From Candidatus Aenigmatarchaeota archaeon (GTDB lineage: Archaea; Aenigmatarchaeota; Aenigmatarchaeia; GW2011-AR5), in contig JACQID010000006.1 in assembly GCA_016198685.1 (NCBI GenBank), positions 124,001 through 188,000 of the forward strand: 64,000 nucleotides of DNA, read 5' to 3'. The notes beneath the pieces are model-generated. The model did not search any database. It was not told the origin of the DNA and was given only the letters and a program-made list of their open reading frames with translations. Made by a program: the position numbers and the translations under genes. Positions 1-64,000 of this stretch are shown here, in pieces. Position 1 is the stretch's first letter. Each line of letters starts with the position of its first letter.

Positions 1-51
1 ATGCGGTCTCATGCGCATCCCTTTACCGCCGCACAGCATGACGACTTCCAT
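1..51 (-). CDS. Sugar-phosphate nucleotidyltransferase, N-terminus only (cut by window edge)
   Basis: The first 17 codons of a minus-strand gene run off the left edge. They read MEVVMLCGGKGMRMRPH, which is the nucleotide-binding N-terminus of NTP-transferase enzymes (GGKG-x-R-x-RP signature). Enzymes of this family join a sugar 1-phosphate to a nucleotide. The gene lies 23 bp downstream of the glycosyltransferase and on the same strand, so it is probably the next gene of the glycan operon. Which sugar it activates cannot be told from 17 residues; a heptose or hexose 1-phosphate is plausible from context. Confidence 0.7.
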   Translation of the reverse strand, partial: MEVVMLCGGKGMRMRPH

Positions 52-74
52 ATCTAAAGCTAATAATAAGCCTT

Positions 75-1154
75 TTAATGCCTAACGCGAAGAACGGAAT
101 CGTACAGCTTTTCAAGTTTACCGGCCTGAACTTTCTCGTTGAATTCCCTTTTGATTTTGCGGTTTGCCGCCCTGCCGAAAGCTATCCTTTTTTTGGCATC
201 AAGAGCAAGCTCTTTCATGCGATCTGCTAATTTTTCTATATCCTTCTCAGGGACCAGAAAGCCCGTTTTTCCGTCATCTATTATTTCTGGAATATCGCTG
301 TGAAGCGTGGATATGCAAGGAAGGGAAAGAGACGAGGCTTCCATCAGGGTCACAGGCGTTCCTTCCATATCGCCATTCGATGCTCTGATACTCGGAAGGA
401 CAAAAACGTCTGCTGAAAGCATCTCGTTTCTTACAATTGTTCTTGGCTCTAGAGACGAAAAATTATCAATGAATTTAATGTCCGGATAGCCAGCTGCGAT
501 CGTTTTGAGCCTTTTTTCCAAGGGTCCATTTCCGACAATCCTTAATTCACAATGTATATTTTTCCTGACTTCAAGAAACGCTTTTATAACATATTCAAGG
601 CCTTTCTTTTCCACAAATCTTGCAACAGACAGGAAAAATATCCTGGATTTCTTTTTTCGTTGAATATATTTTTCGTTTTTAACGCCGAGATGATGAATTT
701 TTATTTTATCTGGAGGGCAACCGAGGGAAATAAGGCGATCTTTCATGTGGTTGCCAAGAGCTAAAAAAAGCTCACCTTGCTTAAACAACTCGTTGTATCC
801 ATTGGGGCTTTTTTCCGGAAACCCATAGCAATCATAGCCATAGAATGACGTAATCATGGGTATTGCCGCCTTCTTTTTTATGGCTACAATAGCGCGGCCT
901 GCCATACCAAAATGCGAATGTATGATTTTTATCCCTTCATGCTCTATTGCGCTTTGGAAGGTTTTTGAAAGGCCAAAGACCTTGAGTCCAATTCTCTCGG
1001 CCGTTGAAAGTGAATATATTTTTGCCTCAGGGAAGTGTTTAGTGGATTGGGCGGCAAGAATGATCGGGCTGTAACGTTTTGCGTTCTTCACTTGCGAATA
1101 GATGAAAGTCTCGGATGGGTTCAGCCATTTGTGAACAAAATGTGCGACTTTCAA
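75..1154 (-). CDS. Glycosyltransferase, GT4 type
   Basis: This 359-residue protein has the two-Rossmann GT-B layout of retaining glycosyltransferases. The N-terminal half begins MKVAHFVHKWLNPSETFI, typical of the WcaL/colanic-acid-type branch. The C-terminal half holds the GT4 donor site: EGTPVTLMEASSLSLPCIST around residues 265-285 and PEIIDDGKTGFLVP just after, with the E-x7-E pattern that binds the nucleotide sugar. It would transfer a sugar onto a growing surface glycan or lipid-linked oligosaccharide on the cytoplasmic side of the membrane. Its start overlaps the stop of the upstream nucleotidyltransferase by 4 bp, implying coupled translation. Donor and acceptor are unknown. Confidence 0.85.
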   Translation of the reverse strand: MKVAHFVHKWLNPSETFIYSQVKNAKRYSPIILAAQSTKHFPEAKIYSLSTAERIGLKVFGLSKTFQSAIEHEGIKIIHSHFGMAGRAIVAIKKKAAIPMITSFYGYDCYGFPEKSPNGYNELFKQGELFLALGNHMKDRLISLGCPPDKIKIHHLGVKNEKYIQRKKKSRIFFLSVARFVEKKGLEYVIKAFLEVRKNIHCELRIVGNGPLEKRLKTIAAGYPDIKFIDNFSSLEPRTIVRNEMLSADVFVLPSIRASNGDMEGTPVTLMEASSLSLPCISTLHSDIPEIIDDGKTGFLVPEKDIEKLADRMKELALDAKKRIAFGRAANRKIKREFNEKVQAGKLEKLYDSVLRVRH

Positions 1155-1972
1155 CTTTTACCACCCTTATCAGTCATAGGCGGTGGTATTATCGTTCCTT
1201 GCAGTGCCGTCTTTTCAGCCTTCAGGTATGATTCCATATCCCCTATGTCTATCCAGAACGGAAGCTTGGTAACGAAAGCCGCAAGCTTCTTAGTTTTTAC
1301 CAAAGCCGGAAATACTGATCTTTCCACTTTCTCCTTGCCGCGTGGCAGAATATCATAAACATCGGAGAGTTCCAAGACATAATAACCCGCATTTGCAAGT
1401 TTCGATGCGGAGGATGTGGGTTTTTCAACAAAGCTTTTCACAAGGTCGCATCCGGCCGCCTTTTCGATCTCAGCAATGCCGAATCTTGATATGTCTTCTT
1501 TAGGAACATCGAAAAGCGCAACAGTAGCCGATATCCCTAACTTCTTCCTGCAAGCATCGTGATATTTCAGCATGCCTGCAATGTCGATGTCTGTTATATT
1601 ATCTCCATATGCAACAATTATCTTCTGGCCTTGCAAATGGGTTTTTTCTATTATATGTTTAAGATCGCCGCCTGTCTCTCTTTGCGGGGTCTTGATAGTT
1701 TTTATTAATCCCGCAAATTCCTTTATGTGCTTCACATAATTTTCTATGCTTTTTGCATGGCTCTCGGCCACGTTTTTTTCATCGATGTCCTCTTCCTCGG
1801 ATCCATCCGCTATGCCAAGCAAGATTTCATCGATACCAGGGCATTTTGAGATGTTAGTCACGACCCAGTTCAGCACAGGAACCCCGTGCACAGGTATAAG
1901 AGGCTTGGGTATGCCGTAAGTGAGAGGTCTTAGTCTCGTGCCTTTTCCTGCGGCGAGTATGATTGCCTTCAT
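1151..1972 (-). CDS. Sugar-1-phosphate nucleotidyltransferase
   Basis: The protein is about 273 residues if it starts at the ATG giving MKAIILAAGKGTRLRPLTYG, the classic NTP-transferase start; an in-frame ATG 45 bp upstream lies within the end of the preceding gene and would add an unlikely extension. GKGTRLRPLT binds the nucleotide, PKPLIPV follows, and IVAYGDNITDID near residue 150 is the metal-binding segment. Family members make dTDP-, UDP-, GDP- or CDP-sugars. It sits between UDP-glucose dehydrogenase (4-bp gap) and a glycosyltransferase (4-bp overlap), so a role in making UDP-glucose for the dehydrogenase, or another activated sugar, is reasonable. The substrate cannot be fixed from sequence alone. 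Confidence 0.85.
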   Translation of the reverse strand: MKAIILAAGKGTRLRPLTYGIPKPLIPVHGVPVLNWVVTNISKCPGIDEILLGIADGSEEEDIDEKNVAESHAKSIENYVKHIKEFAGLIKTIKTPQRETGGDLKHIIEKTHLQGQKIIVAYGDNITDIDIAGMLKYHDACRKKLGISATVALFDVPKEDISRFGIAEIEKAAGCDLVKSFVEKPTSSASKLANAGYYVLELSDVYDILPRGKEKVERSVFPALVKTKKLAAFVTKLPFWIDIGDMESYLKAEKTALQGTIIPPPMTDKGGKS

Positions 1973-1976
1973 GGAA

Positions 1977-3245
1977 TCACCAGCAGATGCCCTCGAAGTC
2001 TTTGACTTTGGATGCATCCAGCACTTTCTTCGCTTCTATGATAATTCTGCCCTTCATGGCTGCAAAATCGCGGTCTGTCAAGGAAGAGAATTCCTTCCAT
2101 TTGGCAAGTATTAGGCATGCTTCAGCGTCCTTCAGGGCGCTGGCGATGCTGCAGTATGTGACTTCCGGATGGATACGTTTCATGTTGTCTGCGGCTTTCG
2201 GATCATATGCATAAACAGAAGCGCCCTCTTTTTTCAGCATCTCTATGATGGCTATTGCCGGAGATTCACGGATATCGTCTGTGTCTTCCTTAAACGCAAG
2301 ACCAAGAATCGCGATTTTTTTGCCTTTTATAGGAGTTTTCTTCTTCAAAAGCTCCACCAGAACCTTTCTCTGCATTGCGTTGGTTTTCAGTATCTGTTTC
2401 ATCATGCCGGTTTCGCATCCTATCTCTTCGGCTCTGTGTTGCAATGCCGAAACATCTTTCGGGAAGCAGGAACCTCCAAATCCTGCGCCAGCTTCTAGGA
2501 AATGAGGTCCTATGCGCTTGTCCTTGCCAATGGCGTTTGCCACGTCATAGGCATCTATCCCCAGCTTCTTGCATATATTGCCGATTTCGTTTATCATGGA
2601 TATTCTTGATGCAAGAAAAACATTTGATGCGTATTTTATCATTTCCGCTGCAGATAATTTCGTTCTTATGACCGGTGCGCCAAAGCTCTCGTAAAGCTTT
2701 GAGAGAGCATCTCCGGATTTCTTGTCCAATTCGCCTATAACTATCCTATCCGGATGGAGGAAATCTTCAAGCGCCTTGCCCTCCCTAAGAAATTCAGGAT
2801 TCATGCAAAGACCGAAATTTTTTGAATGCTTCTGAAGTATTGGAAGAACAATGGTTTCCGTTGTGCCCGGAACAACAGTCGATTTCACAACAACAATGTG
2901 GTCTTGCTTGGCTTTCATCGCAATGCCCACTTCTGCGCTTGCATCCTTAATGTAATCAAGGTTTATCTTGCCTGAATCATCTGACGGCGTGCCTACGCAG
3001 ATGAATGTTATATCACTGTTTTCAACTGCGTAGGAAGTGTCGGAAGTCGCTTCAAGGAGTCTTTTCGAAAGAGCTTCAGAAAGCGCCTCCTCTATTCCCT
3101 CCTCATAAAAATAAGATTTCCCCTTGCTTACAGCATCAAGTTTGGACTGATCCCTGTCCACGCATATTACCCGATGGCCCTTGCTGGCAAAGCCCGCCGC
3201 CGTCGAGAGACCGACATAGCCTGTACCAATAATGGATATATTCAT
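1977..3245 (-). CDS. UDP-glucose 6-dehydrogenase
   Basis: A 422-residue member of the UDP-glucose/GDP-mannose dehydrogenase family. It begins MNISIIGTGYVGLSTAAGFA, the NAD-binding Rossmann loop. GGSCFPKDVSAL near residue 265 carries the catalytic cysteine. The C-terminal UDP-binding domain starts around IAILGLAFKEDTDDIRESPA (residue 320). The enzyme oxidises UDP-glucose to UDP-glucuronate in two NAD-dependent steps, giving an acidic sugar for surface glycans or protein N-glycans. Length and all key motifs are intact. It lies 46 bp after the heptose-type adenylyltransferase gene in the same glycan operon. A related UDP-HexNAc or GDP-mannose dehydrogenase function cannot be fully excluded. Confidence 0.9.
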   Translation of the reverse strand: MNISIIGTGYVGLSTAAGFASKGHRVICVDRDQSKLDAVSKGKSYFYEEGIEEALSEALSKRLLEATSDTSYAVENSDITFICVGTPSDDSGKINLDYIKDASAEVGIAMKAKQDHIVVVKSTVVPGTTETIVLPILQKHSKNFGLCMNPEFLREGKALEDFLHPDRIVIGELDKKSGDALSKLYESFGAPVIRTKLSAAEMIKYASNVFLASRISMINEIGNICKKLGIDAYDVANAIGKDKRIGPHFLEAGAGFGGSCFPKDVSALQHRAEEIGCETGMMKQILKTNAMQRKVLVELLKKKTPIKGKKIAILGLAFKEDTDDIRESPAIAIIEMLKKEGASVYAYDPKAADNMKRIHPEVTYCSIASALKDAEACLILAKWKEFSSLTDRDFAAMKGRIIIEAKKVLDASKVKDFEGICW

Positions 3246-3291
3246 GAATATCCTTTTTGCGAAAAGGTTTTTATAGCATCAGAGAGTGGCC

Positions 3292-3774
3292 TTACTGATT
3301 GCAATAGATGGATTTTATTTTATCTATCATGCTGGTTGTTGATTTGCCCGGAACTGCGGGAATTAGAACTACGTTGCCGCCGTTTTTCTCAACCGCATCC
3401 TGTTCAAGAAGAGGAAGCTTATAATCGCCGCCCTTAGCGTGTATAGCAGGCTTGATCTTTGCAAGCCAAGTCCTTGGATCTTTTTCCGCAAATGGAAAGA
3501 CGTAATCAACGAATTCCAGCGCAGACAAAAGCTCCATGCGGTCTTCGAGGGCCACTATAGGCCTTTTATCGCTTTTGTATGCCTTTACAGATTCATCGGT
3601 ATTAACGCCGACTATAAGAATATCGCCTAGTTTTTTGGCTTCCTTAAGGTATCGCACATGGCCCGCATGTAGAATATCAAATGCCCCGTTTGTTGTTATT
3701 ATTTTTTTCCCTTGGGCTTTCAGATTTGCCGCCATCCCGGCAATTTCGTCCACAGTGCCTATTTTGCCGTTCAT
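3292..3774 (-). CDS. Heptose-1-phosphate adenylyltransferase-like (HldE C-domain type)
   Basis: This 160-residue nucleotidyltransferase has the cytidylyltransferase-like fold. GAFDILHAGHVRYLKEAKKL near residues 30-50 contains the HxGH motif, and KSTTSMIDKI near the C-terminus replaces the usual S-T-[ST]-xI signal. The closest pattern I know is the RfaE2/HldE C-terminal domain, which adenylylates D-glycero-beta-D-manno-heptose 1-phosphate to ADP-heptose. The start overlaps the stop of the kinase-isomerase fusion by 4 bp, so the two are translationally coupled. In bacteria this domain is usually fused to the kinase; here it stands alone and the kinase is fused to the isomerase instead. The exact substrate is inferred from the neighbour. 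Confidence 0.85.
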   Translation of the reverse strand: MNGKIGTVDEIAGMAANLKAQGKKIITTNGAFDILHAGHVRYLKEAKKLGDILIVGVNTDESVKAYKSDKRPIVALEDRMELLSALEFVDYVFPFAEKDPRTWLAKIKPAIHAKGGDYKLPLLEQDAVEKNGGNVVLIPAVPGKSTTSMIDKIKSIYCNQ

Positions 3775-5279
3775 GCGGTAGCCATCCCGTAAAGTTCCTT
3801 TTCCATCATTTCACAGGCTATATGAATTATCGCGGTATGGGATTCCTGTATTCTTGGGGTGCTGTCTGAAGGCACGCGTATCTCCACATCGCAAAGTCCT
3901 GCCGCCTTGCCGCCGGTCCTTCCAGTCAGGCATGCCGTTCTTGTACCCATATATTTTGCCTTTGCAAGGCCTTTCAGTACATTCTCGGAATTGCCGCTTG
4001 TAGTTATTCCTACGACAAGATCTCCTTTTGACGCAAGGGCTTCGACCTGCCTTTCAAAAACGCTTGAATAGCCAAAATCGTTGCTTATTGCAGTGAGTAT
4101 TGTCGTGTCGGCATTGAGCGCGAGTGCAGGCAATCCTGCCCTTTCCCGGCCGAAGCGGCCGACAAGCTCGCCGACAAAATGCTGCGCATCGGAAGCCGAA
4201 CCCCCATTGCCGAAAACAAGTATCTTCTTTCCGTTCCTGTAAGTTTCTACCATCAATTCTGTGAGCTTTTCTATTGCAGGAATCTCATTTTCCATAACCG
4301 CTTTCATTACATCCATGCTTTCCTGGAGATACCGGGAAGCTCCTGTTTTGCCGTTATTCTTGATTTCGTCGGGAGTAACGGTTGACGTACCCATCTTGCC
4401 TACGACTATTCCGGCTGCCTGATTTGCAATGACCGCAGCGTCCTTTATTTCCATGCCTGCAGCGATGCATAGCGCAAGTGTTGCAACTACTGTGTCGCCA
4501 GCTCCCGAAACATCAAAGACTTCCTTAGCTTGAGTCGGTATAGTCATCTTCCTGCCGGTTTTCTCATAAAGGAACATGCCCTTCTCGCCTCGGGTTATAA
4601 GCACATTTGTGGAAAGCATATTGCATAGAGACTGCGCACATTTCTCGACATCTTCTTCCCCTGTCATTTCCTTCGCCTCCTTCTCGTTCGGAGTCACGAG
4701 AAAAACGCCGTTAAAGAGGCGTACGTTCTTGGGCTTAGGGTCTACTATGATATTTTTCCCGTTCCTTGCGCAGGAGTCATAAAGGAACTGCAATACGTTC
4801 TCGGTTATCACGCCTTTTCCGTAATCAGAAACTACGATTATGTCCACGAACGGGACTGCCCTTTCTATATTTTTTATCAATGCGCTTTCCACTGACGTGC
4901 CGACTTTGTCGGTTTTCTCGTAATCAAGCCTGAGCATTTGATGCATCTGTCCGAGAACACGCGTCTTTTCTATCGTTGGCCTTCCGCTGTCGCGCAAAAT
5001 GCCGGATGTATCTATGCCGGATTTTTCCATCTCTCGCAAAAGCACAGAACCGGAAGAATCAGAACCTACAACGCCTATAACATGCGCGAGCCCTCCGAGA
5101 GACAGTATGTTATTTGCAGTATTTGCAGCGCCGCCCGGAACGAAAGATTCCCTTTCGACACGCACGACAGGTACTGGGGCTTCAGGCGATATTCTCGTAA
5201 CATCGCCGTGCAGGTATCTGTCAAGCATCACATCCCCTAATACAAGCACTTTCCTGCCGGCAAGTAGCGAAACGTCCAT
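3771..5279 (-). CDS. Fusion of heptose-7-phosphate kinase and sedoheptulose-7-phosphate isomerase
   Basis: The 502-residue protein joins two enzymes. Residues 1 to about 310 are a PfkB-family kinase of the HldE N-domain type: VLGDVMLDRYLHGDVTRISP at the start, PGGAANTANN, and the catalytic DVSGAGDTVVATLAL near 270. Residues from about 325 on are a SIS-domain isomerase of the GmhA type: FGNGGSASDAQHFVGELVGR, TTSGNSENV and QESHTAIIHI. Together they would turn sedoheptulose 7-phosphate into heptose 7-phosphate and then heptose 1,7-bisphosphate. The downstream adenylyltransferase overlaps by 4 bp. The phosphatase step (GmhB) is not seen in the window. The gene is the first of the operon; a TATA-like AT-rich stretch lies just upstream at about 5300-5320. 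All motifs look intact. Confidence 0.88.
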   Translation of the reverse strand: MDVSLLAGRKVLVLGDVMLDRYLHGDVTRISPEAPVPVVRVERESFVPGGAANTANNILSLGGLAHVIGVVGSDSSGSVLLREMEKSGIDTSGILRDSGRPTIEKTRVLGQMHQMLRLDYEKTDKVGTSVESALIKNIERAVPFVDIIVVSDYGKGVITENVLQFLYDSCARNGKNIIVDPKPKNVRLFNGVFLVTPNEKEAKEMTGEEDVEKCAQSLCNMLSTNVLITRGEKGMFLYEKTGRKMTIPTQAKEVFDVSGAGDTVVATLALCIAAGMEIKDAAVIANQAAGIVVGKMGTSTVTPDEIKNNGKTGASRYLQESMDVMKAVMENEIPAIEKLTELMVETYRNGKKILVFGNGGSASDAQHFVGELVGRFGRERAGLPALALNADTTILTAISNDFGYSSVFERQVEALASKGDLVVGITTSGNSENVLKGLAKAKYMGTRTACLTGRTGGKAAGLCDVEIRVPSDSTPRIQESHTAIIHIACEMMEKELYGMATA

Positions 5280-5378
5280 GAAATCAGATTATAACTATAG
5301 GGAAAAGACTTAAATATTCCTCATACCTTTTCATACCATCTGGGTTATATTATCTTGCACTGTGCGTATAATAGTTTC

Positions 5379-5915
5379 ATGCTAATCTTCGATGCTGCCG
5401 CAGGGGCTATAAACAAACATTTCAATTTCCGCAAGGTACGGATAACGTCTGGATCCGAGAATCTTGCGCGTATAGACGGCGACGAACTCATGCTCACGCT
5501 AAACGTCAAGGATCCTTTCGTTTCAGAACCTTCCTATGCCGCGCTTATTGCCGTCAGAGAAACATATCTTGCAATGTACGGGCGCGACGGTCTGCCGGCA
5601 GACTTGCTTGCGAACAGGAGCGTTATAAGGGACGGTATGGGGAAAGAGCTGGCAGGCTACTATTTCTTTCTTCTCATGGAAAGGAAAAACAAGAATGCCT
5701 CGACATTGCGGGAATTTGTGGAACTAAACGTGCCGCATCTGAGTTTTGCCGGTCTCGATGAAGGTCAAGCTGATATCTTCCGGGATATAGTAGAGTCATT
5801 TACCGTCCCTCCGGAAGCGAAGAAAAAAACGGAAAGGCTTTTCCTTTTATGCAGGGATGCATACAGGAATTACGAGGAATTGAGAAAAGAAGCCGAGGAA
5901 ATATGCAAGTCATAA
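5379..5915 (+). CDS. Conserved-looking protein of unknown function
   Basis: A 178-residue soluble protein when started at ATG 5379 (an upstream TTG at 5355 would add eight residues and is less likely). It begins MLIFDAAAGAINKHFNF and has an all-cytoplasmic, mixed alpha/beta look with a charged helical C-terminus (RNYEELRKEAEEICKS). I do not recognise a domain with certainty; the pattern resembles small archaeal proteins of the DUF5781 kind, but this is a weak impression. Its end overlaps the start of the DUF2797 gene by 13 bp, so both are probably made from one mRNA. No catalytic motif is apparent. Confidence 0.7.
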   Translation: MLIFDAAAGAINKHFNFRKVRITSGSENLARIDGDELMLTLNVKDPFVSEPSYAALIAVRETYLAMYGRDGLPADLLANRSVIRDGMGKELAGYYFFLLMERKNKNASTLREFVELNVPHLSFAGLDEGQADIFRDIVESFTVPPEAKKKTERLFLLCRDAYRNYEELRKEAEEICKS

Positions 5916-6691
5916 GATATGCGTGGAAAGACTGGAAACCCGTATTCGTCACATCAGCAGGCGGCACTATGCGGTTATTTGAAGAGGAACTGCGTTTCGT
6001 TGCAGGCCGGAAAAGATGTACCGGGTATTCAAGAAACGGAAAGCGTATTGAATGCCCTGAAAGTGCCGAGGCAGGCGAATCAAAATGTGGCAATTGTATG
6101 CTGCGGGATAATTTCTTTATGTGCATCAAATGCACAGGCAATGAGTGCCTTAATCCTGCTAGGAGAGAGGAATGCAGAAAAGAAAAGTATTTCATTTATC
6201 TTTCGGCATTTGACTCGCTGCTAAAAGTCGGAATATCCCAAAGCTACCGGCTTAGGGAAAGGCTGGTGGAGCAGGGCGCGGATTTTGCAGCCAAAATCGC
6301 AGAAGTTCAGGACGGCAAAACTGTTCGTTTAGTGGAGCAAGGCATAGCATCGGCTTTGGGCATAACGGACAGGGTAGGCGGCGCCGAGAAACAGAAGAGA
6401 ATATTTGGAGATCCGAATGCCTCGGTAAAGCAGCTTTTGTCCGCCATCTCCCAGCTTCAGAACAGCGGATTCAATGAATATCTCATAAATCCGGAGATCT
6501 ACGACTTGCGGGAGTATTACAGGCTCGGGAATGTTCTTTCGTCCCCGACTCCTATAGCTGTCAAAGAAGGAACCGAGATATCGGGAAAAGTCACCGCTGC
6601 CAAAGGCAATATACTGATACTTGAAAACGAAGGCGCATTTCTGTCGCTTAACGCTCACGACATTATAGGAAGAACGATGGAAGGAATTTAA
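5903..6691 (+). CDS. DUF2797 family protein
   Basis: About 262 residues from the ATG at 5903 (MQVIRYAWKDWKP); this start overlaps the preceding gene. Eight or more cysteines in the N-terminal half (CTGYSRNGKRIEC, CGNC, CIKCTGNEC) suggest a zinc-binding region. The core YFIYLSAFDSLLKVGISQ followed by RLVEQGADF is the DUF2797 signature, which looks like a GIY-YIG-type fold (K-VG-I/T and R-x-x-EQGA). The family is found in archaea and some bacteria and its biochemical role is not known to me. The C-terminal 50 residues form a small beta-rich domain. No repeat, signal peptide or membrane segment is visible. Confidence 0.8.
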   Translation: MQVIRYAWKDWKPVFVTSAGGTMRLFEEELRFVAGRKRCTGYSRNGKRIECPESAEAGESKCGNCMLRDNFFMCIKCTGNECLNPARREECRKEKYFIYLSAFDSLLKVGISQSYRLRERLVEQGADFAAKIAEVQDGKTVRLVEQGIASALGITDRVGGAEKQKRIFGDPNASVKQLLSAISQLQNSGFNEYLINPEIYDLREYYRLGNVLSSPTPIAVKEGTEISGKVTAAKGNILILENEGAFLSLNAHDIIGRTMEGI

Positions 6692-6715
6692 GTATTATCG
6701 GGATAGTTGTCAGTC

Positions 6716-7348
6716 ATGAAAGGCATCGAATTTATCGCCGGAATAGGTGGCGGGTCAAACATATACGTCATAGACGGAGAATTGCTCATAGATACCGGCA
6801 CAGGTGAATATTTTCAGGAAACAAAAGTGCTGATAGAAAAGACCCAAAATGTTTCTAAACTCAAGACAATAATCAATACCCATTGTCACTATGACCATTC
6901 AGGAGGAGACAAAAAATTCAGGGACTGGCTCGGAGCGACGGTATGCGCGCATGAAAAAGACAGAAAGGCGCTGGAAACAGGCAACGGGACACATGCCAAG
7001 TTGTTTGGTGCCGTGTCTCGTATAGTCACCGTCGACAAAAAATTGCGCGATGGAGCTAAAATAAAAACGGAAAACTTTTCTTTTGAAGTCGTTCACACCC
7101 CTGGCCATACGCCCGGATCAATATGCCTTTACGAAAGCGAAAAAAAGATACTTATTTCGGGCGATACGCTCTTCGAGAACGGGGTAGGCAGGAGCGATTT
7201 TGAAGGAGGCGATCGTGCAGAGCTTCGTACATCCATAGAAAAACTATTCACGCTTCCTATAACTCATCTTCTCCCTGGACACGGCCTTCCGAGAAGCAAT
7301 GGAATTAATTTCTATATAAAGCAGCTTCTCGTGCAAAATATGGTTTAA
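6716..7348 (+). CDS. Metallo-beta-lactamase fold hydrolase (glyoxalase II-like)
   Basis: A 210-residue MBL-fold protein. The metal ligands are in THCHYDHSGG (near residue 61), HTPGHTPGS (near 130), SGDTLF (near 150) and LLPGHG near the C-terminus, so both metals can be held. The sequence starts cleanly at MKGIEFIAGIGGGSNIYVID; an ATG three codons upstream is also possible. This branch includes GloB-like thioesterases and many uncharacterised hydrolases of hydroxyacyl-thioesters. There is no extra domain. It follows the DUF2797 gene by 24 bp and may be cotranscribed. The substrate is not known. Confidence 0.85.
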   Translation: MKGIEFIAGIGGGSNIYVIDGELLIDTGTGEYFQETKVLIEKTQNVSKLKTIINTHCHYDHSGGDKKFRDWLGATVCAHEKDRKALETGNGTHAKLFGAVSRIVTVDKKLRDGAKIKTENFSFEVVHTPGHTPGSICLYESEKKILISGDTLFENGVGRSDFEGGDRAELRTSIEKLFTLPITHLLPGHGLPRSNGINFYIKQLLVQNMV

Positions 7349-7444
7349 TTCCATTTTTACTTCAATATATCGACGTTAAACTGTCTCATAATCGGAATAC
7401 GTCATATCAGGTAGAGTTTTATTCTTTCGGTTGCACATAGTATT

Positions 7445-7768
7445 ATGGCGAGAAAAAACAGAGACTTCAGGTATTATTGGGAGAAAGACCGAGGAGAAGA
7501 AGCATCTAGCGACTCAATGCAGCCCGTGCCAGTGATGATAACAGAGACCGAAGAAGAAGTCATATTGGAAGCAGGATTGTCCAATCTTGACGCGGCGTTC
7601 AGGAACTCGCGAAAGAAAGCAGGTGGAACAGAAGATTATACAGATGCCGTGAAAAACTTCTTTACTCGTGCACGCAGCTTCACGGCAAGCGCAGTATACA
7701 GCGACGGCGTTCTGACCGTGAGCATAAAAAAACCGGCAGGGAAGAGGCGCAATTCAAGCGCTAAATAG
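7445..7768 (+). CDS. Small Hsp20-like protein (divergent)
   Basis: A 107-residue charged protein. The segments VMITETEEEVILEAGLSNLD and FTASAVYSDGVLTVSIKKP resemble the first strand and the last A-x-x-x-DGVLTVxxPK strand of the alpha-crystallin domain. The middle of the domain is unusually short, and the classic R-x-F core is only hinted at (RARSF). If correct, it is a minimal small heat-shock chaperone. The C-terminus is basic (GKRRNSSAK). It converges on rtcA and overlaps it by 15 bp. An unrelated small beta-sandwich protein is the alternative. Confidence 0.6.
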   Translation: MARKNRDFRYYWEKDRGEEASSDSMQPVPVMITETEEEVILEAGLSNLDAAFRNSRKKAGGTEDYTDAVKNFFTRARSFTASAVYSDGVLTVSIKKPAGKRRNSSAK

Positions 7769-8755
7769 TAGCATGCCCTTTTCCTCGCGGCAAGCTATCT
7801 TTTTGCCGGTGAATTTTTCTATGACATAAATGTTAGACTGGCAATGCGGCGTCACTGAAGGTACGGACACGTTCCCTCCCGCTATTGCAATGTAAGGAAG
7901 TATCTGGTCGGCCATGTGCTTGTCCATGCCTGCCGGATTTTCATGCGCCCGGATGAATTCCTCGCATGCTTCTTTCGCAAGGTTTTCGGCATTTCTTTTT
8001 CTTTCTGCAACTGCGCAGGTGCCTATGAAGGAATTTTCGTATTCCGCATATATGTCAATGCCTCCGCCCGGACTCGATGAATCGCAGTATTCTGCTTTTA
8101 TCGTGGGAGTGTAAGCTTCCAGAATTTCTTCTGCATGTTGCTTCATTCTTTCTGCAACTTTTGCGTTAGCAAGGCTCGTGCTTGCAAGAGCAGTACCATA
8201 CGCCTGCAAAAGTCTGCCTCTTTCTATAATATTGATTTTTTTTAACGAGCATGGCTCCAAGGTGCCTTCTACTAATCCGCCTCCCTGAGGGTAGAATCCG
8301 TGTTTTATGATGGTTATATTGCCTGCATACCCAAACTTTTTTAGAATAGGAATTGTAACATTCTGGATATATCCTACTGATGGCGCCCACTTGTTGACCG
8401 TGCCGCCTTTTATTTTCAGCAATGTTTTGCATTTCATAGCCGGTATCATGATTGCCTGAAGCACAAGAGCAATGGAGCCGGCACTGCCTACATCAATATC
8501 AATACTTGTTGATTTGAGTTCGCCGGGCGTGAAGAGAAGGGATGCCGATCCGGGATAATTACCTTTGACTTTTGCATTGCACAGTTTGGCTACGGCATCG
8601 ACCGCCGCAACATGCTGCCTTTGCAATCCTGGATTTTTCCGGCCTGCCCTAATTCTTTCTATCTGGCAAGACTTGCCTGTGAAGGCAGAGAATGCGACCG
8701 ACAGACGCACTATGGCGCCTCCTCCCTCGCCATGAGAGCCATCTATCTCTAACAT
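7754..8755 (-). CDS. rtcA: RNA 3'-terminal phosphate cyclase
   Basis: A 333-residue protein beginning MLEIDGSHGEGGGAIVRLSV, the RtcA/RCL signature. RAGRKNPGLQRQHVAAVDAV near residue 42 and FYPQGGGLVEG near 160 are family hallmarks. The catalytic histidine appears near the C-terminus in SVTPHCQSNIYVIEKF. RtcA converts an RNA 3'-phosphate to a 2',3'-cyclic phosphate through an adenylylated enzyme. Length matches the catalytic RtcA group and the histidine makes the catalytic rather than the Rcl1-like version likely. RNA ends of this kind are relevant in a genome with split or intron-bearing tRNAs, although that link is only an inference. It lies downstream of the beta-CASP nuclease on the same strand. 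Confidence 0.93.
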   Translation of the reverse strand: MLEIDGSHGEGGGAIVRLSVAFSAFTGKSCQIERIRAGRKNPGLQRQHVAAVDAVAKLCNAKVKGNYPGSASLLFTPGELKSTSIDIDVGSAGSIALVLQAIMIPAMKCKTLLKIKGGTVNKWAPSVGYIQNVTIPILKKFGYAGNITIIKHGFYPQGGGLVEGTLEPCSLKKINIIERGRLLQAYGTALASTSLANAKVAERMKQHAEEILEAYTPTIKAEYCDSSSPGGGIDIYAEYENSFIGTCAVAERKRNAENLAKEACEEFIRAHENPAGMDKHMADQILPYIAIAGGNVSVPSVTPHCQSNIYVIEKFTGKKIACREEKGMLLFSA

Positions 8756-8854
8756 AAGAAAGAATTTGGCGGCAAGCTTTATAGCTGTACAACGAGACAG
8801 GCGTGCTTCAAGGGTCCATGCGTATTGTGGGGCTATGGGTTAAATATACGACAA

Positions 8855-10096
8855 TCAAAGCTCAAGCGTTTCGCCGTTTGCCGGCGCAAATGCTTCCCTG
8901 CCGGTCTTTCTTATTTCCTTGGCAAACTGCTCGCAGGAATCGCCATGAACGCATACGACCTGCGACGGGTTTGTTTCTTCTATTATGCGCATGAGGCCCT
9001 CACGGCTGGCGTGAGCAGAAAGCTCGTATTGCTCGACGCGGCAATTAATGTCAAACTTTTCGCCTTCATTGTTGTATACCTTATTGTTAAGAACGCCCCA
9101 GCCCGGAGAGTCCTCCACTAGGTAGCCGGTGAACATAATGCGCGCTTCCTTGTCGTCGGCAATACGGCGAAGGTAAGATATTATCGGTCCTCCGGAAAGC
9201 ATGCCTGCAGATGAAAGTATTATGGGGCGGTTCTTCATTGCAGCTGCCCTGCCTTTTTCGCTTCGAACCCACATGATCTTATCCAATACGCCTTGCAGCT
9301 TTTTTGCGTCTTTTATCCTATGTCCATGAGAAGACACAATTCCTGTGGCTTTCTTGGCCATGCCATCCAGAGCTATGTATTTCGCGTATTTTTCAAGAAG
9401 CAGTAGGACTTCCTGTGCCCTGCCTACAGCAAACGCAGGAATAAGGGCGGTCTCGCCTTCAGCTATGACCTCTTCAACGCTTTCAATGAGTTTTTCTTCT
9501 TCTTTTTCTCTCGGAACGCGGTTGCGGCCTGCATAGGTGCTTTCGGTGACAAGAACGTCCACGCCTTTCGGAAGCCTTGCGCCGCGTAAAAGACTGGTGG
9601 GCTCATTATGAATATCCCCCGTATAGAGCAGGTTCTTGTCTCCTTTGACGAGCACTGAAGCTGAGCCGGGTATATGGCCGGCATCAAAAAGACTGCAATT
9701 CAAATTCCCTGCTTTGAAGGGCTGCCCGTAGTTGATAGTGTTAGTTTGTTTTACTGCCTTCGCCAATTCCACTTCAGAGAATGGCATCTTGTAGCCTTCC
9801 TTTTTGGCTATCTTGATGGAATCCTCTATGAGCAATTGGGTAAGATTAAGCGTCACATCTGTCATATAAGCCGGAAGTTTCCATTTGCTGTATAAACGGG
9901 GCAGCGCGCCGGAATGATCAAGATGAGCATGGCTAATAACAACAGCATCCGGTTTCTCAGGCGGTAGCGGCGCGTATTCCGGAGGCTCCGGACGTATCTT
10001 CACGCCGTAGTCCATGAGTATGCGCGAATTTCGTGATTCCATAAGCACGGCGCTTTTCCCAACCTCGCGGCCTGCGCCGAGAACTGTAAGTTTCAT
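8855..10096 (-). CDS. Beta-CASP metallo-beta-lactamase ribonuclease (CPSF73/RNase J-like)
   Basis: A 413-residue nuclease. The MBL domain contributes ISHAHLDHSGALPRL (motif 2), FDAGHIPGS (motif 3) and YTGDIHNEPT (motif 4). The beta-CASP insertion is marked by TESTYAGRNR (motif A), SSAGMLSGGP (motif B) and the final LSAHASR plus VVCVHGD (motif C). There is no KH domain at the N-terminus, so it belongs to the short aCPSF2-like group rather than the KH-containing aCPSF1. It probably cuts or trims RNA 3' or 5' ends. It is the upstream neighbour of rtcA, suggesting a shared RNA-end metabolism unit. Exo- versus endonuclease preference cannot be told from sequence. Confidence 0.9.
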   Translation of the reverse strand: MKLTVLGAGREVGKSAVLMESRNSRILMDYGVKIRPEPPEYAPLPPEKPDAVVISHAHLDHSGALPRLYSKWKLPAYMTDVTLNLTQLLIEDSIKIAKKEGYKMPFSEVELAKAVKQTNTINYGQPFKAGNLNCSLFDAGHIPGSASVLVKGDKNLLYTGDIHNEPTSLLRGARLPKGVDVLVTESTYAGRNRVPREKEEEKLIESVEEVIAEGETALIPAFAVGRAQEVLLLLEKYAKYIALDGMAKKATGIVSSHGHRIKDAKKLQGVLDKIMWVRSEKGRAAAMKNRPIILSSAGMLSGGPIISYLRRIADDKEARIMFTGYLVEDSPGWGVLNNKVYNNEGEKFDINCRVEQYELSAHASREGLMRIIEETNPSQVVCVHGDSCEQFAKEIRKTGREAFAPANGETLEL

Positions 10097-10163
10097 CTAG
10101 TTTCACTCTGTATTACGATATCTATTTCAGCGGAGGATATAAAAAGGAAAACAAAGCCAATAA

Positions 10164-10432
10164 TCAAACCATATTCTTTTCTATGAAATCCTGTATCTTA
10201 TCTGCCATTCGTGGATTGAGCGAAATATGTAACCCATAGTCAGGGGCTTGGGCAGGAGAAACCCTTCTTTTATTGGTTCTTTTCCCGCATCTTTCATCTG
10301 TCCTTTGAGATGCTGCGGGACGCCTTTTTGTAGGTTCTCAAAATCCGTATGCTTGCCGCCCCAATACGTATGTCTCGAAAGTTTGTCAAGAATCAGCGCC
10401 TTTAATTTATTTTTATTTATCAGAGGAGGCAT
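10164..10432 (-). pseudogene. Small conserved archaeal protein gene broken by a one-base frameshift
   Basis: From ATG at 10432 the reading frame gives a small basic protein with KLSRHTYWGGKHTDFENL and PIKEGFLLPKP. After about position 10245 the frame becomes meaningless, while the next frame reads DYGLHISLNPRMADKIQDF and ends with a stop at 10164. The two halves join as ...EGFLLPKP-x-DYGLHISLNP..., which matches a small DPANN protein pattern I recall (KHTSFDNLPKG...KEGFLLxKPTGYGLHVSLNP). One base is missing in a run of cytosines. The full product would be about 89 residues. This may be gene decay or an assembly error; the unbroken conservation of both halves favours a recent or artificial change. 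Function unknown. Confidence 0.7.
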
Positions 10433-10487
10433 GCAAATTTCACTCCTCTGGAAATACTTCGGGACCAAAGTCCGAAAATATTTATAT

Positions 10488-10530
10488 TATTCATAATTAT
10501 GAATATTCAAACTTATCTATTCAAAGTTTG
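10488..10530. promoter_or_regulatory. Two adjacent palindromes upstream of a winged-helix regulator
   Basis: Positions 10488-10505 form a perfect 18-bp palindrome (core ATTCATAATTATGAAT). Three bases later a second inverted repeat has arms CAAACTT (10508-10514) and AAGTTTG (10524-10530). Both lie just upstream of the start of the winged-helix gene at 10547 and also between it and the divergent broken gene. They are good candidates for operators of the adjacent regulator. The TATA-like TTATATAAT at about 10539-10547 is too close to the start to be certain. Confidence 0.5.
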
Positions 10531-10546
10531 ATTCTTTAGTTATATA

Positions 10547-10882
10547 ATGTCAAAAGAAATGGAACCATCGCTCTTTGTGAGATTTTTCGGGAACGCTCCT
10601 ATAGTGAAGATAATGGATTTCCTGATAGAGAACAGGCTTTTTGATTATTCAAAAACGGAAATAGCGCGGAACGCCGGCGTTGGCTGGAGCACCTTGCATG
10701 GGATATGGGGAGAACTGGAAAGGAACGGCATAGTCATAAAAACGAGAACCATAGGAAGGGCCGAGATGCACAGGCTCAACACGGACAACCTGCTCGTGAA
10801 AAATTTCATAGAGCTTGACAGGAATTTTTCAAAGTCATACGCTGCCAGAATGGACGCAGGAAAGGATAGAATAGAGGCGTAA
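10547..10882 (+). CDS. Winged-helix transcriptional regulator
   Basis: A 111-residue DNA-binding protein. A winged helix-turn-helix spans about residues 15-75: IVKIMDFLIENRLFDYSKTE, IARNAGVGWSTLHGIW (recognition helix), ELERNGIVIKTRTIGRAEM (wing). The tail is a basic helix that may help in dimerisation. It resembles the archaeal MarR/ArsR-like small regulators. It lies just before the CRISPR-cas operon, separated from cas6 by about 200 bp and one possible small gene, so control of cas expression or of itself through the upstream palindromes is possible. Ligand not known. Confidence 0.8.
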   Translation: MSKEMEPSLFVRFFGNAPIVKIMDFLIENRLFDYSKTEIARNAGVGWSTLHGIWGELERNGIVIKTRTIGRAEMHRLNTDNLLVKNFIELDRNFSKSYAARMDAGKDRIEA

Positions 10883-10885
10883 TGC

Positions 10886-11035
10886 ATGGCGCTGAGAAAT
10901 TCCTTTGGCTTCCTTTCCGGAGAAGATATAGAAGAACTGCAACAGCGCATGAGAAATATCCGGAAACAACTATCGAAAGACGTGGAAAGGCATCTAATAC
11001 ACTGTATGCGGCAATCAACGAAGATAAAGCCTTAA
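10886..11035 (+). CDS. Possible 49-residue protein
   Basis: An ATG four bases after the stop of the winged-helix gene opens a 49-codon frame reading MALRNSFGFLSGEDIEELQQ and ending TKIKP. The composition is protein-like: a charged amphipathic helix (SGEDIEELQQRMRNIRKQL). Another frame across the same DNA looks random. I do not recognise a family. It could be a partner of the winged-helix protein, translated by coupling, or chance. Confidence 0.4.
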   Translation: MALRNSFGFLSGEDIEELQQRMRNIRKQLSKDVERHLIHCMRQSTKIKP

Positions 11036-11081
11036 TAAGGTGGGAAATTTCCTTTTTAAGTTTTCATTAGCAATCATTTTA

Positions 11082-11822
11082 ATGAGGCTTATTCTTTCTT
11101 TGAAAGCGGAAAAGGACATGGCTTATGATCAGAAGTATTTCGGCAAAGCGCAGGGACTTATTTACGGTCTCCTGAAAGGCGGCCCGTACGACAAGCTGCA
11201 CGACAAGAAAGGCTTCAAGTTTTTCTGTTTCTCCAATGTTTTTCCGACAAAGAAAGACGAGCCAATAAAGGAAGGTTCTGTGAAGAGCTTCATAATTTCG
11301 TCTCCTGACAGGAATTTCATTTCCGCCTTGAGCGATGCAGTGCCTGTAGGCACCAAGATAGAAATAGGTGAAATGCAGTTTTCATTGGTCGGAAAGAAGA
11401 CTGTCCAGCCGAAATTGACCGGCGACTGTAGGATAAAGATAATGACCCCCCTAATACTCCGGATACCCAAGCGCATGTACGCGGAGTACGGGATAGAAAA
11501 CAACTACAATTACACCTACTGGAGGCCCCAGACGGACGTTAACGCTTTCCTTAAGCAGTTGTCGGACAACGTATACAAGAAATACAACGAGTTCCACAAG
11601 ACGGACGTCAAGGAAGACTACATCTTCCAGCAGTTTATGTTCAGCGGCAGCCATCCGATTCACCCCATAATTGACCAGATTGAGCAGACGATAATAGGCA
11701 GCTACTGGACTTTCATGTTCCAGGGCCTTGGCGAACAGCAGCGCGCCCTGCTCGAGTTCGCTCTTGACTCTGGGTTCGGCGAACTCAACTCTATGGGATT
11801 CGGGTTCGGGAATGATGTGTGA
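11082..11822 (+). CDS. cas6: CRISPR-associated endoribonuclease Cas6
   Basis: The 246-residue protein starts at MRLILSLKAEKDMAYDQKYF, the normal Cas6 opening; an upstream in-frame ATG at 11040 would add a poor extension. GLIYGLLKGG and FKFFCFSNVFP belong to the N-terminal ferredoxin-like fold. The C-terminus ends ELNSMGFGFGNDV, the glycine-rich loop (GxGxxxxxGFG) that is the Cas6 hallmark. Cas6 cuts the CRISPR precursor RNA within each repeat to give crRNAs with an 8-nt 5' handle. It is the first gene of the interference operon. A TATA-like CCTTTTTAAG at about 11050-11059 fits a leaderless start at 11082. Its base composition is closer to the host than that of the next four genes. Confidence 0.9.
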   Translation: MRLILSLKAEKDMAYDQKYFGKAQGLIYGLLKGGPYDKLHDKKGFKFFCFSNVFPTKKDEPIKEGSVKSFIISSPDRNFISALSDAVPVGTKIEIGEMQFSLVGKKTVQPKLTGDCRIKIMTPLILRIPKRMYAEYGIENNYNYTYWRPQTDVNAFLKQLSDNVYKKYNEFHKTDVKEDYIFQQFMFSGSHPIHPIIDQIEQTIIGSYWTFMFQGLGEQQRALLEFALDSGFGELNSMGFGFGNDV

Positions 11823-11843
11823 ATAAAAGGCAGCTGTGAAACT

Positions 11844-13637
11844 ATGATTAAACAATTGGTTGAATTTGTAGAGAAATTCCCTGCAAGAAGTTGGGGAGTA
11901 GAACGACTCAAAAACGATCTCGAGCGGTCAAAAAAGAACTTTTTCTTTGCAGTTAATACCAGAGATGACATAAAATACAACGATTTTCATATAGTGGGGA
12001 TAGAAAATCCATTTCCTAAAGAAAAAGAGCTATCAAAGAAATTCATCGGCTTGGAGAAATGGTCAGAACAAAACAAAAGTTTACTGAAATATACGGAGTT
12101 TCGTCCATATAGAAAGCCGATAGGGAGTCATAACTCATGTTTAGGCAGTAATAGCGGGCTTGGAACAATAAGTCTTTCGCACTTTGAGCTGGAAAAAGGG
12201 AAAAAAGTAGATGAAAAACTTTCTATGCAGAAAGGGATTAGAGACGAAATCCTCAAAGTTTTTAACGACAAAAAAACTGGCAAAGTCGTTGCGCATATGC
12301 GGGCAATAAATGACGGAATTTTTCAAAATTTAAAAATTAACAGAGGAAAATTAGAAGATTTGTACACCGATTTTTTCAATGACTTATTTACTAAAATACC
12401 CGAAGAATCGTATAAACAAATATTCAAACACGAGGTCGTAATTTTCAATGATGTAATTCTGGGAATAAAACCACAAGATCGTGTGAAAAATGAGGATGAC
12501 GCAGAATCATTTATATATCCTAAATATTTTAATGGTCAGAATAGTAAAAAGCCATTTTTAATAGAATCTAGAACCCGTCCGATTAAACGGAACTTGTTAA
12601 TATCGAAAGCGGATCAAGAAAGAATACATGAATTTATGGTTAAAATACTTCCGGATATAGGAACGCCTTTCATTTTGCCTTTAGAAGAAAAATTGCAGAA
12701 AAAGATGGCTGGAGATATTGCATATAATGAAAAAAATTTCTTTAAAACAGTAGAAAATTTGTTGGATAAAAAAGAGGGAAATAATGGAACAATTGCAGAC
12801 AGATTTGATTTCTATTTTGTAGACCTGAGAGCCGGAAAAATATGTTTTTTTGATTATGTATCCAATTATCGGTATGATTTCCAGAACCCTTTTTATGAAA
12901 TTTTCCCGTTGGAAACGAGTATAAAATCGACACAATTTAATAGAAGGAATCTCAATGAAATATTTTCTAGGTTATTGGGTCAAAATAAAAGCCTTTCGTG
13001 CATCCCATGGGCCGATATTCCGAAAAACATGAATACTTCAAAGAAATCTGCATACATCCGGCTTCGGGAAAAAATGTTTGAAACAATATATCTTGGAAAA
13101 GCAGTATTGACGGAATATGAAGTGGCAAATCTATGTATTATGTTGATTGAAGATAGTATAATTAATGAAGATCATGCCAAAGTCGGCCATATTACAAATG
13201 ATTGTTTAAATTTTTTTATTAACTCTTATTTGTATACTGTTGGAGGCGAAAATATGAGGGAAGATGTAATATCAAAAGCAAAAAAAATTCAAGAACAAGT
13301 GTCCGGTAAAAAATTTAATCCTATTAGCAAGGAATCAGCGTTTTACTTATTGGGAAGGCTACTCAAAAGACTATGCGATAAATCAGAAACGTCTAATGAA
13401 AAATCAAGACTTCTCCAGCCGATAATAAACACTCATACTATTTCAGGGCTTAATAGAGTTGTCACTGAAAAATTTGTAGAGAAATATGCCTATAAAATCA
13501 GTGAGAATGATATTGAAACAGCGGAGCTTATAAATAAAGTCCTGCCGTTTTTTGCAGAACAAGACGGAGAAGAACCTATCAGAGATCTTAAACTATGGCT
13601 TTATGCTGGGTTTTTCTCTAATATGAAAGAGGTGTGA
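11844..13637 (+). CDS. cas8b: Cas8b, large subunit of the type I-B Cascade complex
   Basis: A 597-residue protein with the layout of Csh1/Cas8b. It starts MIKQLVEFVEKFPARSWGVE, and no recognised zinc finger is present. The family diverges strongly and is identified here by length and by its fixed place between cas6 and csh2-type cas7. In the family this subunit recognises the PAM and holds the start of the R-loop, and its C-terminal part forms the small-subunit-like helical bundle. It begins 22 bp after cas6 and ends five bases before cas7. The DNA is clearly AT-richer than cas6 upstream and the AbiE genes downstream. Confidence 0.8.
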   Translation: MIKQLVEFVEKFPARSWGVERLKNDLERSKKNFFFAVNTRDDIKYNDFHIVGIENPFPKEKELSKKFIGLEKWSEQNKSLLKYTEFRPYRKPIGSHNSCLGSNSGLGTISLSHFELEKGKKVDEKLSMQKGIRDEILKVFNDKKTGKVVAHMRAINDGIFQNLKINRGKLEDLYTDFFNDLFTKIPEESYKQIFKHEVVIFNDVILGIKPQDRVKNEDDAESFIYPKYFNGQNSKKPFLIESRTRPIKRNLLISKADQERIHEFMVKILPDIGTPFILPLEEKLQKKMAGDIAYNEKNFFKTVENLLDKKEGNNGTIADRFDFYFVDLRAGKICFFDYVSNYRYDFQNPFYEIFPLETSIKSTQFNRRNLNEIFSRLLGQNKSLSCIPWADIPKNMNTSKKSAYIRLREKMFETIYLGKAVLTEYEVANLCIMLIEDSIINEDHAKVGHITNDCLNFFINSYLYTVGGENMREDVISKAKKIQEQVSGKKFNPISKESAFYLLGRLLKRLCDKSETSNEKSRLLQPIINTHTISGLNRVVTEKFVEKYAYKISENDIETAELINKVLPFFAEQDGEEPIRDLKLWLYAGFFSNMKEV

Positions 13638-13641
13638 AAAT

Positions 13642-14556
13642 ATGGATAAGAAAGAATTCAATAATTGGGCAGTAGGTATATCGGTCGTGCGTTCAATAAA
13701 CGGGAATTTCAATGCAGACATATCGAGAATGCCAAGAACGCTTCCTGACAAAAAAGGAACAATATATGCAACTGACAAGGCACTCAAATATTGCATAAGA
13801 AACTATTTGGTTAATGCTAAGAAGGCCAAGGTCTTTATGTGGAGAAGGCAGAACGATAAGCGTGAGCCACTGAACATAGATGAAAATTTCAACGTATTAT
13901 TCAAAAAAGATCCCAAAAGAAGTACCAGAGAAGAAATACTTAATACCCTTCTTACGTGTATTGATGTAAGACTCTTTGGATGTACATATGCTGGAGAAAA
14001 AAATAATATTGCGATACACGGGACAACCCAAATTTCATACGGAGTGAATGGTATTCAAGATAATCTTGTTTACTCAAATCAAATATTAAGTCCGTTCCAA
14101 AACTTGAAGAAAGGCGATACGACCCAAGCAACAATGGGCGATGAGTCAAAGGCCCTTGATGTCTGTTATGTGTATGACTACAACATAAACCCAAACAATA
14201 TTGGCGCGGATAATGAACAGAGGCTAACTGAAGATGATGTCGAAACGTTTAAGGAAGCTTTGTGCAGGGGAGTAAACAGTGTTAACACGACCACAAAAAT
14301 CGGTTCGGAAACGCTGTTAGTAGTATACGTAGAATTGAACAAGCCAAAAATGCTACAAAATCTGAAAAAGCTTATTCAAATATCAAAGGACAATGAAGGA
14401 AACGTGGCCATAAATATTACTAAACTTGTGGAATATCTAAAGAAATTTGATGGCGATATAGTAAAATCGCAAATTTTTCACGAAAAGGAAAAAACAAATG
14501 TCGTGAACGAAGAGAAATGGGGCAAACTTAAAGAAACAGACCTATTCGGCGAGTGA
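13642..14556 (+). CDS. cas7: Cas7, backbone subunit of type I-B Cascade (Csh2)
   Basis: A 304-residue Csh2-type protein: MDKKEFNNWAVGISVVRSIN, then GNFNADISRMPRTLP, the RNA-binding RRM-like core of the family. FGCTYAGEKNNIAIHGTTQI in the middle is another typical stretch. Several copies coat the crRNA in Cascade. It is separated from cas8b and cas5 by only a few bases, so all three should be cotranscribed. The length and motif order are as expected. AT-rich like its neighbours. Confidence 0.9.
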   Translation: MDKKEFNNWAVGISVVRSINGNFNADISRMPRTLPDKKGTIYATDKALKYCIRNYLVNAKKAKVFMWRRQNDKREPLNIDENFNVLFKKDPKRSTREEILNTLLTCIDVRLFGCTYAGEKNNIAIHGTTQISYGVNGIQDNLVYSNQILSPFQNLKKGDTTQATMGDESKALDVCYVYDYNINPNNIGADNEQRLTEDDVETFKEALCRGVNSVNTTTKIGSETLLVVYVELNKPKMLQNLKKLIQISKDNEGNVAINITKLVEYLKKFDGDIVKSQIFHEKEKTNVVNEEKWGKLKETDLFGE

Positions 14557-14562
14557 TTAAAA

Positions 14563-15315
14563 ATGAGCAAAGTACTGCAGATCTTAGTTAGTTCAGAGTT
14601 TGCTCTGTTTAAACGGAATGACAGTAACGAATTTGCTCTTACATACAATTTTCCCCCGAAAACCCAGATTCTTGGATTACTGGGGGCAATAATTGGTCTT
14701 TCGGGCTATTCTAAGAATGAAAGTAAAGCCGATTTTTATGAAAAACTTAAAGGCTTCAAAGTGGCGATAATACCTGTAGACGAAAATAATAAAGCTGTTA
14801 CAGAACCACCAAAAAAGACTGTTATAACATACAACAACTATCATGGATATGGGAGTATGGAAGAAGGGGGCATACTTCAGGTGAGGGAGCAATTATTGAT
14901 TGAACCTAGATATAGAATATTTATTTTTGGGGAAGGCGAGTATTATGATAAATTAAAAAAGAAACTGGAAATGCACGAATATTTTTATACGCCTTACTTG
15001 GGAAAAAATGAATTTCTTGCGGTAGTTGAGTATGAAGGAGAGAAAGACGCGATAAAAACAACGAAAGGAAATATAAAAATTTCAAGTATTTTCTTGAGAG
15101 ATTATGGCATATTTGCGATGTCCGAGCGAGGAAACAGGAATGAGATACAATTTATTATTGTGGAAGAATACCCTGTTTCATTCGATACAAATTATTTGTA
15201 TCAGAAAAAAATCGTTATATATTCGGACGGCATGCATATTCCGAACTATGAGAAGGTAGAAAAAGACGGTTTTAGAATACTTGAAGTCGAAGGACAGCAT
15301 TTATTTTTTATATAA
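14563..15315 (+). CDS. cas5: Cas5, crRNA 5'-handle binding subunit (type I-B)
   Basis: The 250-residue protein begins MSKVLQILVSSEFALFKRND and has FALTYNFPPKTQILGLLGAI, the conserved Cas5 N-terminal region (P-x-x-[ST]-x-x-x-GLLGAIxG). Cas5 caps the Cascade backbone at the 5' handle of the crRNA. The C-terminus ends at HLFFI and lies just before cas3. The small gap of six bases from cas7 supports a single transcript. Assignment to I-B rests on the neighbouring Csh1/Csh2-type genes. Confidence 0.88.
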   Translation: MSKVLQILVSSEFALFKRNDSNEFALTYNFPPKTQILGLLGAIIGLSGYSKNESKADFYEKLKGFKVAIIPVDENNKAVTEPPKKTVITYNNYHGYGSMEEGGILQVREQLLIEPRYRIFIFGEGEYYDKLKKKLEMHEYFYTPYLGKNEFLAVVEYEGEKDAIKTTKGNIKISSIFLRDYGIFAMSERGNRNEIQFIIVEEYPVSFDTNYLYQKKIVIYSDGMHIPNYEKVEKDGFRILEVEGQHLFFI

Positions 15316-15334
15316 ATATGAACAGGATAATTGT

Positions 15335-17983
15335 ATGCTGGAAACTTTATGGGCGTATGAACATATATTTCCTAAAAACGTTTTAGAGAATATATATGCC
15401 CATACAGATGACGCTGGAAATTATGAATCCATGGAGATGCACGGGGAAAGAACTCTTTCTAAAGCAAATGATATTATCTCAAAACTGCATCTTAGTAATA
15501 TTTTGACGACGCTGAACGGTAAATTATACACAGAACTCAATAGCAATTGCCCCAATGACACTATGAGTCAGGAAGAATTTAATTCTAATATGAAGGTACT
15601 TCTGGGAACCATTATTTACCTTCACGATATTGGAAAAATAAATAAAAAATATCAACATGAGAGGCTTGAAAATAATGGTGGAGGAATTGACGGGTTCATA
15701 AATTCTTATCATAGCGCTTATGGGCATATGCTAATAAATCAACTTTTGTTCTCTAAAAAATTGGACACGCCTTTTTATAAAAATAGCAGACTTGAATTTT
15801 GTGCTATAGTGCTTACGACTATCATCAATAGACATCACACGCCATTGCTTGATGTAAAACAATCACCTAGATATAATAGTAGAGGCGTTTGGGACAATTA
15901 TAGTAAGCAAATAGATGAGAATTCAATAGGTTTAGCGAATGCTTGCAAACAATCTATTGTAGGAGAGTTTGATATAGAAGTTGAACAGAACAATAAACAC
16001 ATGTACTCTCAATACTTGGAGAATGGGCGAATGCCCGATAGTATGTTTTTTATGTACAAACTATGGTATTCTATTCTTGTTCAAGCGGACTGTTTTGCTG
16101 CCGAATTATTTTCAGAAAAGAAAGAACCCGAAATAAATTTCATTGACAAAACATTAATGGTGGAGTTGCAGAATAATTTTTATTCTACAAAAGAATATAA
16201 TAGTGAACTCGGAAAAAAAGATTACCTTTTGGGTATGCCAGTAGAAAAAATTGAAGACATTAATGCTCTTAGAACAAGGATGCTATTAGAGGCTTGCCAT
16301 ACACTTAGAAAGCATGGGGAGAAAAGAATCTTTTATTTGGATGTTCCAACAGGCGGCGGCAAGACGAATATATCAATAAAGCTCGCACTTGATTTAGTGG
16401 GAAAAGAAAATCTTGTCAGAATAAATTATGTGTTTCCTTTTGTTAATATTATAGAACAAAACCATAGCGAAATAGAAAAAACTCTTAGGCAGGAGGGAAA
16501 GGATACGATATCAAAAATATATATGCTTTCTGACTGGGGGTTTGACGGGGAAACAGAAAAAGAGAACTTTAGACTCAGAAATCAGAGGTTTCTAAACTAT
16601 CCGGTGAATGTAGTATCCAATGCAAATTTTTTTAATATATTCCTTAAAAATTCAAAGAAGGCGACTATCAAGATATTAGAATTATGTAACAGCGTTGTGA
16701 TACTTGACGAAATCCAATCATTGCCTAATAAAAAATGGATTTATTTCGTAACGTTATTGAAGGGACTTTCAGAATTATATAATATATATTTCATTATAAT
16801 GAGTGCCACATTGCCAGATTTACGATTATTATTGGGCGAGGAAGGGAAAAAACAGTTTGACGCAATCAATCTATTAGCTCACCCTGAAATTTATGCAAAA
16901 CATTCGCGAATGAAGCGGGTTACTTATCAAATAATGAAAGATGCCGATCCAGAGAACGAAATTGATGAAATATTTAAAATATACAAAAATATAATTGCAC
17001 AAGAAAAATACAAGAAAATACTTATTGTTGTTAATACCATCGCGGATAGCATAGAAATATATAAAAAAATAGCGAGCCCTAAAGGGTTCAAAGTATTTCT
17101 TCTGAATTCTGCAACTCTGTCTCATAGAAAGAAGGAAGTAATCGATAGCGTAAAATCCGAGCAAAACGTCATTTTGGTATCTACTCAATCTGTTGAAGCT
17201 GGCGTGGACATAGATTGTGATGTTGGTATAAGGTCCGATGCACCTCTTGATTCTATAGAGCAAGTTGCTGGTAGAGTAAACAGAAATGGAGTAAAATCCG
17301 TTAAATTATCAAAAGTTTTTGTAGTGCCTTCCAAATCGAAAAAGAATGTCTATGCGGAAGATATTAGAAACATGTTTGACATAACTGGAGTTAATGGCTT
17401 AGATTGTGAAACTCTGTTGCTGAATCGGGATTTTGATTCCTATTACAGAAAAATAATGGAGCGTGTTCTGGAAAGAGAGGATATGACTAAAACGAATAAA
17501 TCACAATTGCTGGAGCCTATGAATAATCTTGAGTTTGATACATTGAACCGACAAGATTATATCGAATCTAAAAGTTTCTCAATTTTCTTGCCTGTAAAAA
17601 TAGATTTGAAATATTTTACAAAGCATATGGAATTTATCAATCGAAATAATCTGTCAATAAATGGTCATCTTGACGGTAAGAAAGTTTGGGAATTCTACAT
17701 TGGCAATAAAGATAGTAGATTCATTGGCGCTAATAACATGAAAAAAATGCAAATATTGATACAAAGCTTCTGCATCAATCTGACGGAGCCAAAAAGCTCG
17801 AAAAATACATTGAATTTTAGAGAGTTTATAAAATCTTCTCTTAATTTTGCTCAGGAAAGCGAACAAAATATTCTATTCGCGGACGAAAATTTTGTAAACA
17901 AATATTTTGATGAAAATTTTGGTTTGGATATACAAAAAATAAGAAACGATTTCAAAGAATCGAGAGATATGACCATTATCTAA
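15335..17983 (+). CDS. cas3: Cas3 nuclease-helicase with N-terminal HD domain
   Basis: About 882 residues from ATG 15335 (MLETLWAYEHIF); a TTG at 15281 inside the end of cas5 is a possible longer start. The HD nuclease has YLHDIGKINKKYQ and INRHHTPLL. The SF2 helicase has VPTGGGKTNISI (Walker A), ILDEIQSL (motif II), IIMSATLPD (motif III), STQSVEAGVDIDCDVGIRSD (motif V) and QVAGRVNRNG (motif VI). Cas3 is recruited by Cascade and degrades the target DNA. HD and helicase are in one chain, as in most I-B systems. The gene is the last of the AT-rich block. After it the cas genes are interrupted by an AbiE pair. Confidence 0.92.
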   Translation: MLETLWAYEHIFPKNVLENIYAHTDDAGNYESMEMHGERTLSKANDIISKLHLSNILTTLNGKLYTELNSNCPNDTMSQEEFNSNMKVLLGTIIYLHDIGKINKKYQHERLENNGGGIDGFINSYHSAYGHMLINQLLFSKKLDTPFYKNSRLEFCAIVLTTIINRHHTPLLDVKQSPRYNSRGVWDNYSKQIDENSIGLANACKQSIVGEFDIEVEQNNKHMYSQYLENGRMPDSMFFMYKLWYSILVQADCFAAELFSEKKEPEINFIDKTLMVELQNNFYSTKEYNSELGKKDYLLGMPVEKIEDINALRTRMLLEACHTLRKHGEKRIFYLDVPTGGGKTNISIKLALDLVGKENLVRINYVFPFVNIIEQNHSEIEKTLRQEGKDTISKIYMLSDWGFDGETEKENFRLRNQRFLNYPVNVVSNANFFNIFLKNSKKATIKILELCNSVVILDEIQSLPNKKWIYFVTLLKGLSELYNIYFIIMSATLPDLRLLLGEEGKKQFDAINLLAHPEIYAKHSRMKRVTYQIMKDADPENEIDEIFKIYKNIIAQEKYKKILIVVNTIADSIEIYKKIASPKGFKVFLLNSATLSHRKKEVIDSVKSEQNVILVSTQSVEAGVDIDCDVGIRSDAPLDSIEQVAGRVNRNGVKSVKLSKVFVVPSKSKKNVYAEDIRNMFDITGVNGLDCETLLLNRDFDSYYRKIMERVLEREDMTKTNKSQLLEPMNNLEFDTLNRQDYIESKSFSIFLPVKIDLKYFTKHMEFINRNNLSINGHLDGKKVWEFYIGNKDSRFIGANNMKKMQILIQSFCINLTEPKSSKNTLNFREFIKSSLNFAQESEQNILFADENFVNKYFDENFGLDIQKIRNDFKESRDMTII

Positions 17984-18236
17984 TTTTCTGCGTGCAACGA
18001 CACAGAACCCATACATTTTCTTATTTTTCCGCTTCAAACACGGCAAAAATGATAGGTCTGCCGTCCAAAAACAAGAAAGGCTTAATAAATTTTAATATTA
18101 TGATAGATTATAGTAATCAAAAATGATAACTTTAACGTATAAAAACACTGAAAATAATGTTTTAATAGTATATAGTAATCAATATTGATTACTATGATAA
18201 AACAAAGTATTTAAACAATGGCACGAATATAGAAAT
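17984..18236. promoter_or_regulatory. AT-rich spacer with a 24-bp palindrome before the AbiE pair
   Basis: This 253-bp gap separates cas3 from abiEi. Positions 18172-18195 are a perfect 24-bp palindrome with core AGTAATCAATATTGATTACT. A half-site, ATAGTAATCAA, occurs at 18110-18120. A TATA-like TATTTAAA follows at about 18206-18213 and the gene starts at 18237. The pattern fits an autoregulated toxin-antitoxin promoter. On the minus strand a short open stretch ending near 18030 reads KPFLFLDGRPIIFAVFEAEK, perhaps the end of a lost gene; I cannot identify it. Confidence 0.6.
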
Positions 18237-18938
18237 ATGAAGACGATAGAACTCCTGCAGAAGCTAAGAACTATGCCAGTTTTCACGGTAAATGATCTCT
18301 CCCGCATCCTGGGCAAAAGCGACAAATACGTGAAAGTTGTTGCGTACAGGCTCTGCAAACAGGGTCTTGTGAAGCGCATTGAGAGAGGGAAATATACCGT
18401 ATATGACGATGCTGTGGAAATAGCGTCGTACATAACAACGCCTTCTTACATAAGCTTCTGGACGGCTCTTCGCATATACGGTCTTACCGAGCAGCTACCG
18501 TCAGACGCTATGGTAGCAGTAACGAAGCCCAAAAAAGAGATAGATTTTGGGGGCACGAAAATAGCGTTTGCGAAAACGCGCCATTTCTGGGCGTATGGCA
18601 AGATGCGCTACAGAGAATTTGACATATTCATTGCAGACAAGGAGAAGTCCGTGATAGACAGCATGCTCTCGAAAAATACGCCGTTTGAAGAAGCGGCCAA
18701 GGCAATCTTGAGCGGCAAACTGAACTATGAAAAGCTTGTGGAATACGTTCGGAAGACTAAAAATCAATCGCTTGCCAAACGCGTTGGGTATCTCATGGAG
18801 AAAAATAAGGTTGATGCCAATGGACTCCTCGGCATGGTCGGGACATTGTATACGCGCTTAGACACATCGAGGAAAGTCAAAGGGAAGAGGGATTTCCGTT
18901 GGAAAATAATCGTCAATTCGGATGTGGATAAAATATGA
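18237..18938 (+). CDS. AbiEi-type antitoxin and transcriptional regulator
   Basis: A 233-residue protein with an N-terminal winged helix (residues 1-65: LRTMPVFTVNDLSRILGKSD, KYVKVVAYRLCKQGLVKRIE) followed by the AbiEi core (YITTPSYISFWTALRIYGLT, REFDIFIADKEKSVIDSMLS). In the type IV AbiE system the antitoxin represses its own promoter by binding inverted repeats and counteracts the nucleotidyltransferase toxin. Here a strong palindrome lies upstream. The stop overlaps the toxin start by 4 bp. The pair is placed between cas3 and cas4, which is unusual. The family assignment is good; the defensive role is known from bacterial AbiE and is inferred here. Confidence 0.85.
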   Translation: MKTIELLQKLRTMPVFTVNDLSRILGKSDKYVKVVAYRLCKQGLVKRIERGKYTVYDDAVEIASYITTPSYISFWTALRIYGLTEQLPSDAMVAVTKPKKEIDFGGTKIAFAKTRHFWAYGKMRYREFDIFIADKEKSVIDSMLSKNTPFEEAAKAILSGKLNYEKLVEYVRKTKNQSLAKRVGYLMEKNKVDANGLLGMVGTLYTRLDTSRKVKGKRDFRWKIIVNSDVDKI

Positions 18939-19717
18939 TATCTTTGGAAGAACTGAAATCGAAGGCAAAGTTAAAGGGGCTCGGGTTAGGAAACGCCGAA
19001 AAGGATTACCTGCTTGACTTGGTGCTTTTTTGGATATCAAAGAATACGAGAGACGAACTTATTTTCAAGGGAGGGACATGCCTGTACAAGTTTTACGGTC
19101 TGGGACGGTTTAGCGAGGACGTGGACTTTACCGCGGCGAAGCCAATAGACGTCGAGAGGTTATTGCAATCTATAACATCGGGCATAGAGCAATTCGGGAT
19201 AAACTGCCATGTCAGGGAAAAAAGAGAGCCCTTCAATTCGGTTCTTGCAACCATTAGATGCGAGGGTCCCCTTTACAACGGCACGCCGCAGACGTATTCA
19301 AGCGTCAGGATAGACATAAACAAGAAGTCCAGCATAGACATGGCGCCCGTGCTCAAGAGCTACTCTTCCATATATACTGAAATTCCATCATTCTCCATCC
19401 TGACGATGCAAGAGGGCGAAATAATGGCGGAAAAGGCGAGGGCTATCGTGACGAGGAACAAGGCCAGGGACTTGTATGACTTGTGGCATCTTATGACAAA
19501 AGGCATAATTATAGACAAAAACGTGATAGCGAAAAAGCTGGAATACTATAAAGCAGAATTTAACTATGCGGAATTTGAAAAAGCGGTAAAGGAAAAGGAA
19601 TCCGTGTGGGAAAGGGATCTTAAACCGCTTATAAGGAATTTGCCGGACTTTAATGAAATCCAAAAATCTGTACTCTCCGAGGCCAAAAAATGGAACTCCC
19701 GAAAGAAGCGTCAGTGA
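18935..19717 (+). CDS. AbiEii-type nucleotidyltransferase toxin
   Basis: A 260-residue member of the AbiEii/AbiGii nucleotidyltransferase family. The DNA polymerase beta-like motif is LIFKGGTCLYKFYGLGRF followed by SEDVDFT (residues about 45-70), the family's GGT-x-L-x-K...R-x-S-x-D-x-D-F. A later KARDLYDLWHLM is also typical. AbiEii toxins stop growth by nucleotidyl transfer, with MenT-like members shown to modify tRNA ends. All motif residues are present, so it should be active. The 3' end overlaps the cas4 start by 28 bp, tying the toxin to the adaptation genes. Base composition is like the host, unlike cas8b to cas3. Confidence 0.88.
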   Translation: MISLEELKSKAKLKGLGLGNAEKDYLLDLVLFWISKNTRDELIFKGGTCLYKFYGLGRFSEDVDFTAAKPIDVERLLQSITSGIEQFGINCHVREKREPFNSVLATIRCEGPLYNGTPQTYSSVRIDINKKSSIDMAPVLKSYSSIYTEIPSFSILTMQEGEIMAEKARAIVTRNKARDLYDLWHLMTKGIIIDKNVIAKKLEYYKAEFNYAEFEKAVKEKESVWERDLKPLIRNLPDFNEIQKSVLSEAKKWNSRKKRQ

Positions 19718-20190
19718 CAGGCGTCCAAGTTGCGTATTACATTATATGCAAACGCAAGTTGTGGCTATTTTCACATAAGATAACGATGGAGCATACTTCC
19801 GAGAAGGTCGCGATGGGAAGGATGCTTCATGAGGAATCATATGGTAGGAAGAAGAAGGAAATTGGGATAGGCAGCATAAAGATAGATTTTATCGAAAACA
19901 AAGGCGAAATCCACGAAGTGAAAAAGTCGAAAAGCCTTGAAGACGCCCACGAATGGCAGATGCTGTATTATCTCTATTATTTCAAGAAGTTGGGTATGGA
20001 CATGAAAGGGAAGATAGATTATCCGCTCACGCGGCAGAGGGTCGATGTGACGCTCACAGAAGAAAAAGAAAAACAGCTGGAACAGATTTTACGAGAAATC
20101 CAATCGATAACAGGCAAAGACTCGCCGCAAGAGCCTGTAAAACTCCCGTACTGCAAATCCTGCAGTTATTTCAATTTCTGCTGGTGCTGA
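19690..20190 (+). CDS. cas4: CRISPR adaptation exonuclease Cas4
   Basis: A 166-residue RecB-like nuclease with an Fe-S cluster. The first cysteine is in YYIICKRKLWLFSH and the last three in LPYCKSCSYFNFCWC at the C-terminus. The PD-(D/E)xK core includes KIDFIENKGEIHEVKKSK and the following AHEWQMLYYLYY. Cas4 helps choose PAM-adjacent prespacers and sets their orientation in integration. It starts inside the end of the AbiEii toxin gene, so its translation is coupled to the toxin. A 137-bp gap with its own TATA-like element separates it from cas1. Confidence 0.92.
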   Translation: MELPKEASVTGVQVAYYIICKRKLWLFSHKITMEHTSEKVAMGRMLHEESYGRKKKEIGIGSIKIDFIENKGEIHEVKKSKSLEDAHEWQMLYYLYYFKKLGMDMKGKIDYPLTRQRVDVTLTEEKEKQLEQILREIQSITGKDSPQEPVKLPYCKSCSYFNFCWC

Positions 20191-20327
20191 CAGTTAGCGA
20201 GCTTTAAATAATCACTTATGAGCACAGGTTGTGATATGAGCTTATCAAAACGCAATGTCTTGTGTGAGAAAACCATTTATTAAACAAAGGCGAGAGTAAT
20301 ATATATTTCTGATGCGCAGATGATGCA

Positions 20328-21317
20328 ATGGAAAAGAATTATTACATACTCAAAAGTGGCCGGCTCAGAAGGAAGCAGAATACGGTTTACTTCGAGGACA
20401 AAGACGGTCAGAAGCCGATACCGGTAAATGCGATAAATGCTATCTTCGCCTTTGGCGAACTGGACATAAACTCAAAGCTTCTGTTGTTTCTCTCGAAAAA
20501 CAAGATAGCGGTTCATTTTTTTAATTATTACGGTTTCTATTCTGGAAGCTTTTATCCGCGGGAATATCTTCTTTCCGGATTTCTTCTTGTAAAGCAGGCG
20601 GAAAGTTATCTTAACCCGGAGCGGCGGATAAACATAGCCAAAGAATTCATAAGAACCGCATCATTCAATATATTGCAAAACCTTAATTATTATGAGCGGC
20701 AAGGCAAAGACGTTTCTGCGACCATAAGAGCCATAGAATCGGAAAGAAATAATATAGAGACTGCCAGAAATATACCCGAACTGATGGGATCCGAAGGGCG
20801 AATGCGTGATCTCTATTACCAGTCATTTGATTCCATGCTTCGACCGGGCTTCGAGTTTGAGAAGCGCACGAAGAGGCCGCCGGAAAATATGATAAATTGC
20901 CTGATTTCTTTCGGCAATCAGCTCCTTTATACGGCGGTATTGAGTGAAATATACCACACCCAGCTCAATCCCACGATATCGTATCTTCATGAACCCGGAG
21001 CGAGGCGGTTTTCATTAAGCCTTGACGTAAGCGAAGTATTCAAGCCGATAATAGTAGACAGGATAATTTTCAATCTTATCAACAACAGAATAATAAAGGA
21101 GGAGCATTTCGACGACAATCTCAAATTCTGTTATCTGAATGAGGCAGGCCGGAGGATATTCTTGTCGCATTTTGACGAGAAAATGAAAACCACCATACAG
21201 CATAAAACGCTGAAAAGGAAAGTATCTTACCGTACTCTTATAAGGCTCGAATGCTATAGGCTGATAAAACACATAATTGAAGGCAAAAAATATGAAGGCT
21301 TCAGGATGTGGTGGTAA
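20328..21317 (+). CDS. cas1: CRISPR integrase Cas1 (type I-B)
   Basis: A 329-residue Cas1. It starts MEKNYYILKSGRLRRKQNTV. The metal-binding residues are visible as the glutamate in LMGSEGRMRDLYY (near 150), the histidine in SYLHEPGARRFSLSLD (near 225) and the following D/E in LDVSEVFKPIIVDR. It forms the integrase with Cas2 that inserts new spacers. It ends TAATG overlapping cas2. TATA-like sequence AATATATATTTC at about 20299-20310 suggests a separate promoter from that of cas4. Confidence 0.95.
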   Translation: MEKNYYILKSGRLRRKQNTVYFEDKDGQKPIPVNAINAIFAFGELDINSKLLLFLSKNKIAVHFFNYYGFYSGSFYPREYLLSGFLLVKQAESYLNPERRINIAKEFIRTASFNILQNLNYYERQGKDVSATIRAIESERNNIETARNIPELMGSEGRMRDLYYQSFDSMLRPGFEFEKRTKRPPENMINCLISFGNQLLYTAVLSEIYHTQLNPTISYLHEPGARRFSLSLDVSEVFKPIIVDRIIFNLINNRIIKEEHFDDNLKFCYLNEAGRRIFLSHFDEKMKTTIQHKTLKRKVSYRTLIRLECYRLIKHIIEGKKYEGFRMWW

Positions 21318-21580
21318 TGTACGTTATCATAGTCTACGATATCGCGCAGGAGAGGGTTTCCAAGGCATGCAGCCTGCTGAGGCGATACCTAAATTGGATC
21401 CAAAACTCCGTTTTTGAAGGTGAGGTCTCGGAAAGCGGGCTCCATAAGATAAAACAGGAAATCAAGAAAGTTGTAAAAGAAAGTGAGGATTCAGTCATTT
21501 TCTATGTTACCACGAGCAAAAAAATCGTGGAAAGGGAAGTTCTAGGCATAGAAAAGAATGACACCTCGAACCTGATATGA
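21317..21580 (+). CDS. cas2: CRISPR adaptation protein Cas2
   Basis: An 87-residue Cas2 from ATG 21317 (MYVIIVYDIAQERVSKACSL), which overlaps the cas1 stop by one base. The ferredoxin-like fold is evident: VYDI with the conserved aspartate, LNWIQNSVFEGEVSE and DSVIFYVTTSKKIVER. Its C-terminus is ordinary for the family. It is followed directly by the CRISPR leader. Two further in-frame GTG codons just upstream are less likely starts. Confidence 0.95.
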   Translation: MYVIIVYDIAQERVSKACSLLRRYLNWIQNSVFEGEVSESGLHKIKQEIKKVVKESEDSVIFYVTTSKKIVEREVLGIEKNDTSNLI

Positions 21581-21681
21581 TTTTCGGGGACATTTATATA
21601 TCGGGCTCACTATCCGTACTTCCCGAAACGTGTTTAAAAATACTCGTGAATATACCATAAATAAGCCGGTTTGCCCCGGGT
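21581..21681 (+). promoter_or_regulatory. CRISPR leader
   Basis: The 101 bp between cas2 and the first repeat should be the leader, because the opposite end of the array has the degenerate repeat. A TATA-like CATTTATATATC lies at 21591-21602 and could drive the precursor crRNA. The leader is not strongly AT-rich except for the runs around 21629-21660. Confidence 0.65.
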
Positions 21682-22990
21682 GTTTGAAGAGTACTTTTGT
21701 AGTATTGAAATTTACTCCAGGGCATACAGCTTGATCCGGCACAAACTGTTTGAAGAGTACTTTTGTAGTATTGAAATTTTAAGATTCTCATGATTGAGGT
21801 TGTCGATGATGATAAGTTTGAAGAGTACTTTTGTAGTATTGAAATTCGTCCTTCTCGCTCGCTACTCTTGTTGATAACGAACCGTTTGAAGAGTACTTTT
21901 GTAGTATTGAAATCTGAATTTAGATGTTCGCGATTTCGAAGAATTCAAAGGTTTGAAGAGTACTTTTGTAGTATTGAAATGCGAAACTTATTACAGCGAC
22001 CATTATCTCACGTTCATAAGTTTGAAGAGTACTTTTGTAGTATTGAAATTGTGTTAATTTCAGGTGCAGCCACAGACGCATCTGCAGTTTGAAGAGTACT
22101 TTTGTAGTATTGAAATCTTGTTATACCGTTCTCAGTTACGGAAGTGATGGTAGGTTTGAAGAGTACTTTTGTAGTATTGAAATTCGACAGTGTTAGATAT
22201 TGGGTCGCGGAATCTACCGGGTTTGAAGAGTACTTTTGTAGTATTGAAATTCATGCACCCCGATAAGCAAGCCCAAGTATTTGTCTGTTTGAAGAGTACT
22301 TTTGTAGTATTGAAATAAAGAATCTGACGCATGAAACAGGGAATACGCATTTAGTTTGAAGAGTACTTTTGTAGTATTGAAATTCGGGCGCACCGCCTGC
22401 TGGCGCTGTTTCTGAAACGTGTTTGAAGAGTACTTTTGTAGTATTGAAATAGTTCATCGTTCAATTCTCTAAGAGCAAGAATTTCGTCACGGTTTGAAGA
22501 GTACTTTTGTAGTATTGAAATACTGCGAAAACTGCTTCGAGTGCGCCTGACGCAACGCCCAGTTTGAAGAGTACTTTTGTAGTATTGAAATCAGCACGCC
22601 CTTGTCCGTGCTACCAAACTGCCGCTGCGTTTGAAGAGTACTTTTGTAGTATTGAAATTGAGGCCGAAGTTGTAAACAGAAAAGGGGAAAAACGTTTGAA
22701 GAGTACTTTTGTAGTATTGAAATCTGATCGCCTTCAAAGGAGTAGGGCTTGATTTTTCTTTGTTTGAAGAGTACTTTTGTAGTATTGAAATTACCATAGC
22801 GTCATGCTTTCACCTCGTCAAGTAGCCGTTTGAAGAGTACTTTTGTAGTATTGAAATATCAATTTTTCAAGAACATTCTGATATTTGCTTTTAGTTTGAA
22901 GAGTACTTTTGTAGTATTGAAATTATCTCGCCCTGCTTGATTCTATCTCGGCAAAACTAGGTTTGAAGAGTACTTTTGTAGCATTCTTAT
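21682..22990 (+). CRISPR. CRISPR array, 20 repeats of 30 bp and 19 spacers, type I-B
   Basis: Nineteen identical 30-bp repeats begin GTTTGAAGAGTACTTTTGTA and end GTATTGAAAT; the ATTGAAAT end is the usual 8-nt handle of type I-A/I-B crRNAs. Starts are at 21682, 21748, 21816, 21884, 21951, 22020, 22087, 22154, 22221, 22287, 22354, 22421, 22492, 22562, 22629, 22694, 22762, 22828 and 22894. A twentieth repeat at 22961-22990 is degenerate in its last third (GCATTCTTAT), marking the leader-distal end. Spacers are 35-41 bp, mostly 36-38, and all differ. Transcription is plus strand from the cas2 side. The lack of any repeat variation except the last suggests a well-maintained, active array. Confidence 0.98.
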
Positions 22991-23271
22991 ATCCTGCTGA
23001 TCTTCTCAGAGAGTTTGCGTTTCTCTATGGCAAAATCCTTGAGAAACCGGTAACCCGCGGCGCTAAGCTCGGCGCCTTTTGTCGTAGGCTGCAGGAAGCT
23101 GCATTGCTGTATTATGCGAAGAGAATAGCGTACCTGTTGCGGAGGAATCTCGGTTATTTTAGACAATTTCAGTATACCCAGAGGGCCTTGTTCCGACAGT
23201 AAGCGCATGATTCGTATGTGCCTTTCCATGAGTTGCAGTTCTTTTTTGACATTCTTTATGATTAAAACCAT
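22987..23271 (-). CDS. Small winged-helix DNA-binding protein
   Basis: A 94-residue protein with a helix-turn-helix: HIRIMRLLSEQGPLGILKLS then KITEIPPQQVRYSLRIIQQC and a wing TTKGAELSAAGYRFLKDF. It looks like an archaeal regulator of the MarR or phage-repressor-like group. The stop codon falls inside the degenerate terminal CRISPR repeat, so the gene abuts the array tail to tail. A 15-bp palindrome just upstream of its start is a likely operator. A link to CRISPR control is possible but not shown. Confidence 0.75.
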   Translation of the reverse strand: MVLIIKNVKKELQLMERHIRIMRLLSEQGPLGILKLSKITEIPPQQVRYSLRIIQQCSFLQPTTKGAELSAAGYRFLKDFAIEKRKLSEKISRI

Positions 23272-23274
23272 GTT

Positions 23275-23289
23275 ACTATGTTACATAGT
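23275..23289. promoter_or_regulatory. Palindromic operator candidate between two divergent genes
   Basis: ACTATGT, one base, then ACATAGT gives 7-bp perfect arms centred at 23282. It lies four bases upstream of the start of the minus-strand winged-helix gene and about 55 bp from the plus-strand gene at 23343. A TATA-like ATATTTAAAG follows at about 23295-23304 for the plus-strand gene. It fits a site for the winged-helix protein to act on both promoters. Confidence 0.5.
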
Positions 23290-23342
23290 TGCACATATTT
23301 AAAGGCACGTTTCATAATCAGCAAGGTAATAGAGGTGAAACA

Positions 23343-23576
23343 ATGGAGGCACGTATAAGGCTGAGAGAGCTTAATCCGGTACCCAAAGGGTGGAAACCCA
23401 TAGCCACGGTTCGCGTACCGTATGGATGCACGGATTTTACAGACGAGTGCATGCAGATAGCGCGAAACAGGGGATACGAACTTCCGGTTGCATTTGGCAT
23501 TAGAATCAGCCATTCGATTCCAAGACCATATGCAGATGAACCGGATCAGAAAATAGTGCAATTTTATGCGCTTTGA
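23343..23576 (+). CDS. Small protein of unknown function, 77 residues
   Basis: Starting at ATG 23343 with a good ribosome site (GAGGTGAAAC), the frame encodes MEARIRLRELNPVPKGWKPI and about 57 further residues. The middle reads VRVPYGCTDFTDECMQIARN. It is not a family I can name. It may be an antisense-free real gene: the ribosome site, the promoter and codon use are convincing. It shares a regulatory gap with the divergent winged-helix gene. Confidence 0.65.
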   Translation: MEARIRLRELNPVPKGWKPIATVRVPYGCTDFTDECMQIARNRGYELPVAFGIRISHSIPRPYADEPDQKIVQFYAL

Positions 23577-23632
23577 TTTTTTCCTTTTTTTGTCTTGCAA
23601 ACCAATAAAAGCCTTCCAATAGATGTGATTAG

Positions 23633-24709
23633 ATGGACATCGAACGCCGCATGGAACTGATCAAGCGCCCTCCGACAGAGGAAATAATCACAGAAGAAGA
23701 CCTGCGTTCGCTTCTGCAAACAAAGCAGAAGCCCATGGCGTATGACGGCTTTGAAACCAGCGGGCTCATGCACATAGGCAGCAGCGTGCTGCGTGCGATT
23801 AAGATAAACGACTTGCTTGAAGCAAAAGTTGATTTCACGCTTTGGATAGCTGACTGGTTCGCTTACATCAACAACAAAATGAAGGGCGATATGGAGCTCA
23901 TCAAGAAAACAGGTGAGTATTTCATAGAAGGATGGAAAGCATGCGGCGTTCCTGTCGAGAAGGTTCGCATCCTACGCACGAGCGATGCAGTTAAAGACCC
24001 TGATTATTGGAAGGGTGTCATCGATGTTGCCAAAGCAACGACACTACAAAGAACCCTGCGAGCCAGTCCCATAATGGGCCGGCAGGAAGCTGACATGAAA
24101 TATACATCACAGCTTTTCTATCCGATGATGCAGACATGGGATCCTTTTTACTTCAACGCAGACATACTCCAGTTAGGCATGGATCAGCGTCATGCAACCA
24201 TCTTGTCAAGGGAAGTTGCGCCAAAACTTGGAAGGCCAGTTCCTGTCTGCGTTCACCATCATTTGCTTGCCGGATTGCAAGGCTCGACCGGCAGGATGGG
24301 TCAGGAGACGGCAACGCTCATGGACGAAAAAATGAGCAAGTCAAAGCCCCAGACGGCAATATTCATCCATGACAGCAAGGAAGAAATAGAGGACAAGATA
24401 AAGAAGGCATACTGCCCTGAACGCTCGGCAGAAGGTAACCCTATCCTTGAAATGTGGAAATACATAATACTGAGAAATTTCAAATCAAGAACAATAGAAC
24501 GGCCTGCAAAATTCGGGGGGAACTTGGATATATATTCTTACGAGAATCTTGAGAGCATGTATTCTGAAGGTAAACTTCATCCAATGGACCTCAAGAAGGA
24601 AACTATTAATGCGATGGATGAAATCCTCTCTCCTGTAAGGAAGCATTTTGAAACGGGCAAAGCCAAGAAACTATATGAAACTGTCAAGACGGCGCATATC
24701 ACAAGATGA
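23633..24709 (+). CDS. tyrS: Tyrosyl-tRNA synthetase (archaeal/eukaryotic type)
   Basis: A 358-residue class I synthetase. The HIGH-like motif is LMHIGSSVLRAIK (near 46) and the KMSKS motif is DEKMSKSKPQTAIFI (near 228). YPMMQTWDPFYF and LQLGMDQRHATILSRE mark the tyrosine pocket of the archaeal group, which lacks the bacterial S4 domain. It charges tRNA-Tyr. The stop overlaps the next gene by 4 bp. Length is normal for archaea. Confidence 0.95.
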   Translation: MDIERRMELIKRPPTEEIITEEDLRSLLQTKQKPMAYDGFETSGLMHIGSSVLRAIKINDLLEAKVDFTLWIADWFAYINNKMKGDMELIKKTGEYFIEGWKACGVPVEKVRILRTSDAVKDPDYWKGVIDVAKATTLQRTLRASPIMGRQEADMKYTSQLFYPMMQTWDPFYFNADILQLGMDQRHATILSREVAPKLGRPVPVCVHHHLLAGLQGSTGRMGQETATLMDEKMSKSKPQTAIFIHDSKEEIEDKIKKAYCPERSAEGNPILEMWKYIILRNFKSRTIERPAKFGGNLDIYSYENLESMYSEGKLHPMDLKKETINAMDEILSPVRKHFETGKAKKLYETVKTAHITR

Positions 24710-25236
24710 TCGCAATAATTCTTCCCGGAAACGGCGGTCCTGACATTGACCGGAACTGGTACAAGAGCGTCAAGAAAGAGCTTGAGAGCTTAGGAATTCG
24801 CGTTGTTCTCCAAACCATGCCGGATCCGATTCTTGCGAGAAAAGAATTCTGGCTTCCTTTCATAGAGCATCATGCTTCACAGAAGCAAAAAGTCATACTG
24901 ATAGGTCATTCTTCCGGCGCAGTCGCGATACTGCGTTATCTGGAAACGCACAAGGCCGAAGGAGCGATTATAGCCGGCGCCTGCGTCACCGACCTTGGGG
25001 ACGATATGGAGAAAGCGAGCGGCTATTATGACAGCGCGTGGCAATGGGAAAGTATAAAGAAGAATACGGGATGGATAATCCAGTTCGCCTCCCGCGACGA
25101 CCCTTACATTCCGATAGAAGAGGAACGGTATATAAATGAAATGCTGAACACCGAGTATCATGAGTTTGAGGACAGAGGGCATTTCATGGATGATGATTTT
25201 CCTGAGCTTGTTCAAGAGCTAAGGAAAAAACTTTAG
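24706..25236 (+). CDS. Alpha/beta hydrolase, RBBP9/YdeN type
   Basis: A 176-residue serine hydrolase. LIGHSSGAVAILRYLE near residue 65 is the nucleophile elbow (GHSSG), the aspartate is in FASRDDPYIPIEEE and the histidine in EDRGHFMDDDFPEL. It begins MIAIILPGNGGPDIDRNWYK, typical of the RBBP9/YdeN group, whose natural substrates are poorly known. It is translationally coupled to tyrS by a 4-bp overlap. The end overlaps the convergent MGMT gene by 4 bp. Confidence 0.85.
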   Translation: MIAIILPGNGGPDIDRNWYKSVKKELESLGIRVVLQTMPDPILARKEFWLPFIEHHASQKQKVILIGHSSGAVAILRYLETHKAEGAIIAGACVTDLGDDMEKASGYYDSAWQWESIKKNTGWIIQFASRDDPYIPIEEERYINEMLNTEYHEFEDRGHFMDDDFPELVQELRKKL

Positions 25237-25589
25237 GGGAAACTCCATAGGTATCTCGCGTCTATTCTCCCGCCTTTGACAATCACACCATCCTGCGCCA
25301 ATAGCATAATCTTTTTTTCGATATTTGTTCCTTTCGTCTCGCCGGCATAGCCTCCAAGTGTACGGTCAGAACGGATAACCTTATAGCAGGGGCAGATATC
25401 TGTCCGTGGGTTTCTCTTCAATATCTGGCCCACTGCGCGTGGCGAAGTGCCAGCCGCACGGGCTAGTTCTTTGTATGTTACGACCTTTCCTTTCGGTATT
25501 TTTCGCAGTAGCAGAAGCGCCGGATGCAAGTTATTGAGAGGTACCATGAACGAATATTCGGCGTGTATTTTAAAACGTTTTCCATCCAA
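25233..25589 (-). CDS. Methylated-DNA-protein cysteine methyltransferase
   Basis: The 118-residue protein is the catalytic domain of O6-alkylguanine transferase with little or no N-terminal domain. The active site is ICPCYKVIRSD with the acceptor cysteine in PCYKV, the archaeal form of PCHRV. Upstream are KGKVVTYKELARAAGTSPRA (the DNA-binding helix-turn-helix) and VGQILKRNPR with the arginine finger; GGYAGETKG follows. It repairs alkylated guanine by suicide transfer. The start may be at 25589 or at 25547 (MVPLNNLHPALLLL); the nearer start leaves room for a promoter with the divergent FKBP gene eight bases away. Confidence 0.88.
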   Translation of the reverse strand: MDGKRFKIHAEYSFMVPLNNLHPALLLLRKIPKGKVVTYKELARAAGTSPRAVGQILKRNPRTDICPCYKVIRSDRTLGGYAGETKGTNIEKKIMLLAQDGVIVKGGRIDARYLWSFP

Positions 25590-25597
25590 GGTCTTTC

Positions 25598-26104
25598 ATG
25601 AAGCATATTCTTGTCGTACTTGCCGTTCTTGCAGCGGCAGGTTGCATCACAGGGAATGCATTGGACGGGATTGGTGATACTATGGCAGTTGAAAAAGGAG
25701 ATCATATTTTCGTCGATTATACAGGAACGCTGGGCGACGGCACGGTCTTCGATTCCTCCGAAGGGAAGGAACCGCTTGAGTTTGACGCAGGCGCGGGCCA
25801 GATGATAAAGGGCTTCGATGATGCGGTCATAGGAATGAAGAAGGGTGAAACAAAGAGCGTGACGATTGCCGCGAAGGACGCTTACGGTGAGCGAAGTGAG
25901 GATAACGTAATCGGCGTTTCGCTGACGAAGATAAGAGACGCAGGCATAATAGACCCGAAAGTCGGAGACGTGCTTTCTATGAGCGGACAGCCCGTGAAGA
26001 TAGTTTCCATTGACGGCGGCATAGTAAGAGTGGATGCGAATCATCCGTTGGCCGGAAAAGACCTGACCTTTAAAATAAAGGTCGTTGACATAAGGAAGAA
26101 GTGA
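25598..26104 (+). CDS. FKBP-type peptidyl-prolyl isomerase, membrane lipoprotein
   Basis: A 168-residue SlyD-like isomerase. The first 17 residues (MKHILVVLAVLAAAGC) end in a lipobox, so it should be lipid-anchored outside the cell. The FKBP domain follows: DYTGTLGDGTVFDSS, GAGQMIKGFDDAVIGMKKGE and, after an inserted IF chaperone domain (VSLTKIRDAGIIDPKVGDVL), DANHPLAGKDLTFKIKVVDI. It probably helps fold secreted proteins such as the surface proteins near 60-64 kb. The start is unambiguous. Its end meets the convergent Lrp gene without a gap. Confidence 0.92.
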   Translation: MKHILVVLAVLAAAGCITGNALDGIGDTMAVEKGDHIFVDYTGTLGDGTVFDSSEGKEPLEFDAGAGQMIKGFDDAVIGMKKGETKSVTIAAKDAYGERSEDNVIGVSLTKIRDAGIIDPKVGDVLSMSGQPVKIVSIDGGIVRVDANHPLAGKDLTFKIKVVDIRKK

Positions 26105-26575
26105 CTACTTTAGCTGCAAAATATGCGATTCTTTGGATTCGTAAAAGCAGAATAATGTGAGAGTCCTTTCCACTTCCGGCATGTTCCATAGCGTATCCAC
26201 GACCCATTTTCCTATCTCCTTTTCGCTCTTTCCCCTTACCTTTATCAACGCGTCATATTCTCCGGTGACGAGATAAGCTTCCTGAACTTCCGGCAATTTT
26301 GCCAATGCCTGGCCTATGTGTTCGGATTTCATTTTGCCGTCTTTTCTTACATATCTTTTCACCAGTACCATAGCCACGGTAGGCAGGCCGATCTTCTCCG
26401 GGTCCAGTATGGCGGAGAACCCTTTTATCAAGCCCCGGTTTCTCATGCGCGTGATCCTCTGATACACAGTAGTGGCGGGCATGCCCAATTTCCTGCCCAA
26501 AGTCCTTGTGGACTGGCGGCAGTTTTTTTGAAGCTCGGCCAAGATATCCTTATCCTTCTTGTCCAATTCGTACAT
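26105..26575 (-). CDS. Lrp/AsnC-family transcriptional regulator
   Basis: A 156-residue two-domain regulator. The N-terminal helix-turn-helix reads MYELDKKDKDILAELQKNCR, STRTLGRKLGMPATTVYQRI. The C-terminal RAM domain carries VQEAYLVTGEYDALIKVRGK (the G-[ED]-Y-D ligand-binding loop). Such proteins form octamers that respond to amino acids. Its neighbours (FKBP, phosphoserine-phosphatase-like HAD, SerRS) suggest serine metabolism as one possible target, but this is guesswork. The AT-rich gap to 26701 holds its promoter. Confidence 0.9.
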   Translation of the reverse strand: MYELDKKDKDILAELQKNCRQSTRTLGRKLGMPATTVYQRITRMRNRGLIKGFSAILDPEKIGLPTVAMVLVKRYVRKDGKMKSEHIGQALAKLPEVQEAYLVTGEYDALIKVRGKSEKEIGKWVVDTLWNMPEVERTLTLFCFYESKESHILQLK

Positions 26576-26700
26576 TATTTTACCCTTAATTGCGTATATT
26601 GTCCATATTTTTTAATCAAATTATTTATATTGTATGTTTAAATGTTCATAGGCACGAAGAAATTTATCATTCCTTCTGCAAATATGCCGGGTGATAGAAT

Positions 26701-27397
26701 ATGATACCGGTTCTCATGAACTACAGGAATACGGGAAACAGGAAAATTCTGGTCTCGGATTGCGAGGGAACGCTGACGAGAAAGGAATTCATGGAGGAGC
26801 TCGGCAGGTACGCTACCGGTGAGTGCCTTTCTGGACGGCCGTAAAATTGCGATAGGGGGCTATATGCGGGAGATAACCCGTCGTGGCATGACGGGCGAGA
26901 TGCCATTCGCCGATTCCCTGAATGCAAGAGCGAGGGCCATGGGCGAACGGATGACGCTTGCGGAAATGGAAGACATATGCGGCAACGTGAAACCAAGAGG
27001 GGGACTGGGATATGCATTGGACGTCCTCACCCGCGAAGGCTACGATCTGGCGGTCGTCAGCGGCGGCATATATCCTTTAGTGGAAGCGTTTACGCAGAGC
27101 AACGGCATTCAGGCGGATTACATGGCAGCATCGGGAATTACAAGGCTTGCGGGAAGAATATCCGGAGTGATGCCCCTTACCGATAAAAGAGAGGTTGTAA
27201 ATCATTTCAGGAATATCGGATATCAGTACATAGCCGCTATGGGCGACGGGGCAAACGATCGCAGCATGAAGGCCGCCGCCGACCTGTTTGTCTGGATCGA
27301 ACCAAAACCGGGCATGGTCGAAACGGGGGACATGGTGCTCTCAGGTAATGATTTAAGTCTGCTGCCTGATATCCTATTAAATTACAGGAGAAAGTGA
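26701..27397 (+). pseudogene. HAD phosphatase (phosphoserine phosphatase-like) split by a frameshift
   Basis: From ATG 26701, with a GGGTGAT ribosome site, the frame reads KILVSDCEGTLTRKEFMEEL, the HAD motif I with DxE instead of DxD (as in ThrH). It stops at about 26842 after RYATGECLSGRP. In the next frame, from about 26819, the protein continues SAFLDGRKIAIGG, then VVSGGIYPLVEAF (motif II), and AAMGDGANDRSMKAAADLFV (motif IV) with a normal C-terminus. One extra base near 26812-26822 separates the halves. The intact protein would be about 231 residues. With SerRS next door it may act on phosphoserine. Real decay, programmed frameshift or assembly error are open. Confidence 0.8.
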
Positions 27398-27401
27398 TGC
27401 C

Positions 27402-28682
27402 ATGCTTGACATAAAGATGATACGCGAGAAGCCTTCGGAAGTAAGAAAAAATCTTGAACGAAGGCATGACCCGTCGATACTTGCGCGGCTGGATGAAGCG
27501 ATCAAGGCAGATGCCGAGAGAAGAGACGTGATAAAGCAAGTCGAAGCCCTGAAGAAAAAACGGAATGAAATAACCAAGGAGGTTTCTTCTCTCAAGGCAA
27601 AGGGCAATGACGCCAAGAAGGAACTCAAGGACGCCGGAGAAGTTGCGGCTAAAATATCAAAGCTTGACATTGAACAGGCGAAGCTGGACGAAAAAACAAA
27701 GCTTCTGCTTATGGGGATACCGAATCTCTTGCACGAATCGGTGCCCGAAGGAAAAGACGATACGGACAATGCGGTCGTCAAGACGGCCGGCGGCACGCTT
27801 GGTTTCACGTTCAAGCCCAAGAACCATCTGGAAATCGCGCTTGCGCTGGGACTGATAGACGAGGAGCGGGCGTCAAAGGTTTCCGGTACCGGATTCTTTT
27901 ATCTTAAGGAAGAGCTTGCCATACTTGACATGGCAATAGTCCGTTATACGATTGATTTTCTTCGAAAAAGAGGGCTCAAACTCATAGAGCCGCCTTTCAT
28001 GATGAGAAAGAAGGCCTATGAAGGTGTCGTTTCATTGGAAGACTTTGAAAACGTGATGTACAAGATAGAAGACGAAGACCTGTACATGATTGCAACGTCC
28101 GAGCATCCTATAGGCGCCATGCTGGGCGATGAAATAGTGCTTGAGAAAGACCTTCCGATGAAATTTGTCGGCGTCTCGCCCTGTTTCCGTAAAGAGATAG
28201 GAGCGCACGGGAAATATACCAAGGGAATATTCCGTGTTCACCAGTTCAATAAGGTAGAGCAGTTCGTTTTTTCAAGACCTGAAGACTCGTGGAAATTACA
28301 CGAGGAACTGCAGAAGAATTCGGAGGAGCTTTTGGAAAGCCTTGGCATAAAGTTCCGCGTTGTGAATGTATGCACTGGAGACATAGGGAGCATTGCTGCC
28401 AAGAAATATGATATTGAATTTCTTATGGCAGACGGGAATTACCGCGAAATCGGCTCGAATTCCAATTGCACGGATTACCAAGCCCGCAGGCTGGGAATAC
28501 GATACAAGGAAAAAGAAGGCATGGCTGTGAAAGGCTTCGTGCATACATTGAACAACACAGCCGCAGCGACAAGCCGCGTGATGGTCGCTATTCTTGAGCA
28601 GTTCCAGCAGGCGGACGGGTCGGTGGCGATACCGGCAGTTTTGCAGCCGTATTGCGGGTTCGCGGAAATGAAGAGAAAATAG
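27402..28682 (+). CDS. serS: Seryl-tRNA synthetase
   Basis: A 426-residue class IIa synthetase. It starts MLDIKMIREKPSEVRKNLER, then a long coiled-coil arm (residues 30-105) that grips the long variable arm of tRNA-Ser. Motif 2 is CFRKEIGAHGKYTKGIFRVH and motif 3 is TLNNTAAATSRVMVAILEQF. TSEHPIGAML marks the serine pocket. It is the common, not the methanogen-type rare, SerRS. The window's tRNA-Ser has an unusually long variable arm that this enzyme would need to accept after splicing. It follows the HAD gene by 4 bp. Confidence 0.95.
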   Translation: MLDIKMIREKPSEVRKNLERRHDPSILARLDEAIKADAERRDVIKQVEALKKKRNEITKEVSSLKAKGNDAKKELKDAGEVAAKISKLDIEQAKLDEKTKLLLMGIPNLLHESVPEGKDDTDNAVVKTAGGTLGFTFKPKNHLEIALALGLIDEERASKVSGTGFFYLKEELAILDMAIVRYTIDFLRKRGLKLIEPPFMMRKKAYEGVVSLEDFENVMYKIEDEDLYMIATSEHPIGAMLGDEIVLEKDLPMKFVGVSPCFRKEIGAHGKYTKGIFRVHQFNKVEQFVFSRPEDSWKLHEELQKNSEELLESLGIKFRVVNVCTGDIGSIAAKKYDIEFLMADGNYREIGSNSNCTDYQARRLGIRYKEKEGMAVKGFVHTLNNTAAATSRVMVAILEQFQQADGSVAIPAVLQPYCGFAEMKRK

Positions 28683-28734
28683 TAACTATTAATTAGTAGT
28701 AAATCTTTAAATATTCTGCCTGCCAATTAAATAG

Positions 28735-29382
28735 ATGGCATTCGTGTTCGGTCGGAAAAAGCTTCAGCCGCATTTCAATATTTTGACGCAGGCAGAATAT
28801 GCGGAGAATCTGGAAGAGGCACTGGCCAATCCCCATCAATATGAGGACCGTTCGTCAGGGTATATGCTGACGGAGCTTGGTTTGTGGGTCGCGGAAAGAT
28901 TCAAGGACAAGCCTGTCATAGACCTTGCGTGCGGCAGCCCAAAATCCGTGAAAAGGATGTACAGGTTGGCGTCGGTGGCAGGAACGAGTGACTACCTCGG
29001 AACGGATATTCTGGCAACGGGCAGGGGCGCGTACAAATCCGCGGTAGAAGGCGTAAAAGAAGGGATGCCGATGGAGAATTACCCGCGCTGGGATGTGTCG
29101 GACAAGGATATGCTACTTTTCCTGAAAGGACTGGCCAGAAACCTGAAAGGGAACGTATTATTCAACGGCATTGATGACGCGATAATCAGGAGGGACGATG
29201 CCGGCATAAGATACATGGACGAAGTATATTTGCAGATAAAGCGGCATCTTGCAGACGGCGGCATCGTGATAGGTTCCGGAGATTTGCACGGCTGGTTGGG
29301 ACGGTTCGCAGAGCATGAGTTTGAAAGGGTTGAGGATAACGGCCCTTACAGGAACAGCATAGGCATATTCATGGCGAAATAG
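28735..29382 (+). CDS. Predicted SAM-dependent methyltransferase-like protein
   Basis: A 215-residue protein with a Rossmann-like core. VIDLACGSPKSVKRM near residue 60 resembles motif I of class I methyltransferases, and YLGTDILATG the motif II acid. DGGIVIGSGDLHGWLGRFAE near the C-terminus fits the strand-6 region. The rest is not close to any family I know. It may methylate a small molecule or RNA, or may only share the fold. A TATA-like TCTTTAAATATT at about 28707-28718 suggests its own promoter. Confidence 0.65.
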   Translation: MAFVFGRKKLQPHFNILTQAEYAENLEEALANPHQYEDRSSGYMLTELGLWVAERFKDKPVIDLACGSPKSVKRMYRLASVAGTSDYLGTDILATGRGAYKSAVEGVKEGMPMENYPRWDVSDKDMLLFLKGLARNLKGNVLFNGIDDAIIRRDDAGIRYMDEVYLQIKRHLADGGIVIGSGDLHGWLGRFAEHEFERVEDNGPYRNSIGIFMAK

Positions 29383-29455
29383 AGCGGCATCGATATAGTG
29401 CGGCAAATGATTCTATTTATTTAAACATATACTATATTATTATCATTTGAAATAT

Positions 29456-31648
29456 ATGGCGCACACTCTCATCATTTGCGAGAAACCGACGGCTTCCAAG
29501 AGCATTGCCGAGGCTCTTGCAGAAGGCAAACCTAAAAAAATGTTTGAAGAAGGAAGCAAGGCAGTCTGGTACGAATTCCAGAGAGACGGCAAAAAATTTG
29601 TTACCGTCCCTGCAGTCGGCCATCTTTTTACGTTAAAGCAAATAGGCAAAGGATGGGAATACCCGAATTTTGACGTTGAATGGGTTCCTTCATTCAAGGC
29701 AAACCAGATGGCTGCATTCTCAGAGCCTTACTTCAGGAATATAGAGAAATTGGCATCTGATGCGGGCGATGTTATTGTAGCAACTGACTATGACGACGAA
29801 GGAGAGGTCATAGGTTTCAACATTCTCAATCTCATGCTTGGCAGAAAAGATGCTGCACGAATGAAATTCTCCACAATGACGAAGGCCGAGCTTGTTGACA
29901 GCTACCTTCACGCGGAAAAACATCTCAATAAAAATCTCATAGAGGCGGGGATGGCGCGTCATTATCTTGATTGGTACTATGGCATAAACCTAACGCGCGC
30001 CCTTACGAACGCAATAAAAAAGAGCGCCAAGCGATTCAGGATTCTATCAACAGGACGCGTTCAGGGGCCAACCCTCCACCTTTTGGCATCGCATGAAAAA
30101 ACGATAAAACTATTCAAATCAACGCCTTTTTGGCTCATACAACTTAATGTGAAGATAGGCAAAGAAACGCTTCTTGCGGACTACGCCGAAGACAAGATAT
30201 GGGAAAAAGCCAAGGCAGAAAGCGTTATGAAGAAAGCCTCTGCCAAGAAAGCAGTTGTAACGGATGTAGAAAAAAAGCTGGTGACACAGGCACCGCCCAA
30301 GCCTTACAACACTACATCATTCCTTAGCGATATTTACAGGTATTTCGGGTATTCACCCCAGCAAGGCTTGAATATAGCCGAGACGCTTTATCAGGCAGGA
30401 TACATATCTTATCCCAGAACTTCCTCGGAAAAACTGCCCCCTGACATAAATTATAAAAAAATTATCAGCGCCCTTGGCAAACAGAAAGACTATTCAAAGG
30501 GAGCAGAAGTCCTTCTTAAAAAAGAACTCAAACCTCATGAAGGTGCGCGTACGGATCCGGCTCATCCGGCAATCTATCCTACAGGCGAGATTCCGTCAAA
30601 AGCGGGCGACAAACAGAAGAAAGTTTATGATCTTCTAGTAAGAAGATTCATGGCGTGCTTTGGCGATCCTGCTAAAAGAGAAAGCCAGAAAATTATCCTT
30701 GATGTAAATGGCGAGGAGTTTCTCATTCACGGAAAGAAGACCATAGAGAAAGGCTGGCTTTCGCTTTATGGAAAATACGCCCAGCGTGAGGATCAGGCAT
30801 TGCCTGATGTGAAAAAAGATGATTCGTTGGAGATAGTAAGCGTAGATATGCTTGACAAAGAAACGCAGCCTCCTGCCAGGTACTCGCAGGGTTCTGTACT
30901 AAAGGAAATGGAAGAGAAAAATCTCGGAACGAAAGCAACCCGAGCGCAGATCCTTCAGATACTTTACAATCGTGGTTATGTCATAGGGAAGAGCATAGAA
31001 GTCACAGAACTTGGCCAGCAGCTTTCTGATATACTTGAGAAGAATGTGCCCGATGTCGTCTCGGAGAAACTTACCGGCATGTTTGATCAGATGACAGAAA
31101 ATATTGAACTTGGCAAAGAAAAGCGTGAGCACGTGCTTAAGGAAGCCCAGAAGGAACTATCGAAAATATCATCCGAGTTCAAGAAAAAGGAAATGAAAAT
31201 AGGAGAGGAACTCACAAAAGCAGTCATCGCGACACAGGACAAGCAATCGATACTTGGGACATGCAAGGAATGCCACGGCACCCTTAAAGTTCACAAGCTC
31301 TGGAGAACGGGCAAACGTTTTGTCGGTTGCACGGGCTACAAGAACGGATGCCGTGTTGGATTCCCGCTGCCCAGGGAAGGCACGATAATGAATACCGAGA
31401 AAATATGCGAGGAATGCAAAACGCCGATAATACAGGTATATTCACAGGGGAGAAGGCCGTTTAGAATGTGCCTTGACATAAACTGCGTAACGAAGAAGGA
31501 TTGGCTGGATAAAAACAAACTCAAGAAGGCCAAGCAGGAAAGCATAGCGGCTTCCCGGGAAGCCGAGAAATTGAAGTGTTCGTGTACCAAAAGCTTCAAA
31601 AGTAATAGAGCCCTTAGTATGCATAGAAAAAAGGAGGGTCATGAATGA
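29456..31648 (+). CDS. topA: DNA topoisomerase I (type IA) with C-terminal C2H2-like finger
   Basis: About 730 residues from ATG 29456 (MAHTLIICEKPTASKSIAEA). The Toprim domain has ATDYDDEGEVIGF. The catalytic tyrosine lies in AGYISYPRTSSEKLP near residue 320. The C-terminal third has two zinc-ribbon-like units (GTCKECHGTLKV with GCTGYKNGC, and KICEECKTPIIQ with MCLDINC). The last 25 residues read CSCTKSFKSNRALSMH plus a second histidine five residues on, the hydrophobic pattern of a classical C2H2 finger with a CxC start. The enzyme relaxes negative supercoils. The finger is unusual for archaeal TopA. It overlaps the next gene by 4 bp. Confidence 0.93.
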   Translation: MAHTLIICEKPTASKSIAEALAEGKPKKMFEEGSKAVWYEFQRDGKKFVTVPAVGHLFTLKQIGKGWEYPNFDVEWVPSFKANQMAAFSEPYFRNIEKLASDAGDVIVATDYDDEGEVIGFNILNLMLGRKDAARMKFSTMTKAELVDSYLHAEKHLNKNLIEAGMARHYLDWYYGINLTRALTNAIKKSAKRFRILSTGRVQGPTLHLLASHEKTIKLFKSTPFWLIQLNVKIGKETLLADYAEDKIWEKAKAESVMKKASAKKAVVTDVEKKLVTQAPPKPYNTTSFLSDIYRYFGYSPQQGLNIAETLYQAGYISYPRTSSEKLPPDINYKKIISALGKQKDYSKGAEVLLKKELKPHEGARTDPAHPAIYPTGEIPSKAGDKQKKVYDLLVRRFMACFGDPAKRESQKIILDVNGEEFLIHGKKTIEKGWLSLYGKYAQREDQALPDVKKDDSLEIVSVDMLDKETQPPARYSQGSVLKEMEEKNLGTKATRAQILQILYNRGYVIGKSIEVTELGQQLSDILEKNVPDVVSEKLTGMFDQMTENIELGKEKREHVLKEAQKELSKISSEFKKKEMKIGEELTKAVIATQDKQSILGTCKECHGTLKVHKLWRTGKRFVGCTGYKNGCRVGFPLPREGTIMNTEKICEECKTPIIQVYSQGRRPFRMCLDINCVTKKDWLDKNKLKKAKQESIAASREAEKLKCSCTKSFKSNRALSMHRKKEGHE

Positions 31649-32235
31649 GATGCGCTGCACTCGTAATAGCGTGCCTTCTTGCTGCAGGATGCGTACAACC
31701 GAATTTAGAATATAATGGATACGATTTTGCAAAATATGGCCAGAACGGCATAAGTGCTACGGGAGACAAAGTCGTGTATTTTAATCCTTCTAATCTGCCT
31801 GAAAATGCTCTTCCTGCCGATTACATATTTTTCAGCTACGATGACTGCGACAAGTCCGCTGCCGAGCAATTGAAGCATAACGAGACCCGCATCATGGGAC
31901 CCTTCAATTGCGTTTTGGGCATGGCAGGCGGTATTTACTCCATGGAGCCTAACGAAAGAATGACATTCGATTTTGGCGAGATGGTAATAGAATCATCTTC
32001 TGCAATAAAGGATAACAAGCAGGGAAACGGCTATCTTGTGACGTTTGACGGAATGAGCCTTTATTATAACGACGGAGACAGGGTGAGCGCAGTAGACTCG
32101 AACGTTGATATAGCATTCCTCACTTATGGCGGCGCGGCGAATACAATACATCCAAAAATAGCAGTTCCATTAGCCAATGGCGCAGAATTTGAGTCTGCGC
32201 TTGAAGGTACAGGCATAGAAGTACGCGCAATCTGA
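31645..32235 (+). CDS. Lipoprotein with degenerate metallo-beta-lactamase fold
   Basis: A 196-residue protein starting MRCAALVIACLLAAGCVQPN, with a lipobox and export signal. The rest follows the UlaG-like MBL pattern: VVYFNPSNLPENALPADYIF, then FSYDDCDKSAAEQLK where active enzymes have ITHxHxDH, GMAGGIYSMEPNERM (the P-G-E segment) and GYLVTFDGMSLYYNDGD (the GD-containing strand). All metal-binding histidines are replaced, so it is probably not a hydrolase but a binding or structural protein on the cell surface. The fold assignment is my inference from the spacing of strands. It overlaps topA by 4 bp. Confidence 0.65.
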   Translation: MRCAALVIACLLAAGCVQPNLEYNGYDFAKYGQNGISATGDKVVYFNPSNLPENALPADYIFFSYDDCDKSAAEQLKHNETRIMGPFNCVLGMAGGIYSMEPNERMTFDFGEMVIESSSAIKDNKQGNGYLVTFDGMSLYYNDGDRVSAVDSNVDIAFLTYGGAANTIHPKIAVPLANGAEFESALEGTGIEVRAI

Positions 32236-32291
32236 TTTTCAGCCGGGAAATAATTTGCGCAAAGGGTGCTATTAATAAGTTTTTTGACGAT

Positions 32292-33197
32292 ATGATTTTC
32301 ATGTGGGACAGGAACAGTCTTGTATCTGTGACGCAACTTTCCCGTTCCGACATCGAAGAAATATTATCCGTTGCTTCTTCGTTTGTGAGGGAGCCACGGG
32401 AGTTATGCAAAGGCAAGATACTTGCTAATATATTTTTCGAGCCTTCGACAAGGACTGAGAAAAGTTTTCAGTCAGCAATGTACCGTCTGGGCGGCCAAGT
32501 GCTAACACATAAGGATGCAGGATCTTCCAGAGAAAAAGGCGAAACAAAGGAAGACACCATAAGGATACTTGCGGGTTACGCTGACATAGCAGTCATACGC
32601 GATGATGAAGAGGGGCAAATCATGCGGTATGCCGCGCTTGCCGGCGTGCCGGCGATCAATGCCGGCGACGGCTCGAATGAGCATCCAACGCAATCACTGC
32701 TTGATGCGTTTACAATAATGCAGGAGCATGGAAGGCTGGAAAATCTGAGAATTGCATTTCTCGGCGACCTGAAATACGGAAGGACCGTGCATTCATTGAT
32801 GAAAGTTCTTTCGCTCTTTCCCGGAAATGAGATGTATTCAATAACCCCATCTTCATTGACTCTCCCTGCGGAAATGCGATTTATCGAGGCAGGTCATTAT
32901 GATGTTGAAAACATGGAAAAGGCGCTGAACGAAATAAAGCCCGATGTTGTATATTGTACGCGCGTTCAGAAAGAGCGTCTTAAAGGCGAGAAAGGAAGTT
33001 ATATTATGCATCGTGAAATACTTGAGGCTCTGCCGACAACCTGCCGTGTACTTCATCCATTGCCAAGGTCAAATGAAATAAACGCTGACATGGACTCGGA
33101 TCCAAGAGTAATACCTTTCAAGCAGGCTAGAAACGGAGTTCCGGTAAGAATGGCAGTGATTTCCATGATGCTAAAAGCCAAGAAGGAACTTGAATAG
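32292..33197 (+). CDS. pyrB: Aspartate carbamoyltransferase, catalytic chain
   Basis: A 301-residue enzyme. FFEPSTRTEKSFQSAMYRLG holds the carbamoyl-phosphate site (STRT), NEHPTQSLLDAFTIM the second motif and VLHPLPRSNEINADMDSDPR the aspartate-binding 240s loop. It makes N-carbamoyl-aspartate, step two of pyrimidine synthesis. No regulatory pyrI follows, so the enzyme may not be controlled by nucleotides in the usual manner. It is located 6 kb from the pyrFEDC cluster. The TATA-like element TATTAATAAG lies at about 32270-32279. Confidence 0.95.
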   Translation: MIFMWDRNSLVSVTQLSRSDIEEILSVASSFVREPRELCKGKILANIFFEPSTRTEKSFQSAMYRLGGQVLTHKDAGSSREKGETKEDTIRILAGYADIAVIRDDEEGQIMRYAALAGVPAINAGDGSNEHPTQSLLDAFTIMQEHGRLENLRIAFLGDLKYGRTVHSLMKVLSLFPGNEMYSITPSSLTLPAEMRFIEAGHYDVENMEKALNEIKPDVVYCTRVQKERLKGEKGSYIMHREILEALPTTCRVLHPLPRSNEINADMDSDPRVIPFKQARNGVPVRMAVISMMLKAKKELE

Positions 33198-33275
33198 CAG
33201 ACCAAGCAGCATCGCGCTGCCTCCGATCACCGTTATCACGCTTAATATGAGAAACGCGTTCATGTATTCGTGCAT
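33171..33275 (-). CDS. Possible 34-residue single-span membrane protein
   Basis: On the minus strand a short frame reads MHEYMNAFLILSVITVIGGS followed by AMLLGLLFKFLLGF. It has one clear transmembrane helix and almost nothing else. It overlaps the last 27 bp of pyrB in the antisense direction. An AT-rich stretch upstream (33298-33310) could serve as a promoter. Chance cannot be excluded for such a short frame. Confidence 0.4.
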   Translation of the reverse strand: MHEYMNAFLILSVITVIGGSAMLLGLLFKFLLGF

Positions 33276-33339
33276 TTTACATCAAGCAGTTCTAAGACCT
33301 TAAAAATATTTAACAGTTTGCTTATTCCTGAGTTCCTAT

Positions 33340-34035
33340 TCAAATTATCCCCAAGAGCTTGACTTCCTTCAACTTGTCTTCTTTGATCTCGAATTCAACG
33401 CTTTTGCTTTCCGCCACCGAACGGTGTTTGCGGATGATGGCCAGCCGATGACCGGCGGCTTCGGTTTTCTTTATCTCAATGAGCGCCTTTGACCAGTACT
33501 TGCTTATTGTGCGCGATGTCATCTCAATTTTCTCCCCTTCCTTTCCGTCCCCGCGAATCCCGTAGACGTGGTTGGTGACTATGACCGGAATCTTTAGGGT
33601 CCTTGCGATGCGTGACAGCACCGAGTACTGTGTTGCAAGTTGGCGGTTTATGGCTTGGAAATTATCGTCGTCAAGTTCCAACCTATAGAGCGAAACTATA
33701 GAATCCACAACTATGAGGCCGATGCTCTTCTTCTCCATGCTTTTATCAAGGCGCAGAATCTCGGCGTGCTGCTGTTTCCACGAAGTGGGTTCTACAAAAG
33801 ATACGTTTTTCAGCAGCTCTTCGGTGCCGCCAAGTTGGAAATATCTGTCAAGGGAGAACGAGCCTTCGGTGTCGATATATACGACATGCTTGCTATCCTT
33901 CGCGGCCTGTATCGCAGCGCATATTGCAATATTCGTCTTGCCCACGCCTGCCGGGCCGTATAAGTTCGTTATGGCGTCGTCCTCTATGCCACCGTCCAGT
34001 ATCTTGTCAAGCGGCGTATTTGTGGCTATTTTCAT
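33340..34035 (-). CDS. radB: RadB recombinase paralogue
   Basis: A 231-residue RecA-family ATPase without the N-terminal helix-hairpin-helix domain of RadA, which is diagnostic for RadB. Walker A is LYGPAGVGKTNIAICAA; Walker B is IGLIVVDSIVSLYRLE. ATQYSVLSRIARTLKIPVIV and TNHVYGIRG follow. RadB assists RadA in strand exchange and is typical of Euryarchaeota and DPANN. The start MKIATNTPLDKILDGG is clear. It is divergent from the gene at 34135. Confidence 0.92.
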   Translation of the reverse strand: MKIATNTPLDKILDGGIEDDAITNLYGPAGVGKTNIAICAAIQAAKDSKHVVYIDTEGSFSLDRYFQLGGTEELLKNVSFVEPTSWKQQHAEILRLDKSMEKKSIGLIVVDSIVSLYRLELDDDNFQAINRQLATQYSVLSRIARTLKIPVIVTNHVYGIRGDGKEGEKIEMTSRTISKYWSKALIEIKKTEAAGHRLAIIRKHRSVAESKSVEFEIKEDKLKEVKLLGII

Positions 34036-34110
34036 AGTTATTTTATCGGACGAAAGGATAAAACAGCGGCGTATAAATTAGCATTCTTCGTTATACTAAT
34101 GATTTAAATA

Positions 34111-34136
34111 ATTTAGCATTACGTATAATGCTAAAT
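34111..34136. promoter_or_regulatory. 26-bp inverted repeat overlapping a start codon
   Basis: ATTTAGCATTA (34111-34121) and TAATGCTAAAT (34126-34136) are perfect 11-bp arms around CGTA. The second arm covers the first two bases of the ATG at 34135, so a bound protein would block transcription or translation there. A further half-site, AATTAGCATT, occurs at 34076-34085 toward radB. The site could be an autoregulatory operator for the small downstream gene, or a stem that hides the start. Confidence 0.6.
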
Positions 34137-34488
34137 GGCCATACGGATAGAAATCCGGAAGAGCGGCGGCGAATGCATCATAATAAGCTTCCATACAAAT
34201 CCGGAGCGCTTCTCATCGGATTACGAGAGAATAGCGTTCTTCCGCAAGCTTCACGGCTGGAAGCAGACCGTGCCGAGGAACGGGAAGAATTACGAGTACA
34301 GGCGTAACGGCCTGCTGGACAGCGTTCCGCACGAGAAGATAGCGGATTCAGTTTTCCTTGTGGCTAAGGAACACATGAGAATTATGGAGGAATTCTTCCG
34401 TGAATGGGAAGAAAAAGTTGATTATGATATTATGGATGTCGTGCTGAAGGCCAGAAGACAGGGCCATAATAAACGGTCAAATATATAA
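34135..34488 (+). CDS. Small charged protein of unknown function, 117 residues
   Basis: The frame starts at ATG 34135, inside an inverted repeat, and reads [20 protein letters not shown] with a helical, charged C-terminal half ([20 protein letters not shown]). There are no membrane segments or cysteine clusters. I do not recognise the family. It lies 22 bp ahead of cdc48 and may be cotranscribed with it. The conserved-looking operator-like repeat suggests regulated expression, perhaps by the protein itself. Confidence 0.7.
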
Positions 34489-34510
34489 GTTTGGGAGGGG
34501 AATAGTTATG

Positions 34511-36775
34511 ATGGAAGAAGTTATTCTTAATGTAGGCGAATTGACTGAAAGAGCAGACTTTGGCCGAGGCATCGTGAGAATTCCCTCCAAAGAGATGAAA
34601 AGGCTAGGAATAAACGAAGGAGACGTTTTAGAAATCGAGGGAAAGCGAAAAACGGGCGCTATAGCGGTTCGCGCTTATCCTGCAGATGTAGGATTGGACA
34701 TAATAAGAATGGACGGCCTTGAAAGGAGGAATTGCGCCGCAGGAATAGGGGAGTCGGTCAAAGTCAGACGCTGCGAAATCAAGGAAGCCAAGGCCGTTAC
34801 GATAGCTCCGGCGAGAAAAGGAATCATAATCCATATGGGTGGCAATCTTCTCAAGCAGAATCTTCTCATGCGGCCTGTTCTTACGGGTGACATCATAATA
34901 CCGAATCCTGTGGTTCAGGACAGAAGATCACAGAATTCATTGTTTGAACAATTCTTCGGCATGGATTTCGGGGATTTCATGTTCACGCCTTTCGGGGACG
35001 AAAAATTCGTTGTGGTAAGCAGCGAACCGAAAGGCATCGTAAGAATAACGCGCGCAACTGACGTGGAACTCTTGCCTCAGGCAACCGCGCCTGTCGAAGA
35101 AGGCAAGATACCAGAAGTCACATATGAGGATTTGGGCGGCCTGCACGAGGAAGTCAAGAAAGTAAGGGAAATGATAGAGCTTCCGCTAAAGCATCCTGAG
35201 CTCTTTGAGCGTCTCGGAATAGAGCCGCCAAAAGGCATACTACTGCACGGCCCGCCCGGTACAGGCAAGACGCTGCTTGCAAAAGCCGTAGCTAACGAGA
35301 GCGGTGCCAAGTTCTTTGTCATAAACGGACCTGAAGTCATGAGCAAATTCTATGGTGAATCGGAAGAGAATATACGTAAGGTCTTTGAGCAGGCTGAGAA
35401 GAATGCGCCAAGCATAATCTTTATCGATGAGATAGATGCCATAGCGCCGAAGCGCGAGGAAGTGCGCGGTGAAGTTGAGAAACGCGTAGTGTCGCAAATG
35501 CTCACGCTAATGGACGGGCTGAAATCAAGAGGCAAGATAATCGTCATAGGCGCAACAAATATACCGAATGCGCTTGATCCGGCATTAAGAAGGCCGGGCC
35601 GCTTTGATCGGGAGATAGAGATAGGCATACCCAACAAAGAAGGAAGAAGAGAGATATTGCAGATACACACAAGGGGCATGCCGCTTTCCAAAGACGTCAA
35701 CGTAGAAAATATAGCGTCTATAACCCACGGTTATGTAGGCGCGGACATACAGGCGCTCTGCAAGGAAGCTGCAATGCATGCATTAAGACGGGTGCTTCCT
35801 GATATCACATCAATAAAGGAAGATAAGCCAATAGATCCGGAGATAATAAAGAAGCTCACGGTAACGGATGAAGACTTCAATTATGCTCTTAAGATGGTGG
35901 GACCTTCGGCAATGCGCGAGGTTCTGATAGAAGCTCCGAATGTGAAATGGACCGACATAGGAGGCCTTGAGTATGTCAAGCAGTCATTGATAGAAGCTGT
36001 TGAATGGCCCATGAAGTTCCCTGAATCATTTAAGCGCTTGGGAATACGCCCGCCGACAGGAATACTGCTTTATGGCCCGCCCGGATGCGGAAAAACGCTG
36101 CTTGCAAAGGCCGTAGCAAGCGAGAGTGGGGCCAACTTCATCTCAATAAAAGGACCGGAATTGCTTTCCATGTGGGTGGGCGAATCCGAACGGCACATAC
36201 GTGATGTCTTCCGCCGTGCAAAGCAGGTATCCCCAAGCGTAATATTCTTTGATGAAATAGATGCGCTTGTGCCAAGACGCGGTTCCGCAGGAGATACGCA
36301 GGCCACGGAGCGTGTAGTATCGCAATTGCTCACGGAAATCTCCGGATTGGAAGACCTGCATGATGTAGTGGTACTGGCCGCAACCAATAGGCCTGACATA
36401 GTGGATCCTGCCTTATTGAGACCCGGAAGATTTGACAGGCAGATACTTGTGACCACGCCCGATGAAAAGGCAAGGCTGCAGATATTGAAAGTCCATACGA
36501 AAGACATGCCGCTTACAAAGGATGTATCCCTTGAAAGGCTGGCAAAAGAGACGGAAGGATTCTCCGGCGCGGATCTTGAGGCTTACGTCAGGGAAGCTGC
36601 AATGAATGCCATGAGAAAGGACATAGATTCCAAGGAAGTCACCAGAAAAGACTTTGAATCCGTATACAAGGAAATGAAGCCTTCTGTCAGCGAAGACATG
36701 AACAAGTATTACGAGAACACGATGAAGAAAAAGAAGCAGCAGAAGATGGAAGAAGATGTCATTTACACGGGCTGA
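34511..36775 (+). CDS. cdc48: Cdc48/VAT-type AAA ATPase
   Basis: A 754-residue double AAA ATPase. The N-domain ([20 protein letters not shown]) is the double-psi beta-barrel plus 4-stranded half typical of VAT/p97. D1 has [14 protein letters not shown] and [16 protein letters not shown]2 has [14 protein letters not shown] and [15 protein letters not shown]. Both arginine fingers ([16 protein letters not shown]) are present, so both rings should be active. It unfolds proteins for the proteasome or other targets. The C-terminal tail [16 protein letters not shown] lacks a clear HbYX motif. A strong ribosome site (GGGAGGGG) precedes the ATG at 34511. Confidence 0.96.
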
Positions 36776-36780
36776 TTTTT

Positions 36781-36900
36781 TTATTTCAGGACTTTTTCCA
36801 TTAAAATATCGCCCGTCTCTCTAAACGTGTTCTTTTTATGAAATTTTATAGCCAGGGAATTTCTGTGCGCAAGCATGTACAAATGCGTCACGCCACTATT
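36781..36900 (-). pseudogene. C-terminal remnant of a GNAT acetyltransferase
   Basis: On the minus strand, directly after the stop of the HNH gene and in a different frame, about 39 codons read GVTHLYMLAHRNSLAIKFHK then KNTFRETGDILMEKVLK and a stop at 36781. This matches the last two strands of GNAT acetyltransferases (L-x-V-x-x-x-N-x-x-A-I-x-[FL]-[YH]-x-K-x-x-F-x-x-x-G). No start codon or acetyl-CoA-binding part is nearby. The fragment ends exactly where AT-rich HNH-gene DNA begins, so an insertion or deletion seems to have replaced the front of this gene. Confidence 0.6.
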
Positions 36901-37585
36901 CAATTTTATCGTGTTTTTTCAAATTACATTTAGCACAAAGAATTCTAACGTTTTTTTCAGTAATACTACTTCCACCCTTAGAAAATGGCAAATCGTGATC
37001 ATAATGTAAATTTTTGGTGGAATCGCAAAGAACGCATGTACCTTTGTCTCTTTTCCAAACTGCAATTTTAACACCTGTCGGTATAAGTCTATTGTGTTCC
37101 TCAACATCTTTTCCTTTAGGTATTTCAATATGCTCATCAACAGGCTCAAGTATAAATTTTATAACTTTTCTACTATTTGAAATTCTTGTTTCATAATTAA
37201 TCAGGGAAAATAATCCTTTCTCCGACCAAATTCCAGAATTTAATTTTTCAAAAACAAGTATTTTTTCAGGAGAAATCAACCCTTTTTTATAATCCTCAAC
37301 AGCTTTCACAAATTTGCCATTTTCTGTCAATGTTCCATTATCAGTCCATATTGGTTGATCAATTTTCTTTGGTTCAGGATTCTGTTTGGATTTTGGAACA
37401 TCGTGTCCTTCATAAATTAATAAATTTTTAACCATGTCTATTTCATCATCGTAGGGAGCACCCGGTCTAACAGACATTAAAATAACAGAAATTCCTTTTT
37501 TGATATGAAAATTCATTCCTCTTTGAATAGTATTTAGATGAATCTTGTTGCACATTTCACGATAAGATAAAATTTCATCTTTCAT
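36896..37585 (-). CDS. SRA-like domain plus HNH endonuclease (modification-dependent restriction type)
   Basis: A 229-residue protein. The C-terminal 60 residues are a zinc-HNH nuclease: CVLCDSTKNLHYDHDLPFSK, GGSSITEKNVRILCAKCN. The N-terminal part resembles an SRA/YDG domain: LLIYEGHDVPKSKQNPEPKK, then WTDNGTLTENGKFVKAVEDY and KILVFEKLNSGIWSEKGLFS. SRA-HNH proteins cut DNA that contains modified cytosine. The SRA part is identified by order of motifs and is less certain than the HNH part. The gene is much more AT-rich than its surroundings and lies between gene remnants, so it looks recently acquired. No methylase partner is present, as expected for a type IV enzyme. Confidence 0.8.
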   Translation of the reverse strand: MKDEILSYREMCNKIHLNTIQRGMNFHIKKGISVILMSVRPGAPYDDEIDMVKNLLIYEGHDVPKSKQNPEPKKIDQPIWTDNGTLTENGKFVKAVEDYKKGLISPEKILVFEKLNSGIWSEKGLFSLINYETRISNSRKVIKFILEPVDEHIEIPKGKDVEEHNRLIPTGVKIAVWKRDKGTCVLCDSTKNLHYDHDLPFSKGGSSITEKNVRILCAKCNLKKHDKIE

Positions 37586-37624
37586 ATAATCATTAATTTA
37601 TCTGAAGTTTATTAATATTTCTAA

Positions 37625-37765
37625 ATGGGCGTCCGGTTAATTATAGGCATAGATCCGTACGAATATGAATGGAAAAGAGACAACGTGAAGATGATACGTT
37701 GCGATGCAACAGATTACGATCGCGTGGCTTTACTATTATGCAGAATACATCCTCCTGATTCATAG
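37625..37765 (+). pseudogene. Possible gene fragment, 46 codons
   Basis: The frame begins ATGGGCGTCCGG and reads MGVRLIIGIDPYEYEWKRDN, then VKMIRCDATDYDRVALLLCR and IHPPDS. The pattern resembles the end of small archaeal Rossmann proteins of the UPF0146 kind (V-x-x-x-x-D-x-T...LI-x-x-I-[RH]-PP). It is far too short to be a whole protein of this kind. It lies on the other side of the AT-rich HNH gene from the GNAT remnant. It may also be a genuine small gene; confidence is low. Confidence 0.35.
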
Positions 37766-37780
37766 TAGCTGTAAATCGGT

Positions 37781-38314
37781 TTACTTGTGATACTCCTTCC
37801 AGACTTCAACAAACTTCTCAAAGTTTGTAAGAATCTGGCGGCCTTCCATGCCGAGTTCCGGATTGAAGCAGACCACAAAGAATGGGTTCTCGGCTTCCTG
37901 AAGGATTTCATATTCATAGGCTTTTGATGATGCTATGACGTTGAAGTTCTCAGGTACTGACGAGAATCCGAAGTTGGAAGCTTTGCCGGCTATGAAATTC
38001 TTTTTCATATCGAGCGTTAACGGGCAGGGTTTCTTTATCAAGACAGTTTCAGTCTTGCCGAATTTCATCGGGGTTACTTCGGCTTCGTAAGCCGCGCCAA
38101 TGAAGAGTCCGCCTGTGCCTATTCCCAAAACAGGAACTTCGGATTTGTCGAGAATATCGAGATTGGCTTCCATGTTTTTAGGGTCGCCATCAGAGAGTAT
38201 GTAGCCGCCGGCCTTGGCTTTCAGCGCCTCGGCAGGTTTCATAATGATGTTTTTCGATTTTAGAAAGCGCGAAATTTCCTGTGCGCCTGAGCCGTTGTCA
38301 ACTATCACTATCAT
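37781..38314 (-). CDS. Class I glutamine amidotransferase-like protein lacking catalytic residues
   Basis: A 177-residue protein with the class I GATase fold, closest in order to the small subunit of archaeal GMP synthase. It begins MIVIVDNGSGAQEISRFLKS. The nucleophile elbow, normally PxLGICLGHQ, reads PVLGIGTGGLFIGAAYEAEV, so the cysteine is gone. The FHPE motif is CFNPELG, so the histidine is also replaced. It cannot hydrolyse glutamine in the usual way. It may bind a nucleotide or act as a regulatory partner. Its remaining core and length look maintained, so it is likely expressed. Confidence 0.75.
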   Translation of the reverse strand: MIVIVDNGSGAQEISRFLKSKNIIMKPAEALKAKAGGYILSDGDPKNMEANLDILDKSEVPVLGIGTGGLFIGAAYEAEVTPMKFGKTETVLIKKPCPLTLDMKKNFIAGKASNFGFSSVPENFNVIASSKAYEYEILQEAENPFFVVCFNPELGMEGRQILTNFEKFVEVWKEYHK

Positions 38315-38365
38315 ATTCCCACTGATTTTATTTCATGAACAACCTTTTTATATTAAATTTATTTC

Positions 38366-39244
38366 TCATAAAGTCGTTACCAATGGTTCAGCGCCCACAA
38401 TTAGCGTGTGTTCATGCTGGCTGACCATCCCGGTTTCTCTAAGAGGCGGATACTCATATAAAATTCCTTTTTCTTTGAGCTCGCGCAGAGAGAGTCTGGT
38501 CTTGAATAATGAATCAAAAGGCAGCCATCTTTCTGCAAACGGAAGACCGCCAAACTTATCCGCAAACTCCATGGCTTTGCGTGCGTCCATGTTGCGTATG
38601 GGCTTCTTGCCGGTAAGCATGTATATGAGAACAGGCGATGATTCTTTGACGAAGCCGCGGCCGTCTGTTGCAAATGGTTCTATGGCAATTGCCTGCCCTT
38701 CCTTGAGACTCACGTTACCTGTTACTGCTATGTTAGGTATCTGGGGTGATGCGTGCAGGAAATATCTGTCAAGGCCATGGCCGGTAAGATTTGAGACGGG
38801 CTTGTATCCGCATGATTTTATTGTCTCTTCTATCTTAGTTGATATTTCTGAGACCTTTACGCCCGGCTTCACAATTTTTATGGCTTCTTCGAGAGCAAGG
38901 CGGGATGCATCGGAAAGCTTCTGTAGCTCAGGAGAAAATGCCACGGTTTTTGCCGTATCAGCAACGTAGCCGTCTACATGAACGCCTATATCTATCTTGA
39001 GTATAGAATTTTCAGGTATTGCGGTTGTATCGTTCTTGTATGGAGTATAATGTGCAGCTATTTCGTTTAGGGAAAGATTGGCCGGGAATGCAGGCTCACC
39101 GCCAAGCTTTCGCGTTTCGGTTTCTATGAACTCAGCAAGGTCAAGAAGCTTCACGCCTGGTTTTGCTTTCTTTGCTGCTGCGTCTCGTACATGCGAAGCT
39201 ATCTTTCCGGCTTTGATATATTTTTCCTTTACGTCAGAATCCAT
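38366..39244 (-). CDS. map: Methionine aminopeptidase, type II
   Basis: A 292-residue pita-bread metallopeptidase. Metal ligands can be seen in LKIDIGVHVDGYVADTAKTV (two aspartates), NLTGHGLDRYFLHASPQIPN (histidine), GQAIAIEPFATDG (glutamate) and the C-terminal glutamate near QHEHTLIVG. The type II insertion lies between about 165 and 230. It removes the first methionine from new proteins. Start and length are standard for archaea. It is divergent from the pyrF cluster. Confidence 0.95.
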   Translation of the reverse strand: MDSDVKEKYIKAGKIASHVRDAAAKKAKPGVKLLDLAEFIETETRKLGGEPAFPANLSLNEIAAHYTPYKNDTTAIPENSILKIDIGVHVDGYVADTAKTVAFSPELQKLSDASRLALEEAIKIVKPGVKVSEISTKIEETIKSCGYKPVSNLTGHGLDRYFLHASPQIPNIAVTGNVSLKEGQAIAIEPFATDGRGFVKESSPVLIYMLTGKKPIRNMDARKAMEFADKFGGLPFAERWLPFDSLFKTRLSLRELKEKGILYEYPPLRETGMVSQHEHTLIVGAEPLVTTL

Positions 39245-39317
39245 GGAGTTAGTTGATGGGTAAAGCTTAAAAAATGCGGCTTATCAGCTTTAAAAAAATT
39301 ATTTCAGATGTAAGATT

Positions 39318-39998
39318 ATGTTTGACAGGGACCATGGCATAATAATATCTTGCGACATTTCGTCAAAACAAAAACTAAAGCAGCTTGTTGCATCAACATG
39401 TTTCATAGATGGAATAGTAGGGTACAAACTTGGTTTTGTCTTGGGCCTAGAACTCGGGCTTCTCAATGCAATGGACGTCATCAGGGATGAGTGCGAGTTG
39501 CCGGTGATATATGATCATCAGAAAGCAGCTAACGACATACCCGGCATGGGCATAAAATTCGCTGAGGTGATGAAAGCCGCACGAATGGATTCTGCCATTC
39601 TTTTCCCTTTTACAGGAATTGAAGCCGAGAAAAGTTGGATAGCCGCGCTTCAGAAAAACGGCATCATGCCCATGGTCGGCGGAGAGATGACGCATCCGGG
39701 ATTTTTCGATTATATTAAACAGGACGCTCCGGAAAAAATATATTCAGTTGCAGCATCGATGGGAGTGGGCTTTTTTGTCGTTCCGGGAACAAAACCGGAG
39801 AGAATAAAGGAAATAAGTCAAATGTTTCCAGAAAAGAAGTTCTGTTTTCCGGGCATAGGAACGCAGGGCGGGGACCTTGCGAAGGCATTTGAAAGCGCGC
39901 CTGGGTCTTCCTATGCCATAATAGGCTCAGCAATCTACGACGCAAAGAACCCTTCAGAAAGCGCAAGGGCGTTTGCGAGCATAGCAAAGAGGTTCTGA
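39318..39998 (+). CDS. pyrF: Orotidine 5'-phosphate decarboxylase (variant motif)
   Basis: A 226-residue TIM barrel. The first strand is GIIISCDISSKQ, the lysine strand is IVGYKLGF and the catalytic strand reads VIYDHQKAANDIPGMG; the usual D-x-K-x-x-D is replaced by the spaced variant DxxKxxxD. The phosphate loop is FPGIGTQGGD and the end strand YAIIGSAIYDA. It makes UMP from OMP, the last step of the pathway. It is the first gene of a tight cluster with pyrE one base after its stop, which supports the assignment. Confidence 0.88.
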   Translation: MFDRDHGIIISCDISSKQKLKQLVASTCFIDGIVGYKLGFVLGLELGLLNAMDVIRDECELPVIYDHQKAANDIPGMGIKFAEVMKAARMDSAILFPFTGIEAEKSWIAALQKNGIMPMVGGEMTHPGFFDYIKQDAPEKIYSVAASMGVGFFVVPGTKPERIKEISQMFPEKKFCFPGIGTQGGDLAKAFESAPGSSYAIIGSAIYDAKNPSESARAFASIAKRF

Positions 39999-39999
39999 T

Positions 40000-40707
40000 A
40001 TGGACAAAAAAGATTTCCTGCAATTGTTACTAGAAAAAGGAGCCATGCGCATGGCCCAATATGAAAAAGACTTTTTCGTATTCAAAAGCGGCAGGCGCTC
40101 GCCGAACATGATAAACCTGCGCGGAATGACAGACGGCGAATCGTTGGAGGGACTGAAGAAAGCGTATGCCGATCAAATCAAACAGCTTCTTGACGAAGGC
40201 AAGATAGAGGACTTTGATTTTATATTCGGACCTGCGTATGCTGGGATAAGCCTTGCCTGCCTTGCGTGCGAAGGGCTCTACGAGCTTCATGGCATGAACA
40301 AACGCTACCTTTACGACAGGAAAGAAAGCAAGGGATACGGCGACAAAGCAATGGATGATGCCATAGTCGGCGCGGGCCATTTCACACCCGGCGCGAAGAT
40401 ATTGATGATCGATGACGTCATAACTACAGGCAGCACAAAGACAGATGCAATGAAAAAACTGGAAACGCTTGGTGAGCACAAAATTGTCGGGCTTGTTCTG
40501 GCCGTCGACAGGCAGGAGAAGCTTGGGGATGCGGAACGCGCCGAGGAAAAAAGCGCCACAGAGCGACTGGAAGACGCAGGCATCAAGGTATTTCCGATAT
40601 TAACGATGAAGGATATTTTCAGCATCATAAACGAATATCTTACCCTTCAGGACAAGATAAACTGGATCGAATATTACAGGAAATACGGGGCGGTAAAGCT
40701 TGGCTGA
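40000..40707 (+). CDS. pyrE: Orotate phosphoribosyltransferase
   Basis: A 235-residue type I phosphoribosyltransferase. The PRPP loop is ILMIDDVITTGSTKTDAMKK near residue 130, and YDRKESKGYGDKAMDDAIVG is the flexible catalytic loop. FIFGPAYAGISLACLA is the N-terminal phosphate/PP loop. It joins orotate to PRPP. The protein is longer than the minimal archaeal enzymes and resembles the E. coli/yeast form. The stop overlaps the pyrD start by 8 bp. Confidence 0.94.
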   Translation: MDKKDFLQLLLEKGAMRMAQYEKDFFVFKSGRRSPNMINLRGMTDGESLEGLKKAYADQIKQLLDEGKIEDFDFIFGPAYAGISLACLACEGLYELHGMNKRYLYDRKESKGYGDKAMDDAIVGAGHFTPGAKILMIDDVITTGSTKTDAMKKLETLGEHKIVGLVLAVDRQEKLGDAERAEEKSATERLEDAGIKVFPILTMKDIFSIINEYLTLQDKINWIEYYRKYGAVKLG

Positions 40708-41623
40708 TCTTTCCGTGAAAATGGCCGGCATGGATTTTCGTTCCTGTATATTCAACGCAGCAGGACCTAAAGATGTCACGCTGAAGGAACTCGAAACAAT
40801 AGGCGCATCGCGTTCTGCCGCCATAACCATGAAATCGTGCACAAAGGAGCCGCGGCAAGGCAACGAGGAGCCGCGATATTACGCGCTTGACATGGGTTCT
40901 ATAAATTCCATGGGATTGCCCAATCTTGGGTACAAGGAATACGTGAAGTTTCCTTCTTTGCTGAAGAGTTTTGGCAAACCTGTAATAGCAAGCGTTTCAG
41001 GACTATGCCTCGAAGATAATATACAGATATTGGAAGCATTCAATGATTCGGAAGTTTCGGCAATCGAATTGAATCTTTCATGCCCCAACATCAAGGGAAA
41101 GCCGCAGATAGGGTATGATTTTGCCCAGATGGACGAGGTGCTTAAGGAGGCTCTGAGAATATCTAAAAAGCCCATGGGAGTGAAGCTTCCGCCATATTTC
41201 GATTTCATACATTTTGAAGAAGCTTCAGGCATACTTAAGAGACGGAAGCCTGCGTTTGTCAGTTGCATCAATTCAATAGGCAATGCGCTTGTGATAGATG
41301 CGGAGAAAGAAGCTCCTGTCATAAAGCCGAAGGGCGGATTCGGGGGATTAGGAGGCGCGTATATAAAATACACGGCTCTTGCAAATGTAAGGAAGTTTTA
41401 TGAAATGATTGAGATGCCCATCATAGGAGTAGGCGGCATTTCCTCAGGGAAAGACGCATTCGAGTTCATACTGGCAGGTGCATCAGCTGTGCAAATAGGC
41501 ACGGCATTCATGGAGGAAGGACCAATGATTTTTGGAAGAGTTCATGATGAATTAGCTTCGTTCATGGCAAGAAAAGGTTATACGCGCCTTGATGATTTTC
41601 GCGGCAGACTCAAGCAGGCATAA
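40700..41623 (+). CDS. pyrD: Dihydroorotate dehydrogenase, class 1A-like
   Basis: A 307-residue FMN-dependent TIM barrel. NSMGLPNLGYKEY, ELNLSCPNIKGKPQIGYDF (catalytic cysteine) and SCINSIGNALVIDAEKE with IKPKGGFGGLGGAYIK match the fumarate-using class 1A enzymes rather than class 1B. No pyrK is present in the window, which fits class 1A. It oxidises dihydroorotate to orotate. In archaea the 1B type with PyrK is more usual, so this may come from a bacterial source. The start GTG or TTG at 40700 sits within the end of pyrE. Confidence 0.9.
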   Translation: MADLSVKMAGMDFRSCIFNAAGPKDVTLKELETIGASRSAAITMKSCTKEPRQGNEEPRYYALDMGSINSMGLPNLGYKEYVKFPSLLKSFGKPVIASVSGLCLEDNIQILEAFNDSEVSAIELNLSCPNIKGKPQIGYDFAQMDEVLKEALRISKKPMGVKLPPYFDFIHFEEASGILKRRKPAFVSCINSIGNALVIDAEKEAPVIKPKGGFGGLGGAYIKYTALANVRKFYEMIEMPIIGVGGISSGKDAFEFILAGASAVQIGTAFMEEGPMIFGRVHDELASFMARKGYTRLDDFRGRLKQA

Positions 41624-41720
41624 TATGGAATATGATAGGGTCATACTTTGACTATGCAATCGCAAGAAACTATTAGCATAGGGCAAGCAGGCATGAATAT
41701 GGAATATGATAGGGTCATAC
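41611..41720 (+). repeat. Imperfect direct repeat at the pyrD/pyrC junction
   Basis: CAAGCAGGCAT plus AATATGGAATATGATAGGGT and CATAC occur at 41611-41646 and again at 41684-41720, differing only by one inserted G. The first copy covers the pyrD stop and would open a short dead frame; the second covers the true pyrC start. This is a local tandem duplication of about 73 bp whose middle has diverged. It duplicates the ribosome site region of pyrC. Confidence 0.85.
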
Positions 41721-42874
41721 ACGGAAGGATAGTCGATCCTGTAACCGGCGTTCAGGAAGCTTACATAGGCATAAATGGAGGAATAATCCGGAAGGTTTCA
41801 GGCAAGGAATTGCGTTCTCCTGACATTACCACGATATTGCAGGATCATTATATTTTTCCGGCATTCATAGACCCGCACGTTCATTTGCGCGAGCCCGGAT
41901 GGGAGCACAAGGAAGATTTTCTTACAGGCAGCGAGGCTGCGCTCAATGGAGGAGTTCATACGGTGCTTGACATGCCCAACCTTCCCGAACCGGTGACAAC
42001 GCCTGAAAGATTGCTGAAGAAAATCACGCTTTCCCGGAAAGCGAAAGTGGACGTGCGCCACTTCGCAGGGATTGGCAAGCTTGATCTTATACGGGAAAAC
42101 GCAAGGCTTGCCATAGGATACAAAATTTACACTGCCAAAAGCACAGGCGGCATGATGCTTGACTGGGAAAATGCCGAGAAAGCATGCCGCTTGATTGCGG
42201 CCACAGGCAAGCCTGTGACATTTCACTGCGAGGACGAGATGCTTTTTACCCAAAATGAATTTCATGGCGATGCGCGGCCCCCTGAATCCGAGGTTTCCGC
42301 GATAGTGAAAGCGGCTGATTTGATAAGAAAAACCCACATAAACGGAAATATAGCTCATGTATCGACAAAAGAAGGGCTGGCGGCTGCTAGGGAACACCAG
42401 CTTATGCATGAGATAACGCCTCATCATCTCTATTTCAACAGGGAAAGCGCAGCAGGCCCGTTGTTTAAAGTGAATCCGCCTTTGCGTAGCCGGGCTGACA
42501 ATGCAGCTTTACTGGATTCTGTACGTCATGGAGAATGCATGCTGGCAACAGATCATGCGCCTCATACTATTGCAGAGAAACTTTCATCCAATCCGCCCTC
42601 AGGGATGCCGGGATTGGATACTTACGGCAATTTTGTTCTATGGCTGCTGCGAGCAAAATATGTCAGCCCGTCTGCTGTTGCCAAGATAACGAGCTATAAT
42701 GCCTCTAAATTTTTCAGCATAGCCGGCGGGCGCATAGCAGAAGGTTTTCCTGCAAAGTTCACTGTTCTTGGAACAGAAGGCGAAAGTATCATAAGAAATG
42801 CAGACATGAAGACGAAATGCGGCTGGACTCCGTTTGATGGAGTCACGTTCCCTGGAAAAATAATACGCCTTTAG
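41699..42874 (+). CDS. pyrC: Dihydroorotase
   Basis: A 391-residue amidohydrolase from ATG 41699 (MEYDRVIHGRIVDPVTG). Starts at 41648 or 41693 would add residues created by a tandem duplication. FPAFIDPHVHLREPGWEHKE holds the HxH zinc ligands, ITPHHLYF a further histidine and LATDHAPHT the final aspartate. The carboxylated lysine is expected in IGYKIYTAKS. It closes carbamoyl-aspartate to dihydroorotate. It is the end of the pyrFEDC cluster. Confidence 0.94.
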   Translation: MEYDRVIHGRIVDPVTGVQEAYIGINGGIIRKVSGKELRSPDITTILQDHYIFPAFIDPHVHLREPGWEHKEDFLTGSEAALNGGVHTVLDMPNLPEPVTTPERLLKKITLSRKAKVDVRHFAGIGKLDLIRENARLAIGYKIYTAKSTGGMMLDWENAEKACRLIAATGKPVTFHCEDEMLFTQNEFHGDARPPESEVSAIVKAADLIRKTHINGNIAHVSTKEGLAAAREHQLMHEITPHHLYFNRESAAGPLFKVNPPLRSRADNAALLDSVRHGECMLATDHAPHTIAEKLSSNPPSGMPGLDTYGNFVLWLLRAKYVSPSAVAKITSYNASKFFSIAGGRIAEGFPAKFTVLGTEGESIIRNADMKTKCGWTPFDGVTFPGKIIRL

Positions 42875-43026
42875 CCGAATTTTCCAAGGATGGTATCCAA
42901 TTCATCCAGTACTATAACAAGAATGAGTGCCAGTATGTTGAAAGGCACGTTATGCACAGCAACAACGTATAAATATACAAGTGTGCCTGTAGGGAGATTT
43001 TTCACAAAACCCGAAATGATGCCCAT
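42871..43026 (-). CDS. Possible 51-residue membrane protein
   Basis: On the minus strand a frame beginning MGIISGFVKNLPTGTLVYLY continues with VVAVHNVPFNILALILVIVL and DELDTILGKFG. It has one strongly hydrophobic stretch of about 28 residues and acidic ends. The stop lies within the last bases of pyrC on the other strand. No homologue is known to me. It fills the otherwise empty gap between pyrC and the HAD gene. Confidence 0.5.
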   Translation of the reverse strand: MGIISGFVKNLPTGTLVYLYVVAVHNVPFNILALILVIVLDELDTILGKFG

Positions 43027-43085
43027 TATATCACATTGATATATGCAAGTGTCTTTAAATTTTATTGAAGAGAGTAAAAAATGAC

Positions 43086-43817
43086 TTATTTGGACAGCAT
43101 TTCTATCAATTCTTCTGCGTATATATGCGAAAGATCCGGAATAACCAATGTAGCTCCTGCGGTCTTTACGGCATCTTCAGTTGTATATGCATTGGGGACT
43201 GCAATTCTTATTCTATAGCCTGCGTGGGTCGCGTCTCTGATTCCTGACGGAGAGTCGTCTATGGCAGCAGCCTTTGAAGGGTCTATTTGTGCCCATCGTG
43301 CAGCTGCAGCATACTTATTTTCAGTTGTTCCATGGACTGACATGACATGACGAAGCTGATTCCATAACTCAATTCCCGGATACTTGAGAATGCGTTGAAC
43401 AATGTCATGGTCTTGACTTGATGCAGCACCTACAAAAATTTTGTTCCCATATCGGGCAGACAATTCCCTTACAAAATCTGCATTTCTAAAGTTAGGGGAT
43501 AACTGCCCGTAAAGGAATTTTTCTATTTCCATTTTTCGCTGTTCTTCAATAAGTTGATTTATTTCTACTTGGGTGAGTTGTTCTCCTCTATGATCGCCAA
43601 TAATTTTCGCAAGCGTTCCTATACGTTCATCCCTGGATATGCCGACCTCGTTTATCACGGTTTGAGCGTAGCCTTCTGGAACATAGCCAACCCAATGCAT
43701 GGCAAGGTCACCATAAGTCGTATTTTTCAATCCTTCAGCGTAGTGATGGACTTCATCAACGTCAGTAACAACGGAGAGTCCTTCCGGAACATATAACGCA
43801 GCAGCCATTATATCCAT
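43086..43817 (-). CDS. HAD-superfamily hydrolase
   Basis: A 243-residue HAD protein of the beta-phosphoglucomutase-like group. Motif I is SVVTDVDEVHHYAEG (DxD), the cap domain follows (residues 30-120), motif II is IFVGAASSQDHDIV and motif IV is AAIDDSPSGIRDATHAGYRI. It probably hydrolyses a sugar or nucleotide phosphate. The start overlaps the end of the Nudix-like gene by 10 bp, so the two may act on related compounds. The cap is larger than average. Substrate unknown. Confidence 0.8.
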   Translation of the reverse strand: MDIMAAALYVPEGLSVVTDVDEVHHYAEGLKNTTYGDLAMHWVGYVPEGYAQTVINEVGISRDERIGTLAKIIGDHRGEQLTQVEINQLIEEQRKMEIEKFLYGQLSPNFRNADFVRELSARYGNKIFVGAASSQDHDIVQRILKYPGIELWNQLRHVMSVHGTTENKYAAAARWAQIDPSKAAAIDDSPSGIRDATHAGYRIRIAVPNAYTTEDAVKTAGATLVIPDLSHIYAEELIEMLSK

Positions 43818-44710
43818 CTATTGTGCATTTTACGATATTCATGGAGCGGTATGCTGCGCCTGTCAACGAAGCCGTTTTCTATCGGGGCAAATGCTTCGGA
43901 TAAAAGAAGTTCGTCTGGGCTTATGCCCACAAGCTTGCCTTTCTGCATCGTATAGATTTCGGAAGTCAATCTATTATTGTCCAAGCCTACAAGATAGATG
44001 CCATGGCTATGCGGGACAGCGTCCAGCATTCGTGTATTGGGATTGAATTCATCCTCGCTGTGATGAAGCGATACATCCATATTTTTGAGTTCATCGCCGC
44101 TGAAGTGATATCCATAAACAAGTTGAGCATTATTTTCTGGCAGCCAAAAGAACATTCTCGGATCATCTGCCAGTTGCTTGCCCTCGACAGTTACCGGCGA
44201 GAGAAGCCCTTCTGGCATATATTGAGATGTTGGGCTGCCCTGCAATCTGTAGTCATGGCTCTTGATTGTATCGGCAAATGGCATTCCAGTAATTTCACCG
44301 CCGAGGAAAATTCTGACAACTTTGCCGTCAGGAGTCACAGGAAGAACTTCTTCAGATAGTTCTTCTTTTGCCACATTCAAAGGATTCTGCAGATGCATCT
44401 TGGGAATATAGCCTGAAACGAGCTTCAAGACATTATCTCCAGACGGCCTTTGTTGGCGGACAAGCATAAGATAGGCATCTCGGCCTATGGCTATTGTAGT
44501 TATGACTGAAATACCCGGATACACCGGATTATTTTGGCCTGTCGTTGATGGGCGGCTAACGGGGGTTCTTCTCGATCTCATCTCCTGAAAATCAAGAGTT
44601 TCGTCAACATGCGTAAGATTTACACGATATTCTTCCCTATCCGCAAAGTATCCTGCAAATGTTCCGTCTGGGCGTTTGCTGCCAAGAGGATTTGGAAGTT
44701 CGTAGGTCAT
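43808..44710 (-). CDS. Nudix-like hydrolase, divergent
   Basis: A 300-residue protein. VLKLVSGYIPKMHLQNPLNV followed by AKEELSEEVLP looks like a weakened Nudix box (G-x5-E...RE-x-x-EE). Surrounding strands (YPGISVITTIAIGRDAYLML) fit the fold. Beyond the box there are extra regions, including HHSEDEFNPNTRMLDAVPHS. The assignment is tentative because the first glutamate of the box is missing. It is coupled with a HAD hydrolase and is downstream of polB on the same strand. Confidence 0.55.
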   Translation of the reverse strand: MTYELPNPLGSKRPDGTFAGYFADREEYRVNLTHVDETLDFQEMRSRRTPVSRPSTTGQNNPVYPGISVITTIAIGRDAYLMLVRQQRPSGDNVLKLVSGYIPKMHLQNPLNVAKEELSEEVLPVTPDGKVVRIFLGGEITGMPFADTIKSHDYRLQGSPTSQYMPEGLLSPVTVEGKQLADDPRMFFWLPENNAQLVYGYHFSGDELKNMDVSLHHSEDEFNPNTRMLDAVPHSHGIYLVGLDNNRLTSEIYTMQKGKLVGISPDELLLSEAFAPIENGFVDRRSIPLHEYRKMHNRWI

Positions 44711-44740
44711 AAAAAGTATATTTTCAGAAGCTTTTTATTC

Positions 44741-47035
44741 CTAACCAAATCTTTTGAGCCCGTTAGCAAGAAGCTCTTGCTGCTTGTAGCCAAGCGTTTG
44801 TAGAATGCGGAACGCCGCTGGCAAGATTTGATTATTGATGTAATAATCGGCATCATAGTCATCCTTACCCGTCTTGTATGCAAGCTCTGCACGGTCTGAT
44901 ATGGAGCCTGCGCCCTTCTTTATAACATAGCTGAATATCGTGCCTTCTGCGGCAGCTTTTCCTTCCTCGTTAAGTTTTCGCGCGATCACGGAATGTATAT
45001 TTTTGGTTTTGTACTGGCCGGCCGAGCGGGAGAGTTGCGTGCTTATTGCTATCTCATCAATGTCGACTTGCCGGTTCTTTACCTTCTTGACAGTTGTTCT
45101 GACGGCTTCAAGCGCTTCTTTTTCCTTTCCTTCAAGGACCAATCTAATTACTTCGCGCTGGAGGCTCTTTGCAAGATCGCACCAATCGCGGCGCACGGCT
45201 TCGAGACCGCGCAGGGTTATAATTCCTTTCTCATCCATAAGCGCATAGCGCTTCTTGGCAGTGTAGCCTTCAAGTTTTTGCGGGATAAACATGCCTTTGA
45301 TGTAGAATCCTTGCAGATCCAGTTCCATTATTCCAGGGAGGCTTGCATTTATTTTTTTCAGAAAATCTTTGGCGCTTTTTTTGATGTCTTTTTCGTCAGC
45401 CAGCTTGACAAAAAGGGAGTCCGTGTCGGCGTAAATGACCAAGAACCCGTATTTTTCCGCTTCATCTATTGCCTGTTTTATGTAATGCCTGCCATAAGCA
45501 GCCGAGGATTCAGCGCACTCGTAACTGTACCATCTGGCTTTAGGATTAATGAACATGCCGTAGGTTGCATTCGCCAGTATCTTTAGACTGAACTGTTGTT
45601 CGTCCAGTTCTTTTCTATTCTTGGCATTCTTTATCTTCTTCCTTATCTTGCCTCTTTCCTCCAGTATGCTTTCCACCATTTCAGAAACGAACCCTTTCTT
45701 GTCGGCGCAAAACTTATAACGGAATCCGGGCACGTGATTGTATTTCTTGCATTTGATGTTCAGCATCTCTGGTGATATATTGAACGTGACTATGACGCTA
45801 GGATACAAGGAGCGGAAATCGAACACTCCTATGTTCGAGTGAAGCCCTTTCATAGGCTCCTTCACATAGCCGCCTTTTATCGGAACTTTCGCCCGCCTTC
45901 TTTGTATTTCAGCATAGTGGGCAGGGTTCGGGGAAATCATGTTCCTTTCCGCCGCCTTACGGATAAGATACCATTCGGACAAGGCGCCAAAAGTCATGCG
46001 TGAGCAATCGAAAGGCAATTGGCCTGAAACTCTCGATAACGTGAATATTTGCGTGAGAAGATTCTTACATAAGTCAAGCGTGAGCAGGGAATCGTTCATG
46101 CAGTAATCTTCCATCAATTTCCTCTTGTTTTTCCACATGTTTGCCAGCTCTTCCAAGGAAATGGACTCCTTGCCTCGGCCAAGAATTTCTCGTGAAACTT
46201 CGTCAAGCGTGAATACTTCAGACTGTAATTGCTGAAACATCAGGCGGCTGACAAATGCAAAAAGATCAATATGTATGCGCCCTTTTATCTTGGCCGATGA
46301 TGTCCACATGCTTTTTCTGAAATACAGAGAGCTGCCATCTCGCGAGAGCATTAGTTTTATCTTATTTGCCTGAGATCTTTGATTGAGGATGTCGAAATCA
46401 AACAAGTCTCCGTTGTAGGTGGCCACTATGTCCGGATCGCGCTCCAAAAATGTCCTACTTATTTTTTCGAGCACAGCCTTTTCATCTTCGGATGAAAAGA
46501 CTTCTCTGTAGCCTATGTTATCCGCGGCGCTGAACATCACTATTCTGCCGTCTATGACTTCGATATCCAGTGCCATAATCTTGGGCTGCCCAAGGATCCC
46601 GTTCTTCGTTTTCTTGATACGTTCAGCTTCGATAACCGTTGCGAAGCCTTCCCCTTTGCGTGACGGACCCTTGATGTCCAGCCATTCAAGAGGATAGATT
46701 CCCTTGTCGATCAGGTAGCGTTTGTAAAGATTCAAAGAATATTCAAAACATTCGGTCCTGTCTTTTATCATCTCTCTTACTTCTGCCGGACGCTCGCAGT
46801 AAATCTTATAGAAAGACTTTTCCCTTCCGTTAATGATTTTTTTTGTCAGCTCGGTTCGTTTTATTTCTTTTATTTTTTCCAGTTCCGCCTTGAGACCCTT
46901 CTTGCAAAAGGCATAGAAATATGGCTCTATACTGTCCAGAACCATTACGGAATTTCCTTTGTCGTCTGTACCAAAAAGACGGACGTTTGGCTTCTCACTT
47001 GACGAATAATCTGCATCGAAAAGGCAAAACTTCAT
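44741..47035 (-). CDS. DNA polymerase family B, replicative type
   Basis: A 764-residue archaeal PolB. The 3'-5' exonuclease motifs are IMALDIEVIDGRIVMFS (Exo I), VATYNGDLFDFDIL (Exo II) and a later Exo III. Polymerase motif A is FDFRSLYPSVIVTFNISPEM, motif B KILANATYGMF and motif C IYADTDSLF. There is no intein. The N-terminal uracil-sensing region is probably present, but single residues cannot be judged. It lies 30 bp after the lhr gene in the same direction, making a phosphoesterase-Lhr-PolB block related to DNA replication or repair. Confidence 0.95.
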   Translation of the reverse strand: MKFCLFDADYSSSEKPNVRLFGTDDKGNSVMVLDSIEPYFYAFCKKGLKAELEKIKEIKRTELTKKIINGREKSFYKIYCERPAEVREMIKDRTECFEYSLNLYKRYLIDKGIYPLEWLDIKGPSRKGEGFATVIEAERIKKTKNGILGQPKIMALDIEVIDGRIVMFSAADNIGYREVFSSEDEKAVLEKISRTFLERDPDIVATYNGDLFDFDILNQRSQANKIKLMLSRDGSSLYFRKSMWTSSAKIKGRIHIDLFAFVSRLMFQQLQSEVFTLDEVSREILGRGKESISLEELANMWKNKRKLMEDYCMNDSLLTLDLCKNLLTQIFTLSRVSGQLPFDCSRMTFGALSEWYLIRKAAERNMISPNPAHYAEIQRRRAKVPIKGGYVKEPMKGLHSNIGVFDFRSLYPSVIVTFNISPEMLNIKCKKYNHVPGFRYKFCADKKGFVSEMVESILEERGKIRKKIKNAKNRKELDEQQFSLKILANATYGMFINPKARWYSYECAESSAAYGRHYIKQAIDEAEKYGFLVIYADTDSLFVKLADEKDIKKSAKDFLKKINASLPGIMELDLQGFYIKGMFIPQKLEGYTAKKRYALMDEKGIITLRGLEAVRRDWCDLAKSLQREVIRLVLEGKEKEALEAVRTTVKKVKNRQVDIDEIAISTQLSRSAGQYKTKNIHSVIARKLNEEGKAAAEGTIFSYVIKKGAGSISDRAELAYKTGKDDYDADYYINNQILPAAFRILQTLGYKQQELLANGLKRFG

Positions 47036-47065
47036 GATTATGTTTCGTTTAGGATGGTAAAAAGG

Positions 47066-49834
47066 TTAGCGCCAGTATTTACTTGTTCTTACGAACGTTT
47101 TTTCTGCTTCGAGCACATCCTTGTATAAACCGCTTCGTTTGACATGAAGCCTTGCGAGTATGCGTGCTGCTGTTTCCGGCCCAACGCCGCGGCCGGCCAT
47201 AGCTTCAACTGCCTTCTTTCCGTAAACTATCACGAGGTCGGCCGTGCGGCGTAGGCGGGCGAACTCCTTCATTTCCTCCTCTGTCATTTCTTTTCGTGTC
47301 TTCTTTTTCTTAATCAGTGCCTGCGCATCGGTGTTGTTCTTATGAGTCACGGCGATCAAATGCGCCCCGCATTTTGGGCATTCAGGCTGTTTTTCCACGT
47401 CTCTTACAGACGTTTCTATGGAATAATCATAGCAATTCATGCACAGAAGCCTTACTCGGGTTCCAAGAAGCCTGCGCTTGAAGATTTTTTCTATTTCTTC
47501 TGCAGGGAGTGCGGGCTTCATTATTTCCGAGAACTGATGAACAAGGCCCAGCTCCCCGAGATGCGACAGCCCTTCGCGCAGGACAAGCTTGATGCGTCCC
47601 TCTTGAATCGCGAGTATCTGGCGCTCTGCTCCTGCGATATCCATCTTCTCGAGGAAAAGCTCATTCATGGCCTCTTTGTATATGGGGGATTCTGCATATG
47701 CCGCTATGAGTTTATTGAGATGTATGCGCTGGAAATCGGCGCGCTTGGTTACTGCCCCGAAACGTTTGGCGACATGCAGGAAGCGCCACTTGAACATCGA
47801 GCTTCGTTCCAGCTCGCTGCGCAGGACAGGTTCTATCTCAACCGCTTTTTCAAGCAATTGTTTGACCTTCTCTTTTGTCCATGCCGCTTGAAGCATTATG
47901 CGGTAAGGGTCTGTCTTGATATTAACAGATATTCCGGTTTCTCTGCTTATTGTCGCTGCAAGATAGCGGCCTATCGTGTCGTTGATGAGAGAGCCGGATG
48001 CAGAGTGTATGATGACAAAGTCCTTGTAGCTTTCTATGAGGAAGTTCTCGTGGTCAGGCACGAAATCCTGCCTGGATATTATTTCCTTCATCTTCTTTGC
48101 TGCCTCGTAGTCGGTTCTGCATTTCTTCATGATTTCATTCTCATCATGCGACTTGACAAAAGAACGCAATCGACCGACATCCTGCGCAACTTCGAAAGGC
48201 ACGGGGATAAGTTCGCCTTCCCATGCAGGAATGGCGCTTTCTATGTCCTGTATCGGCTCCACTACAACCCGGTCTTTTTCCACCTGCACGACTTTCCACG
48301 CCCGGCCTGAACATATGAATTTCTCTCCGGGAAGCCCGTGTTCCGCTACGAATTCCTCATCCAACGAACCTATGGGTTCGTTGCCGATGATTGAAACTAC
48401 CCGGTATTGCCTTGTGTCCGGAATCGTTGAAAGATTTGTAAAATAGTAATTCCATGCCTTCATTCTTCTTTTTATTACAAGGTCCGCAGGCGTTTCGTTT
48501 ATCCATATCATCCTGAGGCTTTCCATGAAACGGACAACTTCTGTGAATTCTCTTTCAGTGAGATTCCTGTAAGGATAACTTCTTTTTACTAGGGAATACA
48601 TCTTGGACAGAGGCGTTTCATATTCGTCCATTGTCATGCCGATTATCTGGTTGCCGAGTACGTCCAGCGCCATCTCATGAAGCTTTATCCCTTCGAGCCT
48701 TTTTTCTGCGGCAAATTTGCCTACTATGGCAGATTCAAAAAGATCCTCATCGCCGGACATTATGATGCCCTTGCTTATGCGATTTATGTTATGCCCGCTT
48801 CTGCCTACACGTTGGATAAGGCGTGCTACTTGACGAGGCGACATATACTGGACTACCAGATCAACTGCACCGATGTCTATGCCGAGCTCAAGCGAGGAAG
48901 TCGCAATGAGGCTTTTCAGTTCTTCCTTCTTGAATGCGATTTCGCTTTTTATTCTGCTTTCCTTGGAGAGCGAGCCGTGGTGCACAGCGTGCTTGAGTTC
49001 CTTGTCAAGGGTAGCGAGCCTTGACGAAAGTACCTCGGCGGTTTCCCTTGTATTTGTGAATATGATGACGCTCTTGTGGGACGTTATAAGTTCCCGCAGC
49101 CTTCTTAAGCGCGCTGTAGTTTCGGGTCCTATAGCAAGCTCCTCAGATAATTCCATGTCCTCTTTTTTTGGATTTGCGAATTCAACGCTTATGTCATATT
49201 GTTTGTCGGCATCGGCCCGAATTATGATCGTTTTGGGCCCTATAAACTCCGCCACAAGTTCGGGGGAACCTATAGTTGCAGAGAGCCCTATTCTCTGGAA
49301 CCCGGAAGAAAGTTCCCGTAATCTTTCCAAGCCTAATGCAAGTTGGATTCCTCGTTTGCTCCCGACGAGTTCGTGTATTTCATCAATAACGACATAACGT
49401 ACATTTTTCATATGTTCTCGGAATTTTTTTCCAGTAAGCACGGCCTGGAGCGACTCGGGAGTGGTTATCAAAATTTTTGGGGGCATATCGCGTTGTGACG
49501 TCCTTTCCCTTGCAGGCGTGTCTCCATGCCGGACTGCTATTTCAACGTCCAGCTTGTCTCCCCATGAAAATAACCTGTCAAGAAGGTCTCGATTGAGGCT
49601 TCTCAATGGCGTTATGTAAAGAGCTGCAACAGGCGGCAGCTCCTTCTGGCTTATCATGTCAAGAAGAGGCAGAAATACCGTCTCGGTTTTGCCCATGCCG
49701 GTCGGGCTGATTATAAGGACATCGCTTCCTTTCAATATTTCAGGTATCCCCATCTTCTGGGGCAGCGTAGGCTCAATGAAACCTTTCTCTTTGATGAGTT
49801 TCTGCATCTTTGCGGAAAATAAGTTGAAGGGCAT
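47066..49834 (-). CDS. lhr: Lhr-type large SF2 helicase
   Basis: A 922-residue helicase. SPTGMGKTETVFLPLL is Walker A, VVIDEIHELVGSKRG motif II, GLSATIGSPELVAEF motif III, and SSLELGIDIGAVDLVVQYMS with RQVARLIQRVGRSGH motifs V and VI. Behind the two RecA domains come the Lhr-core winged-helix and the MTH1529-like domain; near the C-terminus LCMNCYDYSI and QPECPKCGAHL form a four-cysteine zinc-binding unit. Lhr proteins unwind DNA or DNA:RNA hybrids in repair. Length and order match archaeal Lhr. The phosphoesterase upstream is a common partner. Confidence 0.93.
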   Translation of the reverse strand: MPFNLFSAKMQKLIKEKGFIEPTLPQKMGIPEILKGSDVLIISPTGMGKTETVFLPLLDMISQKELPPVAALYITPLRSLNRDLLDRLFSWGDKLDVEIAVRHGDTPARERTSQRDMPPKILITTPESLQAVLTGKKFREHMKNVRYVVIDEIHELVGSKRGIQLALGLERLRELSSGFQRIGLSATIGSPELVAEFIGPKTIIIRADADKQYDISVEFANPKKEDMELSEELAIGPETTARLRRLRELITSHKSVIIFTNTRETAEVLSSRLATLDKELKHAVHHGSLSKESRIKSEIAFKKEELKSLIATSSLELGIDIGAVDLVVQYMSPRQVARLIQRVGRSGHNINRISKGIIMSGDEDLFESAIVGKFAAEKRLEGIKLHEMALDVLGNQIIGMTMDEYETPLSKMYSLVKRSYPYRNLTEREFTEVVRFMESLRMIWINETPADLVIKRRMKAWNYYFTNLSTIPDTRQYRVVSIIGNEPIGSLDEEFVAEHGLPGEKFICSGRAWKVVQVEKDRVVVEPIQDIESAIPAWEGELIPVPFEVAQDVGRLRSFVKSHDENEIMKKCRTDYEAAKKMKEIISRQDFVPDHENFLIESYKDFVIIHSASGSLINDTIGRYLAATISRETGISVNIKTDPYRIMLQAAWTKEKVKQLLEKAVEIEPVLRSELERSSMFKWRFLHVAKRFGAVTKRADFQRIHLNKLIAAYAESPIYKEAMNELFLEKMDIAGAERQILAIQEGRIKLVLREGLSHLGELGLVHQFSEIMKPALPAEEIEKIFKRRLLGTRVRLLCMNCYDYSIETSVRDVEKQPECPKCGAHLIAVTHKNNTDAQALIKKKKTRKEMTEEEMKEFARLRRTADLVIVYGKKAVEAMAGRGVGPETAARILARLHVKRSGLYKDVLEAEKTFVRTSKYWR

Positions 49835-49900
49835 AGTAATCTCTGGATATAATATAGGCGATAAAGATTAAAGCGGGACGCGGCAATGGCAATAAATGCG

Positions 49901-50602
49901 TTATTTGATCGCCAAATCGCGTATTGGCCCAAGGTCAGTGCCGTCCAAAAGCACGGCTCTTGCATCGTGAATATGCCTTGCTATCGGACCCATGAACTGT
50001 TTTGTTTCGTTGACCGGCTCCTTGCCCGACAGTTCGTTGAATGCTGGCATTATTATAAGGTCGTGAGTTTTCTCAAGTTTCACTTTGCCAAGAATCCACG
50101 CGGGTTCCACATAAATTGCCCCGAACCGGTCGCGGAATTTCACCCCCGGATGATTATGCCCCATCACTATCGTGCGTTTCTTCGTTGCAATATTTCGGTG
50201 ACCATGAGTAAAAATATAATCATCTACGGAGAAAGACTTTTTCACTCTGACACGCTCCTTATCCTCTATGAGCGTTTCTATACGTCCGTCATGGTTCCCT
50301 TTCGTTATGATTATTTTCTCAAAATCAAGCTTCCTCAATATTTCCGGAACCTCGCGCTGTTCGGCATAGGAAATCCATGGAATACTGTGCTTGAAATCCC
50401 CTGCAACTATCAAATTTTTCGTATTGGTCTGTTTTTTTAATTCATTGAGTTTCGCGGAAAGCCTGCTTATTTGTGATGGAAGCGAAACGCCGGCCTTGGC
50501 AATCTCTCTGCTTATGCCAATGTGAAGATCCGTTATCACGAGATATTCACCGACAAACAATGCCGGCTCGTTATATACGAACATAAACCTAAGTTTTTTC
50601 AT
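49901..50602 (-). CDS. Metallophosphoesterase associated with Lhr
   Basis: A 233-residue calcineurin-like phosphoesterase. ADLHIG-type ligands appear as LVITDLHIGISREIAKAG, VAGDFKHSIPW, ITKGNHDGRIETL and VMGHNHPGVKFRD. It belongs to the archaeal ICC-like group that is frequently encoded next to lhr. The active site is complete. It could trim nucleic-acid ends or act on a cyclic nucleotide. Its stop is about 70 bp ahead of the lhr start, and the gene is the probable first member of the phosphoesterase-lhr-polB transcript. Confidence 0.87.
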   Translation of the reverse strand: MKKLRFMFVYNEPALFVGEYLVITDLHIGISREIAKAGVSLPSQISRLSAKLNELKKQTNTKNLIVAGDFKHSIPWISYAEQREVPEILRKLDFEKIIITKGNHDGRIETLIEDKERVRVKKSFSVDDYIFTHGHRNIATKKRTIVMGHNHPGVKFRDRFGAIYVEPAWILGKVKLEKTHDLIIMPAFNELSGKEPVNETKQFMGPIARHIHDARAVLLDGTDLGPIRDLAIK

Positions 50603-50683
50603 TTCATTTAAGCAGTAGAATATTAAATATTTTATTTAATAATCATATAAATCTTTTAATAATAGTGAAAGCGATATAACAGC

Positions 50684-51094
50684 ATGGGAAAAGCAACTCT
50701 CGGCATGGCTGCAGTCTTTTTGATGCTGCCTTTTGCATATGCCCTCCAGCTTGATGTAGGCAGCGTTGAGATAACTCCTGGCGGAATTGTGGAAAAAGTA
50801 ATATCGCAATTCCCGTACGGAGGAATAAAGGGAACTGCCAAGGCCCCTGTCGGAGGCACGGATCTCATACCGGACTCTGTGTGGCTGCTGCCGGGCAATT
50901 ATACAATGGAGCAATTCAAGTATATTGAGTTGCTTTCGTTGCCGTCGGCCCTTAACCTCACAGGCAACTGCAAAACTTCCGTTTACTACAACGATACCGC
51001 CAGCGTGCACGCATACAAAGTAAGCGTCAAAGAAGACGGAAGCTACTGCCTTGCCGCGACAGAAGGGACATACAGGGTAGTGGTGGAGTATTGA
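50684..51094 (+). CDS. Secreted protein of unknown function, 136 residues
   Basis: The first 21 residues (MGKATLGMAAVFLMLPFAYA) are a signal peptide with a good cleavage site. The mature part LQLDVGSVEITPGGIVEKVI is beta-rich, has two cysteines (GNCKTS and SYCLAA) that could form a disulfide, and several N-x-T/S sites (NYT, NLT, NDT) for glycosylation. No known domain is evident. The stop overlaps a small gene that begins with TTG. It probably sits at the outside of the membrane. Confidence 0.75.
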   Translation: MGKATLGMAAVFLMLPFAYALQLDVGSVEITPGGIVEKVISQFPYGGIKGTAKAPVGGTDLIPDSVWLLPGNYTMEQFKYIELLSLPSALNLTGNCKTSVYYNDTASVHAYKVSVKEDGSYCLAATEGTYRVVVEY

Positions 51095-51234
51095 ACCTCA
51101 AAGCCGCGTTTCTTTTGGCCCTACTGGCCCTCGTTTTATTTTATCTGCAGCCCACAGGACATGTAGTATTTGGATCGCATGAATCTGGCATGGTCACAAT
51201 AGAAGCCGGGAAAATAATAATCGTTAATTTGTAA
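51091..51234 (+). CDS. Small exported or membrane protein, 47 residues
   Basis: A TTG start overlapping the preceding stop (TATTGA) gives MNLKAAFLLALLALVLFYLQ followed by PTGHVVFGSHESGMVTIEAG and KIIIVNL. It has one hydrophobic helix at the N-terminus and a short beta-like tail. It ends two bases before the convergent XRE-CBS gene. The coupling and clean composition make it likely to be real. Function unknown, perhaps a partner of the secreted protein upstream. Confidence 0.6.
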   Translation: MNLKAAFLLALLALVLFYLQPTGHVVFGSHESGMVTIEAGKIIIVNL

Positions 51235-51236
51235 TT

Positions 51237-51788
51237 TTATGAAAATGTCTTCAGTATATCTGCTCGCGTGATAATGCCTTCTGTATGACCCTTGCTTGCT
51301 ACGAGCAGGCAGGAACTATATTCAAGCATGGCAGTCAGCATACCAACATCTGCATCCGGTCCTATGGTCGGAGGGGCTTCGGACATGACGTCATTGACGC
51401 TCATGCGGTTCGGATCATTGCCTATGGATGACGCAATATCCTTCTCGCTTATCAATCCTATGACTTTGCCGTTTTCCAGAACCGGAAGCTGGGAAATACC
51501 CCTTCTTTTCATGATTCTTGCCGCATGCGATACCGTTTCAGATGGGGAGATAAAAATTATTTTTTTTGACATAATATCCATGGCATGGAAAGCGCCTGAG
51601 CTTTTCTTTGATGATTCAAGCGCCGAGAATATTTTTTCGGCCTTTGAAAAGGACGGATCGGTTTTGCCAGTTTCAATTCTGGCAATAAGCGGCTGGCTTA
51701 TGCCGCTTACTTCAGAAAGCTTCTGCTGCGTCATGCCGAGGCTTTTTCGTATTCTTCGAATGTCCGCCAGCTTAATATTTTTATGCAT
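51237..51788 (-). CDS. XRE-type helix-turn-helix regulator with two CBS domains
   Basis: A 183-residue regulator. Residues 1-60 are an XRE helix-turn-helix (IRRIRKSLGMTQQKLSEVSG, ISQPLIARIETGKTDPSFSK). Residues 70-180 hold a CBS pair: MDIMSKKIIFISPSETVSHA, GISQLPVLENGKVIGLISEK and VNDVMSEAPPTIGPDADVGM. CBS pairs bind adenosyl compounds such as AMP, ATP or SAM. The gene is divergent from metK, with a long inverted repeat in the 52-bp gap. A regulator that reads SAM or ATP and controls metK is an attractive reading. Confidence 0.9.
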   Translation of the reverse strand: MHKNIKLADIRRIRKSLGMTQQKLSEVSGISQPLIARIETGKTDPSFSKAEKIFSALESSKKSSGAFHAMDIMSKKIIFISPSETVSHAARIMKRRGISQLPVLENGKVIGLISEKDIASSIGNDPNRMSVNDVMSEAPPTIGPDADVGMLTAMLEYSSCLLVASKGHTEGIITRADILKTFS

Positions 51789-51792
51789 TTTA

Positions 51793-51829
51793 GCATATTC
51801 TTTCTGATAAATATAAATAAAGAATATGC
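51793..51829. promoter_or_regulatory. Inverted repeat in the regulator-metK gap
   Basis: GCATATTCTTT (51793-51803) and AAAGAATATGC (51819-51829) are perfect 11-bp arms 15 bp apart. The space between holds AATATAAATAAA, a likely TATA box for metK or the regulator. The arms lie about 1.5 turns apart and would cover both promoters. This is a strong candidate operator for the XRE-CBS protein. Confidence 0.7.
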
Positions 51830-51840
51830 CATAAAGACAA

Positions 51841-52980
51841 ATGGAAAAGAACTATTTTACTTCCGAATCGGTAACCGAAGGCCACCCGGACAAGTTGTGT
51901 GACCAGGTATCCGACGCAATACTTGACGAAGCATTGCGACAGGATCCTGAGAGCAGGGTGGCCATAGAAACGGGCGCCAAGAACGGCGGTATAACGGTTT
52001 TCGGTGAAATGACTACGCGTGGTTACATAGACGTTTCTCGTGTAGCACGAGAAGTAATACGCAAAATCGGATATACCAAATCCGAATATGGCATAGAATG
52101 GGAAACCTGCTCAGTATGGACCCAGATAACTGAGCAGTCTCCAAACATTGCCCAGGGTGTTGACCAGAAGGAACAAGGCGCCGGGGATCAGGGAATGATG
52201 TTTGGCTATGCATGCCGCGAGACAGATGAATTGATGCCTTTGCCGATAACGTTAGCGCATAAGTTAACCATGCGCCTTGCCGAAGCAAGGAAGAAGGGCG
52301 AGATATCATACTTAAGGCCTGACGGGAAGTCGCAGGTAACAATAGAATACGTTGACGGGCTTCCGAAAAGAGCCGATGCAATAGTAATTTCAACGCAGCA
52401 CGATGATGGAGTGCCGTATGAAAATATAAAGGCAGACATACTGGAGAAGGTCATAAAACCCGTTTGCGGAAAATGGATGGACAACAGCACAAAAATATTT
52501 ATAAATCCTACAGGCAGTTTTGTTCGCGGCGGACCCTACGCTGATGCAGGCCTGACAGGCAGGAAAATAATAGTCGATACATACGGTGGCATGGGCCGAC
52601 ACGGAGGAGGCTGCTTCTCCGGAAAAGACCCTTCAAAAGTCGACAGGTCCGCGGCATATGCTGCCCGTTACGTGGCGAAGAATGTTGTCGCGGCAGGTCT
52701 TGCAGACAAGTGCGAAATCCAGATTGCTTATGCCATAGGAGTTGCCGAACCAGTTTCCGTCTTTGTTGACTGTTTCGGGACAGAAAAAATCAGCAAGGAA
52801 AAAATCTCGGAACTCGTTAGAAAGCATTTCCCCCTCAAACCGGCTCAAATAATATCTTCATTCGGCCTGAAAACCCCTATATACCTCAAAACCGCGGCTT
52901 ATGGTCATTTTGGAAGGCCGGAATTCCCGTGGGAAAAAACAGACAAGGCCGAAATTCTTAGGAAAGAGACAGGCATTTAG
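51841..52980 (+). CDS. metK: S-adenosylmethionine synthetase, bacterial type
   Basis: A 379-residue MetK of the bacterial/eukaryotic family. [20 protein letters not shown] is the N-terminal ATP site, [20 protein letters not shown] the hexapeptide region, and [20 protein letters not shown] the second motif (with a cysteine where alanine is common). It joins methionine and ATP to SAM. Archaea normally carry the very different archaeal MAT family, so this gene points to transfer from bacteria. All signatures are intact. Its promoter gap holds an inverted repeat and a divergent CBS regulator. Confidence 0.95.
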
Positions 52981-53029
52981 TCTTTGCCAATATTTAGCTA
53001 TTTATATTGTCCTTGCTAAAGATGTACTT

Positions 53030-53488
53030 ATGAAAGGAATTACGCCTGTCATCTCCACAATATTGCTGCTCCTCATAACCGTTTCTCTTATTGGCGCCGT
53101 ATACATGTTCTTTATAAGTCAGACAGAGTTGACGACAAAGGGCGTAGAAGAAGGGACGCAGAATACGCTTAACGCGCTTAACACCAAAATAAGAATCGTT
53201 TTCGTGGAGCCAGGTTCTTCTGGCGAACCCTTAAAAATATACGTCCGAAACACAGGTACAGTTACTATCAGGGACTCTGATACAACCGCTCCGTCACTTG
53301 ACAGAATACTCACTGTCTTTGTCGACGGCGTGCCTAAAGACGGGAGCTGGCTAGATTCGAGTGGCAGTTCGGAGACCAACGAGATAACCGTGGGAAGCAC
53401 GGTGCTTTTCCAGACCGATGAAGACATAGATTCCTGCGAGGCAGTCAAGATAGATACGCCAGGGCAGTCCGCAGCAGCAACGTGCTGA
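53030..53488 (+). CDS. Archaeal type IV pilin-like protein
   Basis: From ATG 53030, the 152-residue protein begins MKGITPVISTILLLLITVSL, the class III signal sequence cut after the glycine by the prepilin peptidase, followed by the hydrophobic polymerisation helix. The rest is a beta-rich head domain with LTVFVDGVPKDGSW and two late cysteines (DSCEAV and AATC) that may form a disulfide. It would assemble into a pilus or pilus-like filament. An upstream in-frame start lies within metK and is not likely. No other pilus genes are in the window. A TATA-like TATTTATATTG lies at about 53001-53010. Confidence 0.85.
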   Translation: MKGITPVISTILLLLITVSLIGAVYMFFISQTELTTKGVEEGTQNTLNALNTKIRIVFVEPGSSGEPLKIYVRNTGTVTIRDSDTTAPSLDRILTVFVDGVPKDGSWLDSSGSSETNEITVGSTVLFQTDEDIDSCEAVKIDTPGQSAAATC

Positions 53489-54307
53489 TCATTGCTGCAA
53501 GCTTTTCCAGATTTTTGATATACGAGTCTTGGCTTCTTCAATCTCTGCCGGATCGGCAGATGCAAATCTTCGTTGTATTGAGAAATAATTTTCAACGGCA
53601 ACTGAAGTGGGCAGGGAATTGATTTCCGTTTTGCCTGATGTTACCTCATAAAGCGGCCATGCTTTGCTTTCTACTGCAGTGCGAGCAATTTCGACAGAGA
53701 GCGATGTGTCAAAACCCCATTTATCAGGGCAAGGTGTCAAAACTTCTATGTATTTTGTGCCTGAAAGAGACACGGCCTTTTTCATCTTTTTTATAAAGTC
53801 CGATGGATGTGAAATCGAAGCTGTTGCAGCATAATCTGCGTAACGGGAAATCACTCTTGCAAGGCTTTCTGAATAGATGCCTGTTGATTGATTGTTATAG
53901 CAGACATAAATTATATTGCTCTTGGAACGCACCGCGTCCATGATGCTTTCAAGGTGTTCTGTTGTGGCTCCGTCGCCTGCATATACTATGACAAGGTCAG
54001 AAGTGTTTTTTGATATTGCCCGGGCAACTGCAGCAGCGTTTCTACCTGCACCGACAAAAGGCACGGAAACATAAGAATTGGGATATTTGGCAAGAAGGGC
54101 TATCTCGCCCGATGAATGAACAACTATGCCCTTTCCTACTGCATGCAGGGCTATTTTTAATGCAAGAAGCTCGCCGCATCCTATGCAGCCGTGATTGCCG
54201 GTAATGAAAGTTTTGCCATTTTCCAAGATTTCCTTCAATATAGGATCTATAGAAACTTTTTCTTCCGCGACTTCCTCAATTTCCATATCATCTTCCATAC
54301 ATATCAC
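53489..54307 (-). CDS. porB: Pyruvate:ferredoxin oxidoreductase beta chain-like
   Basis: A 272-residue TPP-binding chain. NHGCIGCGELLALKIAL is the N-terminal CxxC, YAGDGATTEHLESIMDAV and the following NNQSTGIYSE the TPP/magnesium motif, and LTPCPDKWGF another cluster cysteine. The usual third cluster cysteine (T-G-C-x-E) is replaced: the segment reads VVHSSGEIALLAKYP. The Fe-S cluster may therefore be altered. The start GTG at 54307 overlaps the stop of the inserted HTH gene; an ATG nine bases later is the other choice. The enzyme would work with PorA, PorC and PorD to oxidise a 2-oxoacid. Confidence 0.85.
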   Translation of the reverse strand: MICMEDDMEIEEVAEEKVSIDPILKEILENGKTFITGNHGCIGCGELLALKIALHAVGKGIVVHSSGEIALLAKYPNSYVSVPFVGAGRNAAAVARAISKNTSDLVIVYAGDGATTEHLESIMDAVRSKSNIIYVCYNNQSTGIYSESLARVISRYADYAATASISHPSDFIKKMKKAVSLSGTKYIEVLTPCPDKWGFDTSLSVEIARTAVESKAWPLYEVTSGKTEINSLPTSVAVENYFSIQRRFASADPAEIEEAKTRISKIWKSLQQ

Positions 54308-54735
54308 CCAAATTCCAAAAGACGTTCTAATAACTCTTGTTTCAGTTCTTTATATTTCTTAACAAGCTCAAGCACGCCCTCTTTGAGCTTGTCTTCCTGT
54401 CCTGATACAAAATACCATGTGGAATAATCCCCGAGCTTTTTTGGGAGCATGTAGCGTTTTATTCCCATGCCGCGTCTTGATGCAGTAAGGAATAGCTCGT
54501 TATGTTTGGGAAATTTATTCATCGAAGCTGCAGGCAGAGGACCGTTTTGTTTTATTTCGTCGACGAATGAATTAAGATTCCCCTCATCGGGTTTGCGCAG
54601 GCCGTTGACCCAATGGTAGCACGCAGAATAGGAAACTCCGAGTTGCCTCGCTATATCTTTTATTGCAATGCCCTGACCTGCCAATAAGACCGCTTTTTCG
54701 TAAAGCGCCGGATAAGCTTGCCTTCCTTGTCTCAT
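54304..54735 (-). CDS. Helix-turn-helix protein encoded within the por operon
   Basis: A 143-residue protein. The HTH reads LYEKAVLLAGQGIAIKDIAR and QLGVSYSACYHWVNGLRKPD, a resolvase/transposase-like DNA-binding unit. The remainder is a separate helical domain with FPKHNELFLTASRRGMGIKR and a coiled C-terminus (KYKELKQELLERLLEFG). Start and stop overlap its neighbours by 3-4 bp, so it is made from the por mRNA. A transcription factor that senses the por operon or its product is one possibility. No recombinase domain is present, so it is not a transposase. Confidence 0.75.
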   Translation of the reverse strand: MRQGRQAYPALYEKAVLLAGQGIAIKDIARQLGVSYSACYHWVNGLRKPDEGNLNSFVDEIKQNGPLPAASMNKFPKHNELFLTASRRGMGIKRYMLPKKLGDYSTWYFVSGQEDKLKEGVLELVKKYKELKQELLERLLEFG

Positions 54736-54950
54736 TTTTTCCCTCTACTTCGCATAGCCAGAGTAACAAATACGACTATTATGCCGAATAATACCACGGC
54801 AAGCGGCTCTCCGTACTCTTCCGTATGCCCGAAGAATTTCATGACAAGGTGAACTGCCATGCCGAACAATTCTGTTCCTTGTGCATAGAGCAGAAGGTAA
54901 ATATTTATGAATACTATAAGAGCCACTGCCGCAAGCACATACTTCATCAT
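54732..54950 (-). CDS. Small two-helix membrane protein in the por operon
   Basis: About 72 residues from ATG 54950 (MMKYVLAAVALIVFINIYLL). There are two hydrophobic helices, at residues 3-24 and about 46-67 (EPLAVVLFGIIVVFVTLAM), joined by a short loop and ended by RSRGKK. The start overlaps the porA stop and the stop overlaps the HTH gene start. Its presence in a soluble enzyme's operon is unexpected and may indicate a membrane anchor or transporter subunit. No family recognised. Confidence 0.7.
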   Translation of the reverse strand: MMKYVLAAVALIVFINIYLLLYAQGTELFGMAVHLVMKFFGHTEEYGEPLAVVLFGIIVVFVTLAMRSRGKK

Positions 54951-55972
54951 ATGACCCAATGAGTTTTCGCTTCTCCGGAAAGTCTGGCAAACATGTCTTC
55001 AAAGTCCTTTACCGAAGGCCTTTTCATGACAGTGAAATTCGCAGGAGTAGCAGCTTCCCTCTGCAGGGGCGTTTTGCCTCCTAGCGGAGCAGAAAAGTCA
55101 ACTGTAGCCGAGAATTTTGCCTTTGACAATATTTGACTGAGTTCGCTGTACGGGAACGGCCTGAACATGACGATTCTTGCTATTCCTGCCTTAAGGCCAC
55201 GCTCTCTTGCCTTGTCGGCGGCTTTTTTAGCCGTGGCAGAGTGTGAACCCATTGTGACTAATATCAAATCAGCGTCTTCGGTTCTGTAGGTATCTATCAT
55301 GCTGTAAGGTCTTCTGAATTTGGCATTCCATGTTTCAGAAGCTGATTTGTATACAGTAGCTGCGTTTTCCATTGCCTTGAAATGCTGCATCTTAAGAGCC
55401 GGATTCCATGAAGGGCCGCCAAGAGCTGCCGGCTTCTTCGAGTCTATTTTGTGGGGAAGAGATTGATGATTAAGAAATGCTGATATAACCTTGTCGCCAG
55501 GTATGCTTACATCTTCCATGAGTGAAGCATCGTCAAATTGCACAACTGACGGGAGAAGAACCTTGCGGTCTTCTGAAACCCTGCATGCCAGCATTGTCAT
55601 ATCCATCAGTTCCTGAAGATTTTCTGCAGAAAACATTATGCATCCTGTGTCTTCCAGTGAATAGAATGCCGAATGAAGTTCGCCGGGCATGGACTGTGCA
55701 TGGGAGTAGAGAACTGAAATTACCGGAAGTCTCATGGAAGCACAGGTTGAAATATCTCTGCTTTGCAGTTTGTCTGCATCAAGAATTGCAATAGTACGTC
55801 TTCCTGTCATGGACGCCCCTGATGCGGAAACCGACGGAGTGCGTGTTTGAAGATATGTTTGTGCATTCTCTCTGCAGAGCGGAGAATCTTCGGGCGTGAC
55901 GCATGCTTCTGCTTCTGAGAGTTTTGCCGCAAGAAGTGCTGCGGCTTTAGCAGAAATGAAATCGGATGGCAT
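54947..55972 (-). CDS. porA: Pyruvate:ferredoxin oxidoreductase alpha chain-like, divergent
   Basis: A 341-residue protein, shorter than usual PorA (about 390). The middle LPVISVLYSHAQSMPGELHS and VVLLPSVVQFDDASLMEDV keep the family pattern (RLPxV...R...P...D, SEDxxVLLPVxV...D). The C-terminal domain is recognisable in DADLILVTMGSHSATAKKAA and GLKAGIARIVMFRPFPYSEL. The N-terminal YPITPxT and SEH/ES motifs of normal PorA are not found; here the region reads CVTPEDSPLCRENAQTYLQT. This implies changed substrate binding or activity. Gene order places it as PorA without doubt; activity is uncertain. Confidence 0.8.
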   Translation of the reverse strand: MPSDFISAKAAALLAAKLSEAEACVTPEDSPLCRENAQTYLQTRTPSVSASGASMTGRRTIAILDADKLQSRDISTCASMRLPVISVLYSHAQSMPGELHSAFYSLEDTGCIMFSAENLQELMDMTMLACRVSEDRKVLLPSVVQFDDASLMEDVSIPGDKVISAFLNHQSLPHKIDSKKPAALGGPSWNPALKMQHFKAMENAATVYKSASETWNAKFRRPYSMIDTYRTEDADLILVTMGSHSATAKKAADKARERGLKAGIARIVMFRPFPYSELSQILSKAKFSATVDFSAPLGGKTPLQREAATPANFTVMKRPSVKDFEDMFARLSGEAKTHWVI

Positions 55973-56247
55973 TACTTATCCACCTTCTCCTCTGAGATAG
56001 CATTGAAAGGCGTTTCTCTCAAGCAAACGAGGCAGCCAGTGCATGCGGAATAATTTATTTTCATCTTGCCGTTTTCGATTGTTATCGCGTCATCAGGGCA
56101 GGCTATGGTGCCAGGATAAGGATCCAGCGCCCTCTTAGCGTCGACTTTCGGCACAACTGATTTCCATTTGCTCCTATCCAAGAATGCCGGCACGCAAACT
56201 GGCAGCATCTTCACGTCGTGCTTTATCTCTTCTTCTGAAATTATCAT
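55972..56247 (-). CDS. porD: Pyruvate:ferredoxin oxidoreductase delta chain with a single Fe-S cluster
   Basis: A 91-residue ferredoxin-like subunit. Normal PorD has two CxxCxxCxxxCP motifs. Here the first is reduced to IACPDDAI, keeping only its last cysteine, and the second is YSACTGCLVCLRETPFNA, which keeps its first three but has threonine in place of the fourth. Because ligands cross over between motifs, the four cysteines left are exactly those of one [4Fe-4S] cluster, and all four ligands of the other are gone. It should pass electrons with one cluster. The stop overlaps the porA start. Confidence 0.85.
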   Translation of the reverse strand: MIISEEEIKHDVKMLPVCVPAFLDRSKWKSVVPKVDAKRALDPYPGTIACPDDAITIENGKMKINYSACTGCLVCLRETPFNAISEEKVDK

Positions 56248-56257
56248 TAAATCACCT

Positions 56258-56737
56258 TTATTTCATGGCTTTATAGCCCGCTTCTATTGCGGAATAAGAA
56301 TCCTTCTTGCCTTCGGCTTCTACAGAGGCTTTTGCATTTTTCAATGGTATTTTGCCGAAAGCTTTCAGCGCGACACCGAGCATAACAGGCACTATGTCTT
56401 GACGTTTTATGGATTCCAGTGCTATGGAAGATGCGTCGACCTCTCCTGCTTTCTTAGGCTTTGAAGTATTTGTCATTACAACGGTTTCCTTTTTCGCTTT
56501 GATATCTGCTGTAGAATCAAGCAATATAAGAAAATCAGGCGCTTCGGGGATTTCTCTGCTTAGTATACCTTCTTTTTCCAGCCTTACATAATGAGAAGAA
56601 GGTGGGCCGTTTCTTTCAGGTGTGGAGTCACTAAAAGATTGGGAACGGAAGCCCGAGAGAAAACCGGCTCTTGCAAGAATGCGGGAGAGGGTTTCAGAGT
56701 CCTTTTTTCTTCTCCCCGTGACCTCGAAAGTAACCAT
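56258..56737 (-). CDS. porC: Pyruvate:ferredoxin oxidoreductase gamma chain
   Basis: About 159 residues from ATG 56737 (MVTFEVTGRRKKDSETLSRI). PSSHYVRLEKEGILSREIPE and PDFLILLDSTADIKAKKETV agree with the KOR-gamma pattern. Domain III of the enzyme is the expected role. It is the first gene of the por operon, 10 bp ahead of porD. It is a little shorter than usual (about 180) and rather divergent, in line with PorA. The upstream in-frame ATG at 56788 adds residues without support. Confidence 0.82.
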   Translation of the reverse strand: MVTFEVTGRRKKDSETLSRILARAGFLSGFRSQSFSDSTPERNGPPSSHYVRLEKEGILSREIPEAPDFLILLDSTADIKAKKETVVMTNTSKPKKAGEVDASSIALESIKRQDIVPVMLGVALKAFGKIPLKNAKASVEAEGKKDSYSAIEAGYKAMK

Positions 56738-56847
56738 ATTACCACAATATGTGCTCAGTATAATATAAAGATGCTGAAAATCTCGCATTCCGTTGGGATG
56801 CGGGACATAAAAAATACTAATTTAGGCAAGTGATGATTTTTCTAAAA

Positions 56848-57141
56848 TCATGCCATGGCTTCCTCTGCAGGCTCCTCACGGTCAGCGCTGACAGGCGTTA
56901 CGTGCTTTATTATTATTATGTCACCCACCGATTTCACGATGGAATAAGGCACCACAACGCCCTTCTTGTCGCCGACGATTGAAGCGAGATGTGATCCCCT
57001 TACGGCATCCACGATGAGCGCCTTGACCTTGAAGCGGTCGAGGTCCAAACTTATATCTGTAACGCGCCCGTAGTAGACTCCTTTGTCAGTGAATACATCC
57101 TTTCTTGCAGTTTCCGAGAAATTGCATACATTCGCGACCAT
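56848..57141 (-). CDS. PRC-barrel domain protein
   Basis: A 97-residue protein made of one PRC-barrel: VFTDKGVYYGRVTDISLDLD, KVKALIVDAVRGSH and VVVPYSIVKSVGDIIIIK. The domain is widespread in archaea and binds RNA or proteins in ribosome-maturation and cell-division settings. Here no second domain is fused. The acidic tail EEPAEEAMA is unstructured. The gap up to 57322 carries its promoter and that of tRNA-Ser. A role as CdpB-like cell-division adaptor is possible, since CdpB proteins are PRC-barrel proteins. Confidence 0.85.
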   Translation of the reverse strand: MVANVCNFSETARKDVFTDKGVYYGRVTDISLDLDRFKVKALIVDAVRGSHLASIVGDKKGVVVPYSIVKSVGDIIIIKHVTPVSADREEPAEEAMA

Positions 57142-57322
57142 TTTATCACTTCTATTTTTATGTTGCTCAAAGAATTTAAAACCCTGTTACAGCTTTTTCA
57201 TGCTTATCCTATATACATTATCTATTCATTGTCACACTAAATAGCAAGGCGGTTGGTATAAATGCTATTCCTAAAGCTCAAACGTGCTATTATAAAACTT
57301 TTGTCCTAAATAGGAATTGTAT

Positions 57323-57463
57323 GCTGGGATAGCCAAGTTTGGTCCACGGCGCAGATTGGTAACAACCAAGCGCAAGTTTGCTAAACCTGTGTGCGTTTCA
57401 GGCTTTGCGCGTGAAGCACGCAAGCCAGCGAAGCACTCGAGGGTTCAAATCCCTCTCCCAGCG
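57323..57463 (+). tRNA. tRNA-Ser (GCT) with an anticodon-stem intron and a long variable-arm insertion
   Basis: Acceptor GCTGGGA pairs with TCCCAGC before discriminator G. The D-stem GCC/GGC and T-stem GAGGG/CCCTC with loop TTCAAAT are normal. The anticodon loop TTGCTAA has GCT at 57380-57382. The 5' anticodon stem is interrupted: removing 57355-57375 (21 nt, with hairpin TTGGT/ACCAA) gives the perfect stem CAGGT/ACCTG. A 5-bp direct repeat GCGCA flanks the insertion. The variable region (57390-57438) is 49 nt and has an inner hairpin GGCTTTGCG/CGCAAGCC that is either a second intron or a very long arm. No CCA is encoded. Confidence 0.93.
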
Positions 57464-57465
57464 TC

Positions 57466-57565
57466 GGGCCGGTAGTCTAGCGGCTTGTTGCCCGCTTTGC
57501 GGGCGCCTGTAAATGACGTCGCCTTTACACGGCGAAGGCCGGCGGTTCAAATCCGCCCCGGCCCA
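57466..57565 (+). tRNA. tRNA-Val (TAC) with a D-loop intron
   Basis: Acceptor GGGCCGG pairs with CCGGCCC before A. The anticodon stem TCGCC/GGCGA holds loop TTTACAC with TAC at 57526-57528. The T-arm GGCGG/CCGCC with TTCAAAT is normal. Between D-stem halves GTC (57475-57477) and GAC (57515-57517) there are 37 nt instead of about 10. The extra 27-28 nt, roughly 57484-57511, form a strong hairpin GCCCGC-TTT-GCGGGC (57490-57504), as expected for a noncanonical intron. It starts two bases after tRNA-Ser, and the two are likely cotranscribed. Confidence 0.95.
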
Positions 57566-57595
57566 TTTTTATAAGATTTCAGAGCGTATATATTC

Positions 57596-57856
57596 ATGGC
57601 GATTTTTGAAGAGTATGCGCAGAAACTGGATTTTCGAGGGCTGATGATAACATCAGTTATAACGGCTCTCGGTATCACAGTAGGTCTTTTCTGGCAGGAT
57701 GCAATAAGCCAAACAATTAATCAACTGCTTCCGCAGGAGGAAGGTTTGTTTTACAAGTATGTGGCAGCCGTGGCAGTGACGATATTGTTGGGAGTGATTG
57801 CTTATGCTCTCATGAAGTGGCAGGAATCACAGATAAAAACAAAGATAACCCGCTAA
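57596..57856 (+). CDS. DUF5654-like small membrane protein
   Basis: An 86-residue protein with two membrane helices: MITSVITALGITVGLFWQDA (residues 17-36) and YVAAVAVTILLGVIAYALMK (residues 53-72), separated by a short polar loop. It ends in a basic tail SQIKTKITR. The pattern is that of the archaeal DUF5654 family whose role is not known. It lies between tRNA-Val and tRNA-Glu and begins 31 bp after the tRNA-Val end, where a T-rich stretch may terminate the tRNA transcript. Confidence 0.75.
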   Translation: MAIFEEYAQKLDFRGLMITSVITALGITVGLFWQDAISQTINQLLPQEEGLFYKYVAAVAVTILLGVIAYALMKWQESQIKTKITR

Positions 57857-57897
57857 TGAAAGCATAAAAACCTTCCCTCGGAATGTAAACAGAGCGA

Positions 57898-57996
57898 GCT
57901 CCCGTCGTCTAGCCCGGCCATTTCCGGAGACTCCGGAAACCGTAAGGATAGAAGCCTTTCGAGCTTCGGACACGGGTTCAAATCCCGTCGGGAGCA
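57898..57996 (+). tRNA. tRNA-Glu (TTC) with a D-loop intron
   Basis: Acceptor GCTCCCG pairs with CGGGAGC before A. The anticodon stem GAAGC/GCTTC holds CTTTCGA with TTC at 57958-57960. The T-arm ACGGG/CCCGT with TTCAAAT is normal. The D-loop spans 57911-57945, about 25 nt longer than usual, and its extra part forms an 8-bp hairpin TTTCCGGA-GAC-TCCGGAAA (57921-57939). Removal leaves an ordinary loop AGCCCGGTTA-like. No CCA is encoded. Confidence 0.95.
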
Positions 57997-58009
57997 TTGG
58001 GAATTTCTG

Positions 58010-58031
58010 CGGAGAAGCTTATGCTTCTCCG
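58010..58031 (+). terminator. Strong hairpin after tRNA-Glu
   Basis: CGGAGAAGC (58010-58018), loop TTAT, GCTTCTCCG (58023-58031) is a perfect 9-bp stem 14 bp after the tRNA end. There is no T-run behind it, so it may be an RNA stabiliser or processing signal rather than a terminator. Confidence 0.4.
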
Positions 58032-58115
58032 AGATATTGAAGGATTCTTCAACATAACCAAGGTTCTTTTTGAAAGCGGTGGATTTTTAAAACGCCCGGA
58101 GGGCCAGTATCCTTT

Positions 58116-58136
58116 GTGCAAATCCCGTAAGGAGCA
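58116..58136 (+). repeat. Degenerate copy of the tRNA-Glu 3' end
   Basis: GTGCAAATCCCGTAAGGAGC plus A at 58116-58136 matches the tRNA-Glu 3' end (57976-57996) at 18 of 21 positions. It lies exactly 140 bp downstream in the same direction. The second copy sits at the ribosome-site position of the next gene (AAGGAG). It could be a relic of an att-type duplication or of a lost tRNA copy, or chance. Confidence 0.45.
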
Positions 58137-58144
58137 CATGAGGT

Positions 58145-58708
58145 TTGAGAACAGTTTTTATCCGTTTCGTTTCAATTCACTTCATGTTGTGGCTGCTCGC
58201 TCCCGCGTCGCTGCTGGTAGGCAGCGTTATATTCTTTCTTTTGGGTGGCGCGTCTGCAGTGGTCATATTCTTCATGATTTGGTTTGACAAGATTGTCCTT
58301 CGGAGCGTTACTCCATCGATACTTGGAATAGAACTGACCACAATTTCTACCATACTGATGGGAATTACGCTGGGGTCTGTCACTGCCTTTATACTTGCAA
58401 TTGTGGTCATGCCTATACTCGAAGGCGTGAAAATGCTGTTAGTACCGACGCCTTCAGAAGTTCCGCCTTTTATACCTACGCCTTATCATCTGCTTGACGG
58501 ACTTGTAGCCGCTGTCGCGCCGTTATTTGTATGGCTGCCTTTCTATGGAATAGTTGCCTTGCTGCTTGCCGGAAAATTAGCTCTGGATGCCGCCATAGAC
58601 ATTTTCGTATTTTCGAAGCCATTTGATGTGATATCAGGGGCCACGACGTTCATTTTCAACCTGATTATCAGCTGGCAATTCAGTATCTTCTTAGTGTCAC
58701 TTCTGTGA
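58145..58708 (+). CDS. Polytopic membrane protein of unknown function
   Basis: A 187-residue hydrophobic protein with four or five membrane helices: MLWLLAPASLLVGSVIFFLL (residues 14-33), ISTILMGITLGSVTAFILAI, LVAAVAPLFVWLPFYGIVAL and the final helix IFNLIISWQFSIFLVSLL. The TTG at 58145 has a ribosome site (AAGGAG) eight bases upstream; ATG 58184 is a shorter alternative. No family is recognised. It may form an unknown transporter or channel-like protein. The 3' end overlaps the region ahead of the phosphoesterase gene. Confidence 0.65.
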   Translation: MRTVFIRFVSIHFMLWLLAPASLLVGSVIFFLLGGASAVVIFFMIWFDKIVLRSVTPSILGIELTTISTILMGITLGSVTAFILAIVVMPILEGVKMLLVPTPSEVPPFIPTPYHLLDGLVAAVAPLFVWLPFYGIVALLLAGKLALDAAIDIFVFSKPFDVISGATTFIFNLIISWQFSIFLVSLL

Positions 58709-58746
58709 TACGCCGAGGATTAAAATGTTTAAATACAAGTTTCCAG

Positions 58747-59346
58747 ATGAAAATACTTGCCGTTTCGGATTTGCATAACGATTTTCGCCAGGTAAAAAAG
58801 CTTGCCGAACAGGCGGAGAAAGAAAACGTCGATGCGGTCATAATATGCGGCGATATAACTTATTTCGATGAGTACATGGACGGCATGATAGGGCCATTTC
58901 TCAAGAAAAATAAACAGGTGCTTTTCATCCCAGGAAACCATGACAGCGAAGCAACGACGGATTTCATAACCAAGAAATATGGCATAAAGAACCTGCATGG
59001 GGAAGCGGTTACGATAGGAGATGTATCGATTTTTGGGGCGGGCTGGACTACAAATGTTGGCCCTACGTGCATATCGGAAAAGGATATGAAAAACTACCTT
59101 GAGCGCGGCTTTGAGAAGTCAGAAGAAGGAAAGCGCGTCATGATAACTCACATTCATCCGAAGGGGAGCAGGATAGAGAAAAAATTCAAGTTTCCTGGAA
59201 GCTCGTCGGTCGCAAAAGCAATTTACGAACTGAAGCCGGATGTGCATTTCTGCGGTCATATACACGAGGCCGAAGGCATGGAGGAATTCATGGGCAAGAC
59301 GCATGTTTTTTCTTTGGGCAAGCACGGACGTATAGTAGAGATTTGA
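58747..59346 (+). CDS. Metallophosphoesterase
   Basis: A 199-residue calcineurin-like phosphoesterase from ATG 58747 (MKILAVSDLHNDFRQVKKLA). Metal ligands: SDLH, CGDITYFD, IPGNHDSEAT, ITHIHPKGS and CGHIHEAEG. All are present. The short, single-domain layout is like archaeal YfcE-type proteins that hydrolyse phosphodiesters. The substrate is not known. It has its own TATA-like TTTAAATAC at about 58728-58736. Confidence 0.88.
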   Translation: MKILAVSDLHNDFRQVKKLAEQAEKENVDAVIICGDITYFDEYMDGMIGPFLKKNKQVLFIPGNHDSEATTDFITKKYGIKNLHGEAVTIGDVSIFGAGWTTNVGPTCISEKDMKNYLERGFEKSEEGKRVMITHIHPKGSRIEKKFKFPGSSSVAKAIYELKPDVHFCGHIHEAEGMEEFMGKTHVFSLGKHGRIVEI

Positions 59347-59351
59347 TATTC

Positions 59352-59456
59352 ATGGATTGTCCGCGATGCGTAACGTTCCTTGATCAAGAAGATGTTGCAG
59401 GAGCGAAGAAACGCTCCAAATGCCTTAGGTGCGGCTATTATTTTGACTGTTGCTAG
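59352..59456 (+). CDS. 34-residue zinc-ribbon protein
   Basis: The frame reads MDCPRCVTFLDQEDVAGAKK then RSKCLRCGYYFDCC. CPRC and CLRC, 24 residues apart, form a classic zinc ribbon and leave two extra cysteines at the end. It begins six bases after the phosphoesterase stop and is probably in the same transcript. Small zinc ribbons of this kind are frequent in archaea and usually bind nucleic acid or protein. Confidence 0.65.
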   Translation: MDCPRCVTFLDQEDVAGAKKRSKCLRCGYYFDCC

Positions 59457-59512
59457 ATTCTTATTTAAGGCACAAGTTGCTTTAAAAATGTTCTGCTAAA
59501 TCTAATAAGCAA

Positions 59513-59628
59513 GCGGGGGTCGTGTAGCCTGGCCAATCACGCAAGGTTGAGGGCCTTGTTCCTTAGTGGATACGGGAGTTCAAATTGGATTTTCCTACGG
59601 GAAGACCATGAAATTCTCTCCCCCCGCA
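59513..59628 (+). tRNA. tRNA-Leu (GAG) with a T-loop intron
   Basis: Acceptor GCGGGGG pairs with CCCCCGC before A. D-stem GTG/CAC and anticodon stem CAAGG/CCTTG are good; loop TTGAGGG has GAG at 59549-59551. The variable arm has stem TCC/GGA. The T-stem GGGAG (59574-59578) pairs with CTCTC (59616-59620), but the loop between is 37 nt: TTCAAAT followed by about 30 nt (59586-59615) that form a hairpin around TTCC-TACG-GGAA. This is a T-loop intron. A T-run (59631-59639) just behind the gene is a likely terminator. Confidence 0.93.
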
Positions 59629-59721
59629 TATTTTTTTTCTTAATCGGTGTTTTGGAAGCAATGTATGATTGGCTTAAAATTCCGTATTTTAACCTTTACG
59701 AGTAATTATATAGTGTAGAAA

Positions 59722-61200
59722 ATGCGCATACGTCTCGAAACGTTCTTAGGTATTGCATTGTTATTACTTGTAGCGCCATCATATGCACAATTAGGCAGCC
59801 AGTATTTCTATTATTCGCCTAATGCATCGGATAGCGGCGTGGCAATTCATGACCAATTGATAGAGAGATTGCTTCCAGAAGCGGGAATTTTGTCCGATAA
59901 CGTTTTTTATCCTGCAAAAAGGCTTCTCGAAGACTTGCGGCTCCTGGTTACATTTGATGAGGAAAAAAGAATGTATTTGCATCTAGAATTTGCTGAAAGA
60001 AGGCTCCTTGAGGCAAAAGCCTTGGCAGAAAGAAACCAAACGGCAGAAGCGGTGGCCGCGTTGAACGATTACAAGAAAAGCATTGAAATATTCAGCGAAA
60101 GAGCGGCTGTAAAGAAAATACCGTTTCCTGTACGGAGCGAAATAAATTATGTCCAGCAGAGCGCCGCAAATCTGGAAACTAGACTCATCAGGCCTGAAAC
60201 GGCGCCTGAAGTTGAGAATGACGGCATATCACCTCCGGCAAATGACGTAAAGGAAAGTAGAGAGTCTCCAAGCATAACTCCGCCTAAAGGAGGGGGAGGT
60301 ATTATCATAATTGATGAGCCTGATGAAGAAGTTATCGAGCCTCCGAAAGGCGGCAGTAGTGGCGGAGGTGCGCCGCCTACCGAGCCGGATCCCATAGAAG
60401 AACCAATTACGCCGCCGGAGGATTCTCCTGCGCCAGAGATCACGCCTGAGCCAGTAGACGAGGCAATAGCTGTAACATTATTCAATACTGCCCAATGCAA
60501 AACAGTAGCTGGCAATGCCAGTCTGTTTAAAGATGGGGACTGGATGCTGCTTGTAACCGGCAATTTCGGCAATGAAATAAAGCCTGAATTTGTAACAGAG
60601 TGCCTGAAGATACTAGGCCCGGCAGGCAAGGACTTTAATTATGCCGTATATACAGGCAACATTGGCAAGCTTCAGAGGTTAGCAAGCATATTGGATAGCT
60701 CTGAGATTGACGCGATCGGGACAGTTTACGAACCGAGCGACTATGCTAACTTCAGCTGGGATTTCAACTTCACAATAGCTAACGCAAAAAATATCAGCAA
60801 GATAGCGCATGACGCAGGCTTTAAGAGCAGCATTTTGGTCACTGGAAGACCGTTGAGGGAGCGATCATTAGATAAATATGGTTGGGATTTCGGGCAGCTT
60901 GCTCATGACCTGGACACGATGATAATCCAGACACAGGGGGCCATACCCAGAGGAACGCTGGTCGCGGACATGAGATCACTCATAACGTACCGTAACAGAG
61001 CTGCTACGGAAGACAAGCCTGTGTTCTTGCAGATAACTGTATCGCCGCCCAATACCAACGCGAATGGAGTAGGATTGGATGACGCAAAAAACGCATACAC
61101 AAATATGCTCGCACAAGGCTTCCGGCCATCGATGTGGTGGACATCAACCGATGAAGGGAAGAGCCTTTTCATAAATCTTGTGAAATTTATCCGCAGTTAA
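59722..61200 (+). CDS. Secreted surface protein with DUF5667-like domain and TIM-barrel-like C-domain
   Basis: A 492-residue exported protein. Residues 1-22 are a signal peptide (MRIRLETFLGIALLLLVAPS, cut after YAQ). Residues 75-130 form a helical hairpin like DUF5667 (MYLHLEFAERRLLEAKALAE). A low-complexity Pro/Glu/Gly linker with PPKGGGG and PPKGGSSGGG spans 190-280. The C-terminal 210 residues (TGNFGNEIKPEFVTECLKIL, SILVTGRPLRERSLDKYGWD, RPSMWWTSTDEGKSLFINLV) look like a glycosidase-like TIM barrel, though no catalytic pair is clear. It probably sits on the outer surface. TATA-like AATTATATAG at about 59704-59713. Confidence 0.75.
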   Translation: MRIRLETFLGIALLLLVAPSYAQLGSQYFYYSPNASDSGVAIHDQLIERLLPEAGILSDNVFYPAKRLLEDLRLLVTFDEEKRMYLHLEFAERRLLEAKALAERNQTAEAVAALNDYKKSIEIFSERAAVKKIPFPVRSEINYVQQSAANLETRLIRPETAPEVENDGISPPANDVKESRESPSITPPKGGGGIIIIDEPDEEVIEPPKGGSSGGGAPPTEPDPIEEPITPPEDSPAPEITPEPVDEAIAVTLFNTAQCKTVAGNASLFKDGDWMLLVTGNFGNEIKPEFVTECLKILGPAGKDFNYAVYTGNIGKLQRLASILDSSEIDAIGTVYEPSDYANFSWDFNFTIANAKNISKIAHDAGFKSSILVTGRPLRERSLDKYGWDFGQLAHDLDTMIIQTQGAIPRGTLVADMRSLITYRNRAATEDKPVFLQITVSPPNTNANGVGLDDAKNAYTNMLAQGFRPSMWWTSTDEGKSLFINLVKFIRS

Positions 61201-61203
61201 TCT

Positions 61204-62061
61204 TTACTTCAGCCAGAAAACTTTGTTAGTTCTGCCGTATTTTTCCTTTCGCACAAGCTCCTGTTCCTCGAGTTTCGAGACTATCCTTGTGGTTTTGGCC
61301 CTTGAAAAACCAAATTCTTCTTCAATTTCTTTCTGAAGAATCATTTTGTTGGCCTGAAGCCGCTCAAGAACCTTCTTCTCGTCGTTTCTGAAGCCGCGCA
61401 GGAACGCGTCCTTGACTTTGTTTCTGAAATGTGCAAAGAAGATTATAGCAACGACGCTGATAATAAGAAGGACTATGACTATTTCACTGCCTCCTATGGC
61501 GCTATATTTCACGGAAAATATAAGGGGCTCAGTAATATCCTGGCCTGACCATTCAAGCATTATTCTTTTGCCATCGGAGATTGTTCGGGCATCAGGCGGA
61601 AAATAGCCTTGACCATCTATCACATAGCCTACAGGAAGCGTAACTCTTATGTTCATATTACTAACGGCTTGTTCAAATGAGAAACTTGTGCTGAATTGGT
61701 TGGCCGATGAACTGCGAAATACCGTTTCCTTCGAAACGAAACGAATTGTGATGTCTTTTGTGGGACTCTCAAGAAAAATATTGACGGCATAAAGCCCATT
61801 AACTGCAGCCACCTCGTGCCGGAGTTTTTGCGAGCCATCAAGAACTTCCAAATCAGTAATATCATTATTCAGATTATATGTCAGATTAGGGCTAGTTATC
61901 TGTTCCCTGAAATAGAAATGCATTTCCTGAATAACGCTTCCGTCAGGCTGTACGTCCAGTAATACCGTAAGGTTCTCTATAGGATGCCCAGCTGCCCCTG
62001 AGGCGGTTGTACCAAGGACCGCTAACGCAAAAAAGAGGTAGATTCTGGATAAATTTTCCAT
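61204..62061 (-). CDS. Membrane-anchored regulator: extracellular beta domain, one helix, cytoplasmic winged helix
   Basis: A 285-residue protein. The signal peptide (LSRIYLFFALAVLGTTASGA) precedes a beta-rich outer domain (residues 25-195, ENLTVLLDVQPDGSVIQEMH), a transmembrane helix IVIVLLIISVVAIIFFAHF (about 201-220) and a cytoplasmic winged helix (LQANKMILQKEIEEEFGFSR, TRIVSKLEEQELVRKEKYGR). This is the layout of archaeal one-component membrane regulators. It faces two surface-protein genes and an operator-like repeat array lies in the divergent gap, so it may sense the envelope and control them. Confidence 0.85.
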   Translation of the reverse strand: MENLSRIYLFFALAVLGTTASGAAGHPIENLTVLLDVQPDGSVIQEMHFYFREQITSPNLTYNLNNDITDLEVLDGSQKLRHEVAAVNGLYAVNIFLESPTKDITIRFVSKETVFRSSSANQFSTSFSFEQAVSNMNIRVTLPVGYVIDGQGYFPPDARTISDGKRIMLEWSGQDITEPLIFSVKYSAIGGSEIVIVLLIISVVAIIFFAHFRNKVKDAFLRGFRNDEKKVLERLQANKMILQKEIEEEFGFSRAKTTRIVSKLEEQELVRKEKYGRTNKVFWLK

Positions 62062-62110
62062 ATAGTAATTATTTAGGCTACTTATTTATTTCAAATCGTC
62101 TGCTGCTCTT

Positions 62111-62144
62111 GAAACGTTTCACAATTGTTTCACCACTGTTTCAC
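62111..62144. promoter_or_regulatory. Operator-like array: GTTTCAC repeated every 11 bp
   Basis: GTTTCAC occurs at 62116-62122, 62127-62133 and 62138-62144, exactly 11 bp apart, so all face one side of the helix. The first is part of the palindrome GAAACGTTTC (62111-62120). An inverted copy, TGAAAC, occurs at 62161-62166 (after ACT). A TATA-like TATAATTAA follows at 62171-62179. It is located between the membrane-anchored regulator and the surface-protein genes. Confidence 0.6.
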
Positions 62145-62191
62145 CCCATTGTTTTGCACTTGAAACGGACTATAATTAATCAGGTGAGACG

Positions 62192-62497
62192 ATGCTATCG
62201 GAAACTGTAAAGGGAACTGGAAATGTAGAAAGCCGTCATGAGGTCAGTGCAGCGCTAGTGCACACGCAACGGTACCTCTCTGGCCAACGAAAAGTGTTCT
62301 ATTATACGTGGGATTGCCGGAATTGCGGAGCCTCATATTTTTTCAGCGCTTTTAAGTGCCCGCTATGTGAAGCCGCAGGCATGGATGCTGTAAAGCACAA
62401 GTGCAGCTATTTGAACTCGGCAAACCAGCGGACGAGCGAAAGTGGGAAAGTAAACAAGGGAGGTGTGAAAAAATGGAAAAAGCAGCAGGCCTTATAA
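62192..62497 (+). CDS. Possible small zinc-ribbon protein, 101 residues
   Basis: The frame reads MLSETVKGTGNVESRHEVSA and then WDCRNCGASYFFSAFKCPLC, a four-cysteine zinc-ribbon pattern, and ends with a basic tail. It overlaps the start of the next gene by 25 bp, and that gene's ribosome site lies inside it. The distance from the TATA-like element to this ATG is short, so the start may be different. It could also be an accidental frame in a long leader. Confidence 0.5.
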   Translation: MLSETVKGTGNVESRHEVSAALVHTQRYLSGQRKVFYYTWDCRNCGASYFFSAFKCPLCEAAGMDAVKHKCSYLNSANQRTSESGKVNKGGVKKWKKQQAL

Positions 62498-64000
62498 TGG
62501 CCGCTCTTCTCGTGTTAGCGCCGGTATATGCCGCAAATCATGCCGTAACGCTTCCGACAGAAAGCGCATTGGGACTCCAGTTGCTGGGGGAGACATTTTC
62601 CGATTTTGTATTTGGTTTAAGGATGGCTCTGGAGTTTGACGAAGAAACAAAGTTGGGAATCCTGCAAGAAAGATTTGATAAACTAGAATCCCAGCAGGAA
62701 GAATGGCTTAAAGTAAAGGCCGTGGCGGCCAATCAAAGCGCCAGCGGTGAGCTTACTAACAGCCAGAAAGAGGCAATCGTAAGCATCCTAAACGCCAAGC
62801 ATGACATGCTCGTCAAGGAGTATGTTGGTTTGGGACGTGCGATTGACAGCCTGATAACACAGGCTAACAAAACAGGGGACGCAGAGCTTCAAGAAGCGGC
62901 AGAAGAGCTTCTCAACAAATTAGATGAATCGAAACTCTCTGACGGATTGAATGCGCCGTTGCCAATAGACATTAACACCATAACATTCGGCACTGAAGGT
63001 CCTGTAAACGCAAGTGAAGCCAAGAAGCGGGCCGAAGAGAAACTCGGTTTCGAAGCTTCCAGCGTCGTTGAAGAAGTTCACGGCAACGTGACTTACTTCG
63101 TAGTGAGAGGAGAAGAAAGCAGCAGTAACGACAGCTTCAAGATAAAAAAGACATATGAAGCCTGGGTTAATGCCAATACCGGAGCGATAGGAGCAGCAAA
63201 CGTTGCTATATCATTCCAGTCTGAATATATACCTGCAGCAAAGCCCCAGAAAGACAACAAAACAACAACGACCACGACAATGTATGACAACAAGGACGAG
63301 AATGATACAAATGGGAAGAACGACGACTCGAAAAAACATGGAATACCAACGCAGGGCTACACGGTCTTCCAGCCGGTAACATACATTAAGATATACCAGG
63401 AAGTCGGCAACATCGTGCAACAGGTATCGGGCGGAAACACGTACGTTTCGGCTCAAGGCACAGCAAACTCGAATACAGCGTCCACATCCAACAGCCAGTC
63501 CGGAAACGGTGATGGATGCAATAACAGCTGTGACAACGATACAAATGACGACTGCGGTAACACATGTGATAACGGCGATCAGGACGGCAACGGCTGCTAC
63601 AGTGGTTGCAACGAAACGGATAACGGAAATGGCGGAGCAGATTACAACAACACGAACACGACAGACTGCCCTTCAGGATGCGGATCCGGATCAGCAACTA
63701 ACTATACCAGCACAGCTAACGCAAACAGCAACACTACCGTGATATCTAGTGCAGGCAGTGGAGGCAGTGCAAACGCGAACGCCGAATCCGACACGAAAGC
63801 GGTGGCAACATCCGGTGACGGAGGAGGAAGCCTTGCAACATCGGATTCCATCACGAAGGGCGTTGCAGTCAGTGGTGACAATGGCTCTAGCACGTCAAGC
63901 GCGGATTCTAAGACAGGAACCGCGGCCAATAGCGGCGACGGGGGCTTGAGCACTGCGGAGAGCGGCTCTTACACAGAAGCAACGTCCAGCACGGGTGACA
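62473..64000 (+). CDS. Large repetitive surface protein with PepSY domain (cut by window edge)
   Basis: The frame opens at ATG 62473 after a strong ribosome site (GGGAGGTG) and has no stop before the window end (509 codons seen). Signal peptide MEKAAGLIMAALLVLAPVYA. Residues 25-150 are helical and like DUF5667 (LGILQERFDKLESQQEEWLK). Residues about 175-240 are a PepSY-type domain (ASEAKKRAEEKLGFEASSVV, VTYFVVRG, YEAWVNANTGAIG). Then a Thr-rich linker, a Cys-rich Asp/Asn segment with CNNSC, CGNTC, CYSGC and CPSGC, and 20-residue repeats. It is probably secreted, glycosylated and disulfide-stabilised, an adhesin or S-layer-like protein. Confidence 0.88.
   Translation, partial: MEKAAGLIMAALLVLAPVYAANHAVTLPTESALGLQLLGETFSDFVFGLRMALEFDEETKLGILQERFDKLESQQEEWLKVKAVAANQSASGELTNSQKEAIVSILNAKHDMLVKEYVGLGRAIDSLITQANKTGDAELQEAAEELLNKLDESKLSDGLNAPLPIDINTITFGTEGPVNASEAKKRAEEKLGFEASSVVEEVHGNVTYFVVRGEESSSNDSFKIKKTYEAWVNANTGAIGAANVAISFQSEYIPAAKPQKDNKTTTTTTMYDNKDENDTNGKNDDSKKHGIPTQGYTVFQPVTYIKIYQEVGNIVQQVSGGNTYVSAQGTANSNTASTSNSQSGNGDGCNNSCDNDTNDDCGNTCDNGDQDGNGCYSGCNETDNGNGGADYNNTNTTDCPSGCGSGSATNYTSTANANSNTTVISSAGSGGSANANAESDTKAVATSGDGGGSLATSDSITKGVAVSGDNGSSTSSADSKTGTAANSGDGGLSTAESGSYTEATSSTGD
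63754..64000 (+). repeat. 60-bp tandem repeats coding 20-residue units
   Basis: Units start at 63754, 63814, 63874 and 63934, and a fifth begins at 63994, each exactly 60 bp. The protein pattern is G-[SD]-x-G-x-S-x-x-x-x-x-S-x-x-K/T-x-x-A-x-S/T, for example GDGGGSLATSDSITKGVAVS and GDNGSSTSSADSKTGTAANS. The DNA copies have diverged, so the array is old and under protein-level selection. The full length is cut by the window edge. Confidence 0.88.

Follow-up and report, generated by a model that had tools for sequence, protein, structure and literature searches.

Noncanonical introns in the tRNA genes of an Aenigmatarchaeon and a variant EndA that probably removes them

All four tRNA genes in a 64-kb window (the whole stretch of DNA analysed here), those for tRNA-Ser(GCT), Val(TAC), Glu(TTC) and Leu(GAG), are interrupted, by five inserts of 21, 33, 27, 24 and 30 nt. 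The window is part of a 935-kb metagenome assembly of 8 contigs, ~94% complete, referred to below as G000; G001 and G002 are congeners. A purpose-written solver was used that excises introns bounded by bulge-helix-bulge (BHB) motifs and then scores the resulting cloverleaf. Excision at BHB sites restored the cloverleaf in all four window tRNAs, with the following features (motif codes in parentheses).

57323..57463, + strand: tRNA-Ser(GCT) gene with two noncanonical introns (Rfam RF00005, 37 bits; solver core score 83 after excision)
57355..57375, + strand: first Ser intron, 21 nt, position 29/30 in the 5' anticodon stem (H4A1B5)
57400..57432, + strand: second Ser intron, 33 nt, variable arm (H4A3B5)
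57466..57565, + strand: tRNA-Val(TAC) gene with one noncanonical intron (Rfam, 58.2 bits)
57486..57512, + strand: Val D-loop intron, 27 nt, position 20a/21 (H4A2B2)
57898..57996, + strand: tRNA-Glu(TTC) gene with one noncanonical intron (solver, by BHB excision and cloverleaf score)
57921..57944, + strand: Glu D-loop intron, 24 nt, before A21 (H3A2B7)
59513..59628, + strand: tRNA-Leu(GAG) gene with one noncanonical intron (solver; spliced sequence equal to the intron-free G001 gene)
59585..59614, + strand: Leu T-loop intron, 30 nt, position 59/60, full BHB (H4A5B3)

In the Ser 29/30 intron the central helix (GCGC:GCGC) pairs perfectly over its 4 bp, the bulges (AG/A and AA/G) are 3 nt each and there is an inner hairpin TTGG:CCAA; the outer helix is weak, which makes this a relaxed motif. 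The variable-arm intron forms a full BHB (GTG:CAC, CGTT:AGCG, GGCTT:AAGCC), and its removal leaves a 5-bp variable arm, GTGCG-TTT-CGCAC. The Glu D-loop intron folds as a long hairpin (TTTCCGGA..TCCGGAAA) whose edges are uncertain by 1-2 nt, a 26-nt placement scoring nearly as well, and the Leu intron ranks first of 158 BHB candidates in its region. When the introns were shuffled, a BHB score equal to or above that observed was reached in 0% (0/2000) of cases for the first Ser intron, 0.05% for the second, 5.7% for Val, 0.15% for Glu and 0.7% for Leu, percentages that are optimistic because the splice sites were partly picked by the same score. ARAGORN reported a single, truncated tRNA gene in the window, and Rfam at its gathering threshold reported two, missing Leu entirely; standard tRNA finders miss many tRNAs in genomes of this type, so that such archaea may wrongly look tRNA-poor. 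Downstream of tRNA-Glu, at window positions 58088-58138, lies a fragment resembling the 3' end of that gene (CAAATCCCGTAAGGAGCA), possibly a tRNA remnant.

The disruption extends throughout the genome. Targeted searches (Rfam and T-arm patterns), which give lower bounds, located at least 43 tRNA genes, 8 intact and 35 interrupted (~80%). Forty genes were solved, comprising the 8 intact ones and 32 carrying 38 introns in total, a load of ~0.95 per gene or slightly higher, near the Thermoproteales average of 0.84 introns per gene (PMC8450103). Half of the introns (19) occupy the canonical 37/38 position and the other 19, in 17 genes, lie elsewhere. In 38/38 introns at least three of the four central-helix pairs form, with a 3-nt bulge at each splice site, a figure partly built in by the search, which itself demanded H>=3; the outer helix is poor (A0-A1) in 6/19 noncanonical introns. 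The BHB motifs and restored cloverleaves in the 32 interrupted, solved genes support reading the inserts as introns. Three further genes, Lys-CTT, Pro-CGG and initiator Met, are clearly interrupted and gave no unique splice-site solution; in the latter two (L203 and L038, respectively) heavy interruption left the splice sites unsettled. The initial annotation of the window had described four of four tRNA genes with noncanonical introns, each folding into its own hairpin, whose removal would leave textbook tRNAs. This description held, with the sizes right to within a few nucleotides and the spliced products borne out by the solver cloverleaves and by an identical intron-free Leu gene in G001. 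Its extrapolation to a genome-wide phenomenon was likewise correct, given 35/43 located genes interrupted, whereas noncanonical placement, true of the four window genes, describes only half of the resolved introns genome-wide.

Several individual genes deserve mention. tRNA-Leu(CAA) (L159, G000:C3:85600-86250) has three introns to remove, at 30/31, 37/38 and in the variable arm, and tRNA-Ser(CGA) (L037, G000:C3:82200-83000) seems to have a 39-nt D-loop intron together with a 37/38 intron of 10 nt, which is very short. A tRNA-Ile with anticodon TAT is encoded (L014, G000:C3:52030-52144); this anticodon is unusual in archaea, where AUA is mostly read by a modified CAU tRNA. The Arg-CCT intron contains C/D-box-like motifs, and an 80-nt Trp intron appears similar by eye and failed the scan (L209, L162). 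The D-loop introns of Glu-TTC, Gln-CTG and Val-CAC (L025, L033, L035) share a TTTCC..GGAAA hairpin style and are possibly related by transfer between tRNA genes; their likeness is only weak, and intron-to-intron similarity was rejected as proof of transposition.

What enzyme might accommodate such substrates? An extra-loop, ARMAN-like splicing endonuclease had been anticipated by the initial annotation, with ARMAN-type Micrarchaeota and some Thermoproteota offered as comparisons. A search recovered an EndA gene, lacking the anticipated extra specificity loop, and the lineage proved different as well: the best matches of this EndA are in Aenigmatarchaeota genomes (the closest at 91% identity, the rest mostly 60-74%), which identifies the organism as an Aenigmatarchaeon rather than a Micrarchaeon. 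The literature searched yielded no account of such extreme disruption of tRNA genes in Aenigmatarchaeota, and the papers found on these introns do not mention the lineage. An Aenigmatarchaeota-type EndA was also seen in a record labelled Planctomycetota (L131), probably a mis-binned contig.

The one EndA detectable in the genome is 203 aa long, with one PF02778 and one PF01974 domain, and so has the size and architecture of an alpha4 enzyme (a single two-domain subunit of about 180-200 aa) and not those of the three-unit epsilon2 form (about 390 aa). Its predicted structure has the EndA fold (pLDDT 83) and is closest to alpha4 Methanocaldococcus jannaschii EndA (1A79, TM 0.88), and the protein is probably a homotetramer. 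It keeps the acidic, L10-like stretch VVDNEGD. The ARMAN-specific loop (ASL) Tyr-Lys insertion is absent from it, whereas epsilon2 relatives all have GVYKQ or GIYKQ, and the N-terminal domain aligns to loop-less 1A79 without the long insertion expected of a Crenarchaea-specific loop (CSL). A profile for the beta subunit (A2) returned only this same EndA in G000, of which ~6% is missing; a second PF01974 match (C6:121531, E 0.1) covers 26 positions of an unrelated 300-aa protein and was discarded. An RtcB ligase gene is also present.

The unexpected feature is the active site. In an ungapped alignment to 1A79 and 4FZ2, the catalytic lysine (K156 in M. jannaschii, K282 in ARMAN-2) is replaced by Ala180, leaving Tyr133 and His149 of the alpha4 Tyr-His-Lys triad. 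Of 62 Aenigmatarchaeota-type homologues, 56 have Ala at this site, 5 have Thr, 1 has Ser and none (0/62) has Lys, while Tyr133, His149 and Arg173 (the substrate arginine) are invariant (62/62). Equally invariant (62/62) is K144, positioned five residues before catalytic His149 in a basic loop, K140-K141-G-P-K144. The catalytic lysine is present, and the loop lysine missing, in two outgroup sequences of the alignment (L156, L157); alpha-beta and fused two-domain EndAs from other families of the class lack the catalytic lysine and keep the loop lysine; and epsilon2 enzymes of the same class keep both the catalytic lysine and the ASL Tyr-Lys. A lysine displaced by one residue (R181) was considered and discarded, the site varying among R, K, N, S, T, H and E. 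In other families of the class, the lysine-less EndA also comes as two neighbouring genes (products of about 190 + 172 aa) or as a fused two-domain protein of 364-372 aa (L193-L197), and several families have ARMAN-like epsilon2 EndAs (L189-L192, L198, L199), in G022, G027, G032, G045 and G056 alongside a lysine-less EndA.

From these data a joint reading can be given with a probability of roughly 0.85: the inserts would be BHB introns in functional, single-copy tRNA genes, cut by a variant EndA and joined by RtcB, with the loop lysine compensating for the lost one. Pre-tRNAs would fold into junctions of a 3-nt bulge, 4-bp helix and 3-nt bulge, the single EndA (as a likely homotetramer) would cut both bulges, and RtcB would then join the exons. 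Because this EndA is without the usual catalytic lysine and the ASL and CSL loops, a catalytic role is assigned to the basic loop, which most likely binds the phosphate and stabilises the transition state and which may also allow relaxed BHB substrates, possibly replacing the ASL or CSL. It is from sequence that we infer splicing itself, the quaternary state of EndA and the role of K144; broad specificity would follow from the enzyme's apparent substrates. The poor outer helices of 6/19 noncanonical introns, and the description of alpha4 enzymes as cutters of canonical BHB alone (PMC4033280), speak against the joint reading.

A different assignment of the cutting activity is unlikely, though it is the strongest competitor. 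Substitution K282A abolishes cleavage by ARMAN-2 EndA (PMC12397907), so an enzyme with Ala180 could be inactive unless something compensates. The lysine-less EndA might accordingly be inert or otherwise employed, with the cutting of the introns left to a second nuclease that has escaped recognition or to a divergent partner subunit encoded in the ~6% of the genome that is missing, and a lysine-containing epsilon2 enzyme is indeed additionally present in some relatives. Against this, searches of the family f1 genomes with PF01974, epsilon2 and beta profiles gave no clear second EndA: each relative with a PF01974 match has exactly one, a 2-contig genome included, and the beta and epsilon2 profiles re-found that one gene in 12/13 family genomes, the only extra being a weak partial match in G010 (E 2.8e-4). 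Moreover, strict conservation of Tyr, His, Arg173 and the loop lysine argues for an active site under selection.

Comparison with relatives bears on the inserts themselves. Spliced Leu-GAG is identical (86/86 nt) to the intron-free gene at the corresponding place in G001; the T-loop intron is also absent from G015 and G008; the T-loop insert of G009 is much longer, and in G006 and G010 the gene is interrupted at other sites. Ser-GCT of G002, in the same genus, has neither of the window introns but one at 37/38, and its sequence is CAGGATTGCTAA where that of the window gene, once spliced, is CAGGTTTGCTAA. Val-TAC of G001 runs uninterrupted (GCGGCTATGA) through the D-loop junction of the window gene, its own intron sitting further 3', while the intron of G002 at that junction is longer than the window's. 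The Glu-TTC intron has a closely similar counterpart in G001 and a short version in G002, and the Ala-GGC gene of G000 holds a 90-nt intron at 37/38, whereas its G002 counterpart is intron-free and matches the spliced G000 sequence. The intron differences among congeners are gains and losses within one genus, and introns at other positions in the congeners' Ser and Val genes point to fast turnover. The G001 Ser-GCT orthologue (L215, G001:C12, near 5356-5383) is missing its D-arm and 5' anticodon stem but still has the 3' end portion of the 29/30 intron, and may be a pseudogene, a misassembly or something stranger.

That the inserts are stable expansion segments retained in mature tRNAs is thereby very improbable: hairpins in the variable arm and D-loop would be tolerable in principle, but inserts at 29/30 and in the T-loop would break the anticodon stem and T-loop, all sit at precise BHB junctions, congeners have otherwise identical or near-identical exons without them, and EndA and RtcB are both encoded. 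Equally remote is the idea that the genes are degenerating into pseudogenes, or are products of misassembly, while intact functional copies exist elsewhere; the incomplete metagenome assembly and the apparently damaged G001 Ser gene lend it some colour, but the exon stems are intact, the same style of disruption is seen genome-wide and again in independent relatives, and the intact second set of the four tRNAs that the initial annotation had named as evidence against introns was looked for and not found among the at least 43 genes located by targeted searches of the ~94% complete genome. Both readings were rejected on the intron-free congener genes and BHB geometry.

The inserts, then, belong to a known archaeal kind of noncanonical intron, and the EndA variant is the new part. 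Introns in Thermoproteales, of which Pyrobaculum calidifontis has 71 in 46 tRNA genes (PMC8450103), share with those of G000 the BHB motif, sites in the D-, anticodon-, variable and T-arms, up to three introns per gene and fast turnover; G000 differs in belonging to a DPANN phylum, Aenigmatarchaeota, and in having no detectable (alpha-beta)2 enzyme bearing the CSL. ARMAN-1/2 (Micrarchaeota; epsilon2 EndA, PDB 4FZ2, 9W2K) are likewise DPANN hosts with noncanonical tRNA introns, but G000 EndA is a 203-aa, one-unit protein without the ASL (Y160-K161) and with Ala at K282. With alpha4 M. jannaschii EndA it shares the short two-domain subunit, the fold and the retained Tyr and His, and differs in the K156 to A180 replacement, in six extra residues in the basic loop between Tyr and His, and in apparent substrates that include noncanonical introns. 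The Nanoarchaeum equitans EndA alpha subunit (3IEY_A) has a very similar basic loop (GVIPKKGKRSEREHSKW against GVQLKKGPKSAKEHTKW), whereas it keeps the catalytic lysine (STRKKM) and needs a beta subunit; with both loop and lysine, it looks like an intermediate.

In summary, these findings add a DPANN phylum to the archaea whose tRNA genes are extremely disrupted. Alpha4 and alpha'2 forms have been described as cutting canonical BHB only (PMC4033280), and the G000 system runs counter to the published rule that efficient removal of relaxed introns is confined to (alpha-beta)2 and epsilon2 enzymes (PMC6379350). It is also a case where nature has dispensed with a catalytic residue whose mutation to alanine kills the ARMAN-2 enzyme. 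Tentatively, and at somewhat less than even odds, Aenigmatarchaeota may have rebuilt the EndA active site, losing the universal catalytic lysine and moving its job to an invariant loop lysine beside the histidine; a single-subunit EndA so rebuilt would have broad specificity with no ASL, CSL or beta subunit, and may have permitted noncanonical introns to spread in the phylum.
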